Part shown: piece by piece, positions 1 through 64,000 of the stretch
How positions within the stretch are numbered: the stretch's first letter is position 1
How the letters are laid out: each line of letters begins with the position of its first letter
Assembly: GCA_022600345.1 (NCBI GenBank)
Contig: JAHZKP010000052.1
Location: 1-64,000, forward strand
Reading direction: 5' to 3'
DNA: 64,000 nucleotides
Source of the DNA: Alphaproteobacteria bacterium
GTDB taxonomy: Bacteria; Pseudomonadota; Alphaproteobacteria; Rhizobiales; Hyphomicrobiaceae
Made by a program: the position numbers and the translations under genes
Notes under the pieces: generated by a model
The model's database searches: none
Seen by the model: only the letters and a program-made list of their open reading frames with translations
What the model was told of the DNA's origin: nothing

Positions 1-876
1 CGGCTCGTTAGGGCAAATTTGATGCACTTCAGATCAATCCACGACCTTTATCGGCCACCGCCGCTAAAACCCTATGACGCCGCCCAACGGGAGTTGGCCC
101 TATGCTAAACCGGACAGCAGTGAGGCGTGTCTCCAACACGACGCGTCGAGCGGCTTGGCCGATCACCCAGATCGACCCGCGCCACTCTCCTGCTGGGCCG
201 TGCTGGAAGCGCGCCTCCGGCACGACTCGCCGCTTGAGAAACAGAATTGATCCGATTTGGTCGGAAAGTGCTCAAAGTTGCGCCTTCGATGCGTGGAGGG
301 AGTGCCGACATGGCAAGCTGGCGGCCCAAACGCCGGCCAGGCGACGTCATAGCAGGCTGTTGCCGGGAGATTTGCGCCCGAGGCCACCGATGCGACGTGT
401 GCCTGAGTGTCCGCCGTTTCGACTATTTGCCTTTTGGGGCGAGCCCTGCAACGGATGTTGGTGACTTTATCGACACTTGGTCCTTGGCCGTCGCGGGCTG
501 GTCGCACGTTCTCCACGCCGAACACGATGGTGGACAGCGTTCGCGCTTGCAGGTTAGCTTTGGCCAAACAACATTCGGCGGGTTAGCCCGACTTTCTCAC
601 AGGGTAGTGGAGCGTCATGGCCTCAGGCGGAATCAATCGGCTAAGCGAGTGATGAAATGCGTATTGGTTCATACGGTTAAGCCGCTCGTCATGCCGGCGG
701 CGTGCTTCCAGCATGCAGCCGATGACCCGCCTCAGGCCACCTGAAAGGCGGGCTAGTTGGGCAATCGAAATCCACCACAATGATCCACATTCTGCTATTC
801 GGAGGCATAATTGTCAGAAACTGGGACACAGAAATACTGCAAATCAGAACTTTAGATTAATTGCGGTTCTGCACCC

Positions 877-1718
877 GTGGCCGACGAATGTGATCGAGGC
901 CGCAGTATTCTTGATCGCCACGGAGTTGTTGTCTTGCGTGGAGCATTTTCACCTGCCGAACTTGGTGGGCTCTTCAACAACCTTTCAGAATGCCGGGACG
1001 AGGCCCTGAAAAAATTCATTGACGGCGAAAGCCCGAATTTCAGTCCGAAATATGATTTTAAGGAAAGCGGCATGTCGCTGCAGTTGGCTGCGGCAGACCC
1101 CTGGACCGAAAACAGGTTGACGAAAAAGATGCAGGTGCCAAGGACCACACGCCATCCACAAGCCTATTTGGCGCAATCCGTAAGGGGCCGGGGTGGCCAA
1201 TCCTGGAGGCGGTTTTTCCCAAGGCCCGGGCTACGAATGCGGCACGTATAAGAATTATCGATCCGGGCGCAGGGTCGCAAAAGGATCGGCGAGGTGCATT
1301 GTTTTTCCATCAGGAGAAATGGGGCATAAAGCACATGGAGCAGCCATTAGGCCAGAACATGTGGATACTTCTCAATCCTGATGGCGAGTTGGCGAACGAG
1401 GCAACGGCGGGAATGCAATTTGCGCTCGGAGAGACGGAGTTCTGGCGCCAGACCGAATTGGCAAACTACGAGGAGACTGCCCGACCGAAGTTGACGAAAC
1501 TGAACAAGGCAAGTCTTTCGGGCACCGATGCCGGCCAAGAGATCGTGGAAATTGATGGGCACTGGGTATATCGGCCGAAAATTGCGGTTGGTGATCTTCT
1601 TGTCTTTGATCACCACATTCCACACGCTTCGTATGTTCCGGCAAAAGCGACGGCACCTCGAATTAGCTGTGACCTGAGGATATTTCCAACGTCTGACGTC
1701 GTAAACTGGGTTGGTTGA
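877..1718 (+). pseudogene. phytanoyl-CoA dioxygenase (PhyH)-like protein, disrupted by a frameshift
   Basis: ORF 877-1251 (GTG start) gives the N-terminal half. A second frame reads ...SLFGAIRKGPGWPILEAVFPKARATNAARIRIIDPGAGSQKDRRGALFFHQEKWGIKHMEQPLGQNMWILLNPDG... through to the stop at 1718. The two halves join with one frame change at about 1090-1150. Confidence 0.6.
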
Positions 1719-1776
1719 CAACCGGTTTTTTTGGCGCCGGCTGGTTTCTCAAACGGTGTCTGTTTTATAAATTGAA

Positions 1777-2712
1777 ATGCGTGGGAAAGAAATGCACCTG
1801 GGAAACCTGCTCCGAAGCTTGGCCGGCTCTTCAACCAACCATCCCAAACTTGCGGGCAAGACCTTTGTGATAGGGTTGGGCGCGGCCAAGGCCGGGACAT
1901 CCTGGATGTTTCAGTACTTTCAAAAACACCCGCAAATCATCTGCTCGCCATTGAAGGAATTCCATTATTTTGATGTAAAATTTGGCGTCCAAACAGATTT
2001 CCATCAAACACGCGCATTCAACAGGGTTCTGGAGCACATAAACAGAGATGGTGAATTTATCCACCGTCTGCAAAAAAGGCCGCACTTCCAGGCGTCGATT
2101 GACCGGTTGCGTATGATGTATTCGGAAGATGCCTACTTTGAACATTTTTCACGCATTTCAGAGGAAAACGTAGAATTCCTTTGTGAGATCACTCCGCAGT
2201 ATCAAGTCTTGCCCGAGGAAGGCTTTCGGTACATTCAGGAATTGTTTTCGAAGCACCGAATAAAGGTCAAATTTGTTCTTCTGCTCAGGGATCCAGTCGA
2301 TCGTTTCTGGTCGCATTGCCGGTTCTTGCATGGGCGGGACCCGGCGTTCGATCCTGTGAAAGACTTCCATGAACACTTCGAAGGGCCTACGATTACCAAT
2401 CGCAGTGATTACGATGTGGCGATCCAGACTTTTTTGAAGGTGTTCCCTCGCGATCAGATTTACATTGATTATTACGAGACGATGTTTGATCGCGAGTCGG
2501 TGCAGAGTTTGTGTAATTTCATCGGCATAAATTATGTGGAAACTGATTTTGCAAGCCGAAGAAATGAGACATCAGTTGACTTGGATCTGGGAAGTGAGAG
2601 GGGAAAGATCCTGTTTGACAGGTTTGAGAATGTCTATGGATTCTGCGCTGACTTTCTTGACAAGGAGCTTCCTCAAAAATGGAAGGAAACGATTGAAAAG
2701 TACGGTGCGTGA
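1777..2712 (+). CDS. sulfotransferase family protein
   Basis: N-terminal GLGAAKAGTSWMFQYFQKHPQI (PAPS-binding 5'-PSB-like loop) and central KFVLLLRDPVDRFWSHCRF (3'-PB-like motif). Confidence 0.85.
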   Translation: MRGKEMHLGNLLRSLAGSSTNHPKLAGKTFVIGLGAAKAGTSWMFQYFQKHPQIICSPLKEFHYFDVKFGVQTDFHQTRAFNRVLEHINRDGEFIHRLQKRPHFQASIDRLRMMYSEDAYFEHFSRISEENVEFLCEITPQYQVLPEEGFRYIQELFSKHRIKVKFVLLLRDPVDRFWSHCRFLHGRDPAFDPVKDFHEHFEGPTITNRSDYDVAIQTFLKVFPRDQIYIDYYETMFDRESVQSLCNFIGINYVETDFASRRNETSVDLDLGSERGKILFDRFENVYGFCADFLDKELPQKWKETIEKYGA

Positions 2713-2772
2713 GTGAGTGGCACAAAGCACGGATGCCACGTTGCTCGAGGCTTTATGGGAGCCGCTTCGACT

Positions 2773-3261
2773 TCAGAGCTGCTTGAAGTATCGTGCCACC
2801 GGCCAGCGTTGGAAGCCTAAGGATTCGTAGGTGCGGCGGGCGGGTTCGTGGCCGCTGTCTCCAATGGTTTCGACCATCATCATCTTCATTCCAAGAGCGC
2901 GGGTGCGTTCTTCGGCAAAGGCCATAAGTTGCCGGGCGATGCCGTGTCGTTGATGTTGGGGTGAAACGGCGATGATATGAATTTCACCCATTTGATCTTC
3001 AGGGTGGATGCGCAGCCCGAGAAAGCCAGCGAGTTCGTTGCCTATGACTGCCAGCCAGATGTTGTCTGGTTCCTTTGCAAAGAGTTCCGCGACATCGTTT
3101 CTCTGCCTTTCGCTCCAACCATTGGGATAGAAGGCATCGTAAACGAATTTGGGGACGTCGTTTTTGGTGCGTGCGAAAACGGGTGTCCAGGCCTCAATCG
3201 CCAGGTCCAAAACCGCTTCTTTATGGTCGCGGGTGAACGGAATAATTTCGATCTTACTCAT
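2773..3261 (-). CDS. GNAT family N-acetyltransferase
   Basis: GEIHIIAVSPQHQRHGIARQLMAFAEERTRALGMKMMMVET...ARRTYESLGF is a typical GNAT acetyl-CoA-binding motif. Confidence 0.85.
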   Translation of the reverse strand: MSKIEIIPFTRDHKEAVLDLAIEAWTPVFARTKNDVPKFVYDAFYPNGWSERQRNDVAELFAKEPDNIWLAVIGNELAGFLGLRIHPEDQMGEIHIIAVSPQHQRHGIARQLMAFAEERTRALGMKMMMVETIGDSGHEPARRTYESLGFQRWPVARYFKQL

Positions 3262-3451
3262 GGTTTTGAGCTTAACACACTGGACCTAGCGCGCCATTCT
3301 CACCGGCGTGCGCGCCGGGATCGCCCAGTGCGGGTTCATTCGGCAGGCCAATGTTGGGTGGTTCGTGTGGCTCGACAATTGACTCCGACGGCTCCAACCT
3401 TACAGTGCGGCGCAACAATCCTGTGATATTCAACAAGGACGACAGCGCTCG

Positions 3452-4510
3452 ATGGATAACGCCAGCCGCACGCCAGCCAAGTTTTTTGCCCCGCTCGCCA
3501 TCGGAGCGCCCGAACCGTTCCGGGCGTTGCCTGTGCGCTTGGAGCGGATGATCCATTTCGTTCCGCCACATAACGAAAAAATCCGGTCCAAACTGGGTGG
3601 CATGATCAAGAAGGTCGATGTCATCCTGGGTAACCTGGAGGATGCAATTCCAGCGACCGATAAAGAAGCGGCTCGCGCCGGGTTCATCTCGATGGCTGAA
3701 GAGCACGACTATGGCCAGACGGGACTTTGGACGCGGATCAATTGCCTCAATTCACCGTGGGCGCTGGATGACATCACCGAAATCGTCACGAAGGTCGGCA
3801 ACAAGGTTGATGTGATCATGCTTCCCAAGGTCGAGGGACCGTGGGATGTCCACTATCTCGATCAGCTTCTGGCGCAACTTGAAGCCGCTCACAAGGTCAC
3901 CAAGCCGATCCTGATCCACGCGATCCTGGAAACCGCTGAGGGCGTCAAGAACGTCGAGGCGATTGCGGCTGCCTCACCACGCATGCATGGCATGAGCCTT
4001 GGGCCCGCAGACTTGGCGGCTTCTCGCGGCATGAAAACGACGCGGGTCGGTGGGGGGCATCCCGATTACGCCGTTCTGGCTGACCCTGGAGCCGATGCAG
4101 ATGCGCCGCGCGCGGCCTACCAGCAGGACTTGTGGCACTACACGGTCGGCAAGATGGTTGACGCGTGCATGGCCTACGGTATCAAGCCGTTTTACGGTCC
4201 GTTTGGTGATTTCGGCGACCTGGCGGCGTGTGAAAGCCAGTTCCGCAACTCGTTCCTGCAGGGGTGTCTTGGGGCGTGGTCGCTGCATCCGACACAGATC
4301 GAGATTGCCAAGAAGGTGTTCAGCCCCGACGTTGAAGAAGTTCGGTTCGCCAAGAAGATATTGGAGGCGATGCCCGATGGCACAGGGGCGGTGATGATTG
4401 ATGGAAAAATGCAGGACGATGCAACCTGGAAGCAGGCCAAGGTGATCGTCGATCTGGCTAGGCTGGTGGCGGAAAAAGACCCGGAACGCGGGGCTGAGTA
4501 CGGGGTTTAG
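3452..4510 (+). CDS. mcl1: HpcH/HpaI aldolase/citrate lyase family, L-malyl-CoA/beta-methylmalyl-CoA lyase-like
   Basis: [39 protein letters not shown]...[18 protein letters not shown]...[42 protein letters not shown]. Confidence 0.75.
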
Positions 4511-4704
4511 CCCGATCTATTCACCCGCTTTCGGGCTGTCGATGAGAGGTGGCGATCTGCGTTGAAGGCGCGGATGCCGTCGCGTCGCTCTCTATTTGTT
4601 CTAGTGCTAAGGTTTTTGCCCATCCTGCCGTATTGGCGCCAAACCACATTGACAGACTCGTCGAGATGCCTTCTGATAGACTAATTAATTAAAACTTATG
4701 TCGC

Positions 4705-5058
4705 TTGACAAACAGCGGCAGATGCGAGCGGGCCATGCGAGAAGCTAAATATGGCGTGGGTGCGATTGTTAAGCACCGAATATATCCGTTCCGCGGTGTG
4801 ATTTTTGACGTCGATCCGGAGTTCTCCAACACAGAAGAGTGGTGGCTGTCGATCCCTGAGGACGTGCGTCCAAGCAAGGATCAGCCATTTTATCATTTGT
4901 TGGCGGAAAACGATGAGACTGAATATACGGCTTATGTTTCCGAACAAAACCTACTTCCCGACAATGCTGGCGAGCCGTTAAGGCATCCGCAGATTGATGA
5001 GTTGTTTGTGACCGATGAGAAGGGTCGCTATCAACCGAAATTCCTCGATAGGCATTGA
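4705..5058 (+). CDS. hspQ: heat shock protein HspQ-like
   Basis: AKYGVGAIVKHRIYPFRGVIFDVDPEFSNTEEWW...KDQPFYHLLAENDETEYTAYVSEQNLLPD matches the HspQ/YccV fold pattern. Exact start uncertain. Confidence 0.8.
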   Translation: MTNSGRCERAMREAKYGVGAIVKHRIYPFRGVIFDVDPEFSNTEEWWLSIPEDVRPSKDQPFYHLLAENDETEYTAYVSEQNLLPDNAGEPLRHPQIDELFVTDEKGRYQPKFLDRH

Positions 5059-5233
5059 TTGGTTGGGCGTTTTTTTGGTTAAGCCGGGCTCCGGGCAGGA
5101 CACGGAATTTACGCGGAACTTCAGCTCATGCTGGTCATGGCCGGCATGAGTGCGGGCTGGTGGCCGTAATGTGCTCGCCAGCGGCTTGGCCCCGTCGGGC
5201 CCGGTCCAAATGGGCTGCCCAGGAGGGTGCGGG

Positions 5234-6181
5234 CTAGCAACTTAATCCCAACATCAACCTCAGGTTCTGCACGGCGGCGCCGGCGGCACCCTTGCCGAGG
5301 TTATCGAGGCGGGCGATGAGGACCGCTTGCCCGGCTTCATGACCACTGAACAACCAAATATCCATGTGGTCGCTATCCTTGGCTGGGTCCACGAACAGCT
5401 TGTTTGATTCGTAGGCTTCATCTTCGGTTTTGAAGTGGACGCTTGGAGCGTCCCGGTAATAGGCGGCGAACAGCTCCTCGACATCGGATGTTGTCGGTGG
5501 GGTTTTGGCCATCGTCAGGTGTAGTGGGACGCTGACAAGCATGCCCTGGGCGAAGTTGCCAACGGAGGGCACGAAGATTGGCTGCCGGGTCAGGCCCACA
5601 TGGTGCATGACCTCGGGAAGGTGTTTGTGGTTGAGGCCAAGGCCATACAACTGGAAAACAGGTGCGCTGCCGGCTTCAAAGTCGGCAATCATCGATTTGC
5701 CGCCGCCGGTGTAGCCGCTGACGGCGTTGATGGTGAAGGGAAAGTCGGCGGCAAACCACTCGCTCTCGATCAACGGGCGCAAAAGAGCGATGGCGCCGGT
5801 CGCATAGCACCCCGGGTTAGCGACGCGCTGGGCCGACGCAATGCGGGCGGCCTGGGCGCCTTGAGGCTCCAGTTCCGCAAAGCCATAGACCCAGCCTTCG
5901 GCGGTCCGGTGGGCGGTCGATGCATCGATAATGCGTGGGCCATCGTCAGCAAGGCTATCGGCGAGTGCGACAGCTTCGCGGGCCGCATCGTCAGGCAGGC
6001 AAAGGATGATGACATCTGCCTGGCGCATCATGTCCCGGCGAGCCTCAGGGTCCTTGCGGGCTTCGTGGTCGATAGAGATGACCTCAACGCCGTCAAAATC
6101 AGCGAGCCTGTCGCGGATCTGGAGGCCGGTGGTACCGGCCTCGCCGTCGATGAATACTTTAGCCTGGTCTTTGTTTGCCAT
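5234..6181 (-). CDS. argC: N-acetyl-gamma-glutamyl-phosphate reductase (type 2 ArgC)
   Basis: KVFIDGEAGTTGLQIRDRL...RVANPGCYATGAIALLRPL...NAVSGYTGGGKSMI; start placed at MANKDQ. Confidence 0.92.
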   Translation of the reverse strand: MANKDQAKVFIDGEAGTTGLQIRDRLADFDGVEVISIDHEARKDPEARRDMMRQADVIILCLPDDAAREAVALADSLADDGPRIIDASTAHRTAEGWVYGFAELEPQGAQAARIASAQRVANPGCYATGAIALLRPLIESEWFAADFPFTINAVSGYTGGGKSMIADFEAGSAPVFQLYGLGLNHKHLPEVMHHVGLTRQPIFVPSVGNFAQGMLVSVPLHLTMAKTPPTTSDVEELFAAYYRDAPSVHFKTEDEAYESNKLFVDPAKDSDHMDIWLFSGHEAGQAVLIARLDNLGKGAAGAAVQNLRLMLGLSC

Positions 6182-6205
6182 GGAGCGTCGTTTCAATTTT
6201 TTCGT

Positions 6206-7006
6206 TTAGTGAGGGGCGGGTCCGTGTCCTGGAATGCCATCCATCCACACGGGTAAGTCGATACCCAATCGTCCAGCGATGGCCTGCAGCAAGTTTTCCG
6301 AACAGCCAATCTGCCATGCTGCGCAGGCGATGTGGTGGCTGTCGCGGTAAATCATGTCGAGTGCGACGAAAAGAATGATGATCAGGCCAACCCATGCGAT
6401 CCAGGGATAGCGGTGCAGGAGCTTGGCAATGTAGGTGGAGGCAACGGCCATCAGGATGATGGCGAGTGCCAGGCCGATGACCAAAACGAGCGTGGATTCG
6501 CCGGCGGCACCAGCAACGGCCAGAACGTTGTCGAGTGACATCGAGAGGTCGGCCAGGATAATCGTCCACATGGCCGACCAGAAGCCCGCTTCGTTTTCGA
6601 CCGGGGCGTTTGAGGCCAGCTTGCCCTCGATCTCGTCGATGGAGTGCTCTTCGCCCTCAATAATCTGGCGGTACATTTTCCAGCAGACAAACAACAGTAG
6701 CAGGCCGCCAGCTAACGTCAGGCCGATGATTTGCAGCATCTGCTGGGCGACGCCGGAAAACAGGATGCGCAGGACGACGGCTCCGGCAATGCCCCAGAAT
6801 ATGACTTTGGCGCGCAATGAGGGGTTGACGCGGGAAGCAGCCATGCCGACGACGATGGCGTTGTCGCCAGCTAGCGTCAGGTCGATTAGGAGGATGTTGA
6901 ACAGGGCGACTGAATGCTCGCTCCACCAAGCGGCGGTGAGCATGTGGCCGATTTCCGAAGACAGTGACTGCCACAGCGAGCCTGCATCTGCGCCCATAAA
7001 GTCCAT
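6206..7006 (-). CDS. TerC family integral membrane protein
   Basis: NILLIDLTLAGDNAIVVGMAASRVNPSLRAKVIFWGIAGAVVLRI...ILADLSMSLDNVLAVAGAA (paired GDN/SLDN motifs). Confidence 0.88.
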   Translation of the reverse strand: MDFMGADAGSLWQSLSSEIGHMLTAAWWSEHSVALFNILLIDLTLAGDNAIVVGMAASRVNPSLRAKVIFWGIAGAVVLRILFSGVAQQMLQIIGLTLAGGLLLLFVCWKMYRQIIEGEEHSIDEIEGKLASNAPVENEAGFWSAMWTIILADLSMSLDNVLAVAGAAGESTLVLVIGLALAIILMAVASTYIAKLLHRYPWIAWVGLIIILFVALDMIYRDSHHIACAAWQIGCSENLLQAIAGRLGIDLPVWMDGIPGHGPAPH

Positions 7007-7179
7007 GTCTTACCCCTTATGATTTCGGTATTCGCCTGGCTCGCCGTCGCCTGGTTCCCTTTGCCGGCCGAACGGCTGGGTCGGCGCTATGTGACATTGG
7101 CCGCCGAACAGGGCAAGCCTTACTCGCGGAGAAACACAACAGCCAACGGCGTGGTGGGCGGTTTGCAGCAGCGACTTGC

Positions 7180-7441
7180 TGCAGCGTGGCCGTTGAGTCT
7201 GCCCGGACCGGATTTGCCGCATGTTGTTCGCTGGACCGGCCCCATCGGGAATGATTTCGTGCATGTCGTTGTGGAGTGCGATGTGGCCGAACAATTCCCG
7301 GTCGCCATTGAACTGCAGGGGCAGGTGGTTTGCTGTCAGGCCGGCCTTTGAGTTCGCGACAAGGGTGGCCAGTGGGAATTGATCGACCAACTGGCGGATC
7401 TGGGAGGGGTCTTTCTCCTCAAAGTGCTCGGGCAGATACAT
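7180..7441 (-). pseudogene. PaiB/FMN-binding negative transcriptional regulator, N-terminal fragment
   Basis: MYLPEHFEEKDPSQIRQLVDQFPLATLVANSKAGLTANHLPLQFNGDRELFGHIALHNDMHEIIPDG resembles the PaiB N-terminus. The remaining ORF to 7010 (PANNMRQIRSGQTQRPRC...) shows no PaiB-like continuation in any minus frame I read. The 3' limit is approximate. Confidence 0.5.
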
Positions 7442-7494
7442 TTTTTGATTTCCCGGATGGAGGGGGAGGCGTTTTGATAGCGTCTGTTCATGCA

Positions 7495-7535
7495 ACAAAA
7501 AAGGGCCGCGTCGAACGCAGCCCTTTTTCGTATTT
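7495..7535 (-). terminator. rho-independent terminator downstream of rpsI
   Basis: Minus strand AAAAAGGGCTGCG-TTCGA-CGCGGCCCTTTTTT: 8-bp stem flanked by A- and T-runs. Confidence 0.75.
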
Positions 7536-7556
7536 TCAGTTGTCTGTGGCGCGAGA

Positions 7557-8042
7557 TTAGCGCTTGGAGAACTGGAAACTGCGGCGGGCTTTGGCGCGGC
7601 CGTACTTCTTGCGCTCGACGATACGGCTGTCGCGGGTCAGGAAGCCGCCCTTTTTCAGCACCGAGCGAAGTTCGGGCTCGTAGTAGGTCAAGGCCTTCGA
7701 GATGCCGTGACGGACTGCACCAGCCTGCCCCGACAGGCCGCCGCCGACAACGGTTGCCATGATATCGTACTGGTCCTTGCGCTCGGCGGTTGCGATCGGC
7801 TGCTGGATGAGCATCTGCAGAACCGGCCGTGCGAAGTACTGGGAATAGTCCTTCTTGTTGACGATAATCTTGCCGGAGCCCGGCTTGATCCAGACGCGCG
7901 CAATCGCGTTCTTACGCTTGCCGGTGGCATAGGCGCGGCCATGGGCGTCGAGTTTTTGAACGTGGACCGGCTGCTCTTCAGCGGCGGGCGCTACGTTGGA
8001 GATCTCGCCGAGATCCTCCAAGGATTTGGTTTCTTCGGCCAT
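7557..8042 (-). CDS. rpsI: 30S ribosomal protein S9
   Basis: [34 protein letters not shown]...[25 protein letters not shown]. Confidence 0.98.
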
Positions 8043-8047
8043 ATCGA

Positions 8048-8509
8048 TCAGACCTTCACGTTTTTGGAATTGAGCGAGGCGACATCGAGTGTCTGGGGCT
8101 GCTGGGCCTCGTGGGGGTGCTCGGCGCCCTTGTAGACCTTCAGGTTGCGCATAAGCTGGCGGCCAAGTGGGCCACGAGCGAGCATCCGTTCAACGGCTTT
8201 TTCGACAATGCGCTCGGGGAAGCGGCCTTCCAGGATCTGGCGGGGTGAGCGTTCCTTGATGCCGCCGGGATAGCCGGTGTGCCAATAGTAGCGCTTGTCT
8301 TCGAATTTCTTGCCGGTGAACACCACCTTGTCGGCGTTGATGACGATGACGTTGTCACCGCAATCGACGTGCGGGGTGTAGATGGCTTTGTGTTTGCCCT
8401 TGAGGCGGGTGGCGATAATGGTGGCGAGGCGACCGACAACAAGGCCGGTGGCGTCGATCAGGATCCATTTCTTATCCACCTCGCCGGGTTTGGCGACGAA
8501 GGTTTTCAT
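8048..8509 (-). CDS. rplM: 50S ribosomal protein L13
   Basis: [62 protein letters not shown]; start set at MKTF. Confidence 0.97.
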
Positions 8510-9045
8510 GGGGCAGAGCTCCTGCCGGTTGGAGAGTTGACTGAGTTCAAACGGTAATGCCGTGGCGCCTTGAGCGATGCCACTGCAATCTGGTGCTACC
8601 TGGATGTGCCCAGGCGGCACCTGTCCGCTGGAATTGGGATGGTCAGTCGGATAGATGCGTCGGCGTCTTGTGTCAACGGAATTCGGCGACCTTCGCAAAA
8701 AATATCGTCATATCAGTCGGTTAGTTATGCGGTAAAATGTTACCTGATGATTCTCAAGGGGGGTGGCGGGCCGGCTGTATCTAATCGGCGGACTGATTGT
8801 TGGCGGAATTCTGCCGCAAGTTCTGCTTGAACGGATTGTAAACATGGCTCAAATGATTCTGGACGCCTAATGGGGCTGGTGCACTGATTTGCCAAGTTCA
8901 TCGTTGGTGCGGACACAAATCGTAAGAGTTCTTGGGGCGGGTGGATCGAAGTGTTGTTCCAGGCTTGAAACAACTCGATTTGCAGGCCGGCGACTTCTAA
9001 GGCAGCGCCGCCATTCACGGCGGTCGAACATTAAGGAAACGACGA

Positions 9046-9588
9046 ATGCAGCAGGCAAGTAGGGCTTTGGCGGTACTGGTGGCATGCATGGTTGGCTTGT
9101 CAGGTTTGGTCTTATCGGCGAGTGCTCAGGATGGTTCTGGCGACATCGAGCAGATCAAGCTGACAGAAGGGCAGATTGTGAATCTGGTTGCTGCCCAGAA
9201 GGATCTTGGGGCGGTGGCCAAGCGGCTCGAGGGCCTGCCTGATGACAGCGAAGTCAGCGTCAAGGACGAACTCGATGCGATAGCAACAAAGCATGGTTTC
9301 AAGGATTTCAATGAGTTGGACCTGGTTTCGGCCAATGTGCAAATCGTTCTGGATGGCATCGATCCCGATACCGGAGCCTATGAGGATCCGATCGTCGGGC
9401 TGAAGGAAGAGTTGGAGGAAGTTCGCGTCGATAAGGCGTTGGAGGAGGACGAGAGAAAGGCGCTTGTCGAGGAACTGGAAGAAGCTGTTGCCGCTTTGCC
9501 GGCGTTAAAGTTCAAGGAAAACATCGAGTTGGTGAAGAAGCATCAAAAGATGATTCAGAATGCGCTCGATGAGGGCGACGGTAAGTAG
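9046..9588 (+). CDS. small secreted alpha-helical hypothetical protein
   Basis: Signal-peptide-like N-terminus (ALAVLVACMVGLSGLVLSASAQ) followed by an acidic helical body (LKEELEEVRVDKALEEDERKALVEELEEAVAAL). Confidence 0.65.
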   Translation: MQQASRALAVLVACMVGLSGLVLSASAQDGSGDIEQIKLTEGQIVNLVAAQKDLGAVAKRLEGLPDDSEVSVKDELDAIATKHGFKDFNELDLVSANVQIVLDGIDPDTGAYEDPIVGLKEELEEVRVDKALEEDERKALVEELEEAVAALPALKFKENIELVKKHQKMIQNALDEGDGK

Positions 9589-9621
9589 GATCATCTTACT
9601 ACCGGGATTTGCATTCGGTGT

Positions 9622-10536
9622 TTGGAATTGACCAGCCGTGACTATTGTTGCGGCTGGGATGGAGGCTTGACGATGGGAAGTGTCGGGGCGATGGGAAGTG
9701 CGGGGGCGGAGCAGGCGGCTGTTGGTGGTGGCCTGGAATCAGGTGGCGAAGCTGTTTTAGTGGAGCGGCCGGAACCTGGCATCGCGGTCGTTACGCTCAA
9801 TCGGCCGAAGGCGCGAAACTCCCTGTCGCTTGGCGTTTTGAAGACGCTGAAAGCGGTGTTTGGCGAACTGGGTGGCGATGCCTCGGTCAAGGCGATTGTC
9901 CTGGCAGCCAACGGGCCGGCGTTTTGCGCCGGGCATGACCTGAAAGAGATGACGGCCGCACGGCAGGGTGCTGATGGCGGCAAGGCGTTTTTTACCGAAA
10001 CGATGGAAGCCTGCTCGCAATTGATGCAGGCGATGGTGGCGTGTCCGAAACCGATCATCGGGGCTGTTCATGCAATGGCGACGGCTGCGGGTTGCCAGCT
10101 TGTCGCCACGTGCGACCTGGCGGTGGCCTCAGAGGAAGCCAAGTTTTGTACGCCCGGGGTCAATATCGGATTGTTCTGTTCGACGCCGATGGTGGCGCTG
10201 TCGCGCAATGTGCCGCGCAAGCAGGCTATGGAAATGTTGTTGCTGGGCGAGTTGATTTCGGCCGCCGATGCTGCCGACTATGGATTGATCAATCGTTCGG
10301 TACCGGCTGATGAGGTGATGGATGTGGCGCTCGATTTCGCCCGGCGTATCGCGCACAAGTCTTCGGCAACGGTGGCGGTTGGCAAAGAGGCTTTCTACCG
10401 ACAGATCGAAACGCCGCTGTCGGAAGCCTACGACTATGCCGCCAACGTGATGGTCGAGAACATGCTGTTTCAGGATGCCGAGGAAGGCATCGGGGCGTTC
10501 CTTGAGAAGCGCAAGCCGGAATGGAAGGAGTGCTGA
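9622..10536 (+). CDS. enoyl-CoA hydratase/isomerase family protein
   Basis: VERPEPGIAVVTLNRPKARNSLSLGVLKTL...AFCAGHDLKEM...PKPIIGAVHAMATAAGCQLVATCDLAVASEEAKF. True start may be internal. Confidence 0.88.
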   Translation: MELTSRDYCCGWDGGLTMGSVGAMGSAGAEQAAVGGGLESGGEAVLVERPEPGIAVVTLNRPKARNSLSLGVLKTLKAVFGELGGDASVKAIVLAANGPAFCAGHDLKEMTAARQGADGGKAFFTETMEACSQLMQAMVACPKPIIGAVHAMATAAGCQLVATCDLAVASEEAKFCTPGVNIGLFCSTPMVALSRNVPRKQAMEMLLLGELISAADAADYGLINRSVPADEVMDVALDFARRIAHKSSATVAVGKEAFYRQIETPLSEAYDYAANVMVENMLFQDAEEGIGAFLEKRKPEWKEC

Positions 10537-10538
10537 CC

Positions 10539-10982
10539 GTGCTACCGGCCAGAGTGAACATGATCACCTTGGGCGTCGATGACGTCGCAAAATCGCGGGC
10601 GTTCTATGAACGGCTGGGGTTTGTTGCCTCAGGTTTTCCCAGCGAGGAGGTCACGTTTTTTGATATGAACGGCACGATCCTTGGCCTCTACGGACGCGAA
10701 CCCCTTGCCGAGGATGCTGGTGTCGGTGCGGCTGGCGATGGTTTTCGGGCTGTAAGCCTAGCGATCAATCTGGAAACCAAAGCGGCTGTTGATGAAGCGC
10801 TGGCATTCGCTGAGTCCTGTGGCGGGCGAATTATCCAGCCCGCTCGCGAGGTCTTCTGGGGTGGGTATTCTGGCTATTTTGCCGACCCCGACGGGCACCT
10901 ATGGGAAATCGCCTACAATCCAATTACGACATTGAACGAGAACGGGGGCCTGACATTGCCGCCGCCGGTTGGATCTTCATGA
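10539..10982 (+). CDS. VOC (glyoxalase/bleomycin resistance) family protein
   Basis: VNMITLGVDDVAKSRAFYERLGFV...GGYSGYFADPDGHLWEIAYNP; GTG start chosen right after the upstream stop. Confidence 0.83.
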   Translation: MLPARVNMITLGVDDVAKSRAFYERLGFVASGFPSEEVTFFDMNGTILGLYGREPLAEDAGVGAAGDGFRAVSLAINLETKAAVDEALAFAESCGGRIIQPAREVFWGGYSGYFADPDGHLWEIAYNPITTLNENGGLTLPPPVGSS

Positions 10983-11512
10983 ACCACGACACCTATAGCG
11001 ACGATTATATCGCCGGGGTGCTGCGCGAAGCGCGGGTTTTCGCCTTTGTCGGGGCGTCGGCCAACGTCAGCCGGCCCAGCTATTTCGCCATGAAGTACCT
11101 GTTGGCCAAGGGTTACGTGGTTCATCCGATCAATCCGGGACTTGCGGGCAGGAAGATCCTGGGACAGACGGTTTATGGAAAGCTGGAGGATGTGCCAGCT
11201 CCTGTCGACGTCGTTGATGTATTCCGCAACTCGAAGGCGGCGCTTGGTATCGTTGAGGATGCAGTTCGCCTGAAGGATCAGCTCGGTATCAAGGTCGCGT
11301 GGATGCAACTGGGCGTTCGCAACGACGATGCAGCACGTATGGCGGAAGATGCCGGGTTGGACGTGGTCATGAACCGGTGCCCGAAGATCGAATACGCGCG
11401 GTTGTCGGGCGAGATCGGCTGGGCGGGAGTGAATTCGCGGGTGCTTACCAGCCGCAAGCCGATGCTGTCGGGACTTGGCGTGCAGGCTCGGGTTTTGCCT
11501 GGCAACGGCTGA
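10979..11512 (+). CDS. CoA-binding domain protein (YccU-like)
   Basis: MNHDTYSDDYIAGVLREARVFAFVGASANVSRPSYFAMKYLLAKGYVVHPINPGLAGRKILGQTVYGKLEDVPAPVDVVDVFR; ATGA overlap with the VOC stop codon. Confidence 0.85.
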   Translation: MNHDTYSDDYIAGVLREARVFAFVGASANVSRPSYFAMKYLLAKGYVVHPINPGLAGRKILGQTVYGKLEDVPAPVDVVDVFRNSKAALGIVEDAVRLKDQLGIKVAWMQLGVRNDDAARMAEDAGLDVVMNRCPKIEYARLSGEIGWAGVNSRVLTSRKPMLSGLGVQARVLPGNG

Positions 11513-11572
11513 CTGAAGAGCTGGCGGTGTTTTCCTAATCGCGGAATAGCGTGCTGGACGTTTTGATCCGGT

Positions 11573-12121
11573 TCAGCCCTTGCAGCGGCGGCGCTGTTCT
11601 CGGCGCAGGTCGCGTGAGACTTCGGACGCCAGCATCGTTCCACGTGAAACTTGTGCCGGGGTGAGGCTGGTGGCCGTACTGCCGCGAAGCACCTTGGGTG
11701 CTGCGTCAGCTTCCGATTTACCGATCTTCAGTTCGGCGCAGGACAATTCAGACTTCTTCTTCCTGAAGGCGAACAGCCGAACGCCTGATGCGTAGGCAAG
11801 CGCGGTGGGCCGCTGGCGCACCCATGCGCGGGTTGGATCATTGGTCATGTAGCGAAGCGTAGCCTGGCGCTTGGCGATGCAATTTGGCGTATCGTCGACG
11901 CAGCTCAATCCGGCCAAGGGCGACGTGATGGTCGCGGTATTGACGGCGCAGGCTCCCAACAGGATGCAGCCGGTTAGAATTGCAGCTATTTTGGGTGTTG
12001 CAACTGGCATGAATAATCCCGCTGATACGCATCTGGTTGCCCGGTGGATGGCGGCTTGGCCCCAGCGCGAACAAAGCCTGCCGCTGGCTTTATTGAGCAG
12101 CGGGCTTGTTGTTACCTTCAT
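11573..12121 (-). CDS. putative lipoprotein, hypothetical
   Basis: Lipobox-like ILLGACAVN near the N-terminus and compact downstream sequence. No family recognised. Confidence 0.5.
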   Translation of the reverse strand: MKVTTSPLLNKASGRLCSRWGQAAIHRATRCVSAGLFMPVATPKIAAILTGCILLGACAVNTATITSPLAGLSCVDDTPNCIAKRQATLRYMTNDPTRAWVRQRPTALAYASGVRLFAFRKKKSELSCAELKIGKSEADAAPKVLRGSTATSLTPAQVSRGTMLASEVSRDLRREQRRRCKG

Positions 12122-12243
12122 GAGCCCATAGAAGGCAGCGATGGCAGGGTCAAGGCAGGCGCCGGGTGCCGCTTGGTTAGGCCTGTTGAGAAAGACCGGC
12201 GTGGGCGGGTTGCAGGGGCCCCAATTTTGGAGGAAGTAGCCTG

Positions 12244-13218
12244 ATGGTTCATGGGATCAGAATTCACGCTTACGGCGGTCCGGAGGCGCTCAAGTGGGAG
12301 AGCGTCGAGGTTGGTCAGCCAGGGGCAGGTCAGGTTCGCTTGCGGCATTTGGCTGTGGGGCTGAATTACATCGATACCTATCACCGCACCGGTCTTTATC
12401 CAGTGGGGGATTTGCCGGCTGTGATCGGCATGGAAGCGTGTGGCGAGGTCGTCGCGGTCGGCGAGGGTGTCGGCGAATTCAAGGCCGGGGACCGGGTCGC
12501 ATACGCCAATCCGATTGGGTCGTATGCCGAAGAGCGGCTGATTGCGGCTGAGCGGGTGGTGAAGGTTCCCGACGCGATCGAGGCGAAAACTGCCGCTGCC
12601 ATGATGCTGCAGGGCATGACGGTGCGTTATCTTCTCAACGTCACACATAAGGTCGGCCCGCAAACGACGATGTTGTTTCATGCGGCGGCGGGGGGCGTTG
12701 GGTTGATTGCGTGCCAATGGGCCAAGCATCTGGGGGCAAGGATTATCGGAACTGTCGGTTCGGATGAAAAAGCCGCGTTAGCCAAGGCGCACGGGTGTAG
12801 CGAGACGATCAACTACCGAACCGAGGATTTTGCGAAGCGGGTCGGCGAGTTGACGGATGGTCAGGGTGTCGATGTCGTCTACGATTCAATTGGCAAGGAT
12901 ACCTTTCCAGCTTCGCTCGACTGTCTGAAACCCCTTGGTTTGTGGGTCTCGTTTGGCAATGCATCAGGACCCATAGCGCCATTCGATCTGGGTATTCTGG
13001 CCAAGAAAGGATCGCTATTTGCAACAAGGCCGACGCTTTTCACTTATGTCGCCAAACGTGAGGATCTGCTGGCCAGTGCGCACGATCTGTTCGACCTGGT
13101 GGAGCGGGGAATCGTAAAAATTCCGGTCAATCAAACCTATCCCCTGCGGGAAGCAGCGCAAGCGCACCGGGATTTGGAAACCAGGGCAACGACGGGGTCG
13201 ACTGTGCTGATTCCTTGA
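12244..13218 (+). CDS. quinone oxidoreductase (zinc-independent MDR family)
   Basis: MVHGIRIHAYGGPEALKWESVEVGQPGAGQVRLRHLAVGLNYIDTYHRTGLYP...LFHAAAGGVGLIACQWAKHLGARIIGTVGSDEKA. Confidence 0.92.
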   Translation: MVHGIRIHAYGGPEALKWESVEVGQPGAGQVRLRHLAVGLNYIDTYHRTGLYPVGDLPAVIGMEACGEVVAVGEGVGEFKAGDRVAYANPIGSYAEERLIAAERVVKVPDAIEAKTAAAMMLQGMTVRYLLNVTHKVGPQTTMLFHAAAGGVGLIACQWAKHLGARIIGTVGSDEKAALAKAHGCSETINYRTEDFAKRVGELTDGQGVDVVYDSIGKDTFPASLDCLKPLGLWVSFGNASGPIAPFDLGILAKKGSLFATRPTLFTYVAKREDLLASAHDLFDLVERGIVKIPVNQTYPLREAAQAHRDLETRATTGSTVLIP

Positions 13219-13257
13219 GGTGTGGTCTAAGGGGGTGAAGTTTCCAGGGCGGACGGG

Positions 13258-14862
13258 ATGAGCGAAGGACAAGTGGAGACGGCGGTGGCAGGGAGCACCG
13301 GTCGCGGATCGGATGATGTGCGGCGCGGACTGTTGCTGGTTCTTGCTATTGTGACAGGGTATGCGTTCCTGCACGCCGGATTTCGTTTGCTGGCCTCCCA
13401 TGTTCTTGGCGAAGACGACGTCATAGACATCGTCTTATCCCAGGATCTGCGCGCGGGATACGACGCCTTCCCGCGTCAACCTCCGCTTTACAATTGGGTC
13501 TTGTGGGCGGCACAGCAGGTTTTCGGTCCGCGTTTAGAGACCTTTTTAATCATCAAGTATGGGGCGCTGGTTGCTTCGGCGGGTTTTTTATATCTAGCCG
13601 CCTACAGGGTGTTGAAGGATCGCTTGTTTGCGCTGCTGACGGTCGAGTCGTTGGCGCTGATCTACTCGATTGCATGGCGCTTTCATGAGGGGTTCACTCA
13701 TGAAGTCGGGGCAATGGTCGCGGTATTGGCGACGACCTGGCTGTTTTTGCGCGTGTTGCAGGAGGGCCGGGCGCTAGATTTTGTCGGGCTGGGCGTGGCC
13801 ATGGGGCTGGGTTTCCTGACGGAGCCGGCTTATGTGGTATTTCTGGTCACGTTGATCATTGCGGCGATGCTGCAACCGGGCTTGCGGCGGGCTGTCGGTT
13901 CTCCGCCCCTTGTGCTGGCGTTTGTTGCAGCACTGGCGATCGCCTCGCCCTATCTGTTGTGGATGCTCGATGAACCGCGAAGGATGTTGTGGCTGACCCG
14001 GCTATGGTGGGATGGCTGGCAATTCAATGGGAATGGTTTGTTTGATGCCCTCCGGGGGCCGATTGCCTATCTGTCGCCGCTGTTGTTCATTTTGCCGATC
14101 GTCTTTCCCAAATGGTTGCAGACGGCGTGGGTGGATCTGAAAACCTCCCCATTCCAGCAACAGACGGCCAATTATGAATTGCTGGTCCTGCATGCGGGTT
14201 TGCTATCTTTTGCGGCATCGATTCTGGGGGCGTTGATATTTGAGATCAATGGCCTGGCGGTGCACGTATTGATGCCGCTCTACCTGCCGATCGTGATCTG
14301 GCTGTTTGGTGTTGCGCGGCGGGCGGCCAATCAACCGCTTTACATCAAGCGGTTCGGTCGCCTGGCGATTGCCATCGCGCTGGTGGCGTTCTTTGCGCGG
14401 ATGGCCAACCTCTACGTCATGGACCCGGTTTGCCAGAAATGCCGGTGGGGCATTCCGTATGCAACGCTGGCGCAGGAAATCCGCGACCGGGGGTTTGGCG
14501 GTTCGGGGACCATCGTCAGTCTTGAGCATGAGTTGTCGGGCAATTTGAGAGCCCTGTTTCCGAACGCCAAGTTGGTGACGCGCGGGTATCCCAGGTTTAC
14601 CCCCGATGGAGCGGACTGGACCCGGGGGCGGGTGGTGTATGTCTGGGATCGGGACTTGCCCGATAAGAAGGCGCAAAGGTTCCTGAGATTCCTACTGCCC
14701 AAGGGCATTCGCGCGGCCGATGCTGAAAAGCTTGTCGTGCCGTGGCAGCATCTGTGGCGCGAAACTGGCTACCGCAAGAGTGAATGGCGACTGCTGATCG
14801 TCGAGAATGGCCGGGTAAAGCGGGTGATCAATAGCGACCGGTCGCGCCGCTTGGGGCTCTAG
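13258..14862 (+). CDS. glycosyltransferase family 39-like (ArnT/PMT-type) membrane protein
   Basis: DLRAGYDAFPRQPPLYNWVLWAAQQVFGPRLETFLIIKYGALVASAGFLY followed by many TM helices. N-terminal loop resembles the PMT_2 family. Confidence 0.78.
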   Translation: MSEGQVETAVAGSTGRGSDDVRRGLLLVLAIVTGYAFLHAGFRLLASHVLGEDDVIDIVLSQDLRAGYDAFPRQPPLYNWVLWAAQQVFGPRLETFLIIKYGALVASAGFLYLAAYRVLKDRLFALLTVESLALIYSIAWRFHEGFTHEVGAMVAVLATTWLFLRVLQEGRALDFVGLGVAMGLGFLTEPAYVVFLVTLIIAAMLQPGLRRAVGSPPLVLAFVAALAIASPYLLWMLDEPRRMLWLTRLWWDGWQFNGNGLFDALRGPIAYLSPLLFILPIVFPKWLQTAWVDLKTSPFQQQTANYELLVLHAGLLSFAASILGALIFEINGLAVHVLMPLYLPIVIWLFGVARRAANQPLYIKRFGRLAIAIALVAFFARMANLYVMDPVCQKCRWGIPYATLAQEIRDRGFGGSGTIVSLEHELSGNLRALFPNAKLVTRGYPRFTPDGADWTRGRVVYVWDRDLPDKKAQRFLRFLLPKGIRAADAEKLVVPWQHLWRETGYRKSEWRLLIVENGRVKRVINSDRSRRLGL

Positions 14863-15133
14863 CAGGTTGTTGAAAAACTCATGTGGCTCGCGACACCTGT
14901 CACTTTTTCGCATTCGGTCAGAAGCGGCGCGCAGCGCGATATGGTTTATCGTGCCAGTGCCGCGACGCCGCCGAGGCGAAAAAGTGCGGTGTCCCAAGGG
15001 GATGCGGCGAAATTGACTGCCGGACTGCGTTGCGCCGGTTTGCCGTGGGGTCCACCACACCTGCACCGGACGCGTCTTGCCGGCAGCCAATTTCGTCTCG
15101 CATCGCGACCTCACTGAGTTCTTCAACAGCCTG
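14863..15133 (+). mobile_element. MITE-like non-autonomous element, 271 bp
   Basis: 19-bp terminal inverted repeats CAGGTTGTTGAAAAACTCA (14863-14881) and TGAGTTCTTCAACAGCCTG (15115-15133), 17/19 matching, flanked by CTAG (14859-14862 and 15134-15137). No convincing ORF; nested internal inverted repeats. Confidence 0.75.
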
Positions 15134-15303
15134 CTAGTTCGCTCGCGGTGCTGATTCGGCGCAATAGCGCCGGGCACCTACGCGGGTGCGGCGCTTGCGC
15201 CGGGCCGCAGTCGCGGCCTTGATATAGTGTTTCGGCAAGTGTGTAGCCGTATCAATTCACTCACTGGCCAAGCGGGCCTTCGGCTCGGGTTTGAGCGGCG
15301 CGA

Positions 15304-15600
15304 CTAGTCGAAGTCGGAAAAGGCTGAGGGATCTGGTTTGCGACCGGTGACGCGCTCCAGGGCAATTGCGGTGAGCACCTTGCCGGCGAGTGTCGGGCGG
15401 CCGAGCATCTGCATGTCTGCCGATGGCTCATGTGCTGAGGCGGTCGCCACAGCTTGCAGGCTGCCGGTATTGAAGCCGGGTGCGACGAGTAGCGGTGATT
15501 GAGCGCAAGCCGTCAATGAAACACACAGCGTCACAATCGTTGCGAGGCGAACTAACATGATGCTCCCCGTAGTCATGAGCTTGAAGCTCATTTGCCACAT
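15304..15600 (-). CDS. small putative lipoprotein
   Basis: MLVRLATIVTLCVSLTACAQSPLLVAPGFNTGSLQ: lipobox SLTAC. Exact start uncertain. Confidence 0.5.
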   Translation of the reverse strand: MWQMSFKLMTTGSIMLVRLATIVTLCVSLTACAQSPLLVAPGFNTGSLQAVATASAHEPSADMQMLGRPTLAGKVLTAIALERVTGRKPDPSAFSDFD

Positions 15601-15772
15601 TCTTTGTCTTGCAGTCTCCCCTGCGGGCAAAGTAGCGCCTCGCAGCCGTCAAACAAGAGGTTAAAAGGTGGCATATGAACTCATTCTGAATGGTGCTCAG
15701 GGGGGGTGGTTTTGAGGCTGAAATCTGTGTTGATACAGTGCTGGTCAAAATAATGATGCTGCATCAATGACT

Positions 15773-16387
15773 TCAACAGTCGCCAAATAATGAAGACAGG
15801 CAGCGCCAGGTTTTTTCGGCTGCCGTGCCTATGGTCTTTCCGGTTTTTTTAAGGACATCACCGGTCGATTTTGCCGCAGTTTCTGCCGCATCGACGACAG
15901 TTTCGCCGGCTGTTTCGAGGCCTTCTTTGGACGCCTTGGCGGTTTGTTTGGCCAATTCCTCGACGGTTTTGGGAGGGCCTTTGGGCTTGGGGTCAACGCC
16001 GGGTGGATTTTGGGCGGTGTCGGTATCGGGATGAGCGGGCTCGGTTCCTGGTTGCGGAGTCGTTGCGGTGTAGGCAGGCGGCGGTGATTGGGGCCAGGCG
16101 AAATCGGGTGCGGGATAGATTTCAGCAACGGAGCCGGCGCAGTCGGCGTTGGTTATATTGCGGTCGACGCTGCAAGTGCGATGGCCGTGGCGCTTGGCCA
16201 GTTCGGTCATGCAGACCAGGTGGATCGAGGCGGCAGGCGGCACCTGGGCGTCATCGATGACGCAGCGGTAAAGGGCATAGGGTCCATCGCAGCGCACGCA
16301 GGCTTCTCTGGCGTGGACGCTGCCGGCGGCCAGTGCGAACTGGGCGACCAGTCCGGTCGTGGTGAGGATGATAGCAGTCGGTCTCAT
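15773..16387 (-). CDS. secreted hypothetical protein with helical Ala/Lys/Thr-rich C-terminus
   Basis: MRPTAIILTTTGLVAQFALAAGSVHA signal-like start; TAKASKEGLETAGETVVDAAETAAKSTGDVLKKTGKTIGTAAEKTW tail. Confidence 0.55.
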   Translation of the reverse strand: MRPTAIILTTTGLVAQFALAAGSVHAREACVRCDGPYALYRCVIDDAQVPPAASIHLVCMTELAKRHGHRTCSVDRNITNADCAGSVAEIYPAPDFAWPQSPPPAYTATTPQPGTEPAHPDTDTAQNPPGVDPKPKGPPKTVEELAKQTAKASKEGLETAGETVVDAAETAAKSTGDVLKKTGKTIGTAAEKTWRCLSSLFGDC

Positions 16388-16589
16388 GATGCCGGGTCCG
16401 CAGGCGTGTTGGCAAAAATTGGCGAATTTCGATCCAGTTTGTAGCACTAATTTAATGGTCTCAGTAGAGTATCGAAGCCAGCCAAGCGGTGGTGCCGCCG
16501 AAAATCGGGGAACCTTCGGTTTTGCTTTTCCCTGAACGGTTCGCCACCGCTTGCAATCGCGCTCATCGGCTACTAGAAGAGCGGATTAC

Positions 16590-16682
16590 GGAGACGTGGC
16601 CGAGTGGCTGAAGGCAACGGTTTGCTAAATCGTCATACGCTGTCAAGGCGTATCGAGGGTTCGAATCCCTCCGTCTCCGCCA
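16590..16682 (+). tRNA. tRNA-Ser(GCT)
   Basis: GGAGACG...CGTCTCC acceptor pairing, G discriminator plus encoded CCA, GTTCGAATC T-loop, long variable arm, anticodon GCT in TTTGCTAAA. Confidence 0.95.
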
Positions 16683-16740
16683 TCTTTTATGTCTTCACGC
16701 GCTGGTCGCGCTCCAGACGGGGCGGCGAGATGTCTGTGCT

Positions 16741-16860
16741 CAACATCGGGCAGGCCCATATTGAAGGGTTTTTGAGTGCACAACATTCGGCGAGCCGATG
16801 TTGAAGTGTTTTTGTTGCTCAACATTCGGCAAGCCGATGTTGAAGTGCGGCCGACCATCG
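16741..16860 (+). repeat. three tandem ~39-40-bp hairpin-forming repeats
   Basis: Copies begin at 16741 (CAACATCGGGCAGGCCCATATTGAAGG), 16781 (CAACATTCGGCGAGCCGATGTTGAAGTG) and 16820 (CAACATTCGGCAAGCCGATGTTGAAGTG). Each is an imperfect palindrome. Confidence 0.8.
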
Positions 16861-17302
16861 AGAAATCCCTTATTGAAGTGTCGCCAGGTTGCCCTGTCCA
16901 CCAATGCATCGCGATAGCTGGTGGCAATCTCACAACATCGCCGGCATTCAGTCTGGCCGCGCTGCCCCCCTCGTTGTGACAGGGTGCGTGGCGCCGCTCC
17001 CAGGCGGTGATGCCCGTAATTTCTCTGAGCAAGGCGGGCCAGGGGCGGGGATTGACTCAAAAGCCCGTGGATTGCAGAACGAGCGGCAATATTAACGCTT
17101 TGTTAGAATGCGGCGATGCGGCGCGTGATGGCTGGCGGTGGGAAGGTTTGCGCTGTTTCGTGCTCGGGGGCATCGGATAACAGGGGAATGATGCGAATTC
17201 GAGCTGGAAATACGCACCGATCGGGCAAGGGCTCAGCAAAGGCCGGTATTGCGGAGCGAATGCGGAATTCCGGAGCATTCACAAAGGGGTTGGTGATTTC
17301 AA

Positions 17303-18082
17303 ATGCGCTTAATTGAACTACGGCCACCGGCTGATTTCCGAAGGGCGATTATTGCCTGCATGCCCAAGAGTGGCTCGACTTATTTGTGGCATACGTTGGG
17401 TGGTCTGCCGGGTATGCGCAAGGAGCGCTTGGTGCCGGGGTTTCGCAGGCGCGAACAGGAAATCTGCGTTGAGCGCCTGAAGAATGCTGAGGCAGTGACA
17501 TCGAAGGCCTACACAAAGTGGCGCCTGGGTATGGCCCGCGATGAGCCCAAGCCGGCGGGCTATGTGGCGCAAATGCATCTTCGCTACAGCGAGCCGTCGG
17601 GCAACCTGATGAAAGAGTACGACATTCGGCCGATCGTGTTGGTGCGCAACATCTTCGACATTGTCGTCAGCGTTCGCGATCACTACCGCAACCAGGCGGT
17701 CTTTATGTCGATGGCCTACGTGAACGACGATATGAAGGAGTGGCCCGATGAGCGGTTGCATGACTTCATCGCCGAGATGGTGGTTCCCTGGTACATCAAT
17801 TTCTTCATGTGCTGGCAGGAATGCGACGAAAAACTGCTTATCAGTTATGAGCAGGTGATGGCGGACAAGCAGGCAGCCGTCAGAAAGATCGTTGATTATA
17901 TGGATTTGGAGATTCCCGAAGGTGGGATCGAAAAGGCGTTCGAGACCTCGGGCAAGGCGAACACGCGGAAAAATGCCGGGGTCAGCGGTCGCGGGTCGGA
18001 GCTGTCTGATGAAGTGGTTGAAAAAATCCGCTACAAGGCCTCGCTATATCCCGATACGGACTTCTCCCTGATCGGCCTTTAG
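17303..18082 (+). CDS. sulfotransferase domain protein
   Basis: AIIACMPKSGSTYLWHTLGGLPG (5'-PSB loop) and IRPIVLVRNIFDIVVSVRDHY (3'-PB-like). Confidence 0.82.
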   Translation: MRLIELRPPADFRRAIIACMPKSGSTYLWHTLGGLPGMRKERLVPGFRRREQEICVERLKNAEAVTSKAYTKWRLGMARDEPKPAGYVAQMHLRYSEPSGNLMKEYDIRPIVLVRNIFDIVVSVRDHYRNQAVFMSMAYVNDDMKEWPDERLHDFIAEMVVPWYINFFMCWQECDEKLLISYEQVMADKQAAVRKIVDYMDLEIPEGGIEKAFETSGKANTRKNAGVSGRGSELSDEVVEKIRYKASLYPDTDFSLIGL

Positions 18083-18260
18083 GGCTTAAGAATGGGTGGT
18101 GGGGCCGGCAGTCAGCGGCTAGAGCCAATGTCGGGCGGGCGAGACGAGGATTAGGTTGGCTGTGTCGGGTCGGTTCGGGCAGTCGGTCGACGCGGCAATC
18201 GGATTAACTGGGTTGCCGATCGCGAGGAAACGCATCCGTGACGAAAAGGGGTAGCTTTTT

Positions 18261-19034
18261 ATGAAGGCCGTTTTGCTTGCCGGTGGTCTGGGGACGAGGA
18301 TCAGCGAAGAATCGCACACCAAGCCGAAGCCGATGATCGAGGTCGGCGGGCGGCCGATCCTGTGGCACATCATGAAGATCTATTCCCATTACGGGATCAA
18401 TGATTTCATCGTCTGCCTGGGCTACAAGGGTTATGTGATCAAGGAATACTTCGCCAACTACTTCCTGCATATGTCGGATGTCACCTTCAACATGGGCAGC
18501 AACGAGTTGAAGGTTCACAACCAGCGGGCCGAGCCCTGGACTGTGACCCTGGTCGATACCGGCGAAAACACGATGACCGGCGGCCGGCTGAAGAATGTTG
18601 CTTCTTACCTCGATGACGAAGACTTCTGCTTCACTTATGGCGACGGTGTTGCCGATATCGATATCAAGGCGCTGATCGACCGGCATAAATCGGGCGGCAA
18701 GCTGGCGACTGTAACGGCGGTGCAACCGCCAGGACGTTACGGCGCGTTGAAGATCGAGGATGACGGCGTGGTCTCGGGCTTCACTGAAAAGCCGCGCGGC
18801 GATGGTGGCCTGATCAATGGCGGGTTTTTCGTGCTGTCGCCGAAGGTTGTGGATTATATCCCAGATGAATCGACACCCTGGGAGCAGGAGCCTTTGACCC
18901 GGCTGTCCAAAGAAGGGCAACTACAGGCCTATCACCACGAGGGTTTCTGGCAGCCGATGGATACGCTGCGTGACAAGAACTACCTCGAAGAACTCATTGA
19001 ATCCGGACAGGCACCTTGGAAAGTATGGGACTAG
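18261..19034 (+). CDS. rfbF: glucose-1-phosphate cytidylyltransferase
   Basis: MKAVLLAGGLGTRISEESHTKPKPMIEVGGRPILWHIMKIYSHYGINDFIVCLGYKGYVIKEYF, typical RfbF/DdhA. Confidence 0.95.
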   Translation: MKAVLLAGGLGTRISEESHTKPKPMIEVGGRPILWHIMKIYSHYGINDFIVCLGYKGYVIKEYFANYFLHMSDVTFNMGSNELKVHNQRAEPWTVTLVDTGENTMTGGRLKNVASYLDDEDFCFTYGDGVADIDIKALIDRHKSGGKLATVTAVQPPGRYGALKIEDDGVVSGFTEKPRGDGGLINGGFFVLSPKVVDYIPDESTPWEQEPLTRLSKEGQLQAYHHEGFWQPMDTLRDKNYLEELIESGQAPWKVWD

Positions 19035-20104
19035 ATCAGGACTTCTGGAAGGGCAAACGGGTTTTCTTGACCGGGCACACCGGCTTCAAGGGGGCATGGC
19101 TGTCGTTGTGGCTGAAGCAGCTAGGGTCGGTGGTGACCGGCTATTCACTGGAGCCGCCCACGGACCCTAGCCTTTACAAAATTGCCGACGTCGCCAGTGG
19201 TCTTGAGGCCGATCACCGCGCTGACATTCTGGACCTTGACCGGATGCAGGGGGCGATGAAAGAGGCGCGCCCTGATATCGTGATCCATATGGCGGCGCAA
19301 TCGCTGGTTCGTCTGAGTTATGACACGCCGGTTTACACCTATGCGGCGAACGTCATGGGAACGGTCAACGTTCTGGAATGCGCGCGCAACGTCGACACGG
19401 TTCGGGGGATCGTGATCATAACCACCGACAAGTGCTACGATAACGTCGAGTGGGTGCATCCTTATCGCGAGCCCGATCCGATGGGCGGGCATGACCCCTA
19501 CAGCTCCAGCAAGGGTTGTGCGGAATTGGCGACGGCTGCCTACCGCTCAAGCTTCTTTAATACCGAAGATAGTGCGCGGGTCGCTTCAGCCCGCGCGGGC
19601 AACGTCGTGGGTGGCGGTGACTGGGCCAAGGACCGATTGGTTCCCGATTGCATCCGGGCCTACATCAAGGGCGATCCGGTGGTGCTGCGCTATCCGCATG
19701 CCGTGCGCCCCTGGCAGCACGTGTTGGAGCCGCTTTCGGGTTATCTCATGCTGGCGCAGCAGCTTTGTAGTCCGACCGGCCGGGAGAATGGTGCCTCGGG
19801 CTGGAACTTCGGGCCGAACGCGGGTGGGGAGGCAGATGTCGTCACCGTAGCCTCGCTAACGGCCAAGGCTTGGGGCGATGGGGCTGAAGTGCGCGTTGAG
19901 TCGGCTGGTCCGCAGCTCAAGGAAGCCGGCTTGCTGCGCCTCGATTCGACGAAGGCGCGCAGCGGGCTGGGCTGGCAGCCGGTGTGGTCGATCGAGGCGA
20001 CGCTGCAGGAAACGGTGAGCTGGTACAAGGCGTGGCATGCGGGCGAAGACATGGGCGAGGTTACGGCGGCGCAGATCTCGCGCTATAGCGGAATGATGGC
20101 ATGA
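19025..20104 (+). CDS. rfbG: CDP-glucose 4,6-dehydratase
   Basis: FWKGKRVFLTGHTGFKGAWLSLWLKQLG...ITTDKCYDNVEWVHPYREPDPMGGHDPYSSSKGCAEL. Confidence 0.95.
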   Translation: MGLDQDFWKGKRVFLTGHTGFKGAWLSLWLKQLGSVVTGYSLEPPTDPSLYKIADVASGLEADHRADILDLDRMQGAMKEARPDIVIHMAAQSLVRLSYDTPVYTYAANVMGTVNVLECARNVDTVRGIVIITTDKCYDNVEWVHPYREPDPMGGHDPYSSSKGCAELATAAYRSSFFNTEDSARVASARAGNVVGGGDWAKDRLVPDCIRAYIKGDPVVLRYPHAVRPWQHVLEPLSGYLMLAQQLCSPTGRENGASGWNFGPNAGGEADVVTVASLTAKAWGDGAEVRVESAGPQLKEAGLLRLDSTKARSGLGWQPVWSIEATLQETVSWYKAWHAGEDMGEVTAAQISRYSGMMA

Positions 20105-20664
20105 GTGGCCGGATCGGTTTTCACGAAACGGGTCTTGAGGGGCTGACGCTGGTCGAGCGCAAACCGCTGGGCGATACGCGCGGGTTCCTGGAGCGGATGT
20201 TTTGTGTCACCGAATTTGCGTCGATCGGGCTCAAGGATGGCATCCGGCAGACCAACCGGACCTATACGAGCAAGGCGGGTACGGTGCGGGGTTTGCATTT
20301 TCAGCGGCCTCCTTATGCTGAGACCAAGATTGTGACCTGCATTCGCGGCCGGGTGTTCGATGTCGCGGTCGACCTACGCAAAGATTCGCCGACGTTCCTG
20401 AAGTGGTATGGCGTGGAGCTGGCGGGCGATAATTTCAACAGTCTTTTTATCCCGGAGGGGTTTGCCCACGGGTTGCAGGCGTTAGAGAACGACTGCGAGA
20501 TGCTGTACCTGCATACGCGTGACTATACACCGGGGGCCGAAGACGGCCTTAATGCCTGCGATCCGAGTATCGGCATCGACTGGCCAATCGAAATCAGCGA
20601 GATGTCGGAGCGCGACAAGGCGCTTCCGAAATTCGACGATCAATTCCTGGGGCTTGAGCTATGA
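20101..20664 (+). CDS. dTDP-4-dehydrorhamnose 3,5-epimerase (RfbC/RmlC)-like epimerase
   Basis: RKPLGDTRGFLERMFCVTEFASIGLKDGIRQTNRTYTSKAGTVRGLHFQRPPYAETKIVTCIRGRVFDVAVDLRKDSPTF. Confidence 0.9.
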   Translation: MSGRIGFHETGLEGLTLVERKPLGDTRGFLERMFCVTEFASIGLKDGIRQTNRTYTSKAGTVRGLHFQRPPYAETKIVTCIRGRVFDVAVDLRKDSPTFLKWYGVELAGDNFNSLFIPEGFAHGLQALENDCEMLYLHTRDYTPGAEDGLNACDPSIGIDWPIEISEMSERDKALPKFDDQFLGLEL

Positions 20665-21893
20665 AGTGTCGGCACTGCGCGACCGAGCTAGAAAACGTTT
20701 TCGTGGACCTTGCAACGGCGCCGCCGTCGAATGCCTATCTGCAACAGGCAGACCTGAGGGCGAGCGAGAAGTATTATCCGCTGAAGGTGCTGGTCTGCGA
20801 CAAGTGCTGGCTGGTGCAAACCGAAGATTACGCCGATGCCTCTGAGTTGTTCTCCGAAGACTATGCCTATTTCAGTTCGTTTTCGACGTCGTGGCTGAAG
20901 CACAGCGAAGACTACGTTGCAAAGATGGTGGAGCGGTTCGGTCTTGGAGCTGACAGCATGGTCGTCGAGGTTGCGGCCAACGATGGCTATCTCCTGCAAT
21001 ACGTCAAGGGTCGCGATATTCCATGTTACGGCGTCGAGCCGACGGCCAGCACGGCGGCTGCCGCGCGTGAAAAAGGCATCGAGATCGTCGAAGAATTCTT
21101 CGGTGTCGAACAGGCCAAAAAACTGGCCGCAGAAGGCCGACAGGCGGACCTTACGGCTGCAAACAACGTACTTGCCCACGTGCCCGACATCAACGATTTC
21201 GCCGGCGGGTTCGCGGCGCTCTTGAAACCGAATGGCGTTTCCACGTTCGAATTCCCGCATTTGCTGAATCTGGTCACGCACACGCAGTTCGATACGATCT
21301 ATCACGAGCATTATTCGTATCTGTCTCTGACGGCCGTCAGTACGTTTTTTGAAGCCAACGGTCTGAGTGTGTTCGATGTCGAGGAGATCCCCACCCACGG
21401 CGGCAGTTTGCGGGTTTACGCACAGCGCTCCGATACCAAGGCACATGAGACCTCGCCGCGTGTTGGGGCGATGATGGCGCGCGAAAAAGAAGAGGGCGTG
21501 CCGACGATCGACTATTATCAGGGCTTCCAGGCGCGCACCGACAAGGTCAAGGACGACTTCGTGAACTTCCTGATCGAGTCCAAGCGTGAGGGCTTGAAGG
21601 TTGCTGGCTACGGGGCGGCTGCCAAGGGCAATACGCTGATGAATTATGCCGGCGTGCATGCCGATCTGATGCCGTATGTGGTCGATCTCAATCCCAACAA
21701 GCAGGGTAAGTATCTGCCGGGAAGCCGGATTCCGATTGTGGGTGAGGACCATTTGAAGGCCGACAAGCCCGACCGGATCGTGATCCTGCCGTGGAACCTT
21801 GCCGATGAGATTGTCGGGCAGCTTGACTACGTCAATGCCTGGGGTGGGCGCTTTGTTCGCGCTGTTCCCTCGCTGCAAGTCCTGGGGGGCTGA
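20661..21893 (+). CDS. sugar C-methyltransferase-like SAM-dependent methyltransferase with N-terminal Zn-binding motif
   Basis: MKCRHCATELENVFVDLATAPPSNAYL...LVCDKCWLVQTEDY (CxxC...CxxC) plus VVEVAANDGYLLQYVKGR; resembles the TylC3/NovU/TcaB9 C-methyltransferase architecture. Confidence 0.85.
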   Translation: MKCRHCATELENVFVDLATAPPSNAYLQQADLRASEKYYPLKVLVCDKCWLVQTEDYADASELFSEDYAYFSSFSTSWLKHSEDYVAKMVERFGLGADSMVVEVAANDGYLLQYVKGRDIPCYGVEPTASTAAAAREKGIEIVEEFFGVEQAKKLAAEGRQADLTAANNVLAHVPDINDFAGGFAALLKPNGVSTFEFPHLLNLVTHTQFDTIYHEHYSYLSLTAVSTFFEANGLSVFDVEEIPTHGGSLRVYAQRSDTKAHETSPRVGAMMAREKEEGVPTIDYYQGFQARTDKVKDDFVNFLIESKREGLKVAGYGAAAKGNTLMNYAGVHADLMPYVVDLNPNKQGKYLPGSRIPIVGEDHLKADKPDRIVILPWNLADEIVGQLDYVNAWGGRFVRAVPSLQVLGG

Positions 21894-21896
21894 GCG

Positions 21897-22388
21897 ATGC
21901 CAATCGAGGCGCATCCGGATGCACGGATTTCCGCGTTGGCGGATATCGAAGAAAGCGTGCGCGGAACGCGGATTGCGGTTGGAGCGCACTCGGTTATCGA
22001 TAGCTTCGTGAAGGTGAAGCCGGCGGGCGGATCGGGAGATGTTGTGATCGGTGAGCGGGTCACGATCAATTCGGGCTGCGTCATCTATACCGGTAACGGG
22101 TTGACCATCGGCAATGACGTGGCGATTGCGGCGAACTGTGTTTTCGCGCCGGTCAACCATGAGTTCCGGGATCGCGATACTCTGATTCGTGAGCAGCGGT
22201 TCATGCCGGGCCGGGGCGGGGTGATAATCCATGACGACGTGTGGATTGGCGCGGGCTGCGTGTTTCTCGACGGCGCTGTGGTCGGCAAGGGGGCTGTGAT
22301 CGGCGCCTTGTCGCTGGTGCGCGGCGAGGTTGAGCCGTACTCGATCAATGTCGGTAATCCATTGGTAACGACGGGATACCGGAAATGA
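21897..22388 (+). CDS. hexapeptide-repeat acyltransferase
   Basis: Left-handed beta-helix repeats: VVIGERVTINSGCVIYTGNGLTIGNDVAIAANCVFAPVNHEF...GGVIIHDDVWIGAGCVFLDGAVVGKGAVIGALSLV. Confidence 0.85.
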   Translation: MPIEAHPDARISALADIEESVRGTRIAVGAHSVIDSFVKVKPAGGSGDVVIGERVTINSGCVIYTGNGLTIGNDVAIAANCVFAPVNHEFRDRDTLIREQRFMPGRGGVIIHDDVWIGAGCVFLDGAVVGKGAVIGALSLVRGEVEPYSINVGNPLVTTGYRK

Positions 22389-23194
22389 AGTTTACGGTGT
22401 TTGGCGGTCGCGGATTTATCGGCGGGCAGGTTGTCGAGCATGCAGAACGCCTTGGCCATGACGTGTTGGTGCCTGATCGCGATTTCGAGCCATCGGGCTC
22501 TGAAGATTTGGGCCATGTGATTTATGCGATTGGCCTCACTGCGGATTTTCGCAAGCGGCCGTTCGACACGATCGATGCGCATGTCGGCACGCTGGTGCGA
22601 TACTTGAAGGACGCCCGGTTCGACAGTTGGCTCTACCTTTCGAGCACGCGGGTCTATGGGGGGCTGGGGCCGGATGGGCGGGGCGCGGAGGGCGAGCCGG
22701 TCAAGGTGAGACCATCTGCCGATTCGCTTTATGATTTGAGCAAGCTACTTGGTGAATCGATCTGTGTTGGGCGTGACAATCCGGCGATCAGGGTGGCGCG
22801 CATCTCCAACGTTTATGGCGCGGGCATGGGAAGTGCCAATTTTCTGGGCGCGGTGATCGGCGAACTGGTCAATACCGGCTCGGTCGTTATAAACGAGGAT
22901 CGAAATTCCTCGAAGGACTACGTCAATGTCAGCGACGTTGCGCAGTCCCTGGTTCGTATCGCCCTTGAAGGGCGGCAGCGGACCTACAATGTCGCCAGCG
23001 GTTTCTCCACGACACACGGTGATATCGCAGCGAAGTTGACTGAGATTACGGGTAAACCGGTGACATTTGCTGCCGGCGCGCCGCGACGAAACTTCCCCGA
23101 GATCGATGCCTCTCGGATTTGCGAAGAATTTGACATTCAACCCCGGCGGCTGGTGGACGATCTTGAAGGCCTGCTGGATGACCGGACGAGATAA
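22385..23194 (+). CDS. NAD-dependent epimerase/dehydratase (SDR) family protein
   Basis: MKFTVFGGRGFIGGQVVEHAERLG; YLSSTRVYGG; YDLSKLLGESIC. Confidence 0.85.
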   Translation: MKFTVFGGRGFIGGQVVEHAERLGHDVLVPDRDFEPSGSEDLGHVIYAIGLTADFRKRPFDTIDAHVGTLVRYLKDARFDSWLYLSSTRVYGGLGPDGRGAEGEPVKVRPSADSLYDLSKLLGESICVGRDNPAIRVARISNVYGAGMGSANFLGAVIGELVNTGSVVINEDRNSSKDYVNVSDVAQSLVRIALEGRQRTYNVASGFSTTHGDIAAKLTEITGKPVTFAAGAPRRNFPEIDASRICEEFDIQPRRLVDDLEGLLDDRTR

Positions 23195-23215
23195 GAGAGA
23201 AACAAGGGGATAGTC

Positions 23216-24043
23216 ATGGCTGACAACAACAACGATCCGATTGCGGCGTTTGAAAAAGAACGCGTTGAGACTATTGCAAGCTACAAGGGCGACAAGGATT
23301 TCCAGGCGTCGTCCAACAAGTGGATGGATCATGCGTTCCGCCGCCGATACATGTACCACTTCGATTGGCTGGGGCGGCCGATCATCCAGTTGCCAGGCGA
23401 TATGGTGGCGATCCAGGAAATCATCTGGGACGTGAAGCCTGACCTGATCGTTGAGACGGGAATTGCGCACGGCGGATCGCTGATCCTGAGTGCTTCCGTC
23501 CTGGCTATGATCGATGTCGCTGAAGCTATCGAGAACGGCACAACGCTTGACCCCAAGGCCAGCAAGCGCCGTGTTCTGGGCGTCGATATCGACATTCGCG
23601 ACCACAACCGGGCGGCAATCGAAGGCCATCCGTTCGCGCAGAAAATCGATATGATCCAGGGTTCGTCTATCGAAGAAGCCACAGCCGACAAGGTTCGCGA
23701 ATACGCAGCCGGCCACAAGAAGATCATGGTTTGCCTCGATTCCAATCACACCCATGAGCATGTGATGGCTGAATTGGAACTTTATGCACCGCTTACGTCG
23801 GCGGGCAGCTATTGCCTAGTGTTCGATTCAATCGTCGAGGATCTGCCCGACGACATGTTCCCAGACAGGCCATGGTGCAAGGGTAACAACCCGAAAACCG
23901 CAATTTGGGAATATCTGCGTCTGTTGAAAGAGGACGGGCGCAAGGCTGCCGACGGTAATCCTCTCAACATGGAAATCGATGAGGAATACGACAGCAAGCT
24001 GCTGCTGACCGCTGCTCCAAACGGTTATCTGAAGCGCATATAG
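23216..24043 (+). CDS. cephalosporin hydroxylase (CmcI)-family protein, probable SAM-dependent O-methyltransferase fold
   Basis: WLGRPIIQLPGDMVAIQEIIWDVKPDLIVETGIAHGGSLILSASVLAMID...VLGVDIDIRDHNRAAIEGHPFAQKIDMIQGSS...VCLDSNHTHEHVMAELELYAPL. Confidence 0.82.
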   Translation: MADNNNDPIAAFEKERVETIASYKGDKDFQASSNKWMDHAFRRRYMYHFDWLGRPIIQLPGDMVAIQEIIWDVKPDLIVETGIAHGGSLILSASVLAMIDVAEAIENGTTLDPKASKRRVLGVDIDIRDHNRAAIEGHPFAQKIDMIQGSSIEEATADKVREYAAGHKKIMVCLDSNHTHEHVMAELELYAPLTSAGSYCLVFDSIVEDLPDDMFPDRPWCKGNNPKTAIWEYLRLLKEDGRKAADGNPLNMEIDEEYDSKLLLTAAPNGYLKRI

Positions 24044-24089
24044 GTTTGCGTCAGCCCCGGTTGGTGGGGGCAAGCGACGGAAATTGTTG

Positions 24090-24122
24090 ACGGGCCGGTG
24101 GCGCAAGCTGCTGGCCCGTTTG
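24090..24122 (+). terminator. hairpin terminator-like structure at the end of the sugar cluster
   Basis: ACGGGCCGGTGGC-GCAA-GCTGCTGGCCCGTTT: long stem (with wobbles) and GNRA-type loop. The T-run is short. Confidence 0.5.
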
Positions 24123-24167
24123 CCTGTCTGGCGGGCTGGGTTTGGCTGAGGCAGACGGGGGCCAGCA

Positions 24168-25463
24168 TTGGGCGCAATCACCAAAACGTCAGTTGGGGAT
24201 AGGGATTGGGCCGCAATTGCCTGTAGAATAGCGGAAGTTTTTCAAATTGAGAGTGTCGTGGTGCCGCGTCCCTGGTCGATACAATCGCAGATTGTCGGTG
24301 TGGTGCTTATTTTAAGCACCGCGGTCGGCGTGTGGGTTTCTCGCGATGATATTGCGAAAGCGTTTGCCAACTTTACTGGTCCTGGCGCTGGCAAGGCAGC
24401 GCTGGACAAGCGGAAAACCGGTCGTGACCGGCCGGTTCCAGTGATCGTCAAGCGCGTTGAACGGATGCGCAACGATGAAACGATTGCCGCAATCGGGACG
24501 GCTCGTGCGCGGCGCTCCATTATGTTGTTTGCCAAATCGGATGGTGAAATCGTTTCACTGCCGTTCAAACCCGGAGAGCGTGTGGCTCAGGGGCAGGTGC
24601 TGCTTGAACTCGACAGCGCCAAGGCGAAGCTGGCGGTGGGGATCGCCGGCAAGACCGTTGAGGAGATGGAGCAGAAGCTTGGCCGCTCGCAGTACCTGAA
24701 GAAGCGGCGGGTCGGGTCGGGGGCATCCGTGGAGGATGCCAGGATTATTCTGGACCGCGCCCGCCTTGAGGTGATGCAGGCACAAGAGCAGCTCCGCGAC
24801 ATGAAGCTTGTGGCACCGTTTGACGGCTACGTTGGAATTGCCAAGGTCGATGTGGGCGAGCGGGTGACTCGCTCGACTGAGATCGTGTCGCTGGATGACC
24901 GTTCGGAACTTTTCGTTGAATTCGAAATGCCGGAGCAATTTATTGGGCTGGTCAAGGTTTCAGACCGCGTTTCGGCTGCCACGCCCAGTTATGCCAAGCG
25001 GAAATTCATCGGACGGATTGGCTATATCGACAGCCGGGTCAACCCGACGTCGAGGACCGTCATGGTGAGGGCGGTGATCCCCAACGGCGACGATCTGCTG
25101 CGCCCGGGGATGTCGTTTGCAATCGAAGTGAATATACGTGGCGAGGAGTTCGGCGTTGTGCCTGAACTGGCGCTGCAATGGCGCTCGGGTGGCAGCTTCG
25201 TTTGGATCGTCGAGAATGAGACCGTGCGGCAGGTGCCGGTACGGCTGGTGAGGCGGCGCAATGCTATCGTTTTTATCGAGGGTGAGGTCTCGGCTGGCGA
25301 GCTGGTCGTCATTGAGGGGGTGCAAAGGTTGCGGCCGGGCAAGCGGGTGAGATTTGAGGCCCCGCGGCAAGATTCATTGAGCGGGAGGCCGGATACTGGA
25401 AGGCCGGAAGCCGTGGATGCGCCAAAAAGCTCATTGCGCACCAAGTCCGAGCAGAAGGGGTAA
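24168..25463 (+). CDS. RND efflux transporter periplasmic adaptor subunit
   Basis: EIVSLPFKPGERVAQGQVLLELDSAKAKLAVG...LVAPFDGYVGIAKVDVGERVTRSTEIVSLDDRSELFVEFEMPEQF. Exact start uncertain. Confidence 0.88.
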   Translation: MGAITKTSVGDRDWAAIACRIAEVFQIESVVVPRPWSIQSQIVGVVLILSTAVGVWVSRDDIAKAFANFTGPGAGKAALDKRKTGRDRPVPVIVKRVERMRNDETIAAIGTARARRSIMLFAKSDGEIVSLPFKPGERVAQGQVLLELDSAKAKLAVGIAGKTVEEMEQKLGRSQYLKKRRVGSGASVEDARIILDRARLEVMQAQEQLRDMKLVAPFDGYVGIAKVDVGERVTRSTEIVSLDDRSELFVEFEMPEQFIGLVKVSDRVSAATPSYAKRKFIGRIGYIDSRVNPTSRTVMVRAVIPNGDDLLRPGMSFAIEVNIRGEEFGVVPELALQWRSGGSFVWIVENETVRQVPVRLVRRRNAIVFIEGEVSAGELVVIEGVQRLRPGKRVRFEAPRQDSLSGRPDTGRPEAVDAPKSSLRTKSEQKG

Positions 25464-25472
25464 GGCGACCCG

Positions 25473-28400
25473 ATGATGCTGGGCAGTTCACTCCCCTCGA
25501 TCAGCGTACGGCGGCCCTATCTGGCAATCGTTCTCAATCTTCTGATTGTCATTGCCGGGGTGGCGGCGATTTACGGCGTCGAGGTGCGCGAGTTGCCCGA
25601 TGTCGATCGGCCGATTGTGTCGGTGCGCGGCAACTATCCGGGCGGTTCGCCTGAAACCATCGATGCGGAAATCACGGCAAAGGTTGAAGCGGCGGTCTCA
25701 CGGGTCAACGGCGTCTCAGAAGTTCGTTCGTCCAGTGAAGAAGGCAACTTTCGTATCCGCACCGTGTTTCAGCCGTCGGTCGATCTGATCACCGCGGCCA
25801 ACGATGTGCGTGAGGCTGTAAGCCGGGTTGAGCGCGAGTTGCCCGACGGGGTTGAGGACCTGTTCGTCGTCAAGGCAGACGGGGACGCATATCCGATTCT
25901 ACGGATTGTGGTGTCGAGCCCAACGTTATCCATCGAACAGGTGACCCGGCGCGTCGAGACCGACTTGATCCCTGAGCTGACCTCGATTGGGGGTGTTGCC
26001 GACGTACAGATTTTCGGTAGCCGGCCCAGGGTGCTGCATGTCGCGGTTGATCCGATGCGGATGGCTGCCTACCGGTTGGCGGTCGCAGATGTCGTCAGCG
26101 TTCTGGAAAAGGCGCGCTTTGATGTCCCGGCGGGCAGTTTCCAATCCGAAGAACAAGAAGTGATGGTGCGGGCGGATGCTTCGGTCACCGATCCTGCCGC
26201 GGTCGAAGATCTGGTGGTTCGCGATCCGATCCGCATTGGCGATATCGGCAGCGCATATTTCGGGCCGAAAGAGGCCTGGAGCATTGTTCGCTACAACGGC
26301 CGCCAGGTGATCGGGCTTGGGATTATCAGGCGGGCGCAATCAAACACCGTGGCAATTTCACGAGACGTTGGCAGGGCGCTGGAGGGGCTTAGGGAACGCC
26401 ACCGGGATCTTAATATCGCAACGACCTCCGACGACGCCATTTTCATCAAGGGTGCGATCGGCGAAGTCCTTATCAGTATCGGGCTGGCGGTGGGGATCGT
26501 GATTTGCGTCATCGCGGTGTTCGTCGGACGGCTCAGGGCGGCGTTGATCCCGGCAGTTGCCATCCCGGTGGCGCTTGTCGGGGCAGTGGCAACGATCTGG
26601 TTGATGGGCTTTTCAGTCAACCTGATAACGCTGTTGGCGTTGGTGCTGGCAACGGGGCTGGTGGTGGATGATGCCATTGTCGTGTTGGAGAATATTCAGC
26701 GCCTGGAGTCGGAAGGTGTGAAACCGCGTGCGGCGGCAGTGCTTGGAACCAATCAGGTCTTCTTTGCGGTGATTGCGACAACGCTGACGCTGGGGTCGGT
26801 TTTCCTGCCGATTTCGTTCCTGCCGTCGACGGCAGGAAGGTTGTTTGGTGAGTTTGGCTTCGTTCTCGCCATGTCGGTTTTCATTTCCTCGTTCGTCGCG
26901 CTGACGGTCGTGCCGATGCTGGCCGCGCGGCTTCCGGTTGGTGAACAGCCGGAGCGACGCAGTGTGCGACATAGAATTGGCGACTGGCTTGTCCGCCTTT
27001 ACGCAGCGGTTCTCGACCGTGTGCTGGCAGCCCCGCTGGTTGTTGCAGGAATGATGGTGTTTGTTGTGATGGGAGCAGTTGCCGCCTATGGGACGCTGGG
27101 CGAAGAACTTGTCCCCGAGGAGGATCGCGGGCTGATATCAGTTCGTCTCACGGGGCCTGATGGCGTCGGGTTGGCATATACCGACCGGCAGGTTGAGAAG
27201 GCGGAAAGGGTTCTCCAGCCGTGGGTGGACCAATCTGTGGCGCAGGGGCTTTATTCGATTACCGGGCGGTGGGATCTCAACCGCGGCTATATCGAAGCGC
27301 GTCTTGTGGATTGGCACAAGCGTGCGGTGAGCGAGGGAGATATCGCGCGGGAAGTCAACAAGGAGCTGAACGACATTGCCGGCGCACGCGCAAGGGTTCG
27401 GCGCGGCAATAGCCTGGGCTTGCGAAATGCCGATGGCGGCATTCGGTTTGCTTTGACCGGTGGCGATTATGAGGAGATCGCGGCGGCTGCCGAAGCCTTT
27501 GCGGTCGTGCTCGAAAAGCAGGCGCCCGAGGTCAGCAACCTGCGGGTCGAGTTTCGCGCCACACAGCCGCAATTGCGTCTCAACGTCGACCGGCGCAGGG
27601 CTGCCGATCTGGGGGTGCCGATTGAAAACCTGTCGGCAACGGCCAAGGTTCTCGTCGACGAAGACGAAGTGGGGGAACTCAACATCGACGATGAGCGGGT
27701 GCCGGTGATCCTGCAGGCAAGTGGGGGAGTGATCAAGGACCCATCGGATTTGCGCCGCCTTTACGTCAGTGCCAAGGACGGGCGGCTGGTGCCGCTTTCG
27801 CAACTGATAACTTTAAGCGAGAAGGCGGTTGCAGCCGAGCTTGACCGGCACGGGCAGCGGCGGGCTGTGGAGGTTTTCGGCGACACGGCCGAAGGCTTTA
27901 CCCTACGCGACGCGGTCAATGCAATTGCACGGGCGGCCAGAGATCCGGTGAATGGATTGCCGGCTGGAACGGGGCTGTTGTTTCTCGATGAAGCTGCAGC
28001 GTTGGAAGATACGTCGGCTGGAATTTGGATCACTTATGGTGTCGCGCTATTGATCGTGTTCTTGGTGCTGGTTGCCCAGTTTGAAAGCGTTACAAGCGCT
28101 CTGGTTGTCATGTTGACCGTTCCGTTCGGCGTATGCGCTGCGATATTTGCATTGGCGCTGACGGGGACGTCGATCAATATCTACAGCCAGATCGGGATCT
28201 TGATGCTTATCGGGATCATGGCGAAGAATTCGATCCTGATGGTGGAGTTCGCCGACCAGCTTCGCGAAAAGGGCAAGTCGGTTTATGCCGCTGCACGTGA
28301 GGCATCGGTTGTTCGGCTAAGGCCGATTGTTATGACCATGTGTTCGACCGTCCTGGCCGGTGTGCCGTTGATCTACGGGGCCGGTCCGGGGGCGGAGGCG

Positions 28401-28592
28401 CGGGCTTCGATCGGCTGGGTGGTGTTTGGCGGGTTGGGGCTTGCGGGACTTTTCACGTTGCTGTTGACCCCGGCGCTATACGTTTTGATCGCCGGTTTGG
28501 TAAAGCCGCGCAATGCCAATGACAGCGAGGTCGCCCGCGAGCTTGACGAAGCCGGTGCGCTGCTCGGCAATGTTCGAGCCAACAGTTCCTGA
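25473..28592 (+). CDS. RND efflux transporter permease (HAE1/AcrB-like)
   Basis: SISVRRPYLAIVLNLLIVIAGVAAIYGVEVRELPDVDRPIVSVRGNYPGGSPETIDAEIT...VDDAIVVLENIQR...GIMAKNSILMVEFADQLREKGKS. Confidence 0.95.
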   Translation: MMLGSSLPSISVRRPYLAIVLNLLIVIAGVAAIYGVEVRELPDVDRPIVSVRGNYPGGSPETIDAEITAKVEAAVSRVNGVSEVRSSSEEGNFRIRTVFQPSVDLITAANDVREAVSRVERELPDGVEDLFVVKADGDAYPILRIVVSSPTLSIEQVTRRVETDLIPELTSIGGVADVQIFGSRPRVLHVAVDPMRMAAYRLAVADVVSVLEKARFDVPAGSFQSEEQEVMVRADASVTDPAAVEDLVVRDPIRIGDIGSAYFGPKEAWSIVRYNGRQVIGLGIIRRAQSNTVAISRDVGRALEGLRERHRDLNIATTSDDAIFIKGAIGEVLISIGLAVGIVICVIAVFVGRLRAALIPAVAIPVALVGAVATIWLMGFSVNLITLLALVLATGLVVDDAIVVLENIQRLESEGVKPRAAAVLGTNQVFFAVIATTLTLGSVFLPISFLPSTAGRLFGEFGFVLAMSVFISSFVALTVVPMLAARLPVGEQPERRSVRHRIGDWLVRLYAAVLDRVLAAPLVVAGMMVFVVMGAVAAYGTLGEELVPEEDRGLISVRLTGPDGVGLAYTDRQVEKAERVLQPWVDQSVAQGLYSITGRWDLNRGYIEARLVDWHKRAVSEGDIAREVNKELNDIAGARARVRRGNSLGLRNADGGIRFALTGGDYEEIAAAAEAFAVVLEKQAPEVSNLRVEFRATQPQLRLNVDRRRAADLGVPIENLSATAKVLVDEDEVGELNIDDERVPVILQASGGVIKDPSDLRRLYVSAKDGRLVPLSQLITLSEKAVAAELDRHGQRRAVEVFGDTAEGFTLRDAVNAIARAARDPVNGLPAGTGLLFLDEAAALEDTSAGIWITYGVALLIVFLVLVAQFESVTSALVVMLTVPFGVCAAIFALALTGTSINIYSQIGILMLIGIMAKNSILMVEFADQLREKGKSVYAAAREASVVRLRPIVMTMCSTVLAGVPLIYGAGPGAEARASIGWVVFGGLGLAGLFTLLLTPALYVLIAGLVKPRNANDSEVARELDEAGALLGNVRANSS

Positions 28593-28613
28593 AGTCCTGT
28601 TGGGCGGGTCTTA

Positions 28614-29201
28614 CTACTTCTTCTTCTTTTTAGGCTTGGTGATGATGCGTGGTGGCAGGTCCGCAGCGGCAGGTCTCTTCTCGGCATCGTCGCCACCGAG
28701 GACGGAGACTTCGGCTGTGCGATCGGTCTTGGTCCACCCATCCGTGGTTTGGGTGAAGATGTACTCGGCCAATGCGCCCTTCTTGACCGCCTGCACCCAT
28801 CCGCCACCTTCTTCATTGAATTTGATGTGGCGGCCCTGAATTCGCATGGTCCAGGTTTTTGCCTTCGTGTCTCTTGTTGCAATGCAGGTGACGGATTTGA
28901 GCCAGACGAAGCCGGTGACGGGTTTGGCTATCGTCTTCGAGGGCAATAATGGATTTTTTTGTTCGACCTTGACGGTGTAGCTGGAGAACCAGTCCTTTGC
29001 GATGACGAGCCACTTGCCGGCGAACTGCTGGTAGGTCTGATCGATTTGTTGGAAGAGTTCTGGGACTGAGACTTCGCCGCATGGGATGGAGTAGCGTTTG
29101 GCTGAGGCCGGGTCTGCGCTCAGAATCGCGATCGAGATGAGTGATGCCAGCCCGACGGTTACGGGCAGACGGCGGGTCGACGGTCTCGCGTTGTTAGTCA
29201 T
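28614..29201 (-). CDS. secreted hypothetical protein with C-terminal poly-lysine tail
   Basis: N-terminal signal-like VGLASLISIAILSADPASA; ends PPRIITKPKKKKK. Confidence 0.65.
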   Translation of the reverse strand: MTNNARPSTRRLPVTVGLASLISIAILSADPASAKRYSIPCGEVSVPELFQQIDQTYQQFAGKWLVIAKDWFSSYTVKVEQKNPLLPSKTIAKPVTGFVWLKSVTCIATRDTKAKTWTMRIQGRHIKFNEEGGGWVQAVKKGALAEYIFTQTTDGWTKTDRTAEVSVLGGDDAEKRPAAADLPPRIITKPKKKKK

Positions 29202-29591
29202 GGAAACGGGCTACTCGGCGTGATTGGGGTGGTGCGGCATCTCGGGTGCTTGTTGATAGGGCATGTTTGCTGGCATGCGCAAGTTCTTGGTTTTTCGTAG
29301 TGAATTTGCCCGGCGGCGCGCCTGAGTGTGCTGGAGTGAGAGTATCACGCAAGATGATGCGTCTTTTTCGACATGCGACATTGCTCGGACTTGGTGAAAG
29401 CCGGCGATTCAATCAAAAACACAGGCGCGGTCGTTATCGTCTTGATCGGGCTCATGGAATATTGGCGCGGCTTTGGTGTAGACTTGCTGGGTAAGGTGTC
29501 GTCTTGCCGGGTAGAAAACGAGCGTTCCGGGTGGAAAGATGTTCATCTTGATACCGTCCAACAACCATCGCTAACCAATTGAGCCCGAATA

Positions 29592-30128
29592 ATGGCCCGT
29601 GTACTCCTCGCCTTTGCTTCCCAGGAAGGTCACACCGAGCGGATTTCCCATCATGTCGCACGCAAGCTCGAAGATCTGGAGCACGTTGTTCGGCTGATCA
29701 ACCTGACGAACCACGATGGCGAGGCTGGTGCTGATGATTGCGATGCTTCGTTGCTGGCCGGGTCGGTCCACCGTGGCTGTTTCGCCATGGAGCTTTCCAG
29801 TTTCTTGATGCGTCATGGTCCGGCTATCCGTTCGCACGCGTCAGCCTTTTTGCCCGTGAGCCTGTCAGCGGCGTCGCACAATCAATGTGAAATCGACGCT
29901 GTCGGTGAAATCGCGGACCGGTTCTTATTCGAAGCTGGATGGCATCCCGACTACGTGGAGCATGTGGCAGGTGCGGTGCAGGACCGGCAACTGAACATGG
30001 TCGAGAAGGTGGTGATGCATTCGATCCTGCATCAACATGGCGAAGAAGCCGATCCTTCAGGCGATACGGTGCTTACAAACTGGGAAAAGCTCGACCGGTT
30101 CGTGAAGAAATTTGCTGCAAGGTTGTGA
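29592..30128 (+). CDS. hemG: flavodoxin-domain protein, HemG-type protoporphyrinogen dehydrogenase-like
   Basis: MARVLLAFASQEGHTERISHHVARKLEDL; AFLPVSLSAASH; FLFEAGWHPDYVEHVAGAVQDRQLNMVEKVVMHSIL...TNWEKLDRFVKKFA parallels the HemG layout. Confidence 0.65.
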   Translation: MARVLLAFASQEGHTERISHHVARKLEDLEHVVRLINLTNHDGEAGADDCDASLLAGSVHRGCFAMELSSFLMRHGPAIRSHASAFLPVSLSAASHNQCEIDAVGEIADRFLFEAGWHPDYVEHVAGAVQDRQLNMVEKVVMHSILHQHGEEADPSGDTVLTNWEKLDRFVKKFAARL

Positions 30129-30139
30129 AGCAGGAGTTT

Positions 30140-30913
30140 TCAGGACTTGGTGGGGGGCTGGGCATTCTGCCCGTATGAGGCAAAGCGCTCGAGTACGTCG
30201 GTCATGGCCTTCTTGCCCAGAATTTTTGGTTTTCCCAGATTCAGGACATTGACGTACTGCTGGGCTAGGACTTCGACCTCGTGGGCCAGTTCCAGCGCGC
30301 TATCCAGATCCTTGGCGATGGCGATCTGGCCGTGGTTGGCCATCAGCAGGGCGTTGCGGTCGCTCAATCCTTCAGCGACATATTCGGCGAGCTTTACGGT
30401 GCCGAATGGTGCGTAGGGAATCAGCGGAATATCGGTGCCACCGGCGACGGCAATCATATAGTGGAACGCGGGTATGGGCTTGTGGGCGCAGGCTAACACG
30501 GTTGCATGCAAGGAGTGCGTGTGGACGACGGCGGCCATGTCGGGGCGGGCGAGATACGCGGCCAGATGGAAGCGCCATTCGCTGGATGGCTTTTTGGACC
30601 GTGCCGGTGTGGTGCCGTCGTGATCGACATAAACGATATCTGCCGGCTTGAGTTGGTCATAGGCAATGCCGGTCGGTGTGATCAACATGCCCGATTTCCA
30701 GCGGCAGGAGACGTTGCCTGAGCGCCCTGGGGACAATTGCGAGCGGCTCATTTCAAGCGAGATGCGAATAATCGCCTTGCGGGCGGACGTCTCGGCGGCC
30801 TTAGAGACAGCCGCTTTGCCGGCTGGCGTTTTGGCTGCGGGCTTTCGGGCCACCGGCTTACGGGCCGGGGCTTTTGGGGCTGTTTTCGGGGGGGCAGTTT
30901 TCTTAGACGCCAT
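30140..30913 (-). CDS. class II aldolase/adducin family protein with Lys/Ala/Pro-rich N-terminal tail
   Basis: Aldolase core: SRSQLSPGRSGNVSCRWKSGMLITPTGIAYDQLKPADIVYVD...AAVVHTHSLHATVLA...ALLMANHGQIAIAKDLDSALELAHEVEVLAQQY. Preceded by MASKKTAPPKTAPKAPARKPVARKPAAKTPAGKAAVSKAA. Confidence 0.85.
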   Translation of the reverse strand: MASKKTAPPKTAPKAPARKPVARKPAAKTPAGKAAVSKAAETSARKAIIRISLEMSRSQLSPGRSGNVSCRWKSGMLITPTGIAYDQLKPADIVYVDHDGTTPARSKKPSSEWRFHLAAYLARPDMAAVVHTHSLHATVLACAHKPIPAFHYMIAVAGGTDIPLIPYAPFGTVKLAEYVAEGLSDRNALLMANHGQIAIAKDLDSALELAHEVEVLAQQYVNVLNLGKPKILGKKAMTDVLERFASYGQNAQPPTKS

Positions 30914-30987
30914 ACGGGCAAACCTCAGGCTTTGCGATGCGGCTGGCAATGAGTTTGCCGAAACGGCGCTAACGAAGCCCTAAAAAT

Positions 30988-31018
30988 ACAAAAGAGCAGG
31001 AAATCCTGCTCTTTTGAA
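30988..31018. terminator. bidirectional rho-independent terminator
   Basis: Perfect inverted repeat AAAAGAGCAGG-AAAT-CCTGCTCTTTT with flanking A/T runs. Confidence 0.75.
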
Positions 31019-31472
31019 ACGCCGGCCGAGACCGAAACTGTTTTGCTGCTTTCCCAAGTTCATGGGATTAGCAACTAAGCGAGCCTTTGTGGGGCTCTTT
31101 GCGTCCATCCCTAGACTTGGGCTCTTAGCCGGTACTTCATGCGGCTTGCGTCCCTTTTTTATTAACGAGGCCGTTATAGCCGAGGTGTGGTCTGCTGTCA
31201 CGGGCAAAATCGTGAAAAGTGATCATGATTTAGCGCCGGTGGTTGATATTTGTGCAATGGGCCGTTGCGGTTTTTTCCGATGCCTCAGATCGGGTTTCGG
31301 TCAATTTGCATTTGCCGATCGGGGTTATCGGCGGCACACAATCGGATGCGGGATTGCGCCGTGCCCCGTTCCTGGGTAATAGCGGCGACACCTTTTTTGT
31401 CTGGTGCGGTCGCGCATTTCAGGCCGATTGGTATCGAATGCCAAGATTAAGAGAATTTGCGGAAGGTCCTTC

Positions 31473-32819
31473 ATGCATCTCAGTCGTTATTTTCTTCCTG
31501 TCTTGCGTGACACGCCAAAGGAAGCCGAGATCGTTTCGCACCAACTGATGTTGCGCGCGGGCATGGTCAAGCAATCGGCTGCGGGGATCTATTCGTGGCT
31601 GCCGCTGGGGCTGAAGGTTCTCAAAAAGATCGAAGCAATCGTGCGCGAGGAGCAGAACCGCGCAGGCGCCGTCGAGATCCTGATGCCGACGATCCAGTCG
31701 GCTGACTTGTGGCGCGAATCGGGACGTTACGAGGCTTACGGCAAGGAGATGCTGCGCATCGTCGACCGTCATGAGCGCGACATGCTTTTCGGACCGACGG
31801 CTGAAGAGGTGGTGACGGCGATCTTCCGCGATAGTGTGCGCAGTTATAAGGATCTGCCCAAGAACCTCTACAATATCCAATGGAAATTCCGCGATGAGAT
31901 TCGCCCCCGATTCGGGGTGATGCGAGGGCGCGAGTTCCTGATGAAGGACGCTTATTCCTTCGACATGACCATCGATGATGCGCGGGCCACCTATCAACGG
32001 ATGTTTGCGGCCTATTTGCGGACGTTTGCGCGGATGGGTCTGAAGTCGGTGCCGATGAAGGCGGACACAGGGCCGATCGGAGGCGACTTGTCCCACGAGT
32101 TCATTATCCTGGCGGAGACCGGCGAAAGCGAAGTGTTTTTGCATAAGGATCTTTTGGACGAAGAAGTGCCGCCAGCCGATACGGATTTCTTCGGGGACTT
32201 GTCGGGCATCATGGACGCCTGGACATCGAAGTATGCGGCAACAGACGAGATCCACGATGCTGCAAGCTTCGAAGCCGACGTTCCCGAAGATAAGCGGGTG
32301 ACGGCGCGCGGGATCGAGGTCGGCCATATCTTTTATTTCGGGACTAAGTATTCGGCTGCCATGGGGGCCAAGGTGCAAGGCGCAGATGGTGAGTGGGTGA
32401 CGCCGGAAATGGGGTCTTATGGCGTTGGTGTTTCGCGACTGGCGGGAGCAATCATTGAGGCCAGCCATGATGATAATGGAATAATCTGGCCGGTGCCGGT
32501 GGCGCCGTTCGAGGTCGGGCTTATCAACCTGAGAGCCGGGGATGCTGGCACCGATGGGGCCTGCTCAGGTCTTTATGAAAAGCTGCAGGCGTCTGGAATC
32601 GATGTGCTCTACGACGATAGAGATGAGCGGGCGGGTGCGAAGTTCTCCACTATGGATTTGATCGGCGTGCCCTATCAGTTGATCGTCGGGCCCAGGAGTG
32701 TGAAAAACGGCGAAGTGGAAATCAAGATTCGCGCTACCGGTGAACGCGAGACATTGACTGTCGAAGCCGGACTTAATCGCGTCATCGAAGGCGTCCAAGG
32801 TCAGCGGATTCTCGCTTGA
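31473..32819 (+). CDS. proS: prolyl-tRNA synthetase (short form)
   Basis: [96 protein letters not shown]; start at MHLS. Confidence 0.97.
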
Positions 32820-32910
32820 GTTGGCGGCCTGACAGGTCTTTTGCCAGGCCGTCTATGATGCCGGGCCATGAATAAGGGCTGGAGCAGTTGTGCAACCACG
32901 AGGGGACTAA

Positions 32911-34194
32911 ATGGCGGCCGGACGGAACAAGCCTATAAACGGAACCTCTGCGTTTGCGCCGTTCGAGTGGATGCTGGCGCTGCGTTATCTAAGAGCGCGC
33001 CGCAAGGAAGGATTCATCTCGGTGATTGCCGGGTTTTCCTTCGTCGGCATCATGCTTGGGGTCGCAACCTTGATCATCGTGATGGCGGTGATGAATGGGT
33101 TTCGCAATGATCTTTTTTCCAAAATCCTCGGGCTTAACGGTCACGTTGTCGTTTTAAAGATCGGAGAGCCGTTCAAGGATTACGATGCCATTGCCAAACG
33201 GATCGAGCAGGTGCCCGGCGTACAGCATGCGCTGCCGTTGATCGAGGGCCAGGTGATGGTCTCCTCAAAGGTGCAGGCTACCGGTGGTCTGGTTCGGGGA
33301 ATGTCGGAAGCCGGGCTGAAATCCTTGAAGCTCGTTTCGGGGAATATCCTTTCGGGCACTCTGGATGGGTTCGATGAGTCTCGGGCGATCGCGGTTGGGA
33401 CGCGGTTGGCAAGTGCGCTGGGCGTCAATCAGAATGATTCCATTACGCTGGTGTCGCCCAGAGGCGCGACGACACCATTCGGGACTGCACCACGGACCCG
33501 GACTTATAGGATTGCGGCCATCTTCGAGATGGGGATGAGCGAATACGACCGGTCCGTCATCTTCATGCCGCTTAGCGAAGCGCAGCGTTATTTTTCCAAG
33601 CGCGAGGCGGTGGATGTTCTGGAAGTGCTGGTCGATGATCCCGAAGCGGTGAACGCCTACCAGGCTGACATCCGCACGGCGATCGGCAACACCTATCAGA
33701 CCACCGATTGGCGGCAACGCAACGAGACGTTCTTCAAGGTGCTCGAAATCGAGAGGCTGGTGATGTTCATCATCCTGTCGCTGATTATCCTGGTGGCGGC
33801 GCTCAATATCGTTTCAGGAATGATGATGTTGGTGAAGGACAAGGGGCGCGATATCGCCATTCTGCGCACCATGGGAGCAACGCGGGGTTCAGTGATGCGT
33901 GTGTTTCTGATAACCGGCGCGGCGATCGGCGTGGTTGGCACGCTGGCAGGGTTCGTTCTGGGCGTGGTGTTTTGCTGGAACATCGAATCCATCAAGAACA
34001 TCGTGGCCTGGGTGACGAATACAGAGCTGTTCGACCCCAAGATTTATTATCTGACAAAACTGCCCGCCCAGATCGATCCGGTCGAGACGGCCTATATCGT
34101 TGCAATGGGGCTGGGTCTTTCCATACTCGCAACGATTTATCCGTCCTGGCGGGCGTCGACGCTCGATCCCGTCGAAGCCTTGAGGTACGAGTGA
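32911..34194 (+). CDS. lolC: lipoprotein-releasing ABC transporter permease (LolC/LolE family)
   Basis: FEWMLALRYLRARRKEGFISVIAGFSFVGIMLGVATLIIVMAVMNGFRNDLFSKILGLNGHVVV; C-terminal YPSWRASTLDPVEALRYE. Confidence 0.93.
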   Translation: MAAGRNKPINGTSAFAPFEWMLALRYLRARRKEGFISVIAGFSFVGIMLGVATLIIVMAVMNGFRNDLFSKILGLNGHVVVLKIGEPFKDYDAIAKRIEQVPGVQHALPLIEGQVMVSSKVQATGGLVRGMSEAGLKSLKLVSGNILSGTLDGFDESRAIAVGTRLASALGVNQNDSITLVSPRGATTPFGTAPRTRTYRIAAIFEMGMSEYDRSVIFMPLSEAQRYFSKREAVDVLEVLVDDPEAVNAYQADIRTAIGNTYQTTDWRQRNETFFKVLEIERLVMFIILSLIILVAALNIVSGMMMLVKDKGRDIAILRTMGATRGSVMRVFLITGAAIGVVGTLAGFVLGVVFCWNIESIKNIVAWVTNTELFDPKIYYLTKLPAQIDPVETAYIVAMGLGLSILATIYPSWRASTLDPVEALRYE

Positions 34195-34216
34195 TGCCGG
34201 GGGGGAGACGTCAAGC

Positions 34217-34918
34217 ATGAGTACGCCAATTCTACAGCTCAGCGGGTTGAGCCGTACATTCCATCAGGGGCATCGCGAGATCCGCGTGCTGGATGGGGCG
34301 TCGGCCGTGATTTATCCAGGCGAGGCGGTTGCGCTTGTGGGGCCGTCTGGCGCGGGCAAGTCGACGCTATTGCATATCGCGGGCCTTCTGGAGGCGGCTG
34401 ATGGCGGAAGCGTGGTGATCGATGGGCGCGAATGCATGGGGTTGTCGGATGCCGAGCGCACGCGGGTGCGCCGCTCGGATATGGGCTTCGTCTATCAGTT
34501 TCATCAGTTACTGCCTGAGTTTTCGGCGCTGGAGAACGTGGTCATTCCGCAAATGATCATGGGCCGTAAAAAGCGCGATGCGGAAAAGCGCGCGACGAGG
34601 TTGCTGTCCGAAGTTGGGTTGGCGGAGCGGCTGCATCACCGGCCCGCAGAGTTGTCGGGTGGAGAGCAGCAGCGAACGGCGATCTGCCGGGGGCTGGCCA
34701 ATGAGCCGCGCTTGCTGCTTGCTGATGAGCCGACCGGCAATCTGGACCCGCGCACTTCGGAACGGGTTTTTACAGCCTTGATCGATCTCATTCACCGAAC
34801 CGGTGTGGCGGCCCTTATTGCGACCCATAACCTCGATCTGGCAGCCCGCATGGACCGAACGTTGCGGTTGGCCGATGGGCATTTGGAAGAGATCGCACCA
34901 GGGCAGGCAGCAGAGTAG
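34217..34918 (+). CDS. lolD: lipoprotein-releasing ABC transporter ATP-binding protein
   Basis: Walker A GPSGAGKSTLL, signature LSGGEQQR, Walker B LLLADEPTGNLD; next to the LolC-like permease. Confidence 0.93.
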   Translation: MSTPILQLSGLSRTFHQGHREIRVLDGASAVIYPGEAVALVGPSGAGKSTLLHIAGLLEAADGGSVVIDGRECMGLSDAERTRVRRSDMGFVYQFHQLLPEFSALENVVIPQMIMGRKKRDAEKRATRLLSEVGLAERLHHRPAELSGGEQQRTAICRGLANEPRLLLADEPTGNLDPRTSERVFTALIDLIHRTGVAALIATHNLDLAARMDRTLRLADGHLEEIAPGQAAE

Positions 34919-35013
34919 GCGGTGGGACCGGGCATAAGCGGGCCTTGGAAACAGCGGTGGAGTTCGCCTCGTTGTGTCGTGCGTTGGTGGGTGCCGGGCG
35001 CTAAACTGGCACC

Positions 35014-38000
35014 ATGACAAAAACGATTCGATCCAGAAATGCACAAAAGGTGACGGCGGCGCTTGCTGGGAGCAGCGGGGCTGACGCTGGCGCAGAAAAG
35101 ACGGCAGATGCCAAAGACGATGGATTGGCATTTGTGCATTTGCGCTCGCACTCGGCCTATTCGCTTCTGGAAGGGGCGTTGCCGATACCCAGGCTGGTCG
35201 AATTATCGAAGCAGCACGGGTTTCCGGCTCTCGGGCTGACGGACACCAACAACCTGTTCGGTGCGCTCGACTTTTCCGAGAAAATGGCCAAGGCGGGGTT
35301 GCAGCCGATTATCGGGGTGACGCTGGCGCTCGATTTCGAGGGTGACGGACAGAAAGACCCGCTTGGTTCGGGGCGGCCGATGAAGGCGGGTGAGAGCCAG
35401 CATCACCGTTTGGCGCGCGATGGGTTCGTGGCGCTGCTGGCGGCGAGCGAAGCTGGTTACGTCAATCTGATGGCCATCGTCAGCGCGGCGCATCTTGATG
35501 TCGAGGATGGCGCCCCACCGCATGTCACGATCTCGAATTTGGAAGCTCATGGCGAGGGGTTGATTGCGCTAACGGGTGGTCCCGATGGGCCGATCGATCG
35601 TGCGATTTTCGATGCGCGCGGGGCGATTGCCCGGGGCCGGTTGGAGCGCCTGGCGAAGCTGTTCGGGGACCGGCTCTATGTCGAGATCCAACGGCACGGT
35701 GTTGAGCGTGAGAAGGTGGTTGAACCGCAGTTGCTCGATCTTGCCTACGACTTGGAATTGCCGATCGTGGCGACCAACGAAGCCTTCTTTGCCGAGCCTG
35801 GAGATCATGAGGCGCATGATGCGTTGGTGTGCATATCGGAGGGGCGCTATGTGGTTGAGGAAGACCGCAGGAGGCTGACCGCGCAGCACTACTTCAAGAC
35901 CGGTAAGGAGATGGCGGCGCTGTTTGCCGATCTGCCGGAAGCTGTCGCCAACAGTGTGGAGATTGCCAAACGGTGTCACTTCCGGGTGCTTGGGCGCAAT
36001 CCGATTTTGCCCAGGTTCGTTGCAAGTGCGGAAGGCAAGAGCGAAGAAGAACTGGTCGAGGAAGAGGCTGCGGAATTCAAGCGGCAGGCCGAGGAAGGGT
36101 TGGTGCGCAGGCTGGAAGCGCACGGACCGGCGGAAGGTTTCAAGGTCGAGGATTATAATGAACGGTTGGCCTACGAGATCGGCATCATTATCAAGATGCA
36201 GTTTCCCGGCTACTTCCTGATCGTTGCCGACTTCATCAAGTGGTCGAAGGCTCAAGGCATTCCCGTTGGGCCGGGGCGCGGATCGGGGGCCGGATCGCTT
36301 GTTGCCTACGCGCTGACGATCACGGATCTGGATCCATTGCGCTTCGGGTTGTTGTTTGAACGGTTCCTCAATCCTGAACGTGTGTCGATGCCCGACTTCG
36401 ACATCGACTTCTGCCAGGACCGTCGCGAAGAAACCATTCGATACGTGCAGGAGAAGTACGGTCACGACCGGGTGGCGCAGATTATCACGCACGGAAAGCT
36501 GCAGGCGCGCGCGGTGTTGCGCGACGTGGGGCGCGTTCTGCAGATGCCTTACGGGCAGGTCGACAAGCTGTGCAAGATGGTTCCCAACAACCCGGCGGCC
36601 CCTGTGACTTTGCCCGAGGCGATTGAAGAAGAACCCAAGTTGCAGGAGGCGCGCGATAGCGAACCGCTGGTGGCGCAGCTTCTGGAAACTTCGCAAAAGC
36701 TGGAGGGGCTCTACCGGCATGCGTCCACGCATGCTGCCGGCATGGTGATCGGCGACCGGCCGCTCAACCAACTGGTGCCGCTTTACCGCGATCCGAAATC
36801 GGATATGCCGGTGACGCAGTTCAACTGGAAGCTTGTTGAAGCTGCCGGGCTGGTGAAGTTCGACTTCCTCGGCCTCAAGACACTGACGGTTCTGAAAAAG
36901 GCCGTCGAACTGGTCAAGCGGGCGCGCGGGATCGATGTCGAACTGGAAAAGCTCGATGTGTTCGACAAGAAATCCTACGAGCTTCTGGCGCGGGCCGATA
37001 CGGTTGGTGTGTTCCAGTTGGAATCGACTGGCATGAGGGAAAGTTTGAAGCGCCTGAAGCCCGACCGCTTCGAAGACATCATTGCCATGGTGGCGCTTTA
37101 TCGCCCCGGTCCGATGGACAACATCCCAACATATATTCACCGCAAGCACGGCGAGGAGCCGGTCGACTGTCTGCACCCGATGCTTGAAGGCATTCTGTCG
37201 GAAACCTATGGCGTCATCATCTATCAGGAGCAGGTGATCCAGATCGCGCAGGTGATGGGTGGCTATACGCTGGGCCAGGCCGACATGCTGCGCCGCGCGA
37301 TGGGTAAGAAAGACAAAGACGAGATGGCGCGCCAGGAGAAGCGCTTTATCGAGGGTGCCGTTGAGCGTGGTGTCGCCAAGAAGGAAGCGGCCTACATCTT
37401 CGAGTTGGTGAACAAGTTCGCCGGCTACGGCTTCAACAAATCGCATGCGGCGGCCTATGCGCTGGTCAGCTATCACACCGCCTATATGAAGGCGAATTTC
37501 CGCGAGGAATTTCTGGCAGCATCGATGACGCTCGATATGGCGCAGACCGAGAAGCTTGCCGGGTTTGCAGCGGAAGCAAAGAAGAGCGGCATCAAGGTGC
37601 TGCCGCCGTGCGTGAATAATTCGGAGGTCGATTTTACCGTCGAGCCGGCTTCTCCCTCTCCCCGCAAGCGGGGAGAGGATCGTGGTGGAGCCGCGCTTCC
37701 AGCACGAGGTGAGGGGCGGACACAAGGGCAGGCGTTGCTGGATGACGCTGCCCCTCCCGCGCATTCCGACGCTGCCCCTCCCGCGCATTCCGACGCTGCC
37801 CCTCCCGCTCGTTCCGACGCTGCCCCTCCCCCTAGCCCCCTCCCCGTGAAGAACAGGGAGGGGGAATGCCAGACGGGCGCCATCCGCTACTCGTTGGCGG
37901 CGCTAAAGAACGTTGGGGCGAGTGCGGTTCAAACCATCGTTGATGCCCGCCAGGAAGAGGGGCCGTTCAAGACGCTGGGCGACTTTGCTACGCGGCTCAA

Positions 38001-38874
38001 TGCGCGCGCCGTCAACAAGCGGGCTATCGAGACGTTGTCGCAAGCTGGTGCGTTCGACTGTCTGGAGCCTAGCCGCGCCGTGGTGAAGGCAAGCGCCGAA
38101 CAGGTGATGGCGCTGGCACAACGCACGATGTCGGATGCATCGGCGGGGACGTCGGATCTGTTTGCTGCACCCGGAGCGGCACCAAGCCTGATGTTGAAAA
38201 AGGTGAAGGCGTGGACGCCGCTGGAACAGTTGGAAAACGAGTTCGCCGCGGTCGGTTTCTATCTTTCCGGGCACCCGCTTGATCAATACAAGAAGGTGTT
38301 GGGTAAGGCTGGGGCGACGACGTATGCGGCCATCGATCGGATTGCGGCGGAAAGCGGGGCGAGTGCGGGCAGGGTTGGGGCGATTGTCGTTTCGGTGCGC
38401 GAGCGGCGGTCGGCGAAGGGTAACAAGTTTGCTTTCGCGATGTTCTCGGATGCCTCGGGGCAATTCGAGGCGGTGCTGTTTTCCGATACGCTTTCGGCTG
38501 CAGGCGATTTGCTGACGGCTGGAACGCCGGTGGTTTTGACCGTTTCTGCGGAACGCGACGAAGAGGGTTCTGTGCGATTGCGCGTGCAGGCGGTGGAAGC
38601 GCTCGATAAGGTGGCGGCCAGTGTCGAGCGGGGCCTGCTGATTTTCTGCGATCCCGATGCGATCAACTCTGGGCCGCAATTGTTCGACGAGATCAAGAGC
38701 AATCTGGAGCCGCCGATTGCAGGGACGCGGGGCGGTGAGATCCGTCTGGTGCTGCCTGTTCGCGGGCGAGGCCGCGAGTTGGAGTTGAGGCTGCCTGATA
38801 AGTATGATGTTTCGCCGAATGCAGCGGGACATCTTTCGACGGTAGCCGGTGTCCGGGAAGTTGAGGAGATTTGA
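35014..38874 (+). CDS. dnaE: DNA polymerase III alpha subunit (DnaE1) with in-frame repeat insertion
   Basis: [51 protein letters not shown]...[60 protein letters not shown]. Confidence 0.97.
   Translation: [1286 protein letters not shown]
37649..37869 (+). repeat. palindromic/tandem repeat element embedded in frame in dnaE
   Basis: Hairpin CTCTCCCCGC-AA-GCGGGGAGAG (37656-37677); four 24-bp tandem units starting GACGCTGCCCCTCCC at 37744, 37768, 37792 and 37816; second inverted repeat CCCCTCCC...GGGAGGGG (37837-37863). Confidence 0.85.
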
Positions 38875-39623
38875 GGTTGGGTTTCGGTTGGTGGCGCGTT
38901 GGGCTTGCGGTTGTAGCGGTTGGTTGTTTTGTTTTTTCAGCCGTTGGCGGCGTGCTTAAAAAACCGATTGGTGTGGCTGATATCGCATTCGAACGCCTTA
39001 TCCTGGTCGAGACAGAAACGTTTGACAGTGCAACTGCGACCTTATCCATTCTTGAGCGCGATCCATCCGACTGGAATTGGAAGCAGGCCGGCGAAGGTTC
39101 GCCAGTGACGGTTGGGCGTGCCGGTCTGGGTTGGGGGCATACCTTCCGCCATCTCGCCAAGCCGGGTGAGCCGATCAAGCAAGAGGGTGACAAACGCGCG
39201 CCCGCCGGTGTGTTCCTGTTAGGCCGGACGTTTGGGTTCGGTGCCGACGATGCTGGTGGCTACATGCAACTCAATAGTGGCCAGCACTTCTGCATCGATG
39301 ACGTGAATTCCGAGCGCTACAGCCAGATCGTCGATCCGAAGTCGGTTCCAGAGGGGACGAGCGGCGAGAAGATGTGGGAAATTGGCCTCTACAAACGCGG
39401 CATCGTCGTCGACTACCCGACCGACCGGAAGGCCAAGTCAGGGTCCTGCATTTTCGTTCATATCTGGAAAAGTCCGGAGACTCCGACAGTCGGGTGCGTC
39501 GCGGCTTCTGAGGAAACAGTGGCGCGACTGCAGAAGTGGGTGGGTGAAGCCCAGAATGGCGCGGTGATAGCGATTGTTCCGAAAGGCGCACGAGATCGGC
39601 TGGGGTTGGCGTTGCCGGAGTAG
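38871..39623 (+). CDS. L,D-transpeptidase (YkuD/ErfK)-like periplasmic protein
   Basis: GDKRAPAGVFLLGRTFGFG...SGSCIFVHIWKSPETPTVGCVAASEETVARLQKWV. TTG start overlapping the dnaE stop. Confidence 0.75.
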   Translation: MRLGFGWWRVGLAVVAVGCFVFSAVGGVLKKPIGVADIAFERLILVETETFDSATATLSILERDPSDWNWKQAGEGSPVTVGRAGLGWGHTFRHLAKPGEPIKQEGDKRAPAGVFLLGRTFGFGADDAGGYMQLNSGQHFCIDDVNSERYSQIVDPKSVPEGTSGEKMWEIGLYKRGIVVDYPTDRKAKSGSCIFVHIWKSPETPTVGCVAASEETVARLQKWVGEAQNGAVIAIVPKGARDRLGLALPE

Positions 39624-39727
39624 GCTTGCCACCCGACCCAAACGCCTGTATACGGGCGGCTCATCCCACACGCGGATCGTTCGGCAGGAGCGGATTAAAA
39701 GCCCCGTTCAGCCATCCGGTGAGTCTG

Positions 39728-39754
39728 GCCCTATCCTGAAGGTTAGGGCTTTTC
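39728..39754 (+). terminator. hairpin terminator/leader upstream of rpsB
   Basis: GCCCTA-TCCTGAAGG-TTAGGGCTTTTCTT: stem followed by a T-run, between the L,D-transpeptidase gene and rpsB. Confidence 0.5.
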
Positions 39755-39801
39755 TTCATTGGTCCGTGGAGGTTTAACCGGTAAATTAGGAATTCAATTC
39801 G

Positions 39802-40806
39802 ATGACGCTTCCCGTCTTCACGATGCGTCAGCTCCTGGAAGCTGGCGTCCACTTCGGCCACCAATCGCATCGCTGGAACCCAAAGATGGCTCCGTTCATC
39901 TTTGGGGCGCGCAATAACATCCACATTATCGATCTGACGCAGACGGTGCCGCTGTTGCATCAGGCGCTGGTCAAGATCTCCGATACGGTTGCTGGCGGTG
40001 GACGCGTTTTGTTCGTTGCGACCAAGCGTCAGGCCCAGGAAGCTGTTGCGGAAGCGTCGGCGCGCTCGGCGCAGTACTTCATGAACCACCGTTGGCTTGG
40101 CGGAACGCTGACCAACTGGAAAACGGTTTCGCAATCGATCCGGCGACTGCGTCAGCTCGATGAAATCCTGGATAATCCGCAGGGCCGGACGAAGAAAGAG
40201 ATTCTGACGCTCAGCCGCGAGCGCGACAAACTGCAAATGTCTCTTGGCGGTATCCGTGAAATGGGCGGTACGCCTGATCTGTTGTTCGTGATCGACACCA
40301 ACAAAGAGCAGATCGCGATCAAGGAAGCCCGTAAGCTGGGGCTACCCATTGTGGCGATCGTCGACACGAACTGCGACCCTGACGGCATTGATTTCCCGAT
40401 TCCAGGGAACGATGACGCGGGCCGCGCCATTACACTTTACTGCGATCTTGTCGCACGGGCTGCCATCGACGGTATTGAGCGCTCCAGCGCATCGTCCGGG
40501 GTAGACCTTGGCGCCGCTGAAACGCCCGTGGCTGAAGAATTGCCAGCTCCAGCCGCTGCGGCTGGTGAATTCAAGGGTATCGAAGCACCTCGCGGTGAGC
40601 CCGATGATCTCAAGAATATCACCGGCGTGGATGCCAAGACTTCCCAGCGTCTGAATGATCTGGGCGTCTTCCATTACTGGCAGATTGCCGATTTGACAGC
40701 CGATAACGTTGCCAGTTTGGAAGCCGCACTCCAGGCTCCAGGCCGGTTGGCTGAAGAAAACTGGGTCGACCAGGCCAAGAAGCTTGTTGCCAAATCGGCG
40801 GCCTGA
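39802..40806 (+). CDS. rpsB: 30S ribosomal protein S2 with C-terminal helix-hairpin-helix-like extension
   Basis: [47 protein letters not shown]...; extension [42 protein letters not shown]. Confidence 0.97.
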
Positions 40807-40907
40807 GTTTTCGAAAATAGTTGGGCATGCGGCCCGATTACGTCACATAAATTTCAAGCTGCGGGCTTAGGCAACATGCTGATGGCCCGCTAAAGAGAGA
40901 GCATGAC

Positions 40908-41840
40908 ATGACTGCGATTACCGCTTCGCTTGTTAAAGAGCTGCGCGAGAAGACCGGCGTCGGCATGATGGACTGCAAGAAGGCGTTGACTGAAAATGGC
41001 GGCGATATGGAAGCCGCCGTCGATTGGTTGCGCAAAAAGGGTCTCTCGAAGGCTGCCAAGAAGGCCGACCGGGTCGCAGCAGAGGGTCTTGTTGGCGCAA
41101 AGTCGACGGGAACGGCGGGTGCCGTCGTCGAGATCAACTCGGAAACCGATTTTGTGGCCCGCAACGAGCAGTTCCAAGGAATGGTTGGTGACATCACCGA
41201 CCTGGCACTGGCTGCCAATGGTGATCTGTCAGCTCTGCTGGCGTCCAAGATCGGCGACAAGGGGTTGGCGGTCGAAGACTACGTCAAGGAGATGGTTGCG
41301 ACCATCGGGGAGAATATGACGGTTCGCCGTTCGGCGGCATTGTCGGTCCAGGAAGGTGTCGTTTCTGCCTACGTGCACAACAAGGCAGCCGACGACATGG
41401 GCAAGATCGGTGTTCTGGTCGCTCTTGAGAGTAGCGGCGACAAGGACAAGCTGGCCGAGTTTGGCCGTCAGCTTTCCATGCACGTTGCGGCTGCCAATCC
41501 ATTGGCGTTGAAGCCCGATGAACTCGACAGCACGGTTATCGACCGCGAAAGGGCGATTTATACCGAGCAGGCCAAGGCATCGGGCAAGCCGCCTGAGATC
41601 GTTGAGAAAATGGTTGAAGGCCGTTTGCGCAAGGAGTTCTTCCAGCAGGTTGTTTTATTGCAGCAGACGTTTGTGATCGATGGCAAGGCGACAGTCGAAC
41701 AGGCCGTCAAGACGGCTGAAAAGTCTGTCGGCGCCCCGATTAAGCTGGCAGGCTTCGTGCGCTATGCGCTGGGCGATGGCGTGGAGAAGCAGGAAGACGA
41801 TTTTGCCGCTGAAGTCGCGGCCGCTGCCGGCTCTAAATAG
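40908..41840 (+). CDS. tsf: elongation factor Ts
   Basis: [59 protein letters not shown]. Confidence 0.98.
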
Positions 41841-41867
41841 CGCTCTGTTCGTTTGGACGTTTTGGTT

Positions 41868-41895
41868 CGGCCGGCTAGTGATAGCCGGCCGTTTT
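41868..41895 (+). terminator. rho-independent terminator after tsf
   Basis: CGGCCGGCTA-GTGA-TAGCCGGCCGTTTT: perfect 10-bp stem. Confidence 0.75.
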
Positions 41896-42016
41896 CGTGT
41901 GGTGTTGGGCGTGTTGGCCCAATTTAAGGGTTGAATCGGGGTATCAGAGGATTACACCACGAGTGGTGAGCGACGGGGTTGGCGGAACATTTCTCACATT
42001 AAGCGGCGGAAGCGAT

Positions 42017-42748
42017 ATGAACGAGACGACTGGCGGGCTGAAATACAACCGATTGTTGCTGAAGCTTTCGGGTGAAGCGCTGATGGGGAACCAGGGTTAC
42101 GGCATCGACACCAGTGTCGTGGCTCGGGTCGCCGGCGATATCGCAGCGGGCGTTGCGGCTGGCTGTCAAATTGGGGTTGTGGTTGGTGGGGGCAATATCT
42201 TTCGCGGGTTGCAAGGCGCGGCATCGGGCATGGATCGGGCCAATGCGGACTATATGGGAATGCTGGCTACCGTGATGAATGGGCTGGCTGTGCAGGGTGC
42301 GCTGAGTGAAATCGGCGTCGATGCAAGGGTGCAGTCGGCAATCCCGATGCCAACCGTGTGCGAAGCCTATGTCAGGGCGCGGGCGCTGCGTCATCTGGGC
42401 AAGGGGCGCGTGGTGATCTTCGTTGCTGGGACGGGTAATCCGTTTTTTACCACCGATACGGCTGCAACGCTCAGGGCAGTCGAAATGGGGTGTGATGCCG
42501 TTGTGAAGGCCACCCAGGTGGATGGCGTTTATGCGGCCGATCCTAAAAAGGTTCCCGATGCCGAGCGCTATGACGTGCTAACTTATGACGATGTGCTGGC
42601 GCGGGATCTCAGAGTTATGGATGGTGCGGCGATCGCACTTGCCCGGGATAACTCACTTCCGGTAATTGTTTGCTCGATTGAGGAGCCGGGTAATCTGGTC
42701 AAGTTGTTGAATGGCGAGGCGCGGGCGACCGTGATTAAGTCTGGTTAG
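42017..42748 (+). CDS. pyrH: UMP kinase
   Basis: [33 protein letters not shown]...[40 protein letters not shown]. Confidence 0.97.
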
Positions 42749-42920
42749 AGTCCGCTGGGGGTGTTGGCGTGAGCGTATGTTCAGGCGCGGCGCTTCCGAT
42801 TGGCAGGGCCGTTTTTGACGGTGGATGATCCGCCAATGCGCCCCGTATCAGGGCGAAGGATAACAAGAGCCTGTGGGGCGGGTGTGCCCGTTTGTGGCAT
42901 CGAAAATGGGAGAGATAATC

Positions 42921-43481
42921 ATGGCTGATGCCTTCGATCTCGATGAGTATGAATTGACTATGCAGGCGTCGCTTGACGCATTGAAGCGGGATTTAAGCGG
43001 ATTGCGGACCGGACGTGCGAGCACGCATCTGCTCGATCCGATTCAGGTTATGGTCTACGGCTCCAAGATGCCGCTCAATCAAGTGGCGACTGTGTCGGTG
43101 CCCGAACCGCGTACGATCTCGGTTCAGGTGTGGGACAAATCCAACGTGGCCGCCGTCGAAAAGGCGATCCGTGAATCGAGCCTGGGGCTCAATCCGGTCA
43201 TCGATGGCCAATTGCTGAGGCTGCCGATCCCCTCGCTGACCGCGGAGCGGCGCCAGGAGTTGGTTAAAGTGGCGCACAAGTACGCCGAGAACTCAAAGAT
43301 TTCGGTGCGCAACGTGCGCCGGGATGGAATGGACTTGCTGAAGAAGCTGGAGAAAAACGGCGACATTAGCGAGGACGAACACAGAGCCCAGTCCGCGAAT
43401 GTCCAGGAGCTGACCGACAAGTACGTAAAAGAGGTGGACAATATGGTGGCGGGAAAAGAGAAAGAAATCCAAACTGTCTGA
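42921..43481 (+). CDS. frr: ribosome recycling factor
   Basis: SLDALKRDLSGLRTGRASTHLLDPIQVMVYGSKMPLNQVATVSVPEPRTISVQVWDKSNVAAVEKAIRESSLGLNP. Confidence 0.98.
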   Translation: MADAFDLDEYELTMQASLDALKRDLSGLRTGRASTHLLDPIQVMVYGSKMPLNQVATVSVPEPRTISVQVWDKSNVAAVEKAIRESSLGLNPVIDGQLLRLPIPSLTAERRQELVKVAHKYAENSKISVRNVRRDGMDLLKKLEKNGDISEDEHRAQSANVQELTDKYVKEVDNMVAGKEKEIQTV

Positions 43482-43561
43482 GGCTGGCTGTCGCGTCCGC
43501 CGACTGAGGACCCCGAATACTTCCTTCTTGTAACCCCACGAAAAAAGAACCGCTTACCACC

Positions 43562-44326
43562 GTGGCCGATTTTGCTGACAAAAAAATATTGCCTGATGAA
43601 GAGGCAGCAGGTCACGACCTCCAGCATGTCGCCATCATCATGGATGGCAACGGGCGGTGGGCGAACGAACGGGGGTGGCCGCGAACTCTGGGGCATGTCG
43701 AAGGGGTGGAGGCGGTGCGCCGGACGGTCAAGGCGGCGATCGAATTATCGGTGCCGTTTCTGACGATTTATAGTTTTTCGTCTGAAAACTGGTCTCGCCC
43801 GATTGAAGAAATCGACTTTCTGATGGGGTTGATGAAGCGCTATATCAAGCGAGACCTGGACGAATTGCACAAAGCTGACGTGCGGATTTTGACGATTGGG
43901 GAGCGCGACCGGGTCGATCCCGAACTGCTAAAATTGATCGATGAAGCCAAGCAGTTGACGCGGGAAAACAGAAAACTCACCTTGGTGATCGCCTTTAACT
44001 ACGGCAGCCGGAGCGAGATCGTGGAGGCTGCGACCAAGTTGGCCCGGCAGGCAGCTGAAGGCCAGCTTGATCCTGACAGCATCGATATCGCCAAGTTTGC
44101 CGCGCAATTGGACACCGCCGACATTCCCGATCCCGATTTGTTGATCCGCACGAGCGGGGAAATGCGTCTATCAAACTTTCTGCTATGGCAGGCGGCCTAT
44201 GCGGAGTTCGTTTTTCTCGATACTTATTGGCCTGATTTTGGGCGTGAGGATCTGGAGGCGGCGATCGCGCAGTACGGCGCGCGAGAGCGACGCTATGGCG
44301 GGTTGTCGCGCCGGTCGAGCGCTTGA
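43562..44326 (+). CDS. uppS: isoprenyl transferase (undecaprenyl diphosphate synthase)
   Basis: HVAIIMDGNGRWANERGWPRTLGHVEGVEAVRRTVKAAIELSVPFLTIYSFSSENWSRP; GTG start. Confidence 0.96.
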   Translation: MADFADKKILPDEEAAGHDLQHVAIIMDGNGRWANERGWPRTLGHVEGVEAVRRTVKAAIELSVPFLTIYSFSSENWSRPIEEIDFLMGLMKRYIKRDLDELHKADVRILTIGERDRVDPELLKLIDEAKQLTRENRKLTLVIAFNYGSRSEIVEAATKLARQAAEGQLDPDSIDIAKFAAQLDTADIPDPDLLIRTSGEMRLSNFLLWQAAYAEFVFLDTYWPDFGREDLEAAIAQYGARERRYGGLSRRSSA

Positions 44327-44343
44327 TTGTGTCATAGAGGTTC

Positions 44344-45198
44344 ATGACAATTCAGGCACCAGAAACGGAGGCGATGGCTATCGGATCAACCAAGGAGTTG
44401 AGACGGCGGGCGATTTCGGCGCTCGCGCTTGGATCTCTGGCCCTTGGAGCGGTGTTTGCCGGCCCGGTACCGTTTGGGATTCTGGTGCTGCTGATCGCGA
44501 TGGTGATGAGCTGGGAGTGGCGCCATATCGTGCGCTCCGGGCGCCTGGATGAGTCGCTATTTATCCATGCGGCGGTTGTTTGCCTGGCGGTTATCGCGAC
44601 AATCGTTGGTTATCAGGCAATCGCGTTCGGGATCCTATTGCTTGGTGCTGTGGTCTTATTCCTGATCAATGCAGGCCAAGGCGCGGGTATTTCCGTGCTT
44701 GGTGTCTTGTACGTCGGTATTCCGGCAGTTCTACTGGTGATGCTAAGGAGTGCGGACGAACAAGGATTGGTTGCGGTCTTGTTCATATTCTGCGTCGTGT
44801 GGGCAAGCGATATCTCGGCGTTTGTCGGTGGGCGGTTGATTGGCGGGGTGAAGCTCTATCCCAGTATTTCGCCGAAGAAGACATGGGCGGGGTTGCTCTC
44901 GGCGGTGGCCGGCGCGGTGCTGGTCGGATTGGCCTTCTGGCTGCTGGTGCCGGGGACTTCGGTTGGCTATCTGTTGGCCTGCGCGGGTGGGTTAGGACTC
45001 ATCGCGCAATTCGGCGACTTGGCCGAGTCGGCGTTGAAGCGACTATTCCGCGTCAAGGATTCCAGCGATCTCATTCCAGGGCATGGTGGCTTCATGGACC
45101 GGCTGGATGGACTGGTGACGGCTGCCAGTGCGGCTGTGGTGCTGGGTTTGTTGATCAATTCGGATGCGCCCGCGCGGGCCTTGATGTTTGGAATGTAA
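44344..45198 (+). CDS. cdsA: phosphatidate cytidylyltransferase
   Basis: Polytopic protein with SPKKTWAGLLSAVAGA...KDSSDLIPGHGGFMDRLDGL. Confidence 0.95.
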   Translation: MTIQAPETEAMAIGSTKELRRRAISALALGSLALGAVFAGPVPFGILVLLIAMVMSWEWRHIVRSGRLDESLFIHAAVVCLAVIATIVGYQAIAFGILLLGAVVLFLINAGQGAGISVLGVLYVGIPAVLLVMLRSADEQGLVAVLFIFCVVWASDISAFVGGRLIGGVKLYPSISPKKTWAGLLSAVAGAVLVGLAFWLLVPGTSVGYLLACAGGLGLIAQFGDLAESALKRLFRVKDSSDLIPGHGGFMDRLDGLVTAASAAVVLGLLINSDAPARALMFGM

Positions 45199-45289
45199 CG
45201 GGGGCTGGCTGGTTTGGTTGGTCTATTCGCGTTCGCGGACACTGGATTGATTGCAGTTGAAGTCGTTGGCCCAAGGTAAGGACGTCTTA

Positions 45290-46525
45290 ATGCAGCAGGC
45301 CGGACCAAGCCTCGTCACGAAAGTTGCCAACACCCTTGCTTCCGGTGCGGTCACGGCTCCCAAGCGGATCAGCATTCTTGGCGCGACAGGGTCGATTGGG
45401 GCGAGCACTCTGGACCTCATTTCCCACACACCCGATGACTTCGAGGTTGTCTCAGTTACGGCGCAATCGAGTGTCGAAAAGCTTGCGCGGTGTGCGCGGA
45501 TGGCCGGCGCCAAGCGGGCTGTCATCGGTGATGAAACGCTATTTCAGGCGCTCAAGGATGAATTGTCGGGGACAGGCATCGAAGTCTGTGCAGGGCAAAA
45601 CGCGTTATGTGAGGCGGCCAGTGATCCGGTCGATTGCACGGTTGCTGCGATTGTGGGGGCGGCCGGGTTGAAGCCGGCGGTGGCTGCTGTACGAACTGGT
45701 GGGCGGTTGGCTCTTGCCAACAAGGAATGTCTGGTGTCGGCGGGCGAAGTCTTCATGCAGGAGGTTGCGAAGGCTGATTGTGAACTGTTGCCAGTCGATA
45801 GCGAACACTCAGCGGCGTTCCAGGTTCTGCGGGAAGCCGAGCCCGAGAGCATAGAGAAAATCGTGCTGACCGCATCGGGCGGGCCGTTTCGAACGTGGTC
45901 GTTGGATGAGATTTCCAAGGCGAGGCGGGAAGATGCGCTGAAGCACCCCAACTGGACGATGGGGGCGAAGATCACCGTTGATTCAGCGACCATGATGAAC
46001 AAGGGGCTCGAACTTATCGAGGCCTATCACCTGTTTCCGGTTAGGACGGACCAACTGGGCATGCTCGTGCACCCGCAATCGATCGTGCATTGCCTGGTAT
46101 CGTATGTGGACGGATCTGTCTTGGCGCAGATGGCCGAGCCTGATATGCGCACGCCAATTGCCTTGGCATTGTCGTGGCCGAGGCGGATGCGCTCCCCCAC
46201 AAAACGGCTGGATCTGGCCGAGGTGGCACAGTTGACGTTCGAGAAGGCTGATGAAGTTCGATTTCCCGCGATCCGGATTTCCAGAGATGCGATGGAGCGG
46301 GGGGGCACTGCGCCTGCGGTGATGAACGCGGCCAACGAAATGGCTGTTGCTGCTTTCCTTGAAGGACGGATTGGAGTGCCCGATATAGCTGCTGTGGTGG
46401 AAGAAACACTGGATAAGGCGGAGGGCAGGGGCTTGATTAAGGAATGTTGCGGGCTCGACGATGTGTTTGGCTGCGATCTTCGCGCGCGCGAGATGGCTCA
46501 GGATATTATTGAAGCAATTCAGTAG
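45290..46525 (+). CDS. dxr: 1-deoxy-D-xylulose 5-phosphate reductoisomerase
   Basis: RISILGATGSIGASTLDLISHTPDDFEVVSV...LANKECLVSAGEVFMQ...LLPVDSEHSAAFQ...TASGGPFR. Confidence 0.97.
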   Translation: MQQAGPSLVTKVANTLASGAVTAPKRISILGATGSIGASTLDLISHTPDDFEVVSVTAQSSVEKLARCARMAGAKRAVIGDETLFQALKDELSGTGIEVCAGQNALCEAASDPVDCTVAAIVGAAGLKPAVAAVRTGGRLALANKECLVSAGEVFMQEVAKADCELLPVDSEHSAAFQVLREAEPESIEKIVLTASGGPFRTWSLDEISKARREDALKHPNWTMGAKITVDSATMMNKGLELIEAYHLFPVRTDQLGMLVHPQSIVHCLVSYVDGSVLAQMAEPDMRTPIALALSWPRRMRSPTKRLDLAEVAQLTFEKADEVRFPAIRISRDAMERGGTAPAVMNAANEMAVAAFLEGRIGVPDIAAVVEETLDKAEGRGLIKECCGLDDVFGCDLRAREMAQDIIEAIQ

Positions 46526-46540
46526 TCTAATGCTGTGTCT

Positions 46541-46562
46541 GCAGTGCCGGAAACGGCACTGG
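46541..46562 (+). other. perfect GNRA-loop hairpin just after dxr
   Basis: CAGTGCCG-GAAA-CGGCACTG; no T-run follows, so not a canonical terminator. Confidence 0.5.
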
Positions 46563-46869
46563 CCGGCGTTCGGCAATGGTCATTGTTATGGCTTTGTTCT
46601 CGGTTAGTGGATTACGGCCTGCGTGGTTGTGGCGGCTTTGGTCGGCTTTTGCAGAACGGATACTGGTCTAGCAATTATCGGGCGACTCTGGTTGTAATCG
46701 GGTGCGCGTACAAGTTGGGGAATTGAACGGTCGGATGGCGTGTGGTTGATTGGCTCGCTGCGGCTGAGTTGGACAAGTTGCAATCTGCGCCCGTCGCGGA
46801 ACCTTGCGTTTCCAGATCTGCGGTCAACATCCGGATTTATGTCCTGGGTGACGAAGGAACTTATAAAAC

Positions 46870-48303
46870 ATGGAATTCATCACCTACTTTGCCAACGGCC
46901 TGTCGGGCGCGCTGATTACCTTTATCGGGTTCTTGTTCGCGTTGATGGTGGTCGTGTTCATCCACGAGATGGGGCACTTCCTGGTGGCGCGGTGGTTCGG
47001 CGTAACGGTAACGACCTTTTCGATCGGCTTTGGCAAGGAGATCTGGGCGTTTGTCGATAAGCACGGTACGCGTTGGCGGATTGCCTGGATTCCAGCCGGC
47101 GGATACGTGAAGTTTCTGGATGATGAGAACGCGGCGAGTGTTCCTGACCGGGAAGCGATCGATCAGTTGAGCGAGGAGCAAAAACGCGGGGCGTTCCAGC
47201 TCAAGCCCGTCGGGCAGCGCGCGGCGGTTGTGGCTGCCGGACCGATTGCCAACTTTCTGCTGGCGATCGTGATTTTCGCTGCCTTTTTCTGGGCCATGGG
47301 GGTCAATCGGATCGAGCCGCGTGCCGACTATGTCGTTCCGTCCAGCCCTGCGGCGGAAGCCGGGTTTAAATCGGGTGATGTTGTCTTGAACATCGGCGGC
47401 CGGAAGATCGATGATTTTGCCGAGCTTAATGAGATCGTTTGGACCAGCCCGGGTCGTACGCTTGAGTTCCTGGTGCAGAGGGGACGTGAAGAACTGACAC
47501 TTAAGGTTGTGCCGGTTTTGCAGGTTCGTAACGATTATATCGCCGGCAAGCATGAGCGCCCGATGATCGGGATCAGATATGCGATCGAGCCGATTGTAGC
47601 CGGCGTCACCAAGGATGGCGCGGCGGCCAAGGCCGGCTTTGAGCCCGGTGATGTCGTGGTGCGCATGGCCGGTCGCGACATCAGCGACTTCAATCAGTTG
47701 CAGGAAATCGTAGCGCGCAGCGAGGGGCGCGAATTGCCGGTTGTCGTTTCCCGCAAGGGTCGTGAGATTGCATTGACCGTGACGCCGCAGTTGAAGTCAC
47801 CGGGCAAGAAGGCGGCTGACCCGACTCCCCGGCCACTGATTGGCGTTTTGAGTTCCGGCCGACCGGTTCATTCCAAGCACACCTTCGTCGGGCCGATTGA
47901 AGCGGTGCAGTTGGGCTGCGAACGGACCTGGGGAATCATCACAGGCACGTTGTCTTACATCGGTGATATCTTTACGCGTGGCCGGGGTGCCGATCAGATC
48001 GGCGGGGTTGTTAGGATCGCGGATGCCGCTGGAAAGTTTGCGTCTCTGGGCTTTACGCAACTCATTTTGTTCACGGCCTTTATCTCCGTCAGCATCGGCT
48101 TGATCAACCTGTTCCCAATCCCAATCCTCGATGGCGGGCATCTGGTGTTTTACGCCTACGAGGCGGTGGTGGGTAAACCGGTGAATGAGAACGTGCAGGA
48201 GTTCAGTTTCCGGGTTGGTTTGGCGCTGATTTTGATGCTGATGATGTTCGGCTTCTATAATGACCGGTTTATTTTGGCCAGTTGGATGCCATGGTCGGGA
48301 TAA
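46870..48303 (+). CDS. rseP: RIP zinc metalloprotease RseP (site-2 protease) with two PDZ-like domains
   Basis: VVVFIHEMGHFLVARWFGV (HExxH); two PDZ-like segments (about VVPSSPAAEAGFKSGDVVLNIGG and VTKDGAAAKAGFEPGDVVVRMAG); LINLFPIPILDGGHLVFYAYE. Confidence 0.96.
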   Translation: MEFITYFANGLSGALITFIGFLFALMVVVFIHEMGHFLVARWFGVTVTTFSIGFGKEIWAFVDKHGTRWRIAWIPAGGYVKFLDDENAASVPDREAIDQLSEEQKRGAFQLKPVGQRAAVVAAGPIANFLLAIVIFAAFFWAMGVNRIEPRADYVVPSSPAAEAGFKSGDVVLNIGGRKIDDFAELNEIVWTSPGRTLEFLVQRGREELTLKVVPVLQVRNDYIAGKHERPMIGIRYAIEPIVAGVTKDGAAAKAGFEPGDVVVRMAGRDISDFNQLQEIVARSEGRELPVVVSRKGREIALTVTPQLKSPGKKAADPTPRPLIGVLSSGRPVHSKHTFVGPIEAVQLGCERTWGIITGTLSYIGDIFTRGRGADQIGGVVRIADAAGKFASLGFTQLILFTAFISVSIGLINLFPIPILDGGHLVFYAYEAVVGKPVNENVQEFSFRVGLALILMLMMFGFYNDRFILASWMPWSG

Positions 48304-48626
48304 ATCCGCGGCCGGATAGCGCATTCACGAAGTTGCCTTAATTGGGGCCGCTGGTCGCGTGATTCTCTTTAAGTGCCTGAAAGGTCATCGAAATATCGCC
48401 TCCGGGTGGGTTTATTTGCGCTCGATTGTCCTGGTGCCAACGAATGTTGGTGTGGGACGGGTGAGAATCAGGGGCTGTGACGCATTCTTGCCACTTCCAC
48501 AGTCGTTGCTGAATCGTTAATAAGATTGGGTGCCGTGGTGTCGATTTGCACGAGGGAAGCCGTCTTAACGGGGCGGTCGTGCGGTCCACCGTGGTTTGAT
48601 GTTAACGCATCTCAGCCGCACTGCCG

Positions 48627-51077
48627 ATGGCTGGTGATGTGAATTGGGGGATCGGCAGTACGAGGGCAGATCCGCGTATGTGGAAGCTTCGGATCATAGG
48701 CTTGGGGGGCTTGCAGGCCGCTCTTATGCTGTTCACCATCGGCGTCGGAGGCGTAGCCTTGGATGCTGCGGTGAACTCATCACCTGCTGTCGCTCAATCG
48801 GTCGTCCGCCAGATCAAGGTGGTTGGCAATCGCAGGGTCGAGCCGGAGACGGTTCGCACCTACCTGCGGTTCACGGTTGGCGACGTCTACGATGCGGGGT
48901 TGGCGGACGAATCGCTCAGGGCGCTGTTTGCGACCGGCCTGTTCTCGGATGTCCAGATCGAGCCGCAAGGTTCCATCGTCACTGTCTTCGTTGAAGAAAA
49001 CCCCGTTATCAACCAAGTTGCCTTTGAGGGTAATTCCGAGGTTGAAACCGATACGCTGGCCAACGAAGTGCAGTTGAAGCCGCGCTCGGTGTTTACACGT
49101 TCGCGGGTTCAGGCCGACGTACAGCGGATCCTCGACGTGTACCGCCGGCAGGGCCGGTTTGCGGCTCTTGTCGAGCCTAAGATCATTGAGCTCGAGCAGA
49201 ACCGGGTCAACCTGGTGTTCGAAATCACCGAGGGCACAGCGACCAAGGTCAAGGGCGTCAACTTCATCGGCAATCGGGCGTTCACCGATGGTCAGTTGCG
49301 CGATATCATCACGACGACGCAGGCAGGTTGGTTCGACTTCCTCAAGGGCACAAGCGTTTATGATCCCGACCGCCTGAACCTCGACCGTGAGTTACTGCGC
49401 CAGTACTACATGAAGAACGGGTATGCCGACGCGCGTATCATCAGTGCTAACGCTGAGTTGGATCGCGATGGTTCGGGCTTCTTCATTACTTTCACAGTTG
49501 AAGAAGGTGAGCTTTACAGCTTCGGCAGCATTACCATCGAGAGCGCGCTGGCCGAGCTGGATGGCGAATCGCTTCGCGGTGAGCTGTTGACCTATAGTGG
49601 GCAGACGTATGATGCTTCGCGCATCGACAAGACGGTCGAGCGATTGACGCTGTCGGTGGCCGAGCGCGGTTACGCATTTGCGCGAGTTCGTCCGCGGGCG
49701 ACGCCAGATTTTTACAGCCGTACCATCGGTATCAATTATGTGATCGATGAAGGTCCTCGGATCTACATCGACCGGATCAATATCTACGGTAACGAGCGGA
49801 CCAAGGATTACGTCATCCGTCGTGAGTTCCGGCTGGCTGAGGGCGATGCTTTCAACCCATTGCTGGTCGACCGGGCCGAAAAGCGGCTGAAGGGACTGGG
49901 CTTCTTTAAGAGCGTCAAGGTGAAGAAGCGCCCGGGCTCGGCGCCTGACCGTGTCATTCTCGATGTCGAGCTTGTCGAGCAGTCGACCGGAGAACTTTCG
50001 TTTGGTGCGGGCTATTCCACCAGTGAGGGTGTGATCGGCGACGTTTCGATTACGGAGCGCAACCTTCTGGGTAACGGTCAGTTCCTGCGATTGCGGGTTG
50101 GTGGTTCGTTCGAGCGGGCGCAGATCGACTTGAGCTTCACGGAGCCGAGATTCCTCGACCGTAACCTGGCTGCTGGTTTTGACCTGTTCCACAAAGAGCT
50201 CGATCAAACCGATACATCAGGGTTCAGAAGCCGCAAGAGTGGTGGCACGCTACGGCTTGGGTTCCCGCTGGCGGAAGACCTGTGGGGGCAGACGTCTTAT
50301 TCGTTGACGCGTGACGAGCTGTTCGATGTCAACAACAACGCTTCGTTGGCGATCCGGGATGCTTGCGGTGATGTCAACATTAACCCACGCACCCGGGGCG
50401 GTCGTCCGATCCGAAGCCCGGATTGCCAGGACACAGAGTACTATACCTCGTCGCTGGGTGGATCGCTTACTTACGACAAGCGCAACCATCCGCGCACGCC
50501 TTCGAGCGGTTACTTCCTGCAAGCTACGACGGACTTTGCGGGTGTCGGTGGCGACGTTCAGTATGTTCGTGTCCAGGGTGAAGGTCGTGCCTACTACCCG
50601 GTTGCAGAGAAGATTACACTGGTTGGCCGGGTCATCGGCGGACACATCGAAGGTTGGGGCGGCGATGATGTTCGCATCCTTGACTTGTTCTTCCGCGGCG
50701 GTGAGACAGTTCGTGGCTTCGACGGCGCCGGTTACGGTCCCAGGGACATTCGTACCGGAGATGCGCTGGGCGGTCAGACGTATTGGGCGGCGACTGCGGA
50801 ACTTCGTTTCCCAATCCCATTCATTCCAGACGAGCTGGGGATGTCGGCTGCTGTGTTTGCCGATGCTGGTTCGCTGTTTAACGCATCTAAGCGTGCGGAA
50901 GCGGTTGTCGATCCAGCCGACCTGCGGGACGAATCTTCGGTTAGGTCATCGGTCGGTGGCAGTATTTTGTGGAATTCGCCGGTCGGTCCGCTGCGCGTCG
51001 ACTTCGCACACGCTCTCACCAGCGAAGAATATGACGACGAGCAATTCTTCCGGTTCGGTGCATCGACTAAGTTCTAG
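48627..51077 (+). CDS. bamA: outer membrane protein assembly factor BamA
   Basis: POTRA repeats (VRQIKVVGNRRVEPETVRTYLRFTVGDVYD...) and C-terminal beta-barrel ending FFRFGASTKF; VRGFDGAGYGPRD motif. Confidence 0.96.
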   Translation: MAGDVNWGIGSTRADPRMWKLRIIGLGGLQAALMLFTIGVGGVALDAAVNSSPAVAQSVVRQIKVVGNRRVEPETVRTYLRFTVGDVYDAGLADESLRALFATGLFSDVQIEPQGSIVTVFVEENPVINQVAFEGNSEVETDTLANEVQLKPRSVFTRSRVQADVQRILDVYRRQGRFAALVEPKIIELEQNRVNLVFEITEGTATKVKGVNFIGNRAFTDGQLRDIITTTQAGWFDFLKGTSVYDPDRLNLDRELLRQYYMKNGYADARIISANAELDRDGSGFFITFTVEEGELYSFGSITIESALAELDGESLRGELLTYSGQTYDASRIDKTVERLTLSVAERGYAFARVRPRATPDFYSRTIGINYVIDEGPRIYIDRINIYGNERTKDYVIRREFRLAEGDAFNPLLVDRAEKRLKGLGFFKSVKVKKRPGSAPDRVILDVELVEQSTGELSFGAGYSTSEGVIGDVSITERNLLGNGQFLRLRVGGSFERAQIDLSFTEPRFLDRNLAAGFDLFHKELDQTDTSGFRSRKSGGTLRLGFPLAEDLWGQTSYSLTRDELFDVNNNASLAIRDACGDVNINPRTRGGRPIRSPDCQDTEYYTSSLGGSLTYDKRNHPRTPSSGYFLQATTDFAGVGGDVQYVRVQGEGRAYYPVAEKITLVGRVIGGHIEGWGGDDVRILDLFFRGGETVRGFDGAGYGPRDIRTGDALGGQTYWAATAELRFPIPFIPDELGMSAAVFADAGSLFNASKRAEAVVDPADLRDESSVRSSVGGSILWNSPVGPLRVDFAHALTSEEYDDEQFFRFGASTKF

Positions 51078-51211
51078 TCCAAACAGGCGCAAGCAGGGTT
51101 GTGTCTGTTTGGGTTGATAGGCCGATCCAGCCGATTCTACGGGTTGATGCCTGACTGAATGGTGCCGGGGTTTGTCGTGGGTCTGGTTGTTCGTTCAGGG
51201 CGCAAAATTTA

Positions 51212-51244
51212 TGGGGTCGGTCCGTTGGATCGGCCCCATTTTCG
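51212..51244 (+). terminator. rho-independent terminator downstream of bamA
   Basis: GGGGTCGGTCC-GTT-GGATCGGCCCCATTTTC, 11-bp stem with wobbles. Confidence 0.65.
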
Positions 51245-51647
51245 TATTTCGGTTTACGTGTGATTAGGCGTTGCCGTAGGACTTTGACGCAGGACTTTGC
51301 GATGTTGACGCTCGCGTCGGCTCCACTCCTGTTTTCGTTCCGGATATGGAGGAAATTTCGGGGCGGGCAACGGGGGATGATCGGGTGCTGTTTGTAGTAC
51401 GGTAACTATGTCGTCGGGCGTGATCCCGACAGTGCGGGACAGAATCATTCAGCCGGTTAAAGTCAGACTTGTTTTTTGTATGGGGCGGGATTCATAGTAT
51501 CCAAGATTTACACAAAACCGGGTTGATGGCGCTTTGCCTTATGGGTTTTATCGTTTGGCCGTAGGTTGATCTCGTGATTGGGTGTGGGGACGATAGTTTC
51601 GTGACTACGGCGGGTGGCTGCGGTTATGAAAATGCCGTGCCGACGAT

Positions 51648-52781
51648 TTGTTGCCTTGGGTTGTGTCGAAATTTTCGATTGCCGTGGGTTTTGAACTTAG
51701 AGCGGGGGGCGATTTGATAGATCATCCAGGTTTTTTTGATCGGGCCGGACCGTTCGGGTTGCTACAAGTCGCCCAAGCCACCGGGGCCCAGGTGGCTGAG
51801 CCCGATTCGGCATCGTCTGGTGAGGCGGGCGAAACCGGGTCTGATGGCGTGATGTTAAGAGACGTGCGGACGTTGGCCGATGCCGGTCGCGATGATTTGG
51901 CCTTCCTGGATAACCGGAAATACCTGGATCAACTTGAGGCAACGCGTGCGGGGGCGTGTCTGGTTGCGCCAGCATTCGTTGAGAGGGTTCCAAAAGGCGT
52001 TGTGCCACTGGTGACGCGAAAGCCTTATCGGGGGTTCGCCAAGGCGCTGGCGCTGTTTTACCCCGATGCCATGACGCCGGCGGTCACCGATGCCGATGGA
52101 CCGGCAGGGGTTCATGAAAGCGCGGTTCTTGAAGACGGCGTCAGGGTCGAGCCGGGAGCTATTGTTGGTCCGCAAGTGCAGATAGGCGCTGGCAGCAGAA
52201 TTGCGGCGGGAGCAGTCATCGGCCGCAGGGTCTGTATCGGGCGGAACTGCACGATCGGTCCGCAAGTGACATTACAGCAGACGCTGGTGGGCGACCGGGT
52301 GATTATTCATGCCGGCGCCCGGCTTGGGCAAGACGGGTTTGGATTTGCGATGGATGCCGAAGGGCATCTCAAGGTCCCGCAGATCGGACGTGTCATCGTC
52401 CAAAACGACGTTGAAATAGGAGCCAATTCGACCATCGACCGGGGTGCCCTTAAGGATACCATCATCGGCGAGGGGACGAAAATTGATAATCTTGTTCAGA
52501 TAGGGCACAACGTGGTAATCGGCCGACACTGTGTCATCGTTGCGCACACGGGTATTTCCGGATCTACGGAGCTGGGAGATTTCGTGGTCATGGGTGGGCA
52601 GTCGGGGACGGTTGGCCACATCAAGATCGGCTCGGGTGCGCAGATCGCGGGTGCATCTCATCCCAAGGACAATGTTCCGGCGGGTGCGCGCGTTGGTGGA
52701 ACGCCAGCTCGGCCTATTCGCCAATGGGGCCGTGAACTTGCTGCCCTTGCGAAGCTGTCGAAGGGTAGTGGTGGACAGTGA
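51648..52781 (+). CDS. lpxD: UDP-3-O-acylglucosamine N-acyltransferase
   Basis: [20 protein letters not shown]...hexapeptide repeats...[76 protein letters not shown]. Start may be TTG at 51714. Confidence 0.95.
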
Positions 52782-52959
52782 AGGTTTCTTTTCGTTGTCG
52801 ATGGACTGTCGATGTCCTCCTTGTGTCGTGTCTGACCGGTTTCTGGCGCCGGGAAATTGCGGAGTTTTAGATCAGCCGATGCCCCGGTTGTCTGCGATAA
52901 GGTTTTAAAAAGGTGCGGATTTTGTGCCGCTACACGCCGAAGTTGGAGAGAAGCAAAAT

Positions 52960-53460
52960 ATGGACGATGTGAGTCCCAAAACCGAGCTTGATACGGCCGA
53001 CGTCGTCAAAGTGATGAAATTGCTGCCGCATAGGTATCCGTTTCTACTTGTCGACGGCATCTACGACATGGATGGAGACACCAGTGCGGTCGGCCTGAAA
53101 AACGTGACCATCAATGAGCCGTTCTTTCAAGGTCACTTCCCTGAATTCCCAGTGATGCCTGGCGTGTTGATCATTGAGGGGCTGGCGCAGACGGCGGGTG
53201 CGCTGTGCGTGCACAGCCTGGGCGAGGGCTATAAGGCTGAGCTTGTTTATTTCATGGGGATCGACAAGGCAAAATTCCGCCGTCCGGTGGTGCCGGGCGA
53301 TACGATTCATTATCACGTGAAGAAGATCCGAAATCGCGGCCGCGTGTGGAAGTTCCTTGGCGAGGCCAAGGTCGACGGCAAGGTGGCCGCAGAAGCTGAA
53401 ATCAGCGCTATGTTGGCGGATACGGCAGAAGCGCGGGCATTTGCGAGCGGTAATGGCTGA
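52960..53460 (+). CDS. fabZ: 3-hydroxyacyl-[acyl-carrier-protein] dehydratase FabZ
   Basis: [65 protein letters not shown]. Confidence 0.97.
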
Positions 53461-54259
53461 TCAAAACATCCATGCCACGGCGGTCGTCGAGGATGGTGCC
53501 AAATTGGGTGAAGGGGTCAAAATCGGCCCTTTCTGTCATGTCGGAAGCGACGTGGAGTTGGCAGAGGGCGTTGAGCTTTTGAGCCATGCCGTTGTTGCGG
53601 GCCTTACCAAGATCGGGCCGCGCACCAAGATTTATCCGTTCGCTTCGCTGGGCCATCAGCCGCAGGACCTGAAATACGAGGGCGAGGCGTCGACTCTGGA
53701 AATCGGTGCGGATTGTCAGATCCGCGAGGGCGTGACAATGAACCCTGGCACGAAGGGTGGCGTCATGACCACGACGGTTGGGGATGGGTGCGCTTTTCTC
53801 GCCAATTCGCACGTCGGGCATGACTGCAAGGTCGGCAATCACGTCATCTTCTCCAACAACGTTATGCTGGCTGGTCATTGCGACATTGGCGACTATGTCA
53901 TCGTTGGCGGCGGTGCGGCAGTGATTCAATACGCCCGCGTGGGCCCGCATGCTTTCGTGGGTGGAATGTCAGGCCTTGAGAACGATCTCATTCCATACGG
54001 GATGGCGCTTGGGAACAGGGCCTATCTTTCGGGCCTGAACATCATCGGGCTGCAAAGACGCGGTTTTTCGCGCCAGAAGATTCACGATCTGCGCCGGGCG
54101 TACAGGCTGCTGTTTGCCGAAGAAGGCACGTTGGCTGAACGCATGGACGACGTCGCAAGCGAATTTAAGGATCACGAAACGGTGCAGGAGATCGTCGGTT
54201 TCATCCGGACGGGTGGCAAGCGGTCTCTGTGTACCCCGCGCGGCGGTTCTGGGGCATAA
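53453..54259 (+). CDS. lpxA: acyl-ACP--UDP-N-acetylglucosamine O-acyltransferase
   Basis: [81 protein letters not shown] overlaps the fabZ 3' end. Confidence 0.97.
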
Positions 54260-54270
54260 GGAATTCAATA

Positions 54271-55587
54271 ATGGCCAAGCCGTCGTCCAGGCAGATTGGA
54301 ATTCTGGCGGGCGGAGGCAGCCTGCCGCGTGAAATCGCCGAAGGGTTGGCGGTTCGCGGGGTTGGCGTTCATATTGTCGCAATCGACGGCGAAGCCGACC
54401 GACAGCTCGATAAATTTAATCCCACGAACGTGAATTGGGGCCAAATCGGGCTCATTTTGTCGTCGTTCAAGTCGGCGGGTTGCCGGCAGATCGTTTTTGC
54501 CGGCAGCGTCAGGCGACCCGACCTATCCAAAATCAAACCCGATCTGGGATTTTTTCGCGCCTTGTTCACGGTTCTGCGGTTGATCCGCGTGGGCGGTGAC
54601 GATGCGATTTTGCGCGCGGTGATTGGATTTTTCGAACGGCATGGGATCGAGATTGTCGGTGTCGATCAGGTGGCTCCTGAACTGGTTGTGGGGGAGGGGC
54701 TATTTGCCGGACCCGGACAGATCCGGGAAGATGCATCAGATATTGGTCTTGGGTTCGATGTGTTGCGTGCATTGGCGCCGTTTGATGTCGGGCAGGCCGT
54801 CGTTGTTTCGGATGGGAGAGTGGAAGCGATCGAGGGGGCGGAAGGGACCGACCGGATGCTCGATAGGCTGATGGCTGCCAGGCAGCGGAGAATGCGCGAA
54901 CGGTTGGCGCTGGGGCGGGGGATTTTGCTCAAGGCGCCCAAGCCCGGCCAAGACTTGCGGGTAGATATGCCGGCAATCGGACCGGAGACGGTGCGCAAGG
55001 TTGCCGGAGCGGATTTAAAGGGCGTCGCGGTTGAAGCAGGAAGCGTGCTGGCGCTGCAGCGCGGCGGGCTGATTGAAATGGCGAAGACACACCGGGTGTT
55101 CGTTGCCGGGATTGCCGCGGTCACTCCGGATGCCGGTGGGGTTGAGCAGGAGCCCTTCAGGTCGACAGCTGACGGCATCACTTTGCGCAAATTGGGCCGG
55201 AGGGCGTTTTCCAAGAGTGACGCGGTAGATGCTATCAAGGGGGGGCGTCTTTTGTCGGCGCTTGGTCGTTTCGATACCGGCCGCGGCGTCGTGGTGGTAC
55301 GCCGGCACGTTCTGGCGGTCGAAGCGGGAGAGGGCATTGGAGATTTGATCGAGCGGGCGGCGGGATTGCGCCAATGGGGAGGTGGCTTGTTTGCAAGGCG
55401 CAAGGGCGTGTTGGTACTAGCGGCCGGGCGCGATCTGGAACAGGATATGATTGCCAAGGCCGCTGAGGCGGGCTTTGCGGGAATTGTAGTGGTCTTACAA
55501 AAATTTGCCGCCAGCGTCGCCGATTCGGCGATATCAGAGGCTGACCGGCGAAAGGTCTTTATAGCGGCCTTGGTTGGCGAAGGGTGA
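54271..55587 (+). CDS. lpxI: UDP-2,3-diacylglucosamine pyrophosphatase LpxI-like (DUF1009) with extra C-terminal domain
   Basis: IGILAGGGSLPREIAEGLAVRGVG...VFAGSVRRPDLSKIKPDLGF...LLKAPKPGQDLRVDMPAIGPETVRKVAGADLKGVAVEAGSVL, then an additional ~160 aa. Confidence 0.88.
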   Translation: MAKPSSRQIGILAGGGSLPREIAEGLAVRGVGVHIVAIDGEADRQLDKFNPTNVNWGQIGLILSSFKSAGCRQIVFAGSVRRPDLSKIKPDLGFFRALFTVLRLIRVGGDDAILRAVIGFFERHGIEIVGVDQVAPELVVGEGLFAGPGQIREDASDIGLGFDVLRALAPFDVGQAVVVSDGRVEAIEGAEGTDRMLDRLMAARQRRMRERLALGRGILLKAPKPGQDLRVDMPAIGPETVRKVAGADLKGVAVEAGSVLALQRGGLIEMAKTHRVFVAGIAAVTPDAGGVEQEPFRSTADGITLRKLGRRAFSKSDAVDAIKGGRLLSALGRFDTGRGVVVVRRHVLAVEAGEGIGDLIERAAGLRQWGGGLFARRKGVLVLAAGRDLEQDMIAKAAEAGFAGIVVVLQKFAASVADSAISEADRRKVFIAALVGEG

Positions 55588-55594
55588 GTGGGCA

Positions 55595-56860
55595 ATGGCT
55601 GGCAAGTCGGGTTCTGGCGGTGGACTGATCGAGCGACTTGCTGGTGAAACGCCAGAGGACAGCGGGGAGCGCCGCTCGGTGGTGGTTAAGGGCGATGGGC
55701 GTGGCTACCGGGTTTTCATCGTTGCAGGCGAGCACTCGGGCGATGCGCTGGGCGGGCGGTTGATGGAGGCGCTGAATAAGCGACTGGCAGGCCGCATTCG
55801 CTATCTGGGGGTGGGCGGGGAAAATATGGAGCGGCATGGGCTGGTTTCGCAATTCCCGCTGGAAGACGTGGCCGTGATGGGGCCGATGTCGATTTTGCCC
55901 AGGCTTCCGAAGATCGTACGGCGGGTTTATCAAACGGTTGCGGCTGCGTTGAGTGCGGATCCCGATATCGTCATCATCATCGACAGCCCCGAATTCACTC
56001 ATCCGATTGCCAAGCGGATCAAGCGGCAGCGGCCCGATATTCCGATTATCGATTATGTCTCTCCAACGGTTTGGGCCTGGCGGCCGGGGCGGGCAAAGAA
56101 AATGCGACGCTATGTCGACCATCTTCTTGCGTTGTTGCCGTTCGAGCCGGCTGCGCATGCGCGGTTGGGCGGACCGCCGACGACGTATGTCGGGCATCCA
56201 TTGATCGAGCGATTTGACTGGTTGCAGGACCTTGACGGGGCCGAGCTGGCAGGGCGCCTGGGGCTCGATCCGTCGCGTCAGGTTCTGGTTATTCTGCCGG
56301 GTAGCCGTAACTCTGAAGTCGGGCGTTTGATGGGGCCGTTTGGCGAAGCGCTGAGAGGTTTGATTAACCGCGGCCACGAGTTGGAAGTGATCGTTCCTGT
56401 GGTCGACAGTGTGCGGGCGAACGTCGAGGCGGAGCTTGCAGGCTGGCCGGTGAAACCGCACTTGGTGAGTGGTGAAGAGGATAAATTCAAGGCGTTTAGA
56501 ATCGCGCGGGCGGCGCTGGCAGCATCTGGGACGGTGACGTTGGAACTCGCGCTTGCCGGGACGCCGATGGTGGTCGCCTACCGGGTCGATGGAGTCGCAG
56601 CACGGCTGCGGTTCCTGGTGAAGGTCCAGTCCGTCGTGCTGGCTAATCTGGTACTTGATGAAAACGCGTTTCCCGAGTTGTTGCAGGAAGACTGCGAACC
56701 GGTTCGATTGGCCGATGCAGTCGAGTTGCTGCTGAAGGATACGGACGACCGGAAAAGGCAGTTGGAAGCACTGGCGCGGATTCCCGGCAAGCTGACGATT
56801 GACGGGCCAAGTCCCAGTGAGGCGGCGGCGAAACAGGTGGTGGCGATGTTGGAGCATTGA
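55595..56860 (+). CDS. lpxB: lipid-A-disaccharide synthase
   Basis: YRVFIVAGEHSGDALGGRLMEALNKR...VSPTVWAWRPGRAKKM...YVGHPLIERF...LPGSRNSEVGRL. Confidence 0.96.
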   Translation: MAGKSGSGGGLIERLAGETPEDSGERRSVVVKGDGRGYRVFIVAGEHSGDALGGRLMEALNKRLAGRIRYLGVGGENMERHGLVSQFPLEDVAVMGPMSILPRLPKIVRRVYQTVAAALSADPDIVIIIDSPEFTHPIAKRIKRQRPDIPIIDYVSPTVWAWRPGRAKKMRRYVDHLLALLPFEPAAHARLGGPPTTYVGHPLIERFDWLQDLDGAELAGRLGLDPSRQVLVILPGSRNSEVGRLMGPFGEALRGLINRGHELEVIVPVVDSVRANVEAELAGWPVKPHLVSGEEDKFKAFRIARAALAASGTVTLELALAGTPMVVAYRVDGVAARLRFLVKVQSVVLANLVLDENAFPELLQEDCEPVRLADAVELLLKDTDDRKRQLEALARIPGKLTIDGPSPSEAAAKQVVAMLEH

Positions 56861-56960
56861 TGGCTACGGCGATCGCGGTGTGGCGGCAGGTCGGGTTCCA
56901 ATGAGGAGGGTGCGATCGCACGGCGGGCAGTTGGGTCCATGGTCGATATTCGGCGAAAAA

Positions 56961-56994
56961 GAAGCGCCGCTGGATTTCTCCAGCGGCGCTTTCC
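56961..56994. terminator. rho-independent terminator between convergent lpxB and gltA
   Basis: GAAGCGCCGCTGG-ATTTCT-CCAGCGGCGCTTTCC: 11-bp GC-rich stem between convergent genes. Confidence 0.75.
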
Positions 56995-57023
56995 GTTCGG
57001 GCGAATTGTATCGTGCTTGTGGA

Positions 57024-58340
57024 TCAGCCGCGCTTTTCGCGAGCGACGAGCTCGCGGGGTTCGTTGCCGATATAGAGCTGGCGGGGACGCCCAATGCGCT
57101 GTTCGGGATCTTCGATCATTTCCTTCCACTGTGCGACCCAGCCGACGGTGCGGGCGACAGCGAACAGCACGGTGAACATCTCGACGGGGAATCCTATGGC
57201 GCGCAGCGTGATGCCGGAATAGAAGTCGATGTTGGGGTAGAGCTTCTTTTCGACGAAATATTCGTCTTCCAAGGCGATCCGTTCCAGTTCCATGGCGACA
57301 GCGAGCAGTGGCTCGTCGCGAATGCCGAGCGAATCGAGCACCTCGTGGCAGGTCTTCTGCATGACCGTGGCGCGCGGATCGTAGTTCTTGTAGACGCGGT
57401 GACCAAAGCCCATCAGGCGGAAGCCGGAGGTCTTGTCCTTGGCCTTCTTGACGTACTCGGGGATGCGTTCGACGGAGCCGATTTCAGTCAACATGTTGAG
57501 TGCGGCTTCGTTGGCGCCACCGTGGGCGGGCCCCCACAGGCATGCGATGCCGGCGGCGATGCAGGCGAACGGATTGGCACCTGAGGAGCCAGCGAGGCGG
57601 ACAGTGGATGTCGACGCGTTCTGCTCGTGATCGGCGTGGAGGATGAAGATGCGGTCCAGGGCGCGGGCGATGACCGGATCGACGGTGTAGGGTTCGCAAG
57701 GAACAGCAAAGCACATCTGCAGGAAGTTCGAGGTGTAGTCGAGATCGTTCCTGGGGTAGATGAACGGCTGGCCGGCCGAATACTTGTAGGCCATCGCGGC
57801 GATGGTCGGCATCTTTGCGATCAGGCGGCGGGCTGCGATGGTGCGCTGCTCGGGATCGTTGATGTCGGTTGAGTCGTGATAGAATGCCGACAGCGCTCCG
57901 ACCACTCCGCACATGATGGCCATCGGGTGGGCATCGCGGCGGAAGCCGGTGAAGAAGCGCGACATCTGCTCATGCACCATCGTGTGGCGCGTGATGGCTT
58001 CTTCGAACTCGGTGTATTGCGTCTGGGTTGGCAATTCACCGTTCAAAAGCAGATAGCAGACTTCAATGAAATTCGATTGTTCGGCCAATTGGCCGATCGG
58101 GTAGCCGCCGTGCAACAGGATGCCCTTGTCGCCGTCGATGTAGGTGATTTTGGAGCTGCAGTTGGCGGTCGATGTGAACCCTGGATCGTAGTTGAAACAA
58201 CCTGATTCTTTATAAAGTTTGCCAACGTCGATGACATCGGGGCCAATCGTGCCCGAGCGCACAGGCATATCGATCGACGTATCCTTGACCTTCATCGTGG
58301 CGATGGGGGAGGTCCCGGAGCCGGTGGTATCTGAGTTCAT
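57024..58340 (-). CDS. gltA: citrate synthase
   Basis: [44 protein letters not shown]-type motif (...[22 protein letters not shown]...), [73 protein letters not shown]. Confidence 0.98.
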
Positions 58341-58628
58341 CGGGCGGTTCCCTTTTTTGCTTGAGTGGGTAGCGGCGCAATGCGGGCGTTCTCATGCGAA
58401 AAACACGAGAATGCTGTGTGTTGATTGCTAGATGTTGCAAGGTTGGTAACCGACATTCGCACGTGCGGCAAGATAACCCTTTGCAGGGGTCAAGTGCGTG
58501 CCCGTCGCAAGGCGTTGGCGTTGATTGACGATCTTTTGTGCGCCGCACTAGCAATCGACTGGAATGTCGCGGAAAGCCGGGGTGCCCGCATTTTCAGGGA
58601 TCGAGCAATTTGGTTAATGGGGCTGAGT

Positions 58629-60068
58629 TCATGCAGAGGCGTCACGCAAACGTGCGATGGTTTCTTCCTCGCCCATCACCGCCATCACATCGAATATCGG
58701 GGGCGAGACCGTGGTTCCCGTCAGGGCGGCGCGAATTGGCTGGGCGACCTTGCCGAGCTTGAGGCTCTCGGTTTCGGCGAACTCGCGGACCGTTGCTTCA
58801 AGTTGATCGGCGGACCAGTCGGGCAGGTGCTGCAGGTGGGGCAATAAGCGCGACAGCATCTGGCGGGTTGGCGGGGCGAGCAGCTTGGCTGCCTTGTCAT
58901 CGTATTCGAGCGGCCGGTCGGCCCACAGGAAGGCGGCGCCAGAGAGAAAATCAAGAAGTGTCTTGGAGCGTTCCTTCATGGCTGGAACGAGAGCGCGCAA
59001 TTCAGGCCCGTGACCAGCCGACAGGGCCTTGCCGACCTGATCGCCGTGCGGCAGGTGGGGAAGCAGATGGACGAGCGCATCATAGAGGTCGTCATCTGGA
59101 GTGGCGCGAATCCAATGACCATTGATGGCATCGAGTTTTTGCATGTCAAAACGTGCCGGAGATTTGTTGATGGCGTCGATATCGAACCACTTGATCAGGT
59201 CGTCGGTTGAAAAGATTTCGTCGTCGCCGTGGCTCCAACCCAGCCGCACGAGGTAGTTGCGCATGGCGACCGGCAGATAGCCCATGTCGCGATAGGTTTC
59301 CGCGCCCAATGCGCCGTGACGCTTCGACAGCTTGGCACCGTCGGGTCCATGTATCAGCGGTACGTGGGCCCACTGAGGTGTCTGCCACTTCAGGAGTTGG
59401 TAGATCTGTGCCTGTCGGGCGGCATTGGTGAGGTGATCGACGCCGCGGATGACGTGGGTAATGCCCATGTCGTGATCATCGACAACGACTGCGAGGTTAT
59501 ACGTCGGCGAACCGTCCGAGCGCAGGATGATGAGGTCGTCGAGGTCCTTGTTGGCGAAGGTAACTTCGCCCTGGACGTGGTCGTTGATGACGGTCTCGCC
59601 TTCCTTTGGGGCGCGCAGGCGAATGGTGTGCGGGGCGTCTGCAGGGGCGTCACCGGGGTCGCGGTCGCGCCAGGGCGAGCGAAGCTTGAAGGGACGCTTT
59701 TCGTCTTCGGCGGCCTGTCGCATTGCAGCGAGTTCGTCACTGGTCAGGTAGCAGCGGTAAGCCTTGTTCTGGCTCAGGAGTTCATGGGCAATTTCGCGGT
59801 GGCGGTCGGCGCGCTGATACTGGGATACGGGTTCGCCATCCCAGTCAAGGCCAAGCCAGCGCAAGCCTTCCAGAATGGCTTCGACGGCCTGGGGTGAGTT
59901 GCGCTCGCGATCGGTATCTTCAATGCGCAGGAGAAACCTGCCGCCATTGGCTTTCGCATAAAGCCAGTTGAACAGGGCGGTGCGGGCGCCGCCGATATGG
60001 AGATAGCCGGTTGGCGAGGGGGCAAAGCGGACAACGACAGGTGAGTTTGTATTCGTAGTGGTAGCCAT
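58629..60068 (-). CDS. gltX: glutamyl-tRNA synthetase
   Basis: [59 protein letters not shown] (KMSKS-like). Confidence 0.97.
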
Positions 60069-60178
60069 GATCATTTCTCGTTTTACTGCATTGTGCCGCG
60101 TGTTGTGGGCGGCTGCATTTCTGTTCGGCGCTGGTGTAGCATGGAGCGGGGGCTGGGGTTAAGGAGCTAGATCAAGTC

Positions 60179-62329
60179 ATGCGGCCAGAGGCGGGCGACG
60201 CGCAAATCGAAGGCGAGCGAGTTGCACATCGCCTTGACGGTCCGCGGTCGGCAAGTCTCGAAGTGTTACGCGACCTGCTGGAAGCCGAGCGGGCGCGTTG
60301 GTTTTATTGGGTGCCCGTATTTGTCGGCTGTGGGGCGCTTATCTATTTTCAGTTGGCCACTGAACCATCGGGTTGGATCGTGGCATCCGCAGTCGTGGCG
60401 GCCTTGGCGATATTCCTCGTTGGGTCTCGGGGTACGTTTTCGCAAATTGCAACGGCGGTATTGGTTTGCGTGGGCATTGGTCTGGCTGCCGCAAAGGCCA
60501 GGACGCAGATCGTCGGAGCACCGGTGTTGCAGCCCCAGACCGGGGCGGTCTGGGTTGAGGGGTTTATCGAAACGCTTGAAGCGAAAGCCAACGGAGGCGA
60601 ACGAATAACGTTGCTTCCTGTGCGGGTCGGGACGGTTGATCTGGACGCATTGCCGAAGCGGGTGCGGGTGAGTTTTCGGAAGGCAACGGCTGGCTTGTTG
60701 CCAGGCGACTATGTGGGTGTGGAAGCCAAGTTGTCGGCGCCGGGGCGACCATCGGTTCCTGGTGGATATGATTTTTCGCGCTATGCGTTCTTTCGAGGAA
60801 TCGGTGCAGTGGGTTATGCGACCTTGCCGCCCGAACTCAAGCCGGCGTTGGTGGAGCCGCCGTTCTTGATGCGCGCCTCCAATGCTATTGCCCGGCTGCG
60901 CAAGCAGATCGGCGACCGGGTCGTTGCCAGCCTGCCCGGACAGACGGGGGCGATCGCCAACGCGCTGATTACCGGTGACCGTAGCGCGATCGCCGAGGAA
61001 ACCAACGAAGCCTACCGGGCGTCGGGGCTGTTTCACATTTTATCGATTTCCGGGCTGCACATGGCGATCATGGGGGGCGCTGTGTTCTTTGCGTTGCGGT
61101 TCGTGTTCGCGCTGTTTCCGGGCGTTGCGTTGAACTACCCGATCAAGAAGTGGGCGGCGGTTGGCGCAATTTTGGGTTCGCTTGGCTATCTGACGATTTC
61201 GGGCGGTTCGTTTGCAACGGTTCGATCTTTTCTGATGATCTTAGTGTTTTTCATTTCCATCCTGGCGGACCGGCCGGCCATTGCGCTGCGCAATGTTGCG
61301 TTGTCGGCATTGTTGATCTTGCTGGTATTTCCGGAAAGTGTCGTCGATCCGGGGTTTCAGATGTCATTTGCAGCCGTTGTCGGGCTGGTTGCCACATATG
61401 AAGCCTTGGCTGCGCGAAGCGAGCGATGGTTTGAGACTGCGGGCTCGTGGATCTGGCGCGGTGTTGGGTTTTTTGCAGCCATTGTCGGGTCGACGCTGGT
61501 GGCAAGCGCAGCGGTCGCGCCCTTGGGGATCTACCATTTTCACCAGGCGCAGCTTTATTCGGTGTTGGCCAATTTGGTCGCCGTTCCGATCTGCAACCTG
61601 ATTGTCATGCCGGCAGCACTTGCAACGTTGGTGTTAATGCCTGTGGGATTGGAAACTTGGCCTTTGATGGTGATGGGGCCGGGGTTGGAGGCGATGGCGT
61701 GGGTTGCTTATCAGGTGGCTGGTCTCAAGGGTTCGGTCAGTCATGTTGCGGCCATTCCACCGTTGGCACTGGGTTTGATGATCGCTGGGGGACTGTGGCT
61801 TTGCCTTAACCGGTATCGCTGGCGCTTGTTGGGCATCGTTGCGATTGCGGTTGGCGTATTGGTTGCGCCGCTTCAGGTCCGGCCAGACCTGTTGGTTGGC
61901 GATGAAGCAAGGTTGGTTGTGTTACGCGATAACGAGGGCAAGTTTGCCGGGCTTGCTTCGCGGTATTCGGAATACGAGTTGTCGCAATGGCTGGCGCGAG
62001 ATGGAGACCCAAGGGAGGCGGGCGAAATCGGGATCGGAGACGCGCTTGTTTGTGACGGGGTTGGGTGTGTTGGCCGGGTGGGCGAGTTGACTGTTGCGGT
62101 TTCCAAATCGCCGGCTTCGCTGCGCGATGATTGCCGGCGGGCGGATATCGTGATTCTGGCCCGCGACCTCGTGGCGGGATGTGTGGGCCCCAGGCTGGTT
62201 GTCGATCGCAAAAGCAGCGTTCGCGACGGAACACTGGCGATCTATGTCGGTGACGATGGCGGCTTGAAGATTCGCTCGGTGGCGGATCAACAAGGAAACC
62301 GGCCGTGGTCTCAGGCGGCGGGCCGATAA
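60179..62329 (+). CDS. comEC: ComEC/Rec2 family competence protein
   Basis: GAIANALITGDRSAIAEETNEAYRASGLFHILSISGLHMAIMGGAVFFALRF...GGSFATVRSFLMILVFFISILADRPAIALRNVALSALLILLVFPESVVDPGFQMSFAAVVGLV. Confidence 0.92.
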   Translation: MRPEAGDAQIEGERVAHRLDGPRSASLEVLRDLLEAERARWFYWVPVFVGCGALIYFQLATEPSGWIVASAVVAALAIFLVGSRGTFSQIATAVLVCVGIGLAAAKARTQIVGAPVLQPQTGAVWVEGFIETLEAKANGGERITLLPVRVGTVDLDALPKRVRVSFRKATAGLLPGDYVGVEAKLSAPGRPSVPGGYDFSRYAFFRGIGAVGYATLPPELKPALVEPPFLMRASNAIARLRKQIGDRVVASLPGQTGAIANALITGDRSAIAEETNEAYRASGLFHILSISGLHMAIMGGAVFFALRFVFALFPGVALNYPIKKWAAVGAILGSLGYLTISGGSFATVRSFLMILVFFISILADRPAIALRNVALSALLILLVFPESVVDPGFQMSFAAVVGLVATYEALAARSERWFETAGSWIWRGVGFFAAIVGSTLVASAAVAPLGIYHFHQAQLYSVLANLVAVPICNLIVMPAALATLVLMPVGLETWPLMVMGPGLEAMAWVAYQVAGLKGSVSHVAAIPPLALGLMIAGGLWLCLNRYRWRLLGIVAIAVGVLVAPLQVRPDLLVGDEARLVVLRDNEGKFAGLASRYSEYELSQWLARDGDPREAGEIGIGDALVCDGVGCVGRVGELTVAVSKSPASLRDDCRRADIVILARDLVAGCVGPRLVVDRKSSVRDGTLAIYVGDDGGLKIRSVADQQGNRPWSQAAGR

Positions 62330-62375
62330 GTCTTCTTAAGGTTCGCTTGGCGTGCCTGCTTGAGCGCGAAATCCA

Positions 62376-63098
62376 CTAATACCGCCTGATGAGGCCGACG
62401 AGACGGCCCTGGATGTCGACTTGTTCGGGGCCGAAAATACGGGTCTCATAAGCCGGGTTGGCGGCTTCAAGTGCGACGGCGGACCCCTTTTTGCGAAGAC
62501 GCTTGAGGGTAGCTTCTTCCTTCTCGACAAGTGCGACAACGATGTCGCCGTTTTGAGCGGTATCGGCCCGGCGGATGATGACTGTATCGCCGTCGTGAAT
62601 GCCCGCATCGATCATCGAATCACCCCTGACTTCGAGGGCAAAGTGCTCGCCGTTCGAAATCAGGTCGGGTGGGCAGTCGATGTCGTGGGTGTGGTCCTGT
62701 ATGGCGCTGATCGGCGTGCCCGCAGCAATGCGGCCCATTACAGGTACGGAAATTGATTGGGAGGCGAGGATCTCAGGCTGCGGTGGCGGGGCGGTGCGCA
62801 TGGCACTCATGCCGCCTTCGATGCCGCGAAGCTGGGGCCGCGCCTCTGAAGATGGGGCGGGGATGGTGCCGGAAGTCTCGATGCCCTCGGGCAGCTTGAT
62901 GACTTCGATCGCCCGTGCCCTGTGCGGGAGGCGCCTGATAAAGCCTCGTTCCACCAGCGCGGTGATCAGCCGGTGAATGCCCGACTTGGATTTCAGGTCG
63001 AGTGCATCCTTCATTTCATCGAATGACGGTGGGACGCCTTGTTTTTGCAGGCGTTCATGAATGAACAGCAGTAGGTCTTTTTGCTTCTGTGTCAGCAT
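62376..63098 (-). CDS. lexA: SOS response transcriptional repressor LexA
   Basis: [66 protein letters not shown]; Ala-Gly cleavage site [17 protein letters not shown] (Ser) and EEATLKRL (Lys). Confidence 0.98.
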
Positions 63099-63184
63099 TT
63101 TTGGAGCTGGCCCCTTGTTGCCTCGCGTCTGTGAGATTCAGCGGATATCGAGCGCCATGCACAAACCATGAACGTACCATACCT

Positions 63185-63199
63185 GTTCACGTCGCGTTC
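63185..63199 (-). promoter_or_regulatory. LexA (SOS) box upstream of lexA, alphaproteobacterial GTTC-N7-GTTC type
   Basis: GTTC-ACGTCGC-GTTC at 63185-63199 (GAAC-N7-GAAC on the lexA strand), about 87 bp upstream of the lexA start. Confidence 0.75.
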
Positions 63200-63313
63200 C
63201 GCAACCCTCTACAACTCGCTCCGGCGTTCTTTTGTTTTTGGTGCTCGCGGGCCCAGTTTTCAGTTTGTCGTTCTTCTTACCGAAAAACCGCTCCACACTT
63301 TTTTCGGAAGCAC

Positions 63314-64000
63314 TCAAAAATCGATGGGCAGCACTGTGACGTTTCTGCCGGCGCTTAAGGCTGGTGCGTGGGGTTCGCGAATGATGAGCGCATTGGAGTA
63401 GGCGAGGACGGAGAGAAGGGAGCTGTCCTGATTGGAGGCAGGCGTGACCTGCAGTTGTCCGTTCTCAAGGTGATCAAGAGTGGCGCGCATGTAGTGCTGG
63501 CGTGGTCCGTTCGGGCCGACCGGCCAGGTCAGGGGAGCTTGGAGGGTGGCGGCGGCGTCGAGGCTGCGCCCACTGAGGGCTGCGATGAGCGGTAGCACGA
63601 AGATGGCGGTGCAGATGATGGAGGAAACCGGGTTGCCGGGAACGCCAATGGCGCGCTGGCCGGGTTTTTTGGCAAACATCAGCGGCTTACCGGGGCGCAT
63701 GGCGATCTTCCAGAAGTCGAGGTCGAAACCGGCTTTTGAAAGGGCGGGTGAAACCAGGTCATGGTCGCCAACCGAGGCGCCGCCGATAGTGATGAGGACA
63801 TCAGCGTCTCTGGCTTGGCCGAGGGAAGCTGCGAGGCTTTCCATGGTGTCGGAGGCGATGCCCAGCAACCGGGCGTCAGCTCCGGCGCGAGTCAGCATGG
63901 CGGCGATGGCGTAGCTGTTGGAGGCGACGATCTGGCCGGGTCCTGGGGCGGTGCCCGGTTCAACGAGTTCATCGCCGGTTGCCAATATGGCGACGACTGG
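63314..64000 (-). CDS. moeA: molybdopterin molybdenumtransferase MoeA (partial, runs off window)
   Basis: ATGDELVEPGTAPGPGQIVASNSYAIAAMLTRAGADARLLGIASDTMESL...DVLITIGGASVGDHDLVSPAL...WKIAMRPGKPLMF...GVPGNPVSS. Confidence 0.94.
   Translation of the reverse strand, partial: PVVAILATGDELVEPGTAPGPGQIVASNSYAIAAMLTRAGADARLLGIASDTMESLAASLGQARDADVLITIGGASVGDHDLVSPALSKAGFDLDFWKIAMRPGKPLMFAKKPGQRAIGVPGNPVSSIICTAIFVLPLIAALSGRSLDAAATLQAPLTWPVGPNGPRQHYMRATLDHLENGQLQVTPASNQDSSLLSVLAYSNALIIREPHAPALSAGRNVTVLPIDF

Follow-up and report, generated by a model that had tools for sequence, protein, structure and literature searches.

dnaE1 and its expanded loop

The window (the whole 64,000-nucleotide stretch that was analysed) belongs to a near-complete 4.09-Mb draft genome of 156 contigs. 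It carries dnaE1, whose product scores above the cut-off of the NCBIfam model NF004226 (Pol III alpha). The gene and the parts of its enlarged loop are as follows.

35014–38874, + strand: dnaE1, DNA polymerase III subunit alpha; intact, 1286 codons (ORF, NCBIfam, Pfam)
37636–37881, + strand: expanded dnaE1 loop, 82 codons, consisting of native linker remnants and the insert
37656–37677, unstranded: left hairpin CTCTCCCCGC-AA-GCGGGGAGAG (= CTCTCCCCGCAAGCGGGGAGAG), perfect, stem extending to 11 bp
37680–37707, unstranded: nested sub-repeat TCGTGGTGGAGCCGCGCTTCCAGCACGA, 28 bp (own-genome BLAST, query positions 30–76)
37708–37716, unstranded: GGTGAGGGG, third-strand-like arm of a triplex motif, mirror of GGGGAGAGG at 8 of 9 positions
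37744–37830, unstranded: 24-bp tandem array of GACGCTGCCCCTCCCGCGCATTCC, 3.6 copies, 96% matches
37836–37864, unstranded: right inverted repeat CCCCCTCCCCGT...ACAGGGAGGGGG, the closing hairpin, with 12-nt arms

The loop is bounded by the conserved segments ...VNNSEVDF and IRYSLAALKN..., the frame is open on both sides of the insert and the flanking protein is intact. From the Pfam domains and the structural model, the insert has the fingers region on one side and the HhH motif on the other; its predicted peptides include GGAALPAR and TQGQALLDDAAPPAHSDAAPPAHSDAAPPAR. The original prediction supposed that the two flanking segments are normally nearly adjacent, and they are: most family members have 12–13 aa between them, and the loop is about 6 aa elsewhere in the order, against 82 codons here.

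The palindromic and tandem repeat proposed to sit in frame inside dnaE was recovered as described, with one open frame, a hairpin, an array and an inverted repeat. The hairpin had been announced as a perfect 10-bp stem, and this stem in fact reaches 11 bp. With up to three mismatches allowed, the window contains it a single time and none of 100 shuffles contains it, and the best palindrome of the loop exceeds 99.6% of dinucleotide shuffles (p = 0.004). When folded as single-stranded DNA, the left half of the loop has a z of -3.3, with 0/200 shuffles equally stable; taken by itself, the tandem/right half folds with ordinary stability (z = -0.2). The array is real, though its four announced 24-bp units are three full units and one partial, coding for DAAPPAHS-type repeats. 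The expected closing inverted repeat pairs at 11 of 12 positions (37836–37847 with 37853–37864). Reading the sequence directly, we found neither a GTAG nor a CGTC tag beside the two hairpins of dnaE1, and an Rfam search returned chance-level matches only.

The structure of the loop was predicted by AlphaFold on a 593-residue DnaE1 fragment, with an alignment of 62 relatives. The model has a mean pLDDT of 81 and agrees in fold with solved structures of Pol III alpha. The bulk of the insert (fragment residues 278–336) has a pLDDT below 50 and is flanked by short strands (262–264 and 343–345) just before the HhH region, while the C-terminal region adjoining it is above 90. This answers the surface-loop check that had been suggested: the insert is predicted to be disordered between two strands, and the simplest reading of the model is a disordered, exposed loop.

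Copies of the element elsewhere in the genome

When the dnaE1 loop is compared with its own genome by BLAST, 57 pieces match, of which many overlap or are weak; with good E-values, pieces of the element are found at about 25 further genomic places. A pattern search at up to two mismatches finds 11 palindromes (0 with the reversed-pattern control). The recurrence of the palindrome in the host genome, which had been put forward as a check, is therefore borne out. The canonical copies read CCCTCTCCCCGCnnGCGGGGAGAGGGTnnGGGTGAGGGGC, often with a mirror-image half across a spacer. These copies show the canonical triplex-motif layout, in which a third arm with mirror symmetry comes after the hairpin arm (GGGGAGAGGGTNRGGGTGAGGGG); in the dnaE1 copy the nested repeat breaks this layout. 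The nested sub-repeat is found elsewhere in the genome either alone or inside the element, in about a dozen pieces; as some of them lack the CTCTCCCC hairpin, it is a small repeat in its own right, nested in the element. A diverged copy of it (TGCTGGAAGCGCG...) lies at 199–236, near the start of the window.

A RAYT/Y1 transposase was considered as the mover of the element and rejected, since a search for the RAYT family (PF01797) gave 0 matches in the near-complete draft genome, with positive control genomes.

The DnaE loop across Hyphomicrobiaceae and the order

We compared the dnaE1 loop of 94 Hyphomicrobiaceae species and one outgroup. The loop has 12–13 aa in most of the family and 6 in a few; in the genus of the window it has 18–20 aa and no palindrome in six of the seven other members with a readable dnaE1. 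Aligning close relatives, proposed as a way to recognise a native linker, thus shows for most of them a short linker without palindromes, so that the insert is not simply a low-complexity linker common to the relatives.

Palindrome-derived loops, of 26–82 aa, occur in 14 of the 94 species. Ten carry the CTCTCCCC type (G000, G004, G021, G122, G069, G066, G103, G119, G031 and G115), including the decayed element of G066, whose stem is 5 bp and which was typed by its sequence. Two (G068, G121) carry a CCCTCCCC..GGGGAGGG type and two (G118, G065) a GTCAGACCC..GGGTCTGAC palindrome. Stems are 8–18 bp in the clearly palindromic loops versus 3–6 bp in 56 short loops. The last two types are repeated in the genomes that carry them: the CCCTCCCC type has 28 genomic copies in G068 and 9 in G121, the GTCAGACCC palindrome 116 in G065 and 19 in G118, and both have 0 in the genome of the window. 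G122 has the element in dnaE, yet no genomic palindrome at the stringency of the family count. Across the family, this DnaE loop thus hosts no fewer than three types of palindrome. The CTCTCCCC and CCCTCCCC types are alike and may be distantly related; the GTCAGACCC type is unrelated to them. Copies of the latter were also counted in G034 (53) and G064 (31), and are often found as closely spaced pairs.

An in-frame insert at the same DnaE site is present in PERT01000026.1 of Hyphomicrobium sp. FW.3.32, its loop being the same as that of G122. Among 249 genomes scanned across the order, the DnaE match is split only in G000 and G031, and nearly all genomes outside the family match in one piece. 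The spans of these one-piece matches, taken from the stronger matches listed, are about 6–7 residues shorter than the query with its 13-aa loop.

The original prediction held that the 24-bp period keeps the insert in frame as copy number varies. As regards the frame this fails: the array is specific to this genome and would reflect a later expansion of the spacer, and it is not what keeps the frame because most carrier relatives have the element in frame without an array. G121 too shows a spacer expanded in tandem (PTTPT repeats). In one locus of G080 (L166, about 202–900) the spacer of an element is seemingly expanded into many 24-bp units (TSPLPHFP), with the same period as the dnaE1 array and a different sequence. 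The inter-hairpin region therefore seems prone to tandem expansion, G121 and probably G080 being further cases.

In-frame copies in other genes

Of the own-genome copies, 15 were read in detail, and three of these are located in frame within conserved genes: ileS (C142), thiC (C93) and an FGE-like gene (C134). There are thus at least three in-frame copies outside dnaE1 in this genome, and the other copies among those read seem to be outside conserved genes. The proposal that an intergenic-type repeat has colonised an essential gene stands as far as an interspersed genomic repeat is concerned; in this family, however, the repeat is not only intergenic. The copies in dnaE1, ileS, thiC and the FGE-like gene have one common frame type (SPSPRxRGEG / APHPxPLPxxGER). 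Most other frames of full-length elements contain stops, and a stop filter explains this common type.

In-frame hosts confirmed by NCBIfam are IleS, ThiC, ValS, UvrA, PdhB and a DnaE2-type polymerase, a set which is not an unbiased census because it was found by protein query in one frame. In ValS the base loop of 49 aa reaches 83–89 aa with the element, of the CTCTCCCC type in five species and of the CCCTCCCC type in two; the ValS loop is thus a second hot spot, with two palindrome types. Insertion sites are also common to several species in UvrA (three), IleS (two) and ThiC (two). Such a natural set of in-frame insertions maps tolerated loops in DnaE, ValS, UvrA, IleS and ThiC.

Two of these loci deserve mention in their own right. 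In G015 (L285) the same kind of element is in frame in a DnaE2/error-prone polymerase gene, and in G063 (L293) an element is in the linker of pyruvate dehydrogenase E1 beta, between lipoyl-type and catalytic parts.

One insertion or many

The history of the DnaE insert was followed on a DnaE tree from which the loop had been left out. The carriers are scattered on it and sister species differ in occupancy. The CTCTCCCC type requires 9 changes, against a mean of 9.6 for shuffled labels, and 12 changes are needed when the palindrome types are kept apart. G066, G068 and G069, three close species of one genus, share the downstream flank PSNADGPxGA, and at this one point the palindrome of G068 is of another type than those of G066 and G069. 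Together with the scattered pattern on the tree, these different types at one point favour recurrent insertion.

A single ancient insertion in the common ancestor, lost or replaced by recombination in most species, is on this evidence unlikely: it must accommodate different palindrome types at the site, even inside one genus, needs losses in most of about 80 species and meets a label pattern as scattered as at random. What speaks for it is local. In genus g24 the flanks LVETVSxGAA are common to G031 and G119, with LVETISGGAA in G115, and G000 and G004 have spacer features in common. Each of these two groups (G031/G119/G115 and G000/G004) may go back to a single ancestral insertion with subsequent losses or recombination.

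The abundance of the repeat is associated with insertion when phylogeny is left uncontrolled (p = 0.0006); with phylogenetic control three pairs are for and none against (p = 0.25), too few informative pairs. Comparison of sister loops revealed no readable target-site duplication and no clear empty site, the duplication being unreadable because the linker itself varies.

Relation to known repeats

The Rickettsia RPEs, cited in the original prediction as a precedent for repeats invading genes in frame, prove an apt one, since the element here likewise sits in frame in several housekeeping genes and occupies a loop predicted to be disordered. They are palindromic repeats of 68–192 bp in frame inside housekeeping genes (PMC3767692, its Table 1), with RPE-4 and RPE-6 in DNA polymerase III alpha and RPE-7 in isoleucyl-tRNA synthetase, and they occupy solvent-exposed places in proteins (PMC3767692). 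Like them, the dnaE1 element is a multi-copy palindromic repeat of its host genome, it is in frame in unrelated conserved genes without destroying them (dnaE1, ileS, thiC and the FGE-like gene; valS, uvrA and others in relatives), and it falls in a predicted surface loop, disordered between two beta strands. Unlike them, it is GC-rich, its hosts are free-living and its two hairpins have triplex-type arms. Compared by reading with the described ATGAC-rich motif of RPE-4/-6/-7, the insert contains just one ATGAC, and the rest of it is rich in GC and does not look like that motif. One common origin was favoured for the RPEs and hot spots were left open (PMC3767692), whereas insertion in Hyphomicrobiaceae looks recurrent between species.

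Intragenic GTAG/CGTC REPs are also in frame, many of them in replication and repair genes and some in tRNA synthetases, and are known in uvrA, DnaE2 and the DnaE of R. conorii (PMC3733652). The Hyphomicrobiaceae element resembles them by its in-frame presence in uvrA, DnaE2-type, DnaE and tRNA synthetase genes. It differs in that the dnaE1 hairpins have no tag and the genome no RAYT match, and in that the same loop is hit repeatedly, while genes of one functional category mostly receive REPs at different sites, recB excepted (PMC3733652).

The intrastrand triplex motif is present in E. coli and in more than 260 bacterial genomes; the work on TM / TM_ECO dealt chiefly with motifs in the vicinity of ORFs and their link with genome instability (PMC4666352). 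The arm GGGGAGAGGGTTAGGGTGAGGGG and the hairpin arm of our element are nearly identical in sequence to E. coli TM copies, and its arms belong to this described class. In contrast to TM / TM_ECO, the Hyphomicrobiaceae arms form head-to-head pairs on the two sides of a spacer and also occur inside genes.

Given the RPEs of Pol III alpha and IleRS (PMC3767692) and the intragenic REPs (PMC3733652), the kind of insertion is already known. As far as the open literature shows, what is new is that this class of element occurs in genes, that the host family is free-living and that different palindromes reuse one DnaE loop; for Hyphomicrobium no prior report was found in the open-access literature. Unrelated palindromes in one loop of one essential gene, in a well-sampled free-living family, make the hot-spot view directly testable, on the question of one old origin or hot spots raised for Rickettsia. 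They also show how essential proteins get lengthened by selfish DNA.

Origin of the insert

We consider that the insert derives from an interspersed palindromic repeat, one copy of which entered a solvent-exposed, insertion-tolerant loop of DnaE1, with a probability of roughly 0.87. The element would consist of two CCCTCTCCCC/GGGGAGAGGG-type hairpins facing each other across a spacer. Its copies would land in many places, by random or loosely targeted insertion, and for an intragenic copy to survive, its length would have to be a multiple of three, its frame free of stops and the protein region a permissive loop. For full-length elements the stop-free frame would mainly be SPSPRxRGEGxGEGQ...APHPxPLPxxxGER. 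Such a filter would lead to the same loops being repeatedly hit. In the lineage of the window, slippage in frame-neutral steps of 24 bp would later have expanded the spacer. Most likely the protein tolerates the peptide, which would have no function of its own.

A low-complexity linker native to DnaE, turned palindromic and rich in GC through drift or chance, could account for a loop whose length varies across the family and for the few long loops without palindromes (G017, G024, G067). We hold this very improbable, given palindromes that match multi-copy genomic repeats, the same elements in frame in ileS, thiC, valS and uvrA, and an order scan in which nearly all genomes match across the loop in one piece. 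Still less credible is an artefact of assembly or binning: the genome is indeed a draft of 156 contigs, but the dnaE1 frame is uninterrupted, and in-frame inserts at the same site are also present in independently assembled genomes of other species, PERT01000026.1 included.

An insert that alters the polymerase (e.g. its fidelity, or the handling of clamp or DNA near the HhH domain) and is kept by selection would suit a site flanked by the fingers region and the HhH motif, and targets such as DnaE1, the DnaE2-type polymerase and UvrA, gene classes noted earlier for intragenic REPs, where function was speculated for the REP-tagged genes (PMC3733652). Its absence from sister species, the free decay of its sequence (G066, G115), the presence of IleS, ValS, ThiC and PdhB among the targets and the predicted disorder of the insert make a selected function improbable. 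A bolder and slightly more doubtful idea is that the DnaE loop is a family-wide landing pad for the active palindrome of each genome and that the inserts measurably change the fidelity or processivity of replication; if true, repeat activity and mutation rate would be coupled.

Another repeat is present in the window at 16736–16847, where a 40-bp tandem unit (2.8 copies) containing the inverted repeat CAACATTCGGC..GCCGATGTTG lies directly downstream of an apparent tRNA gene, probably for serine.
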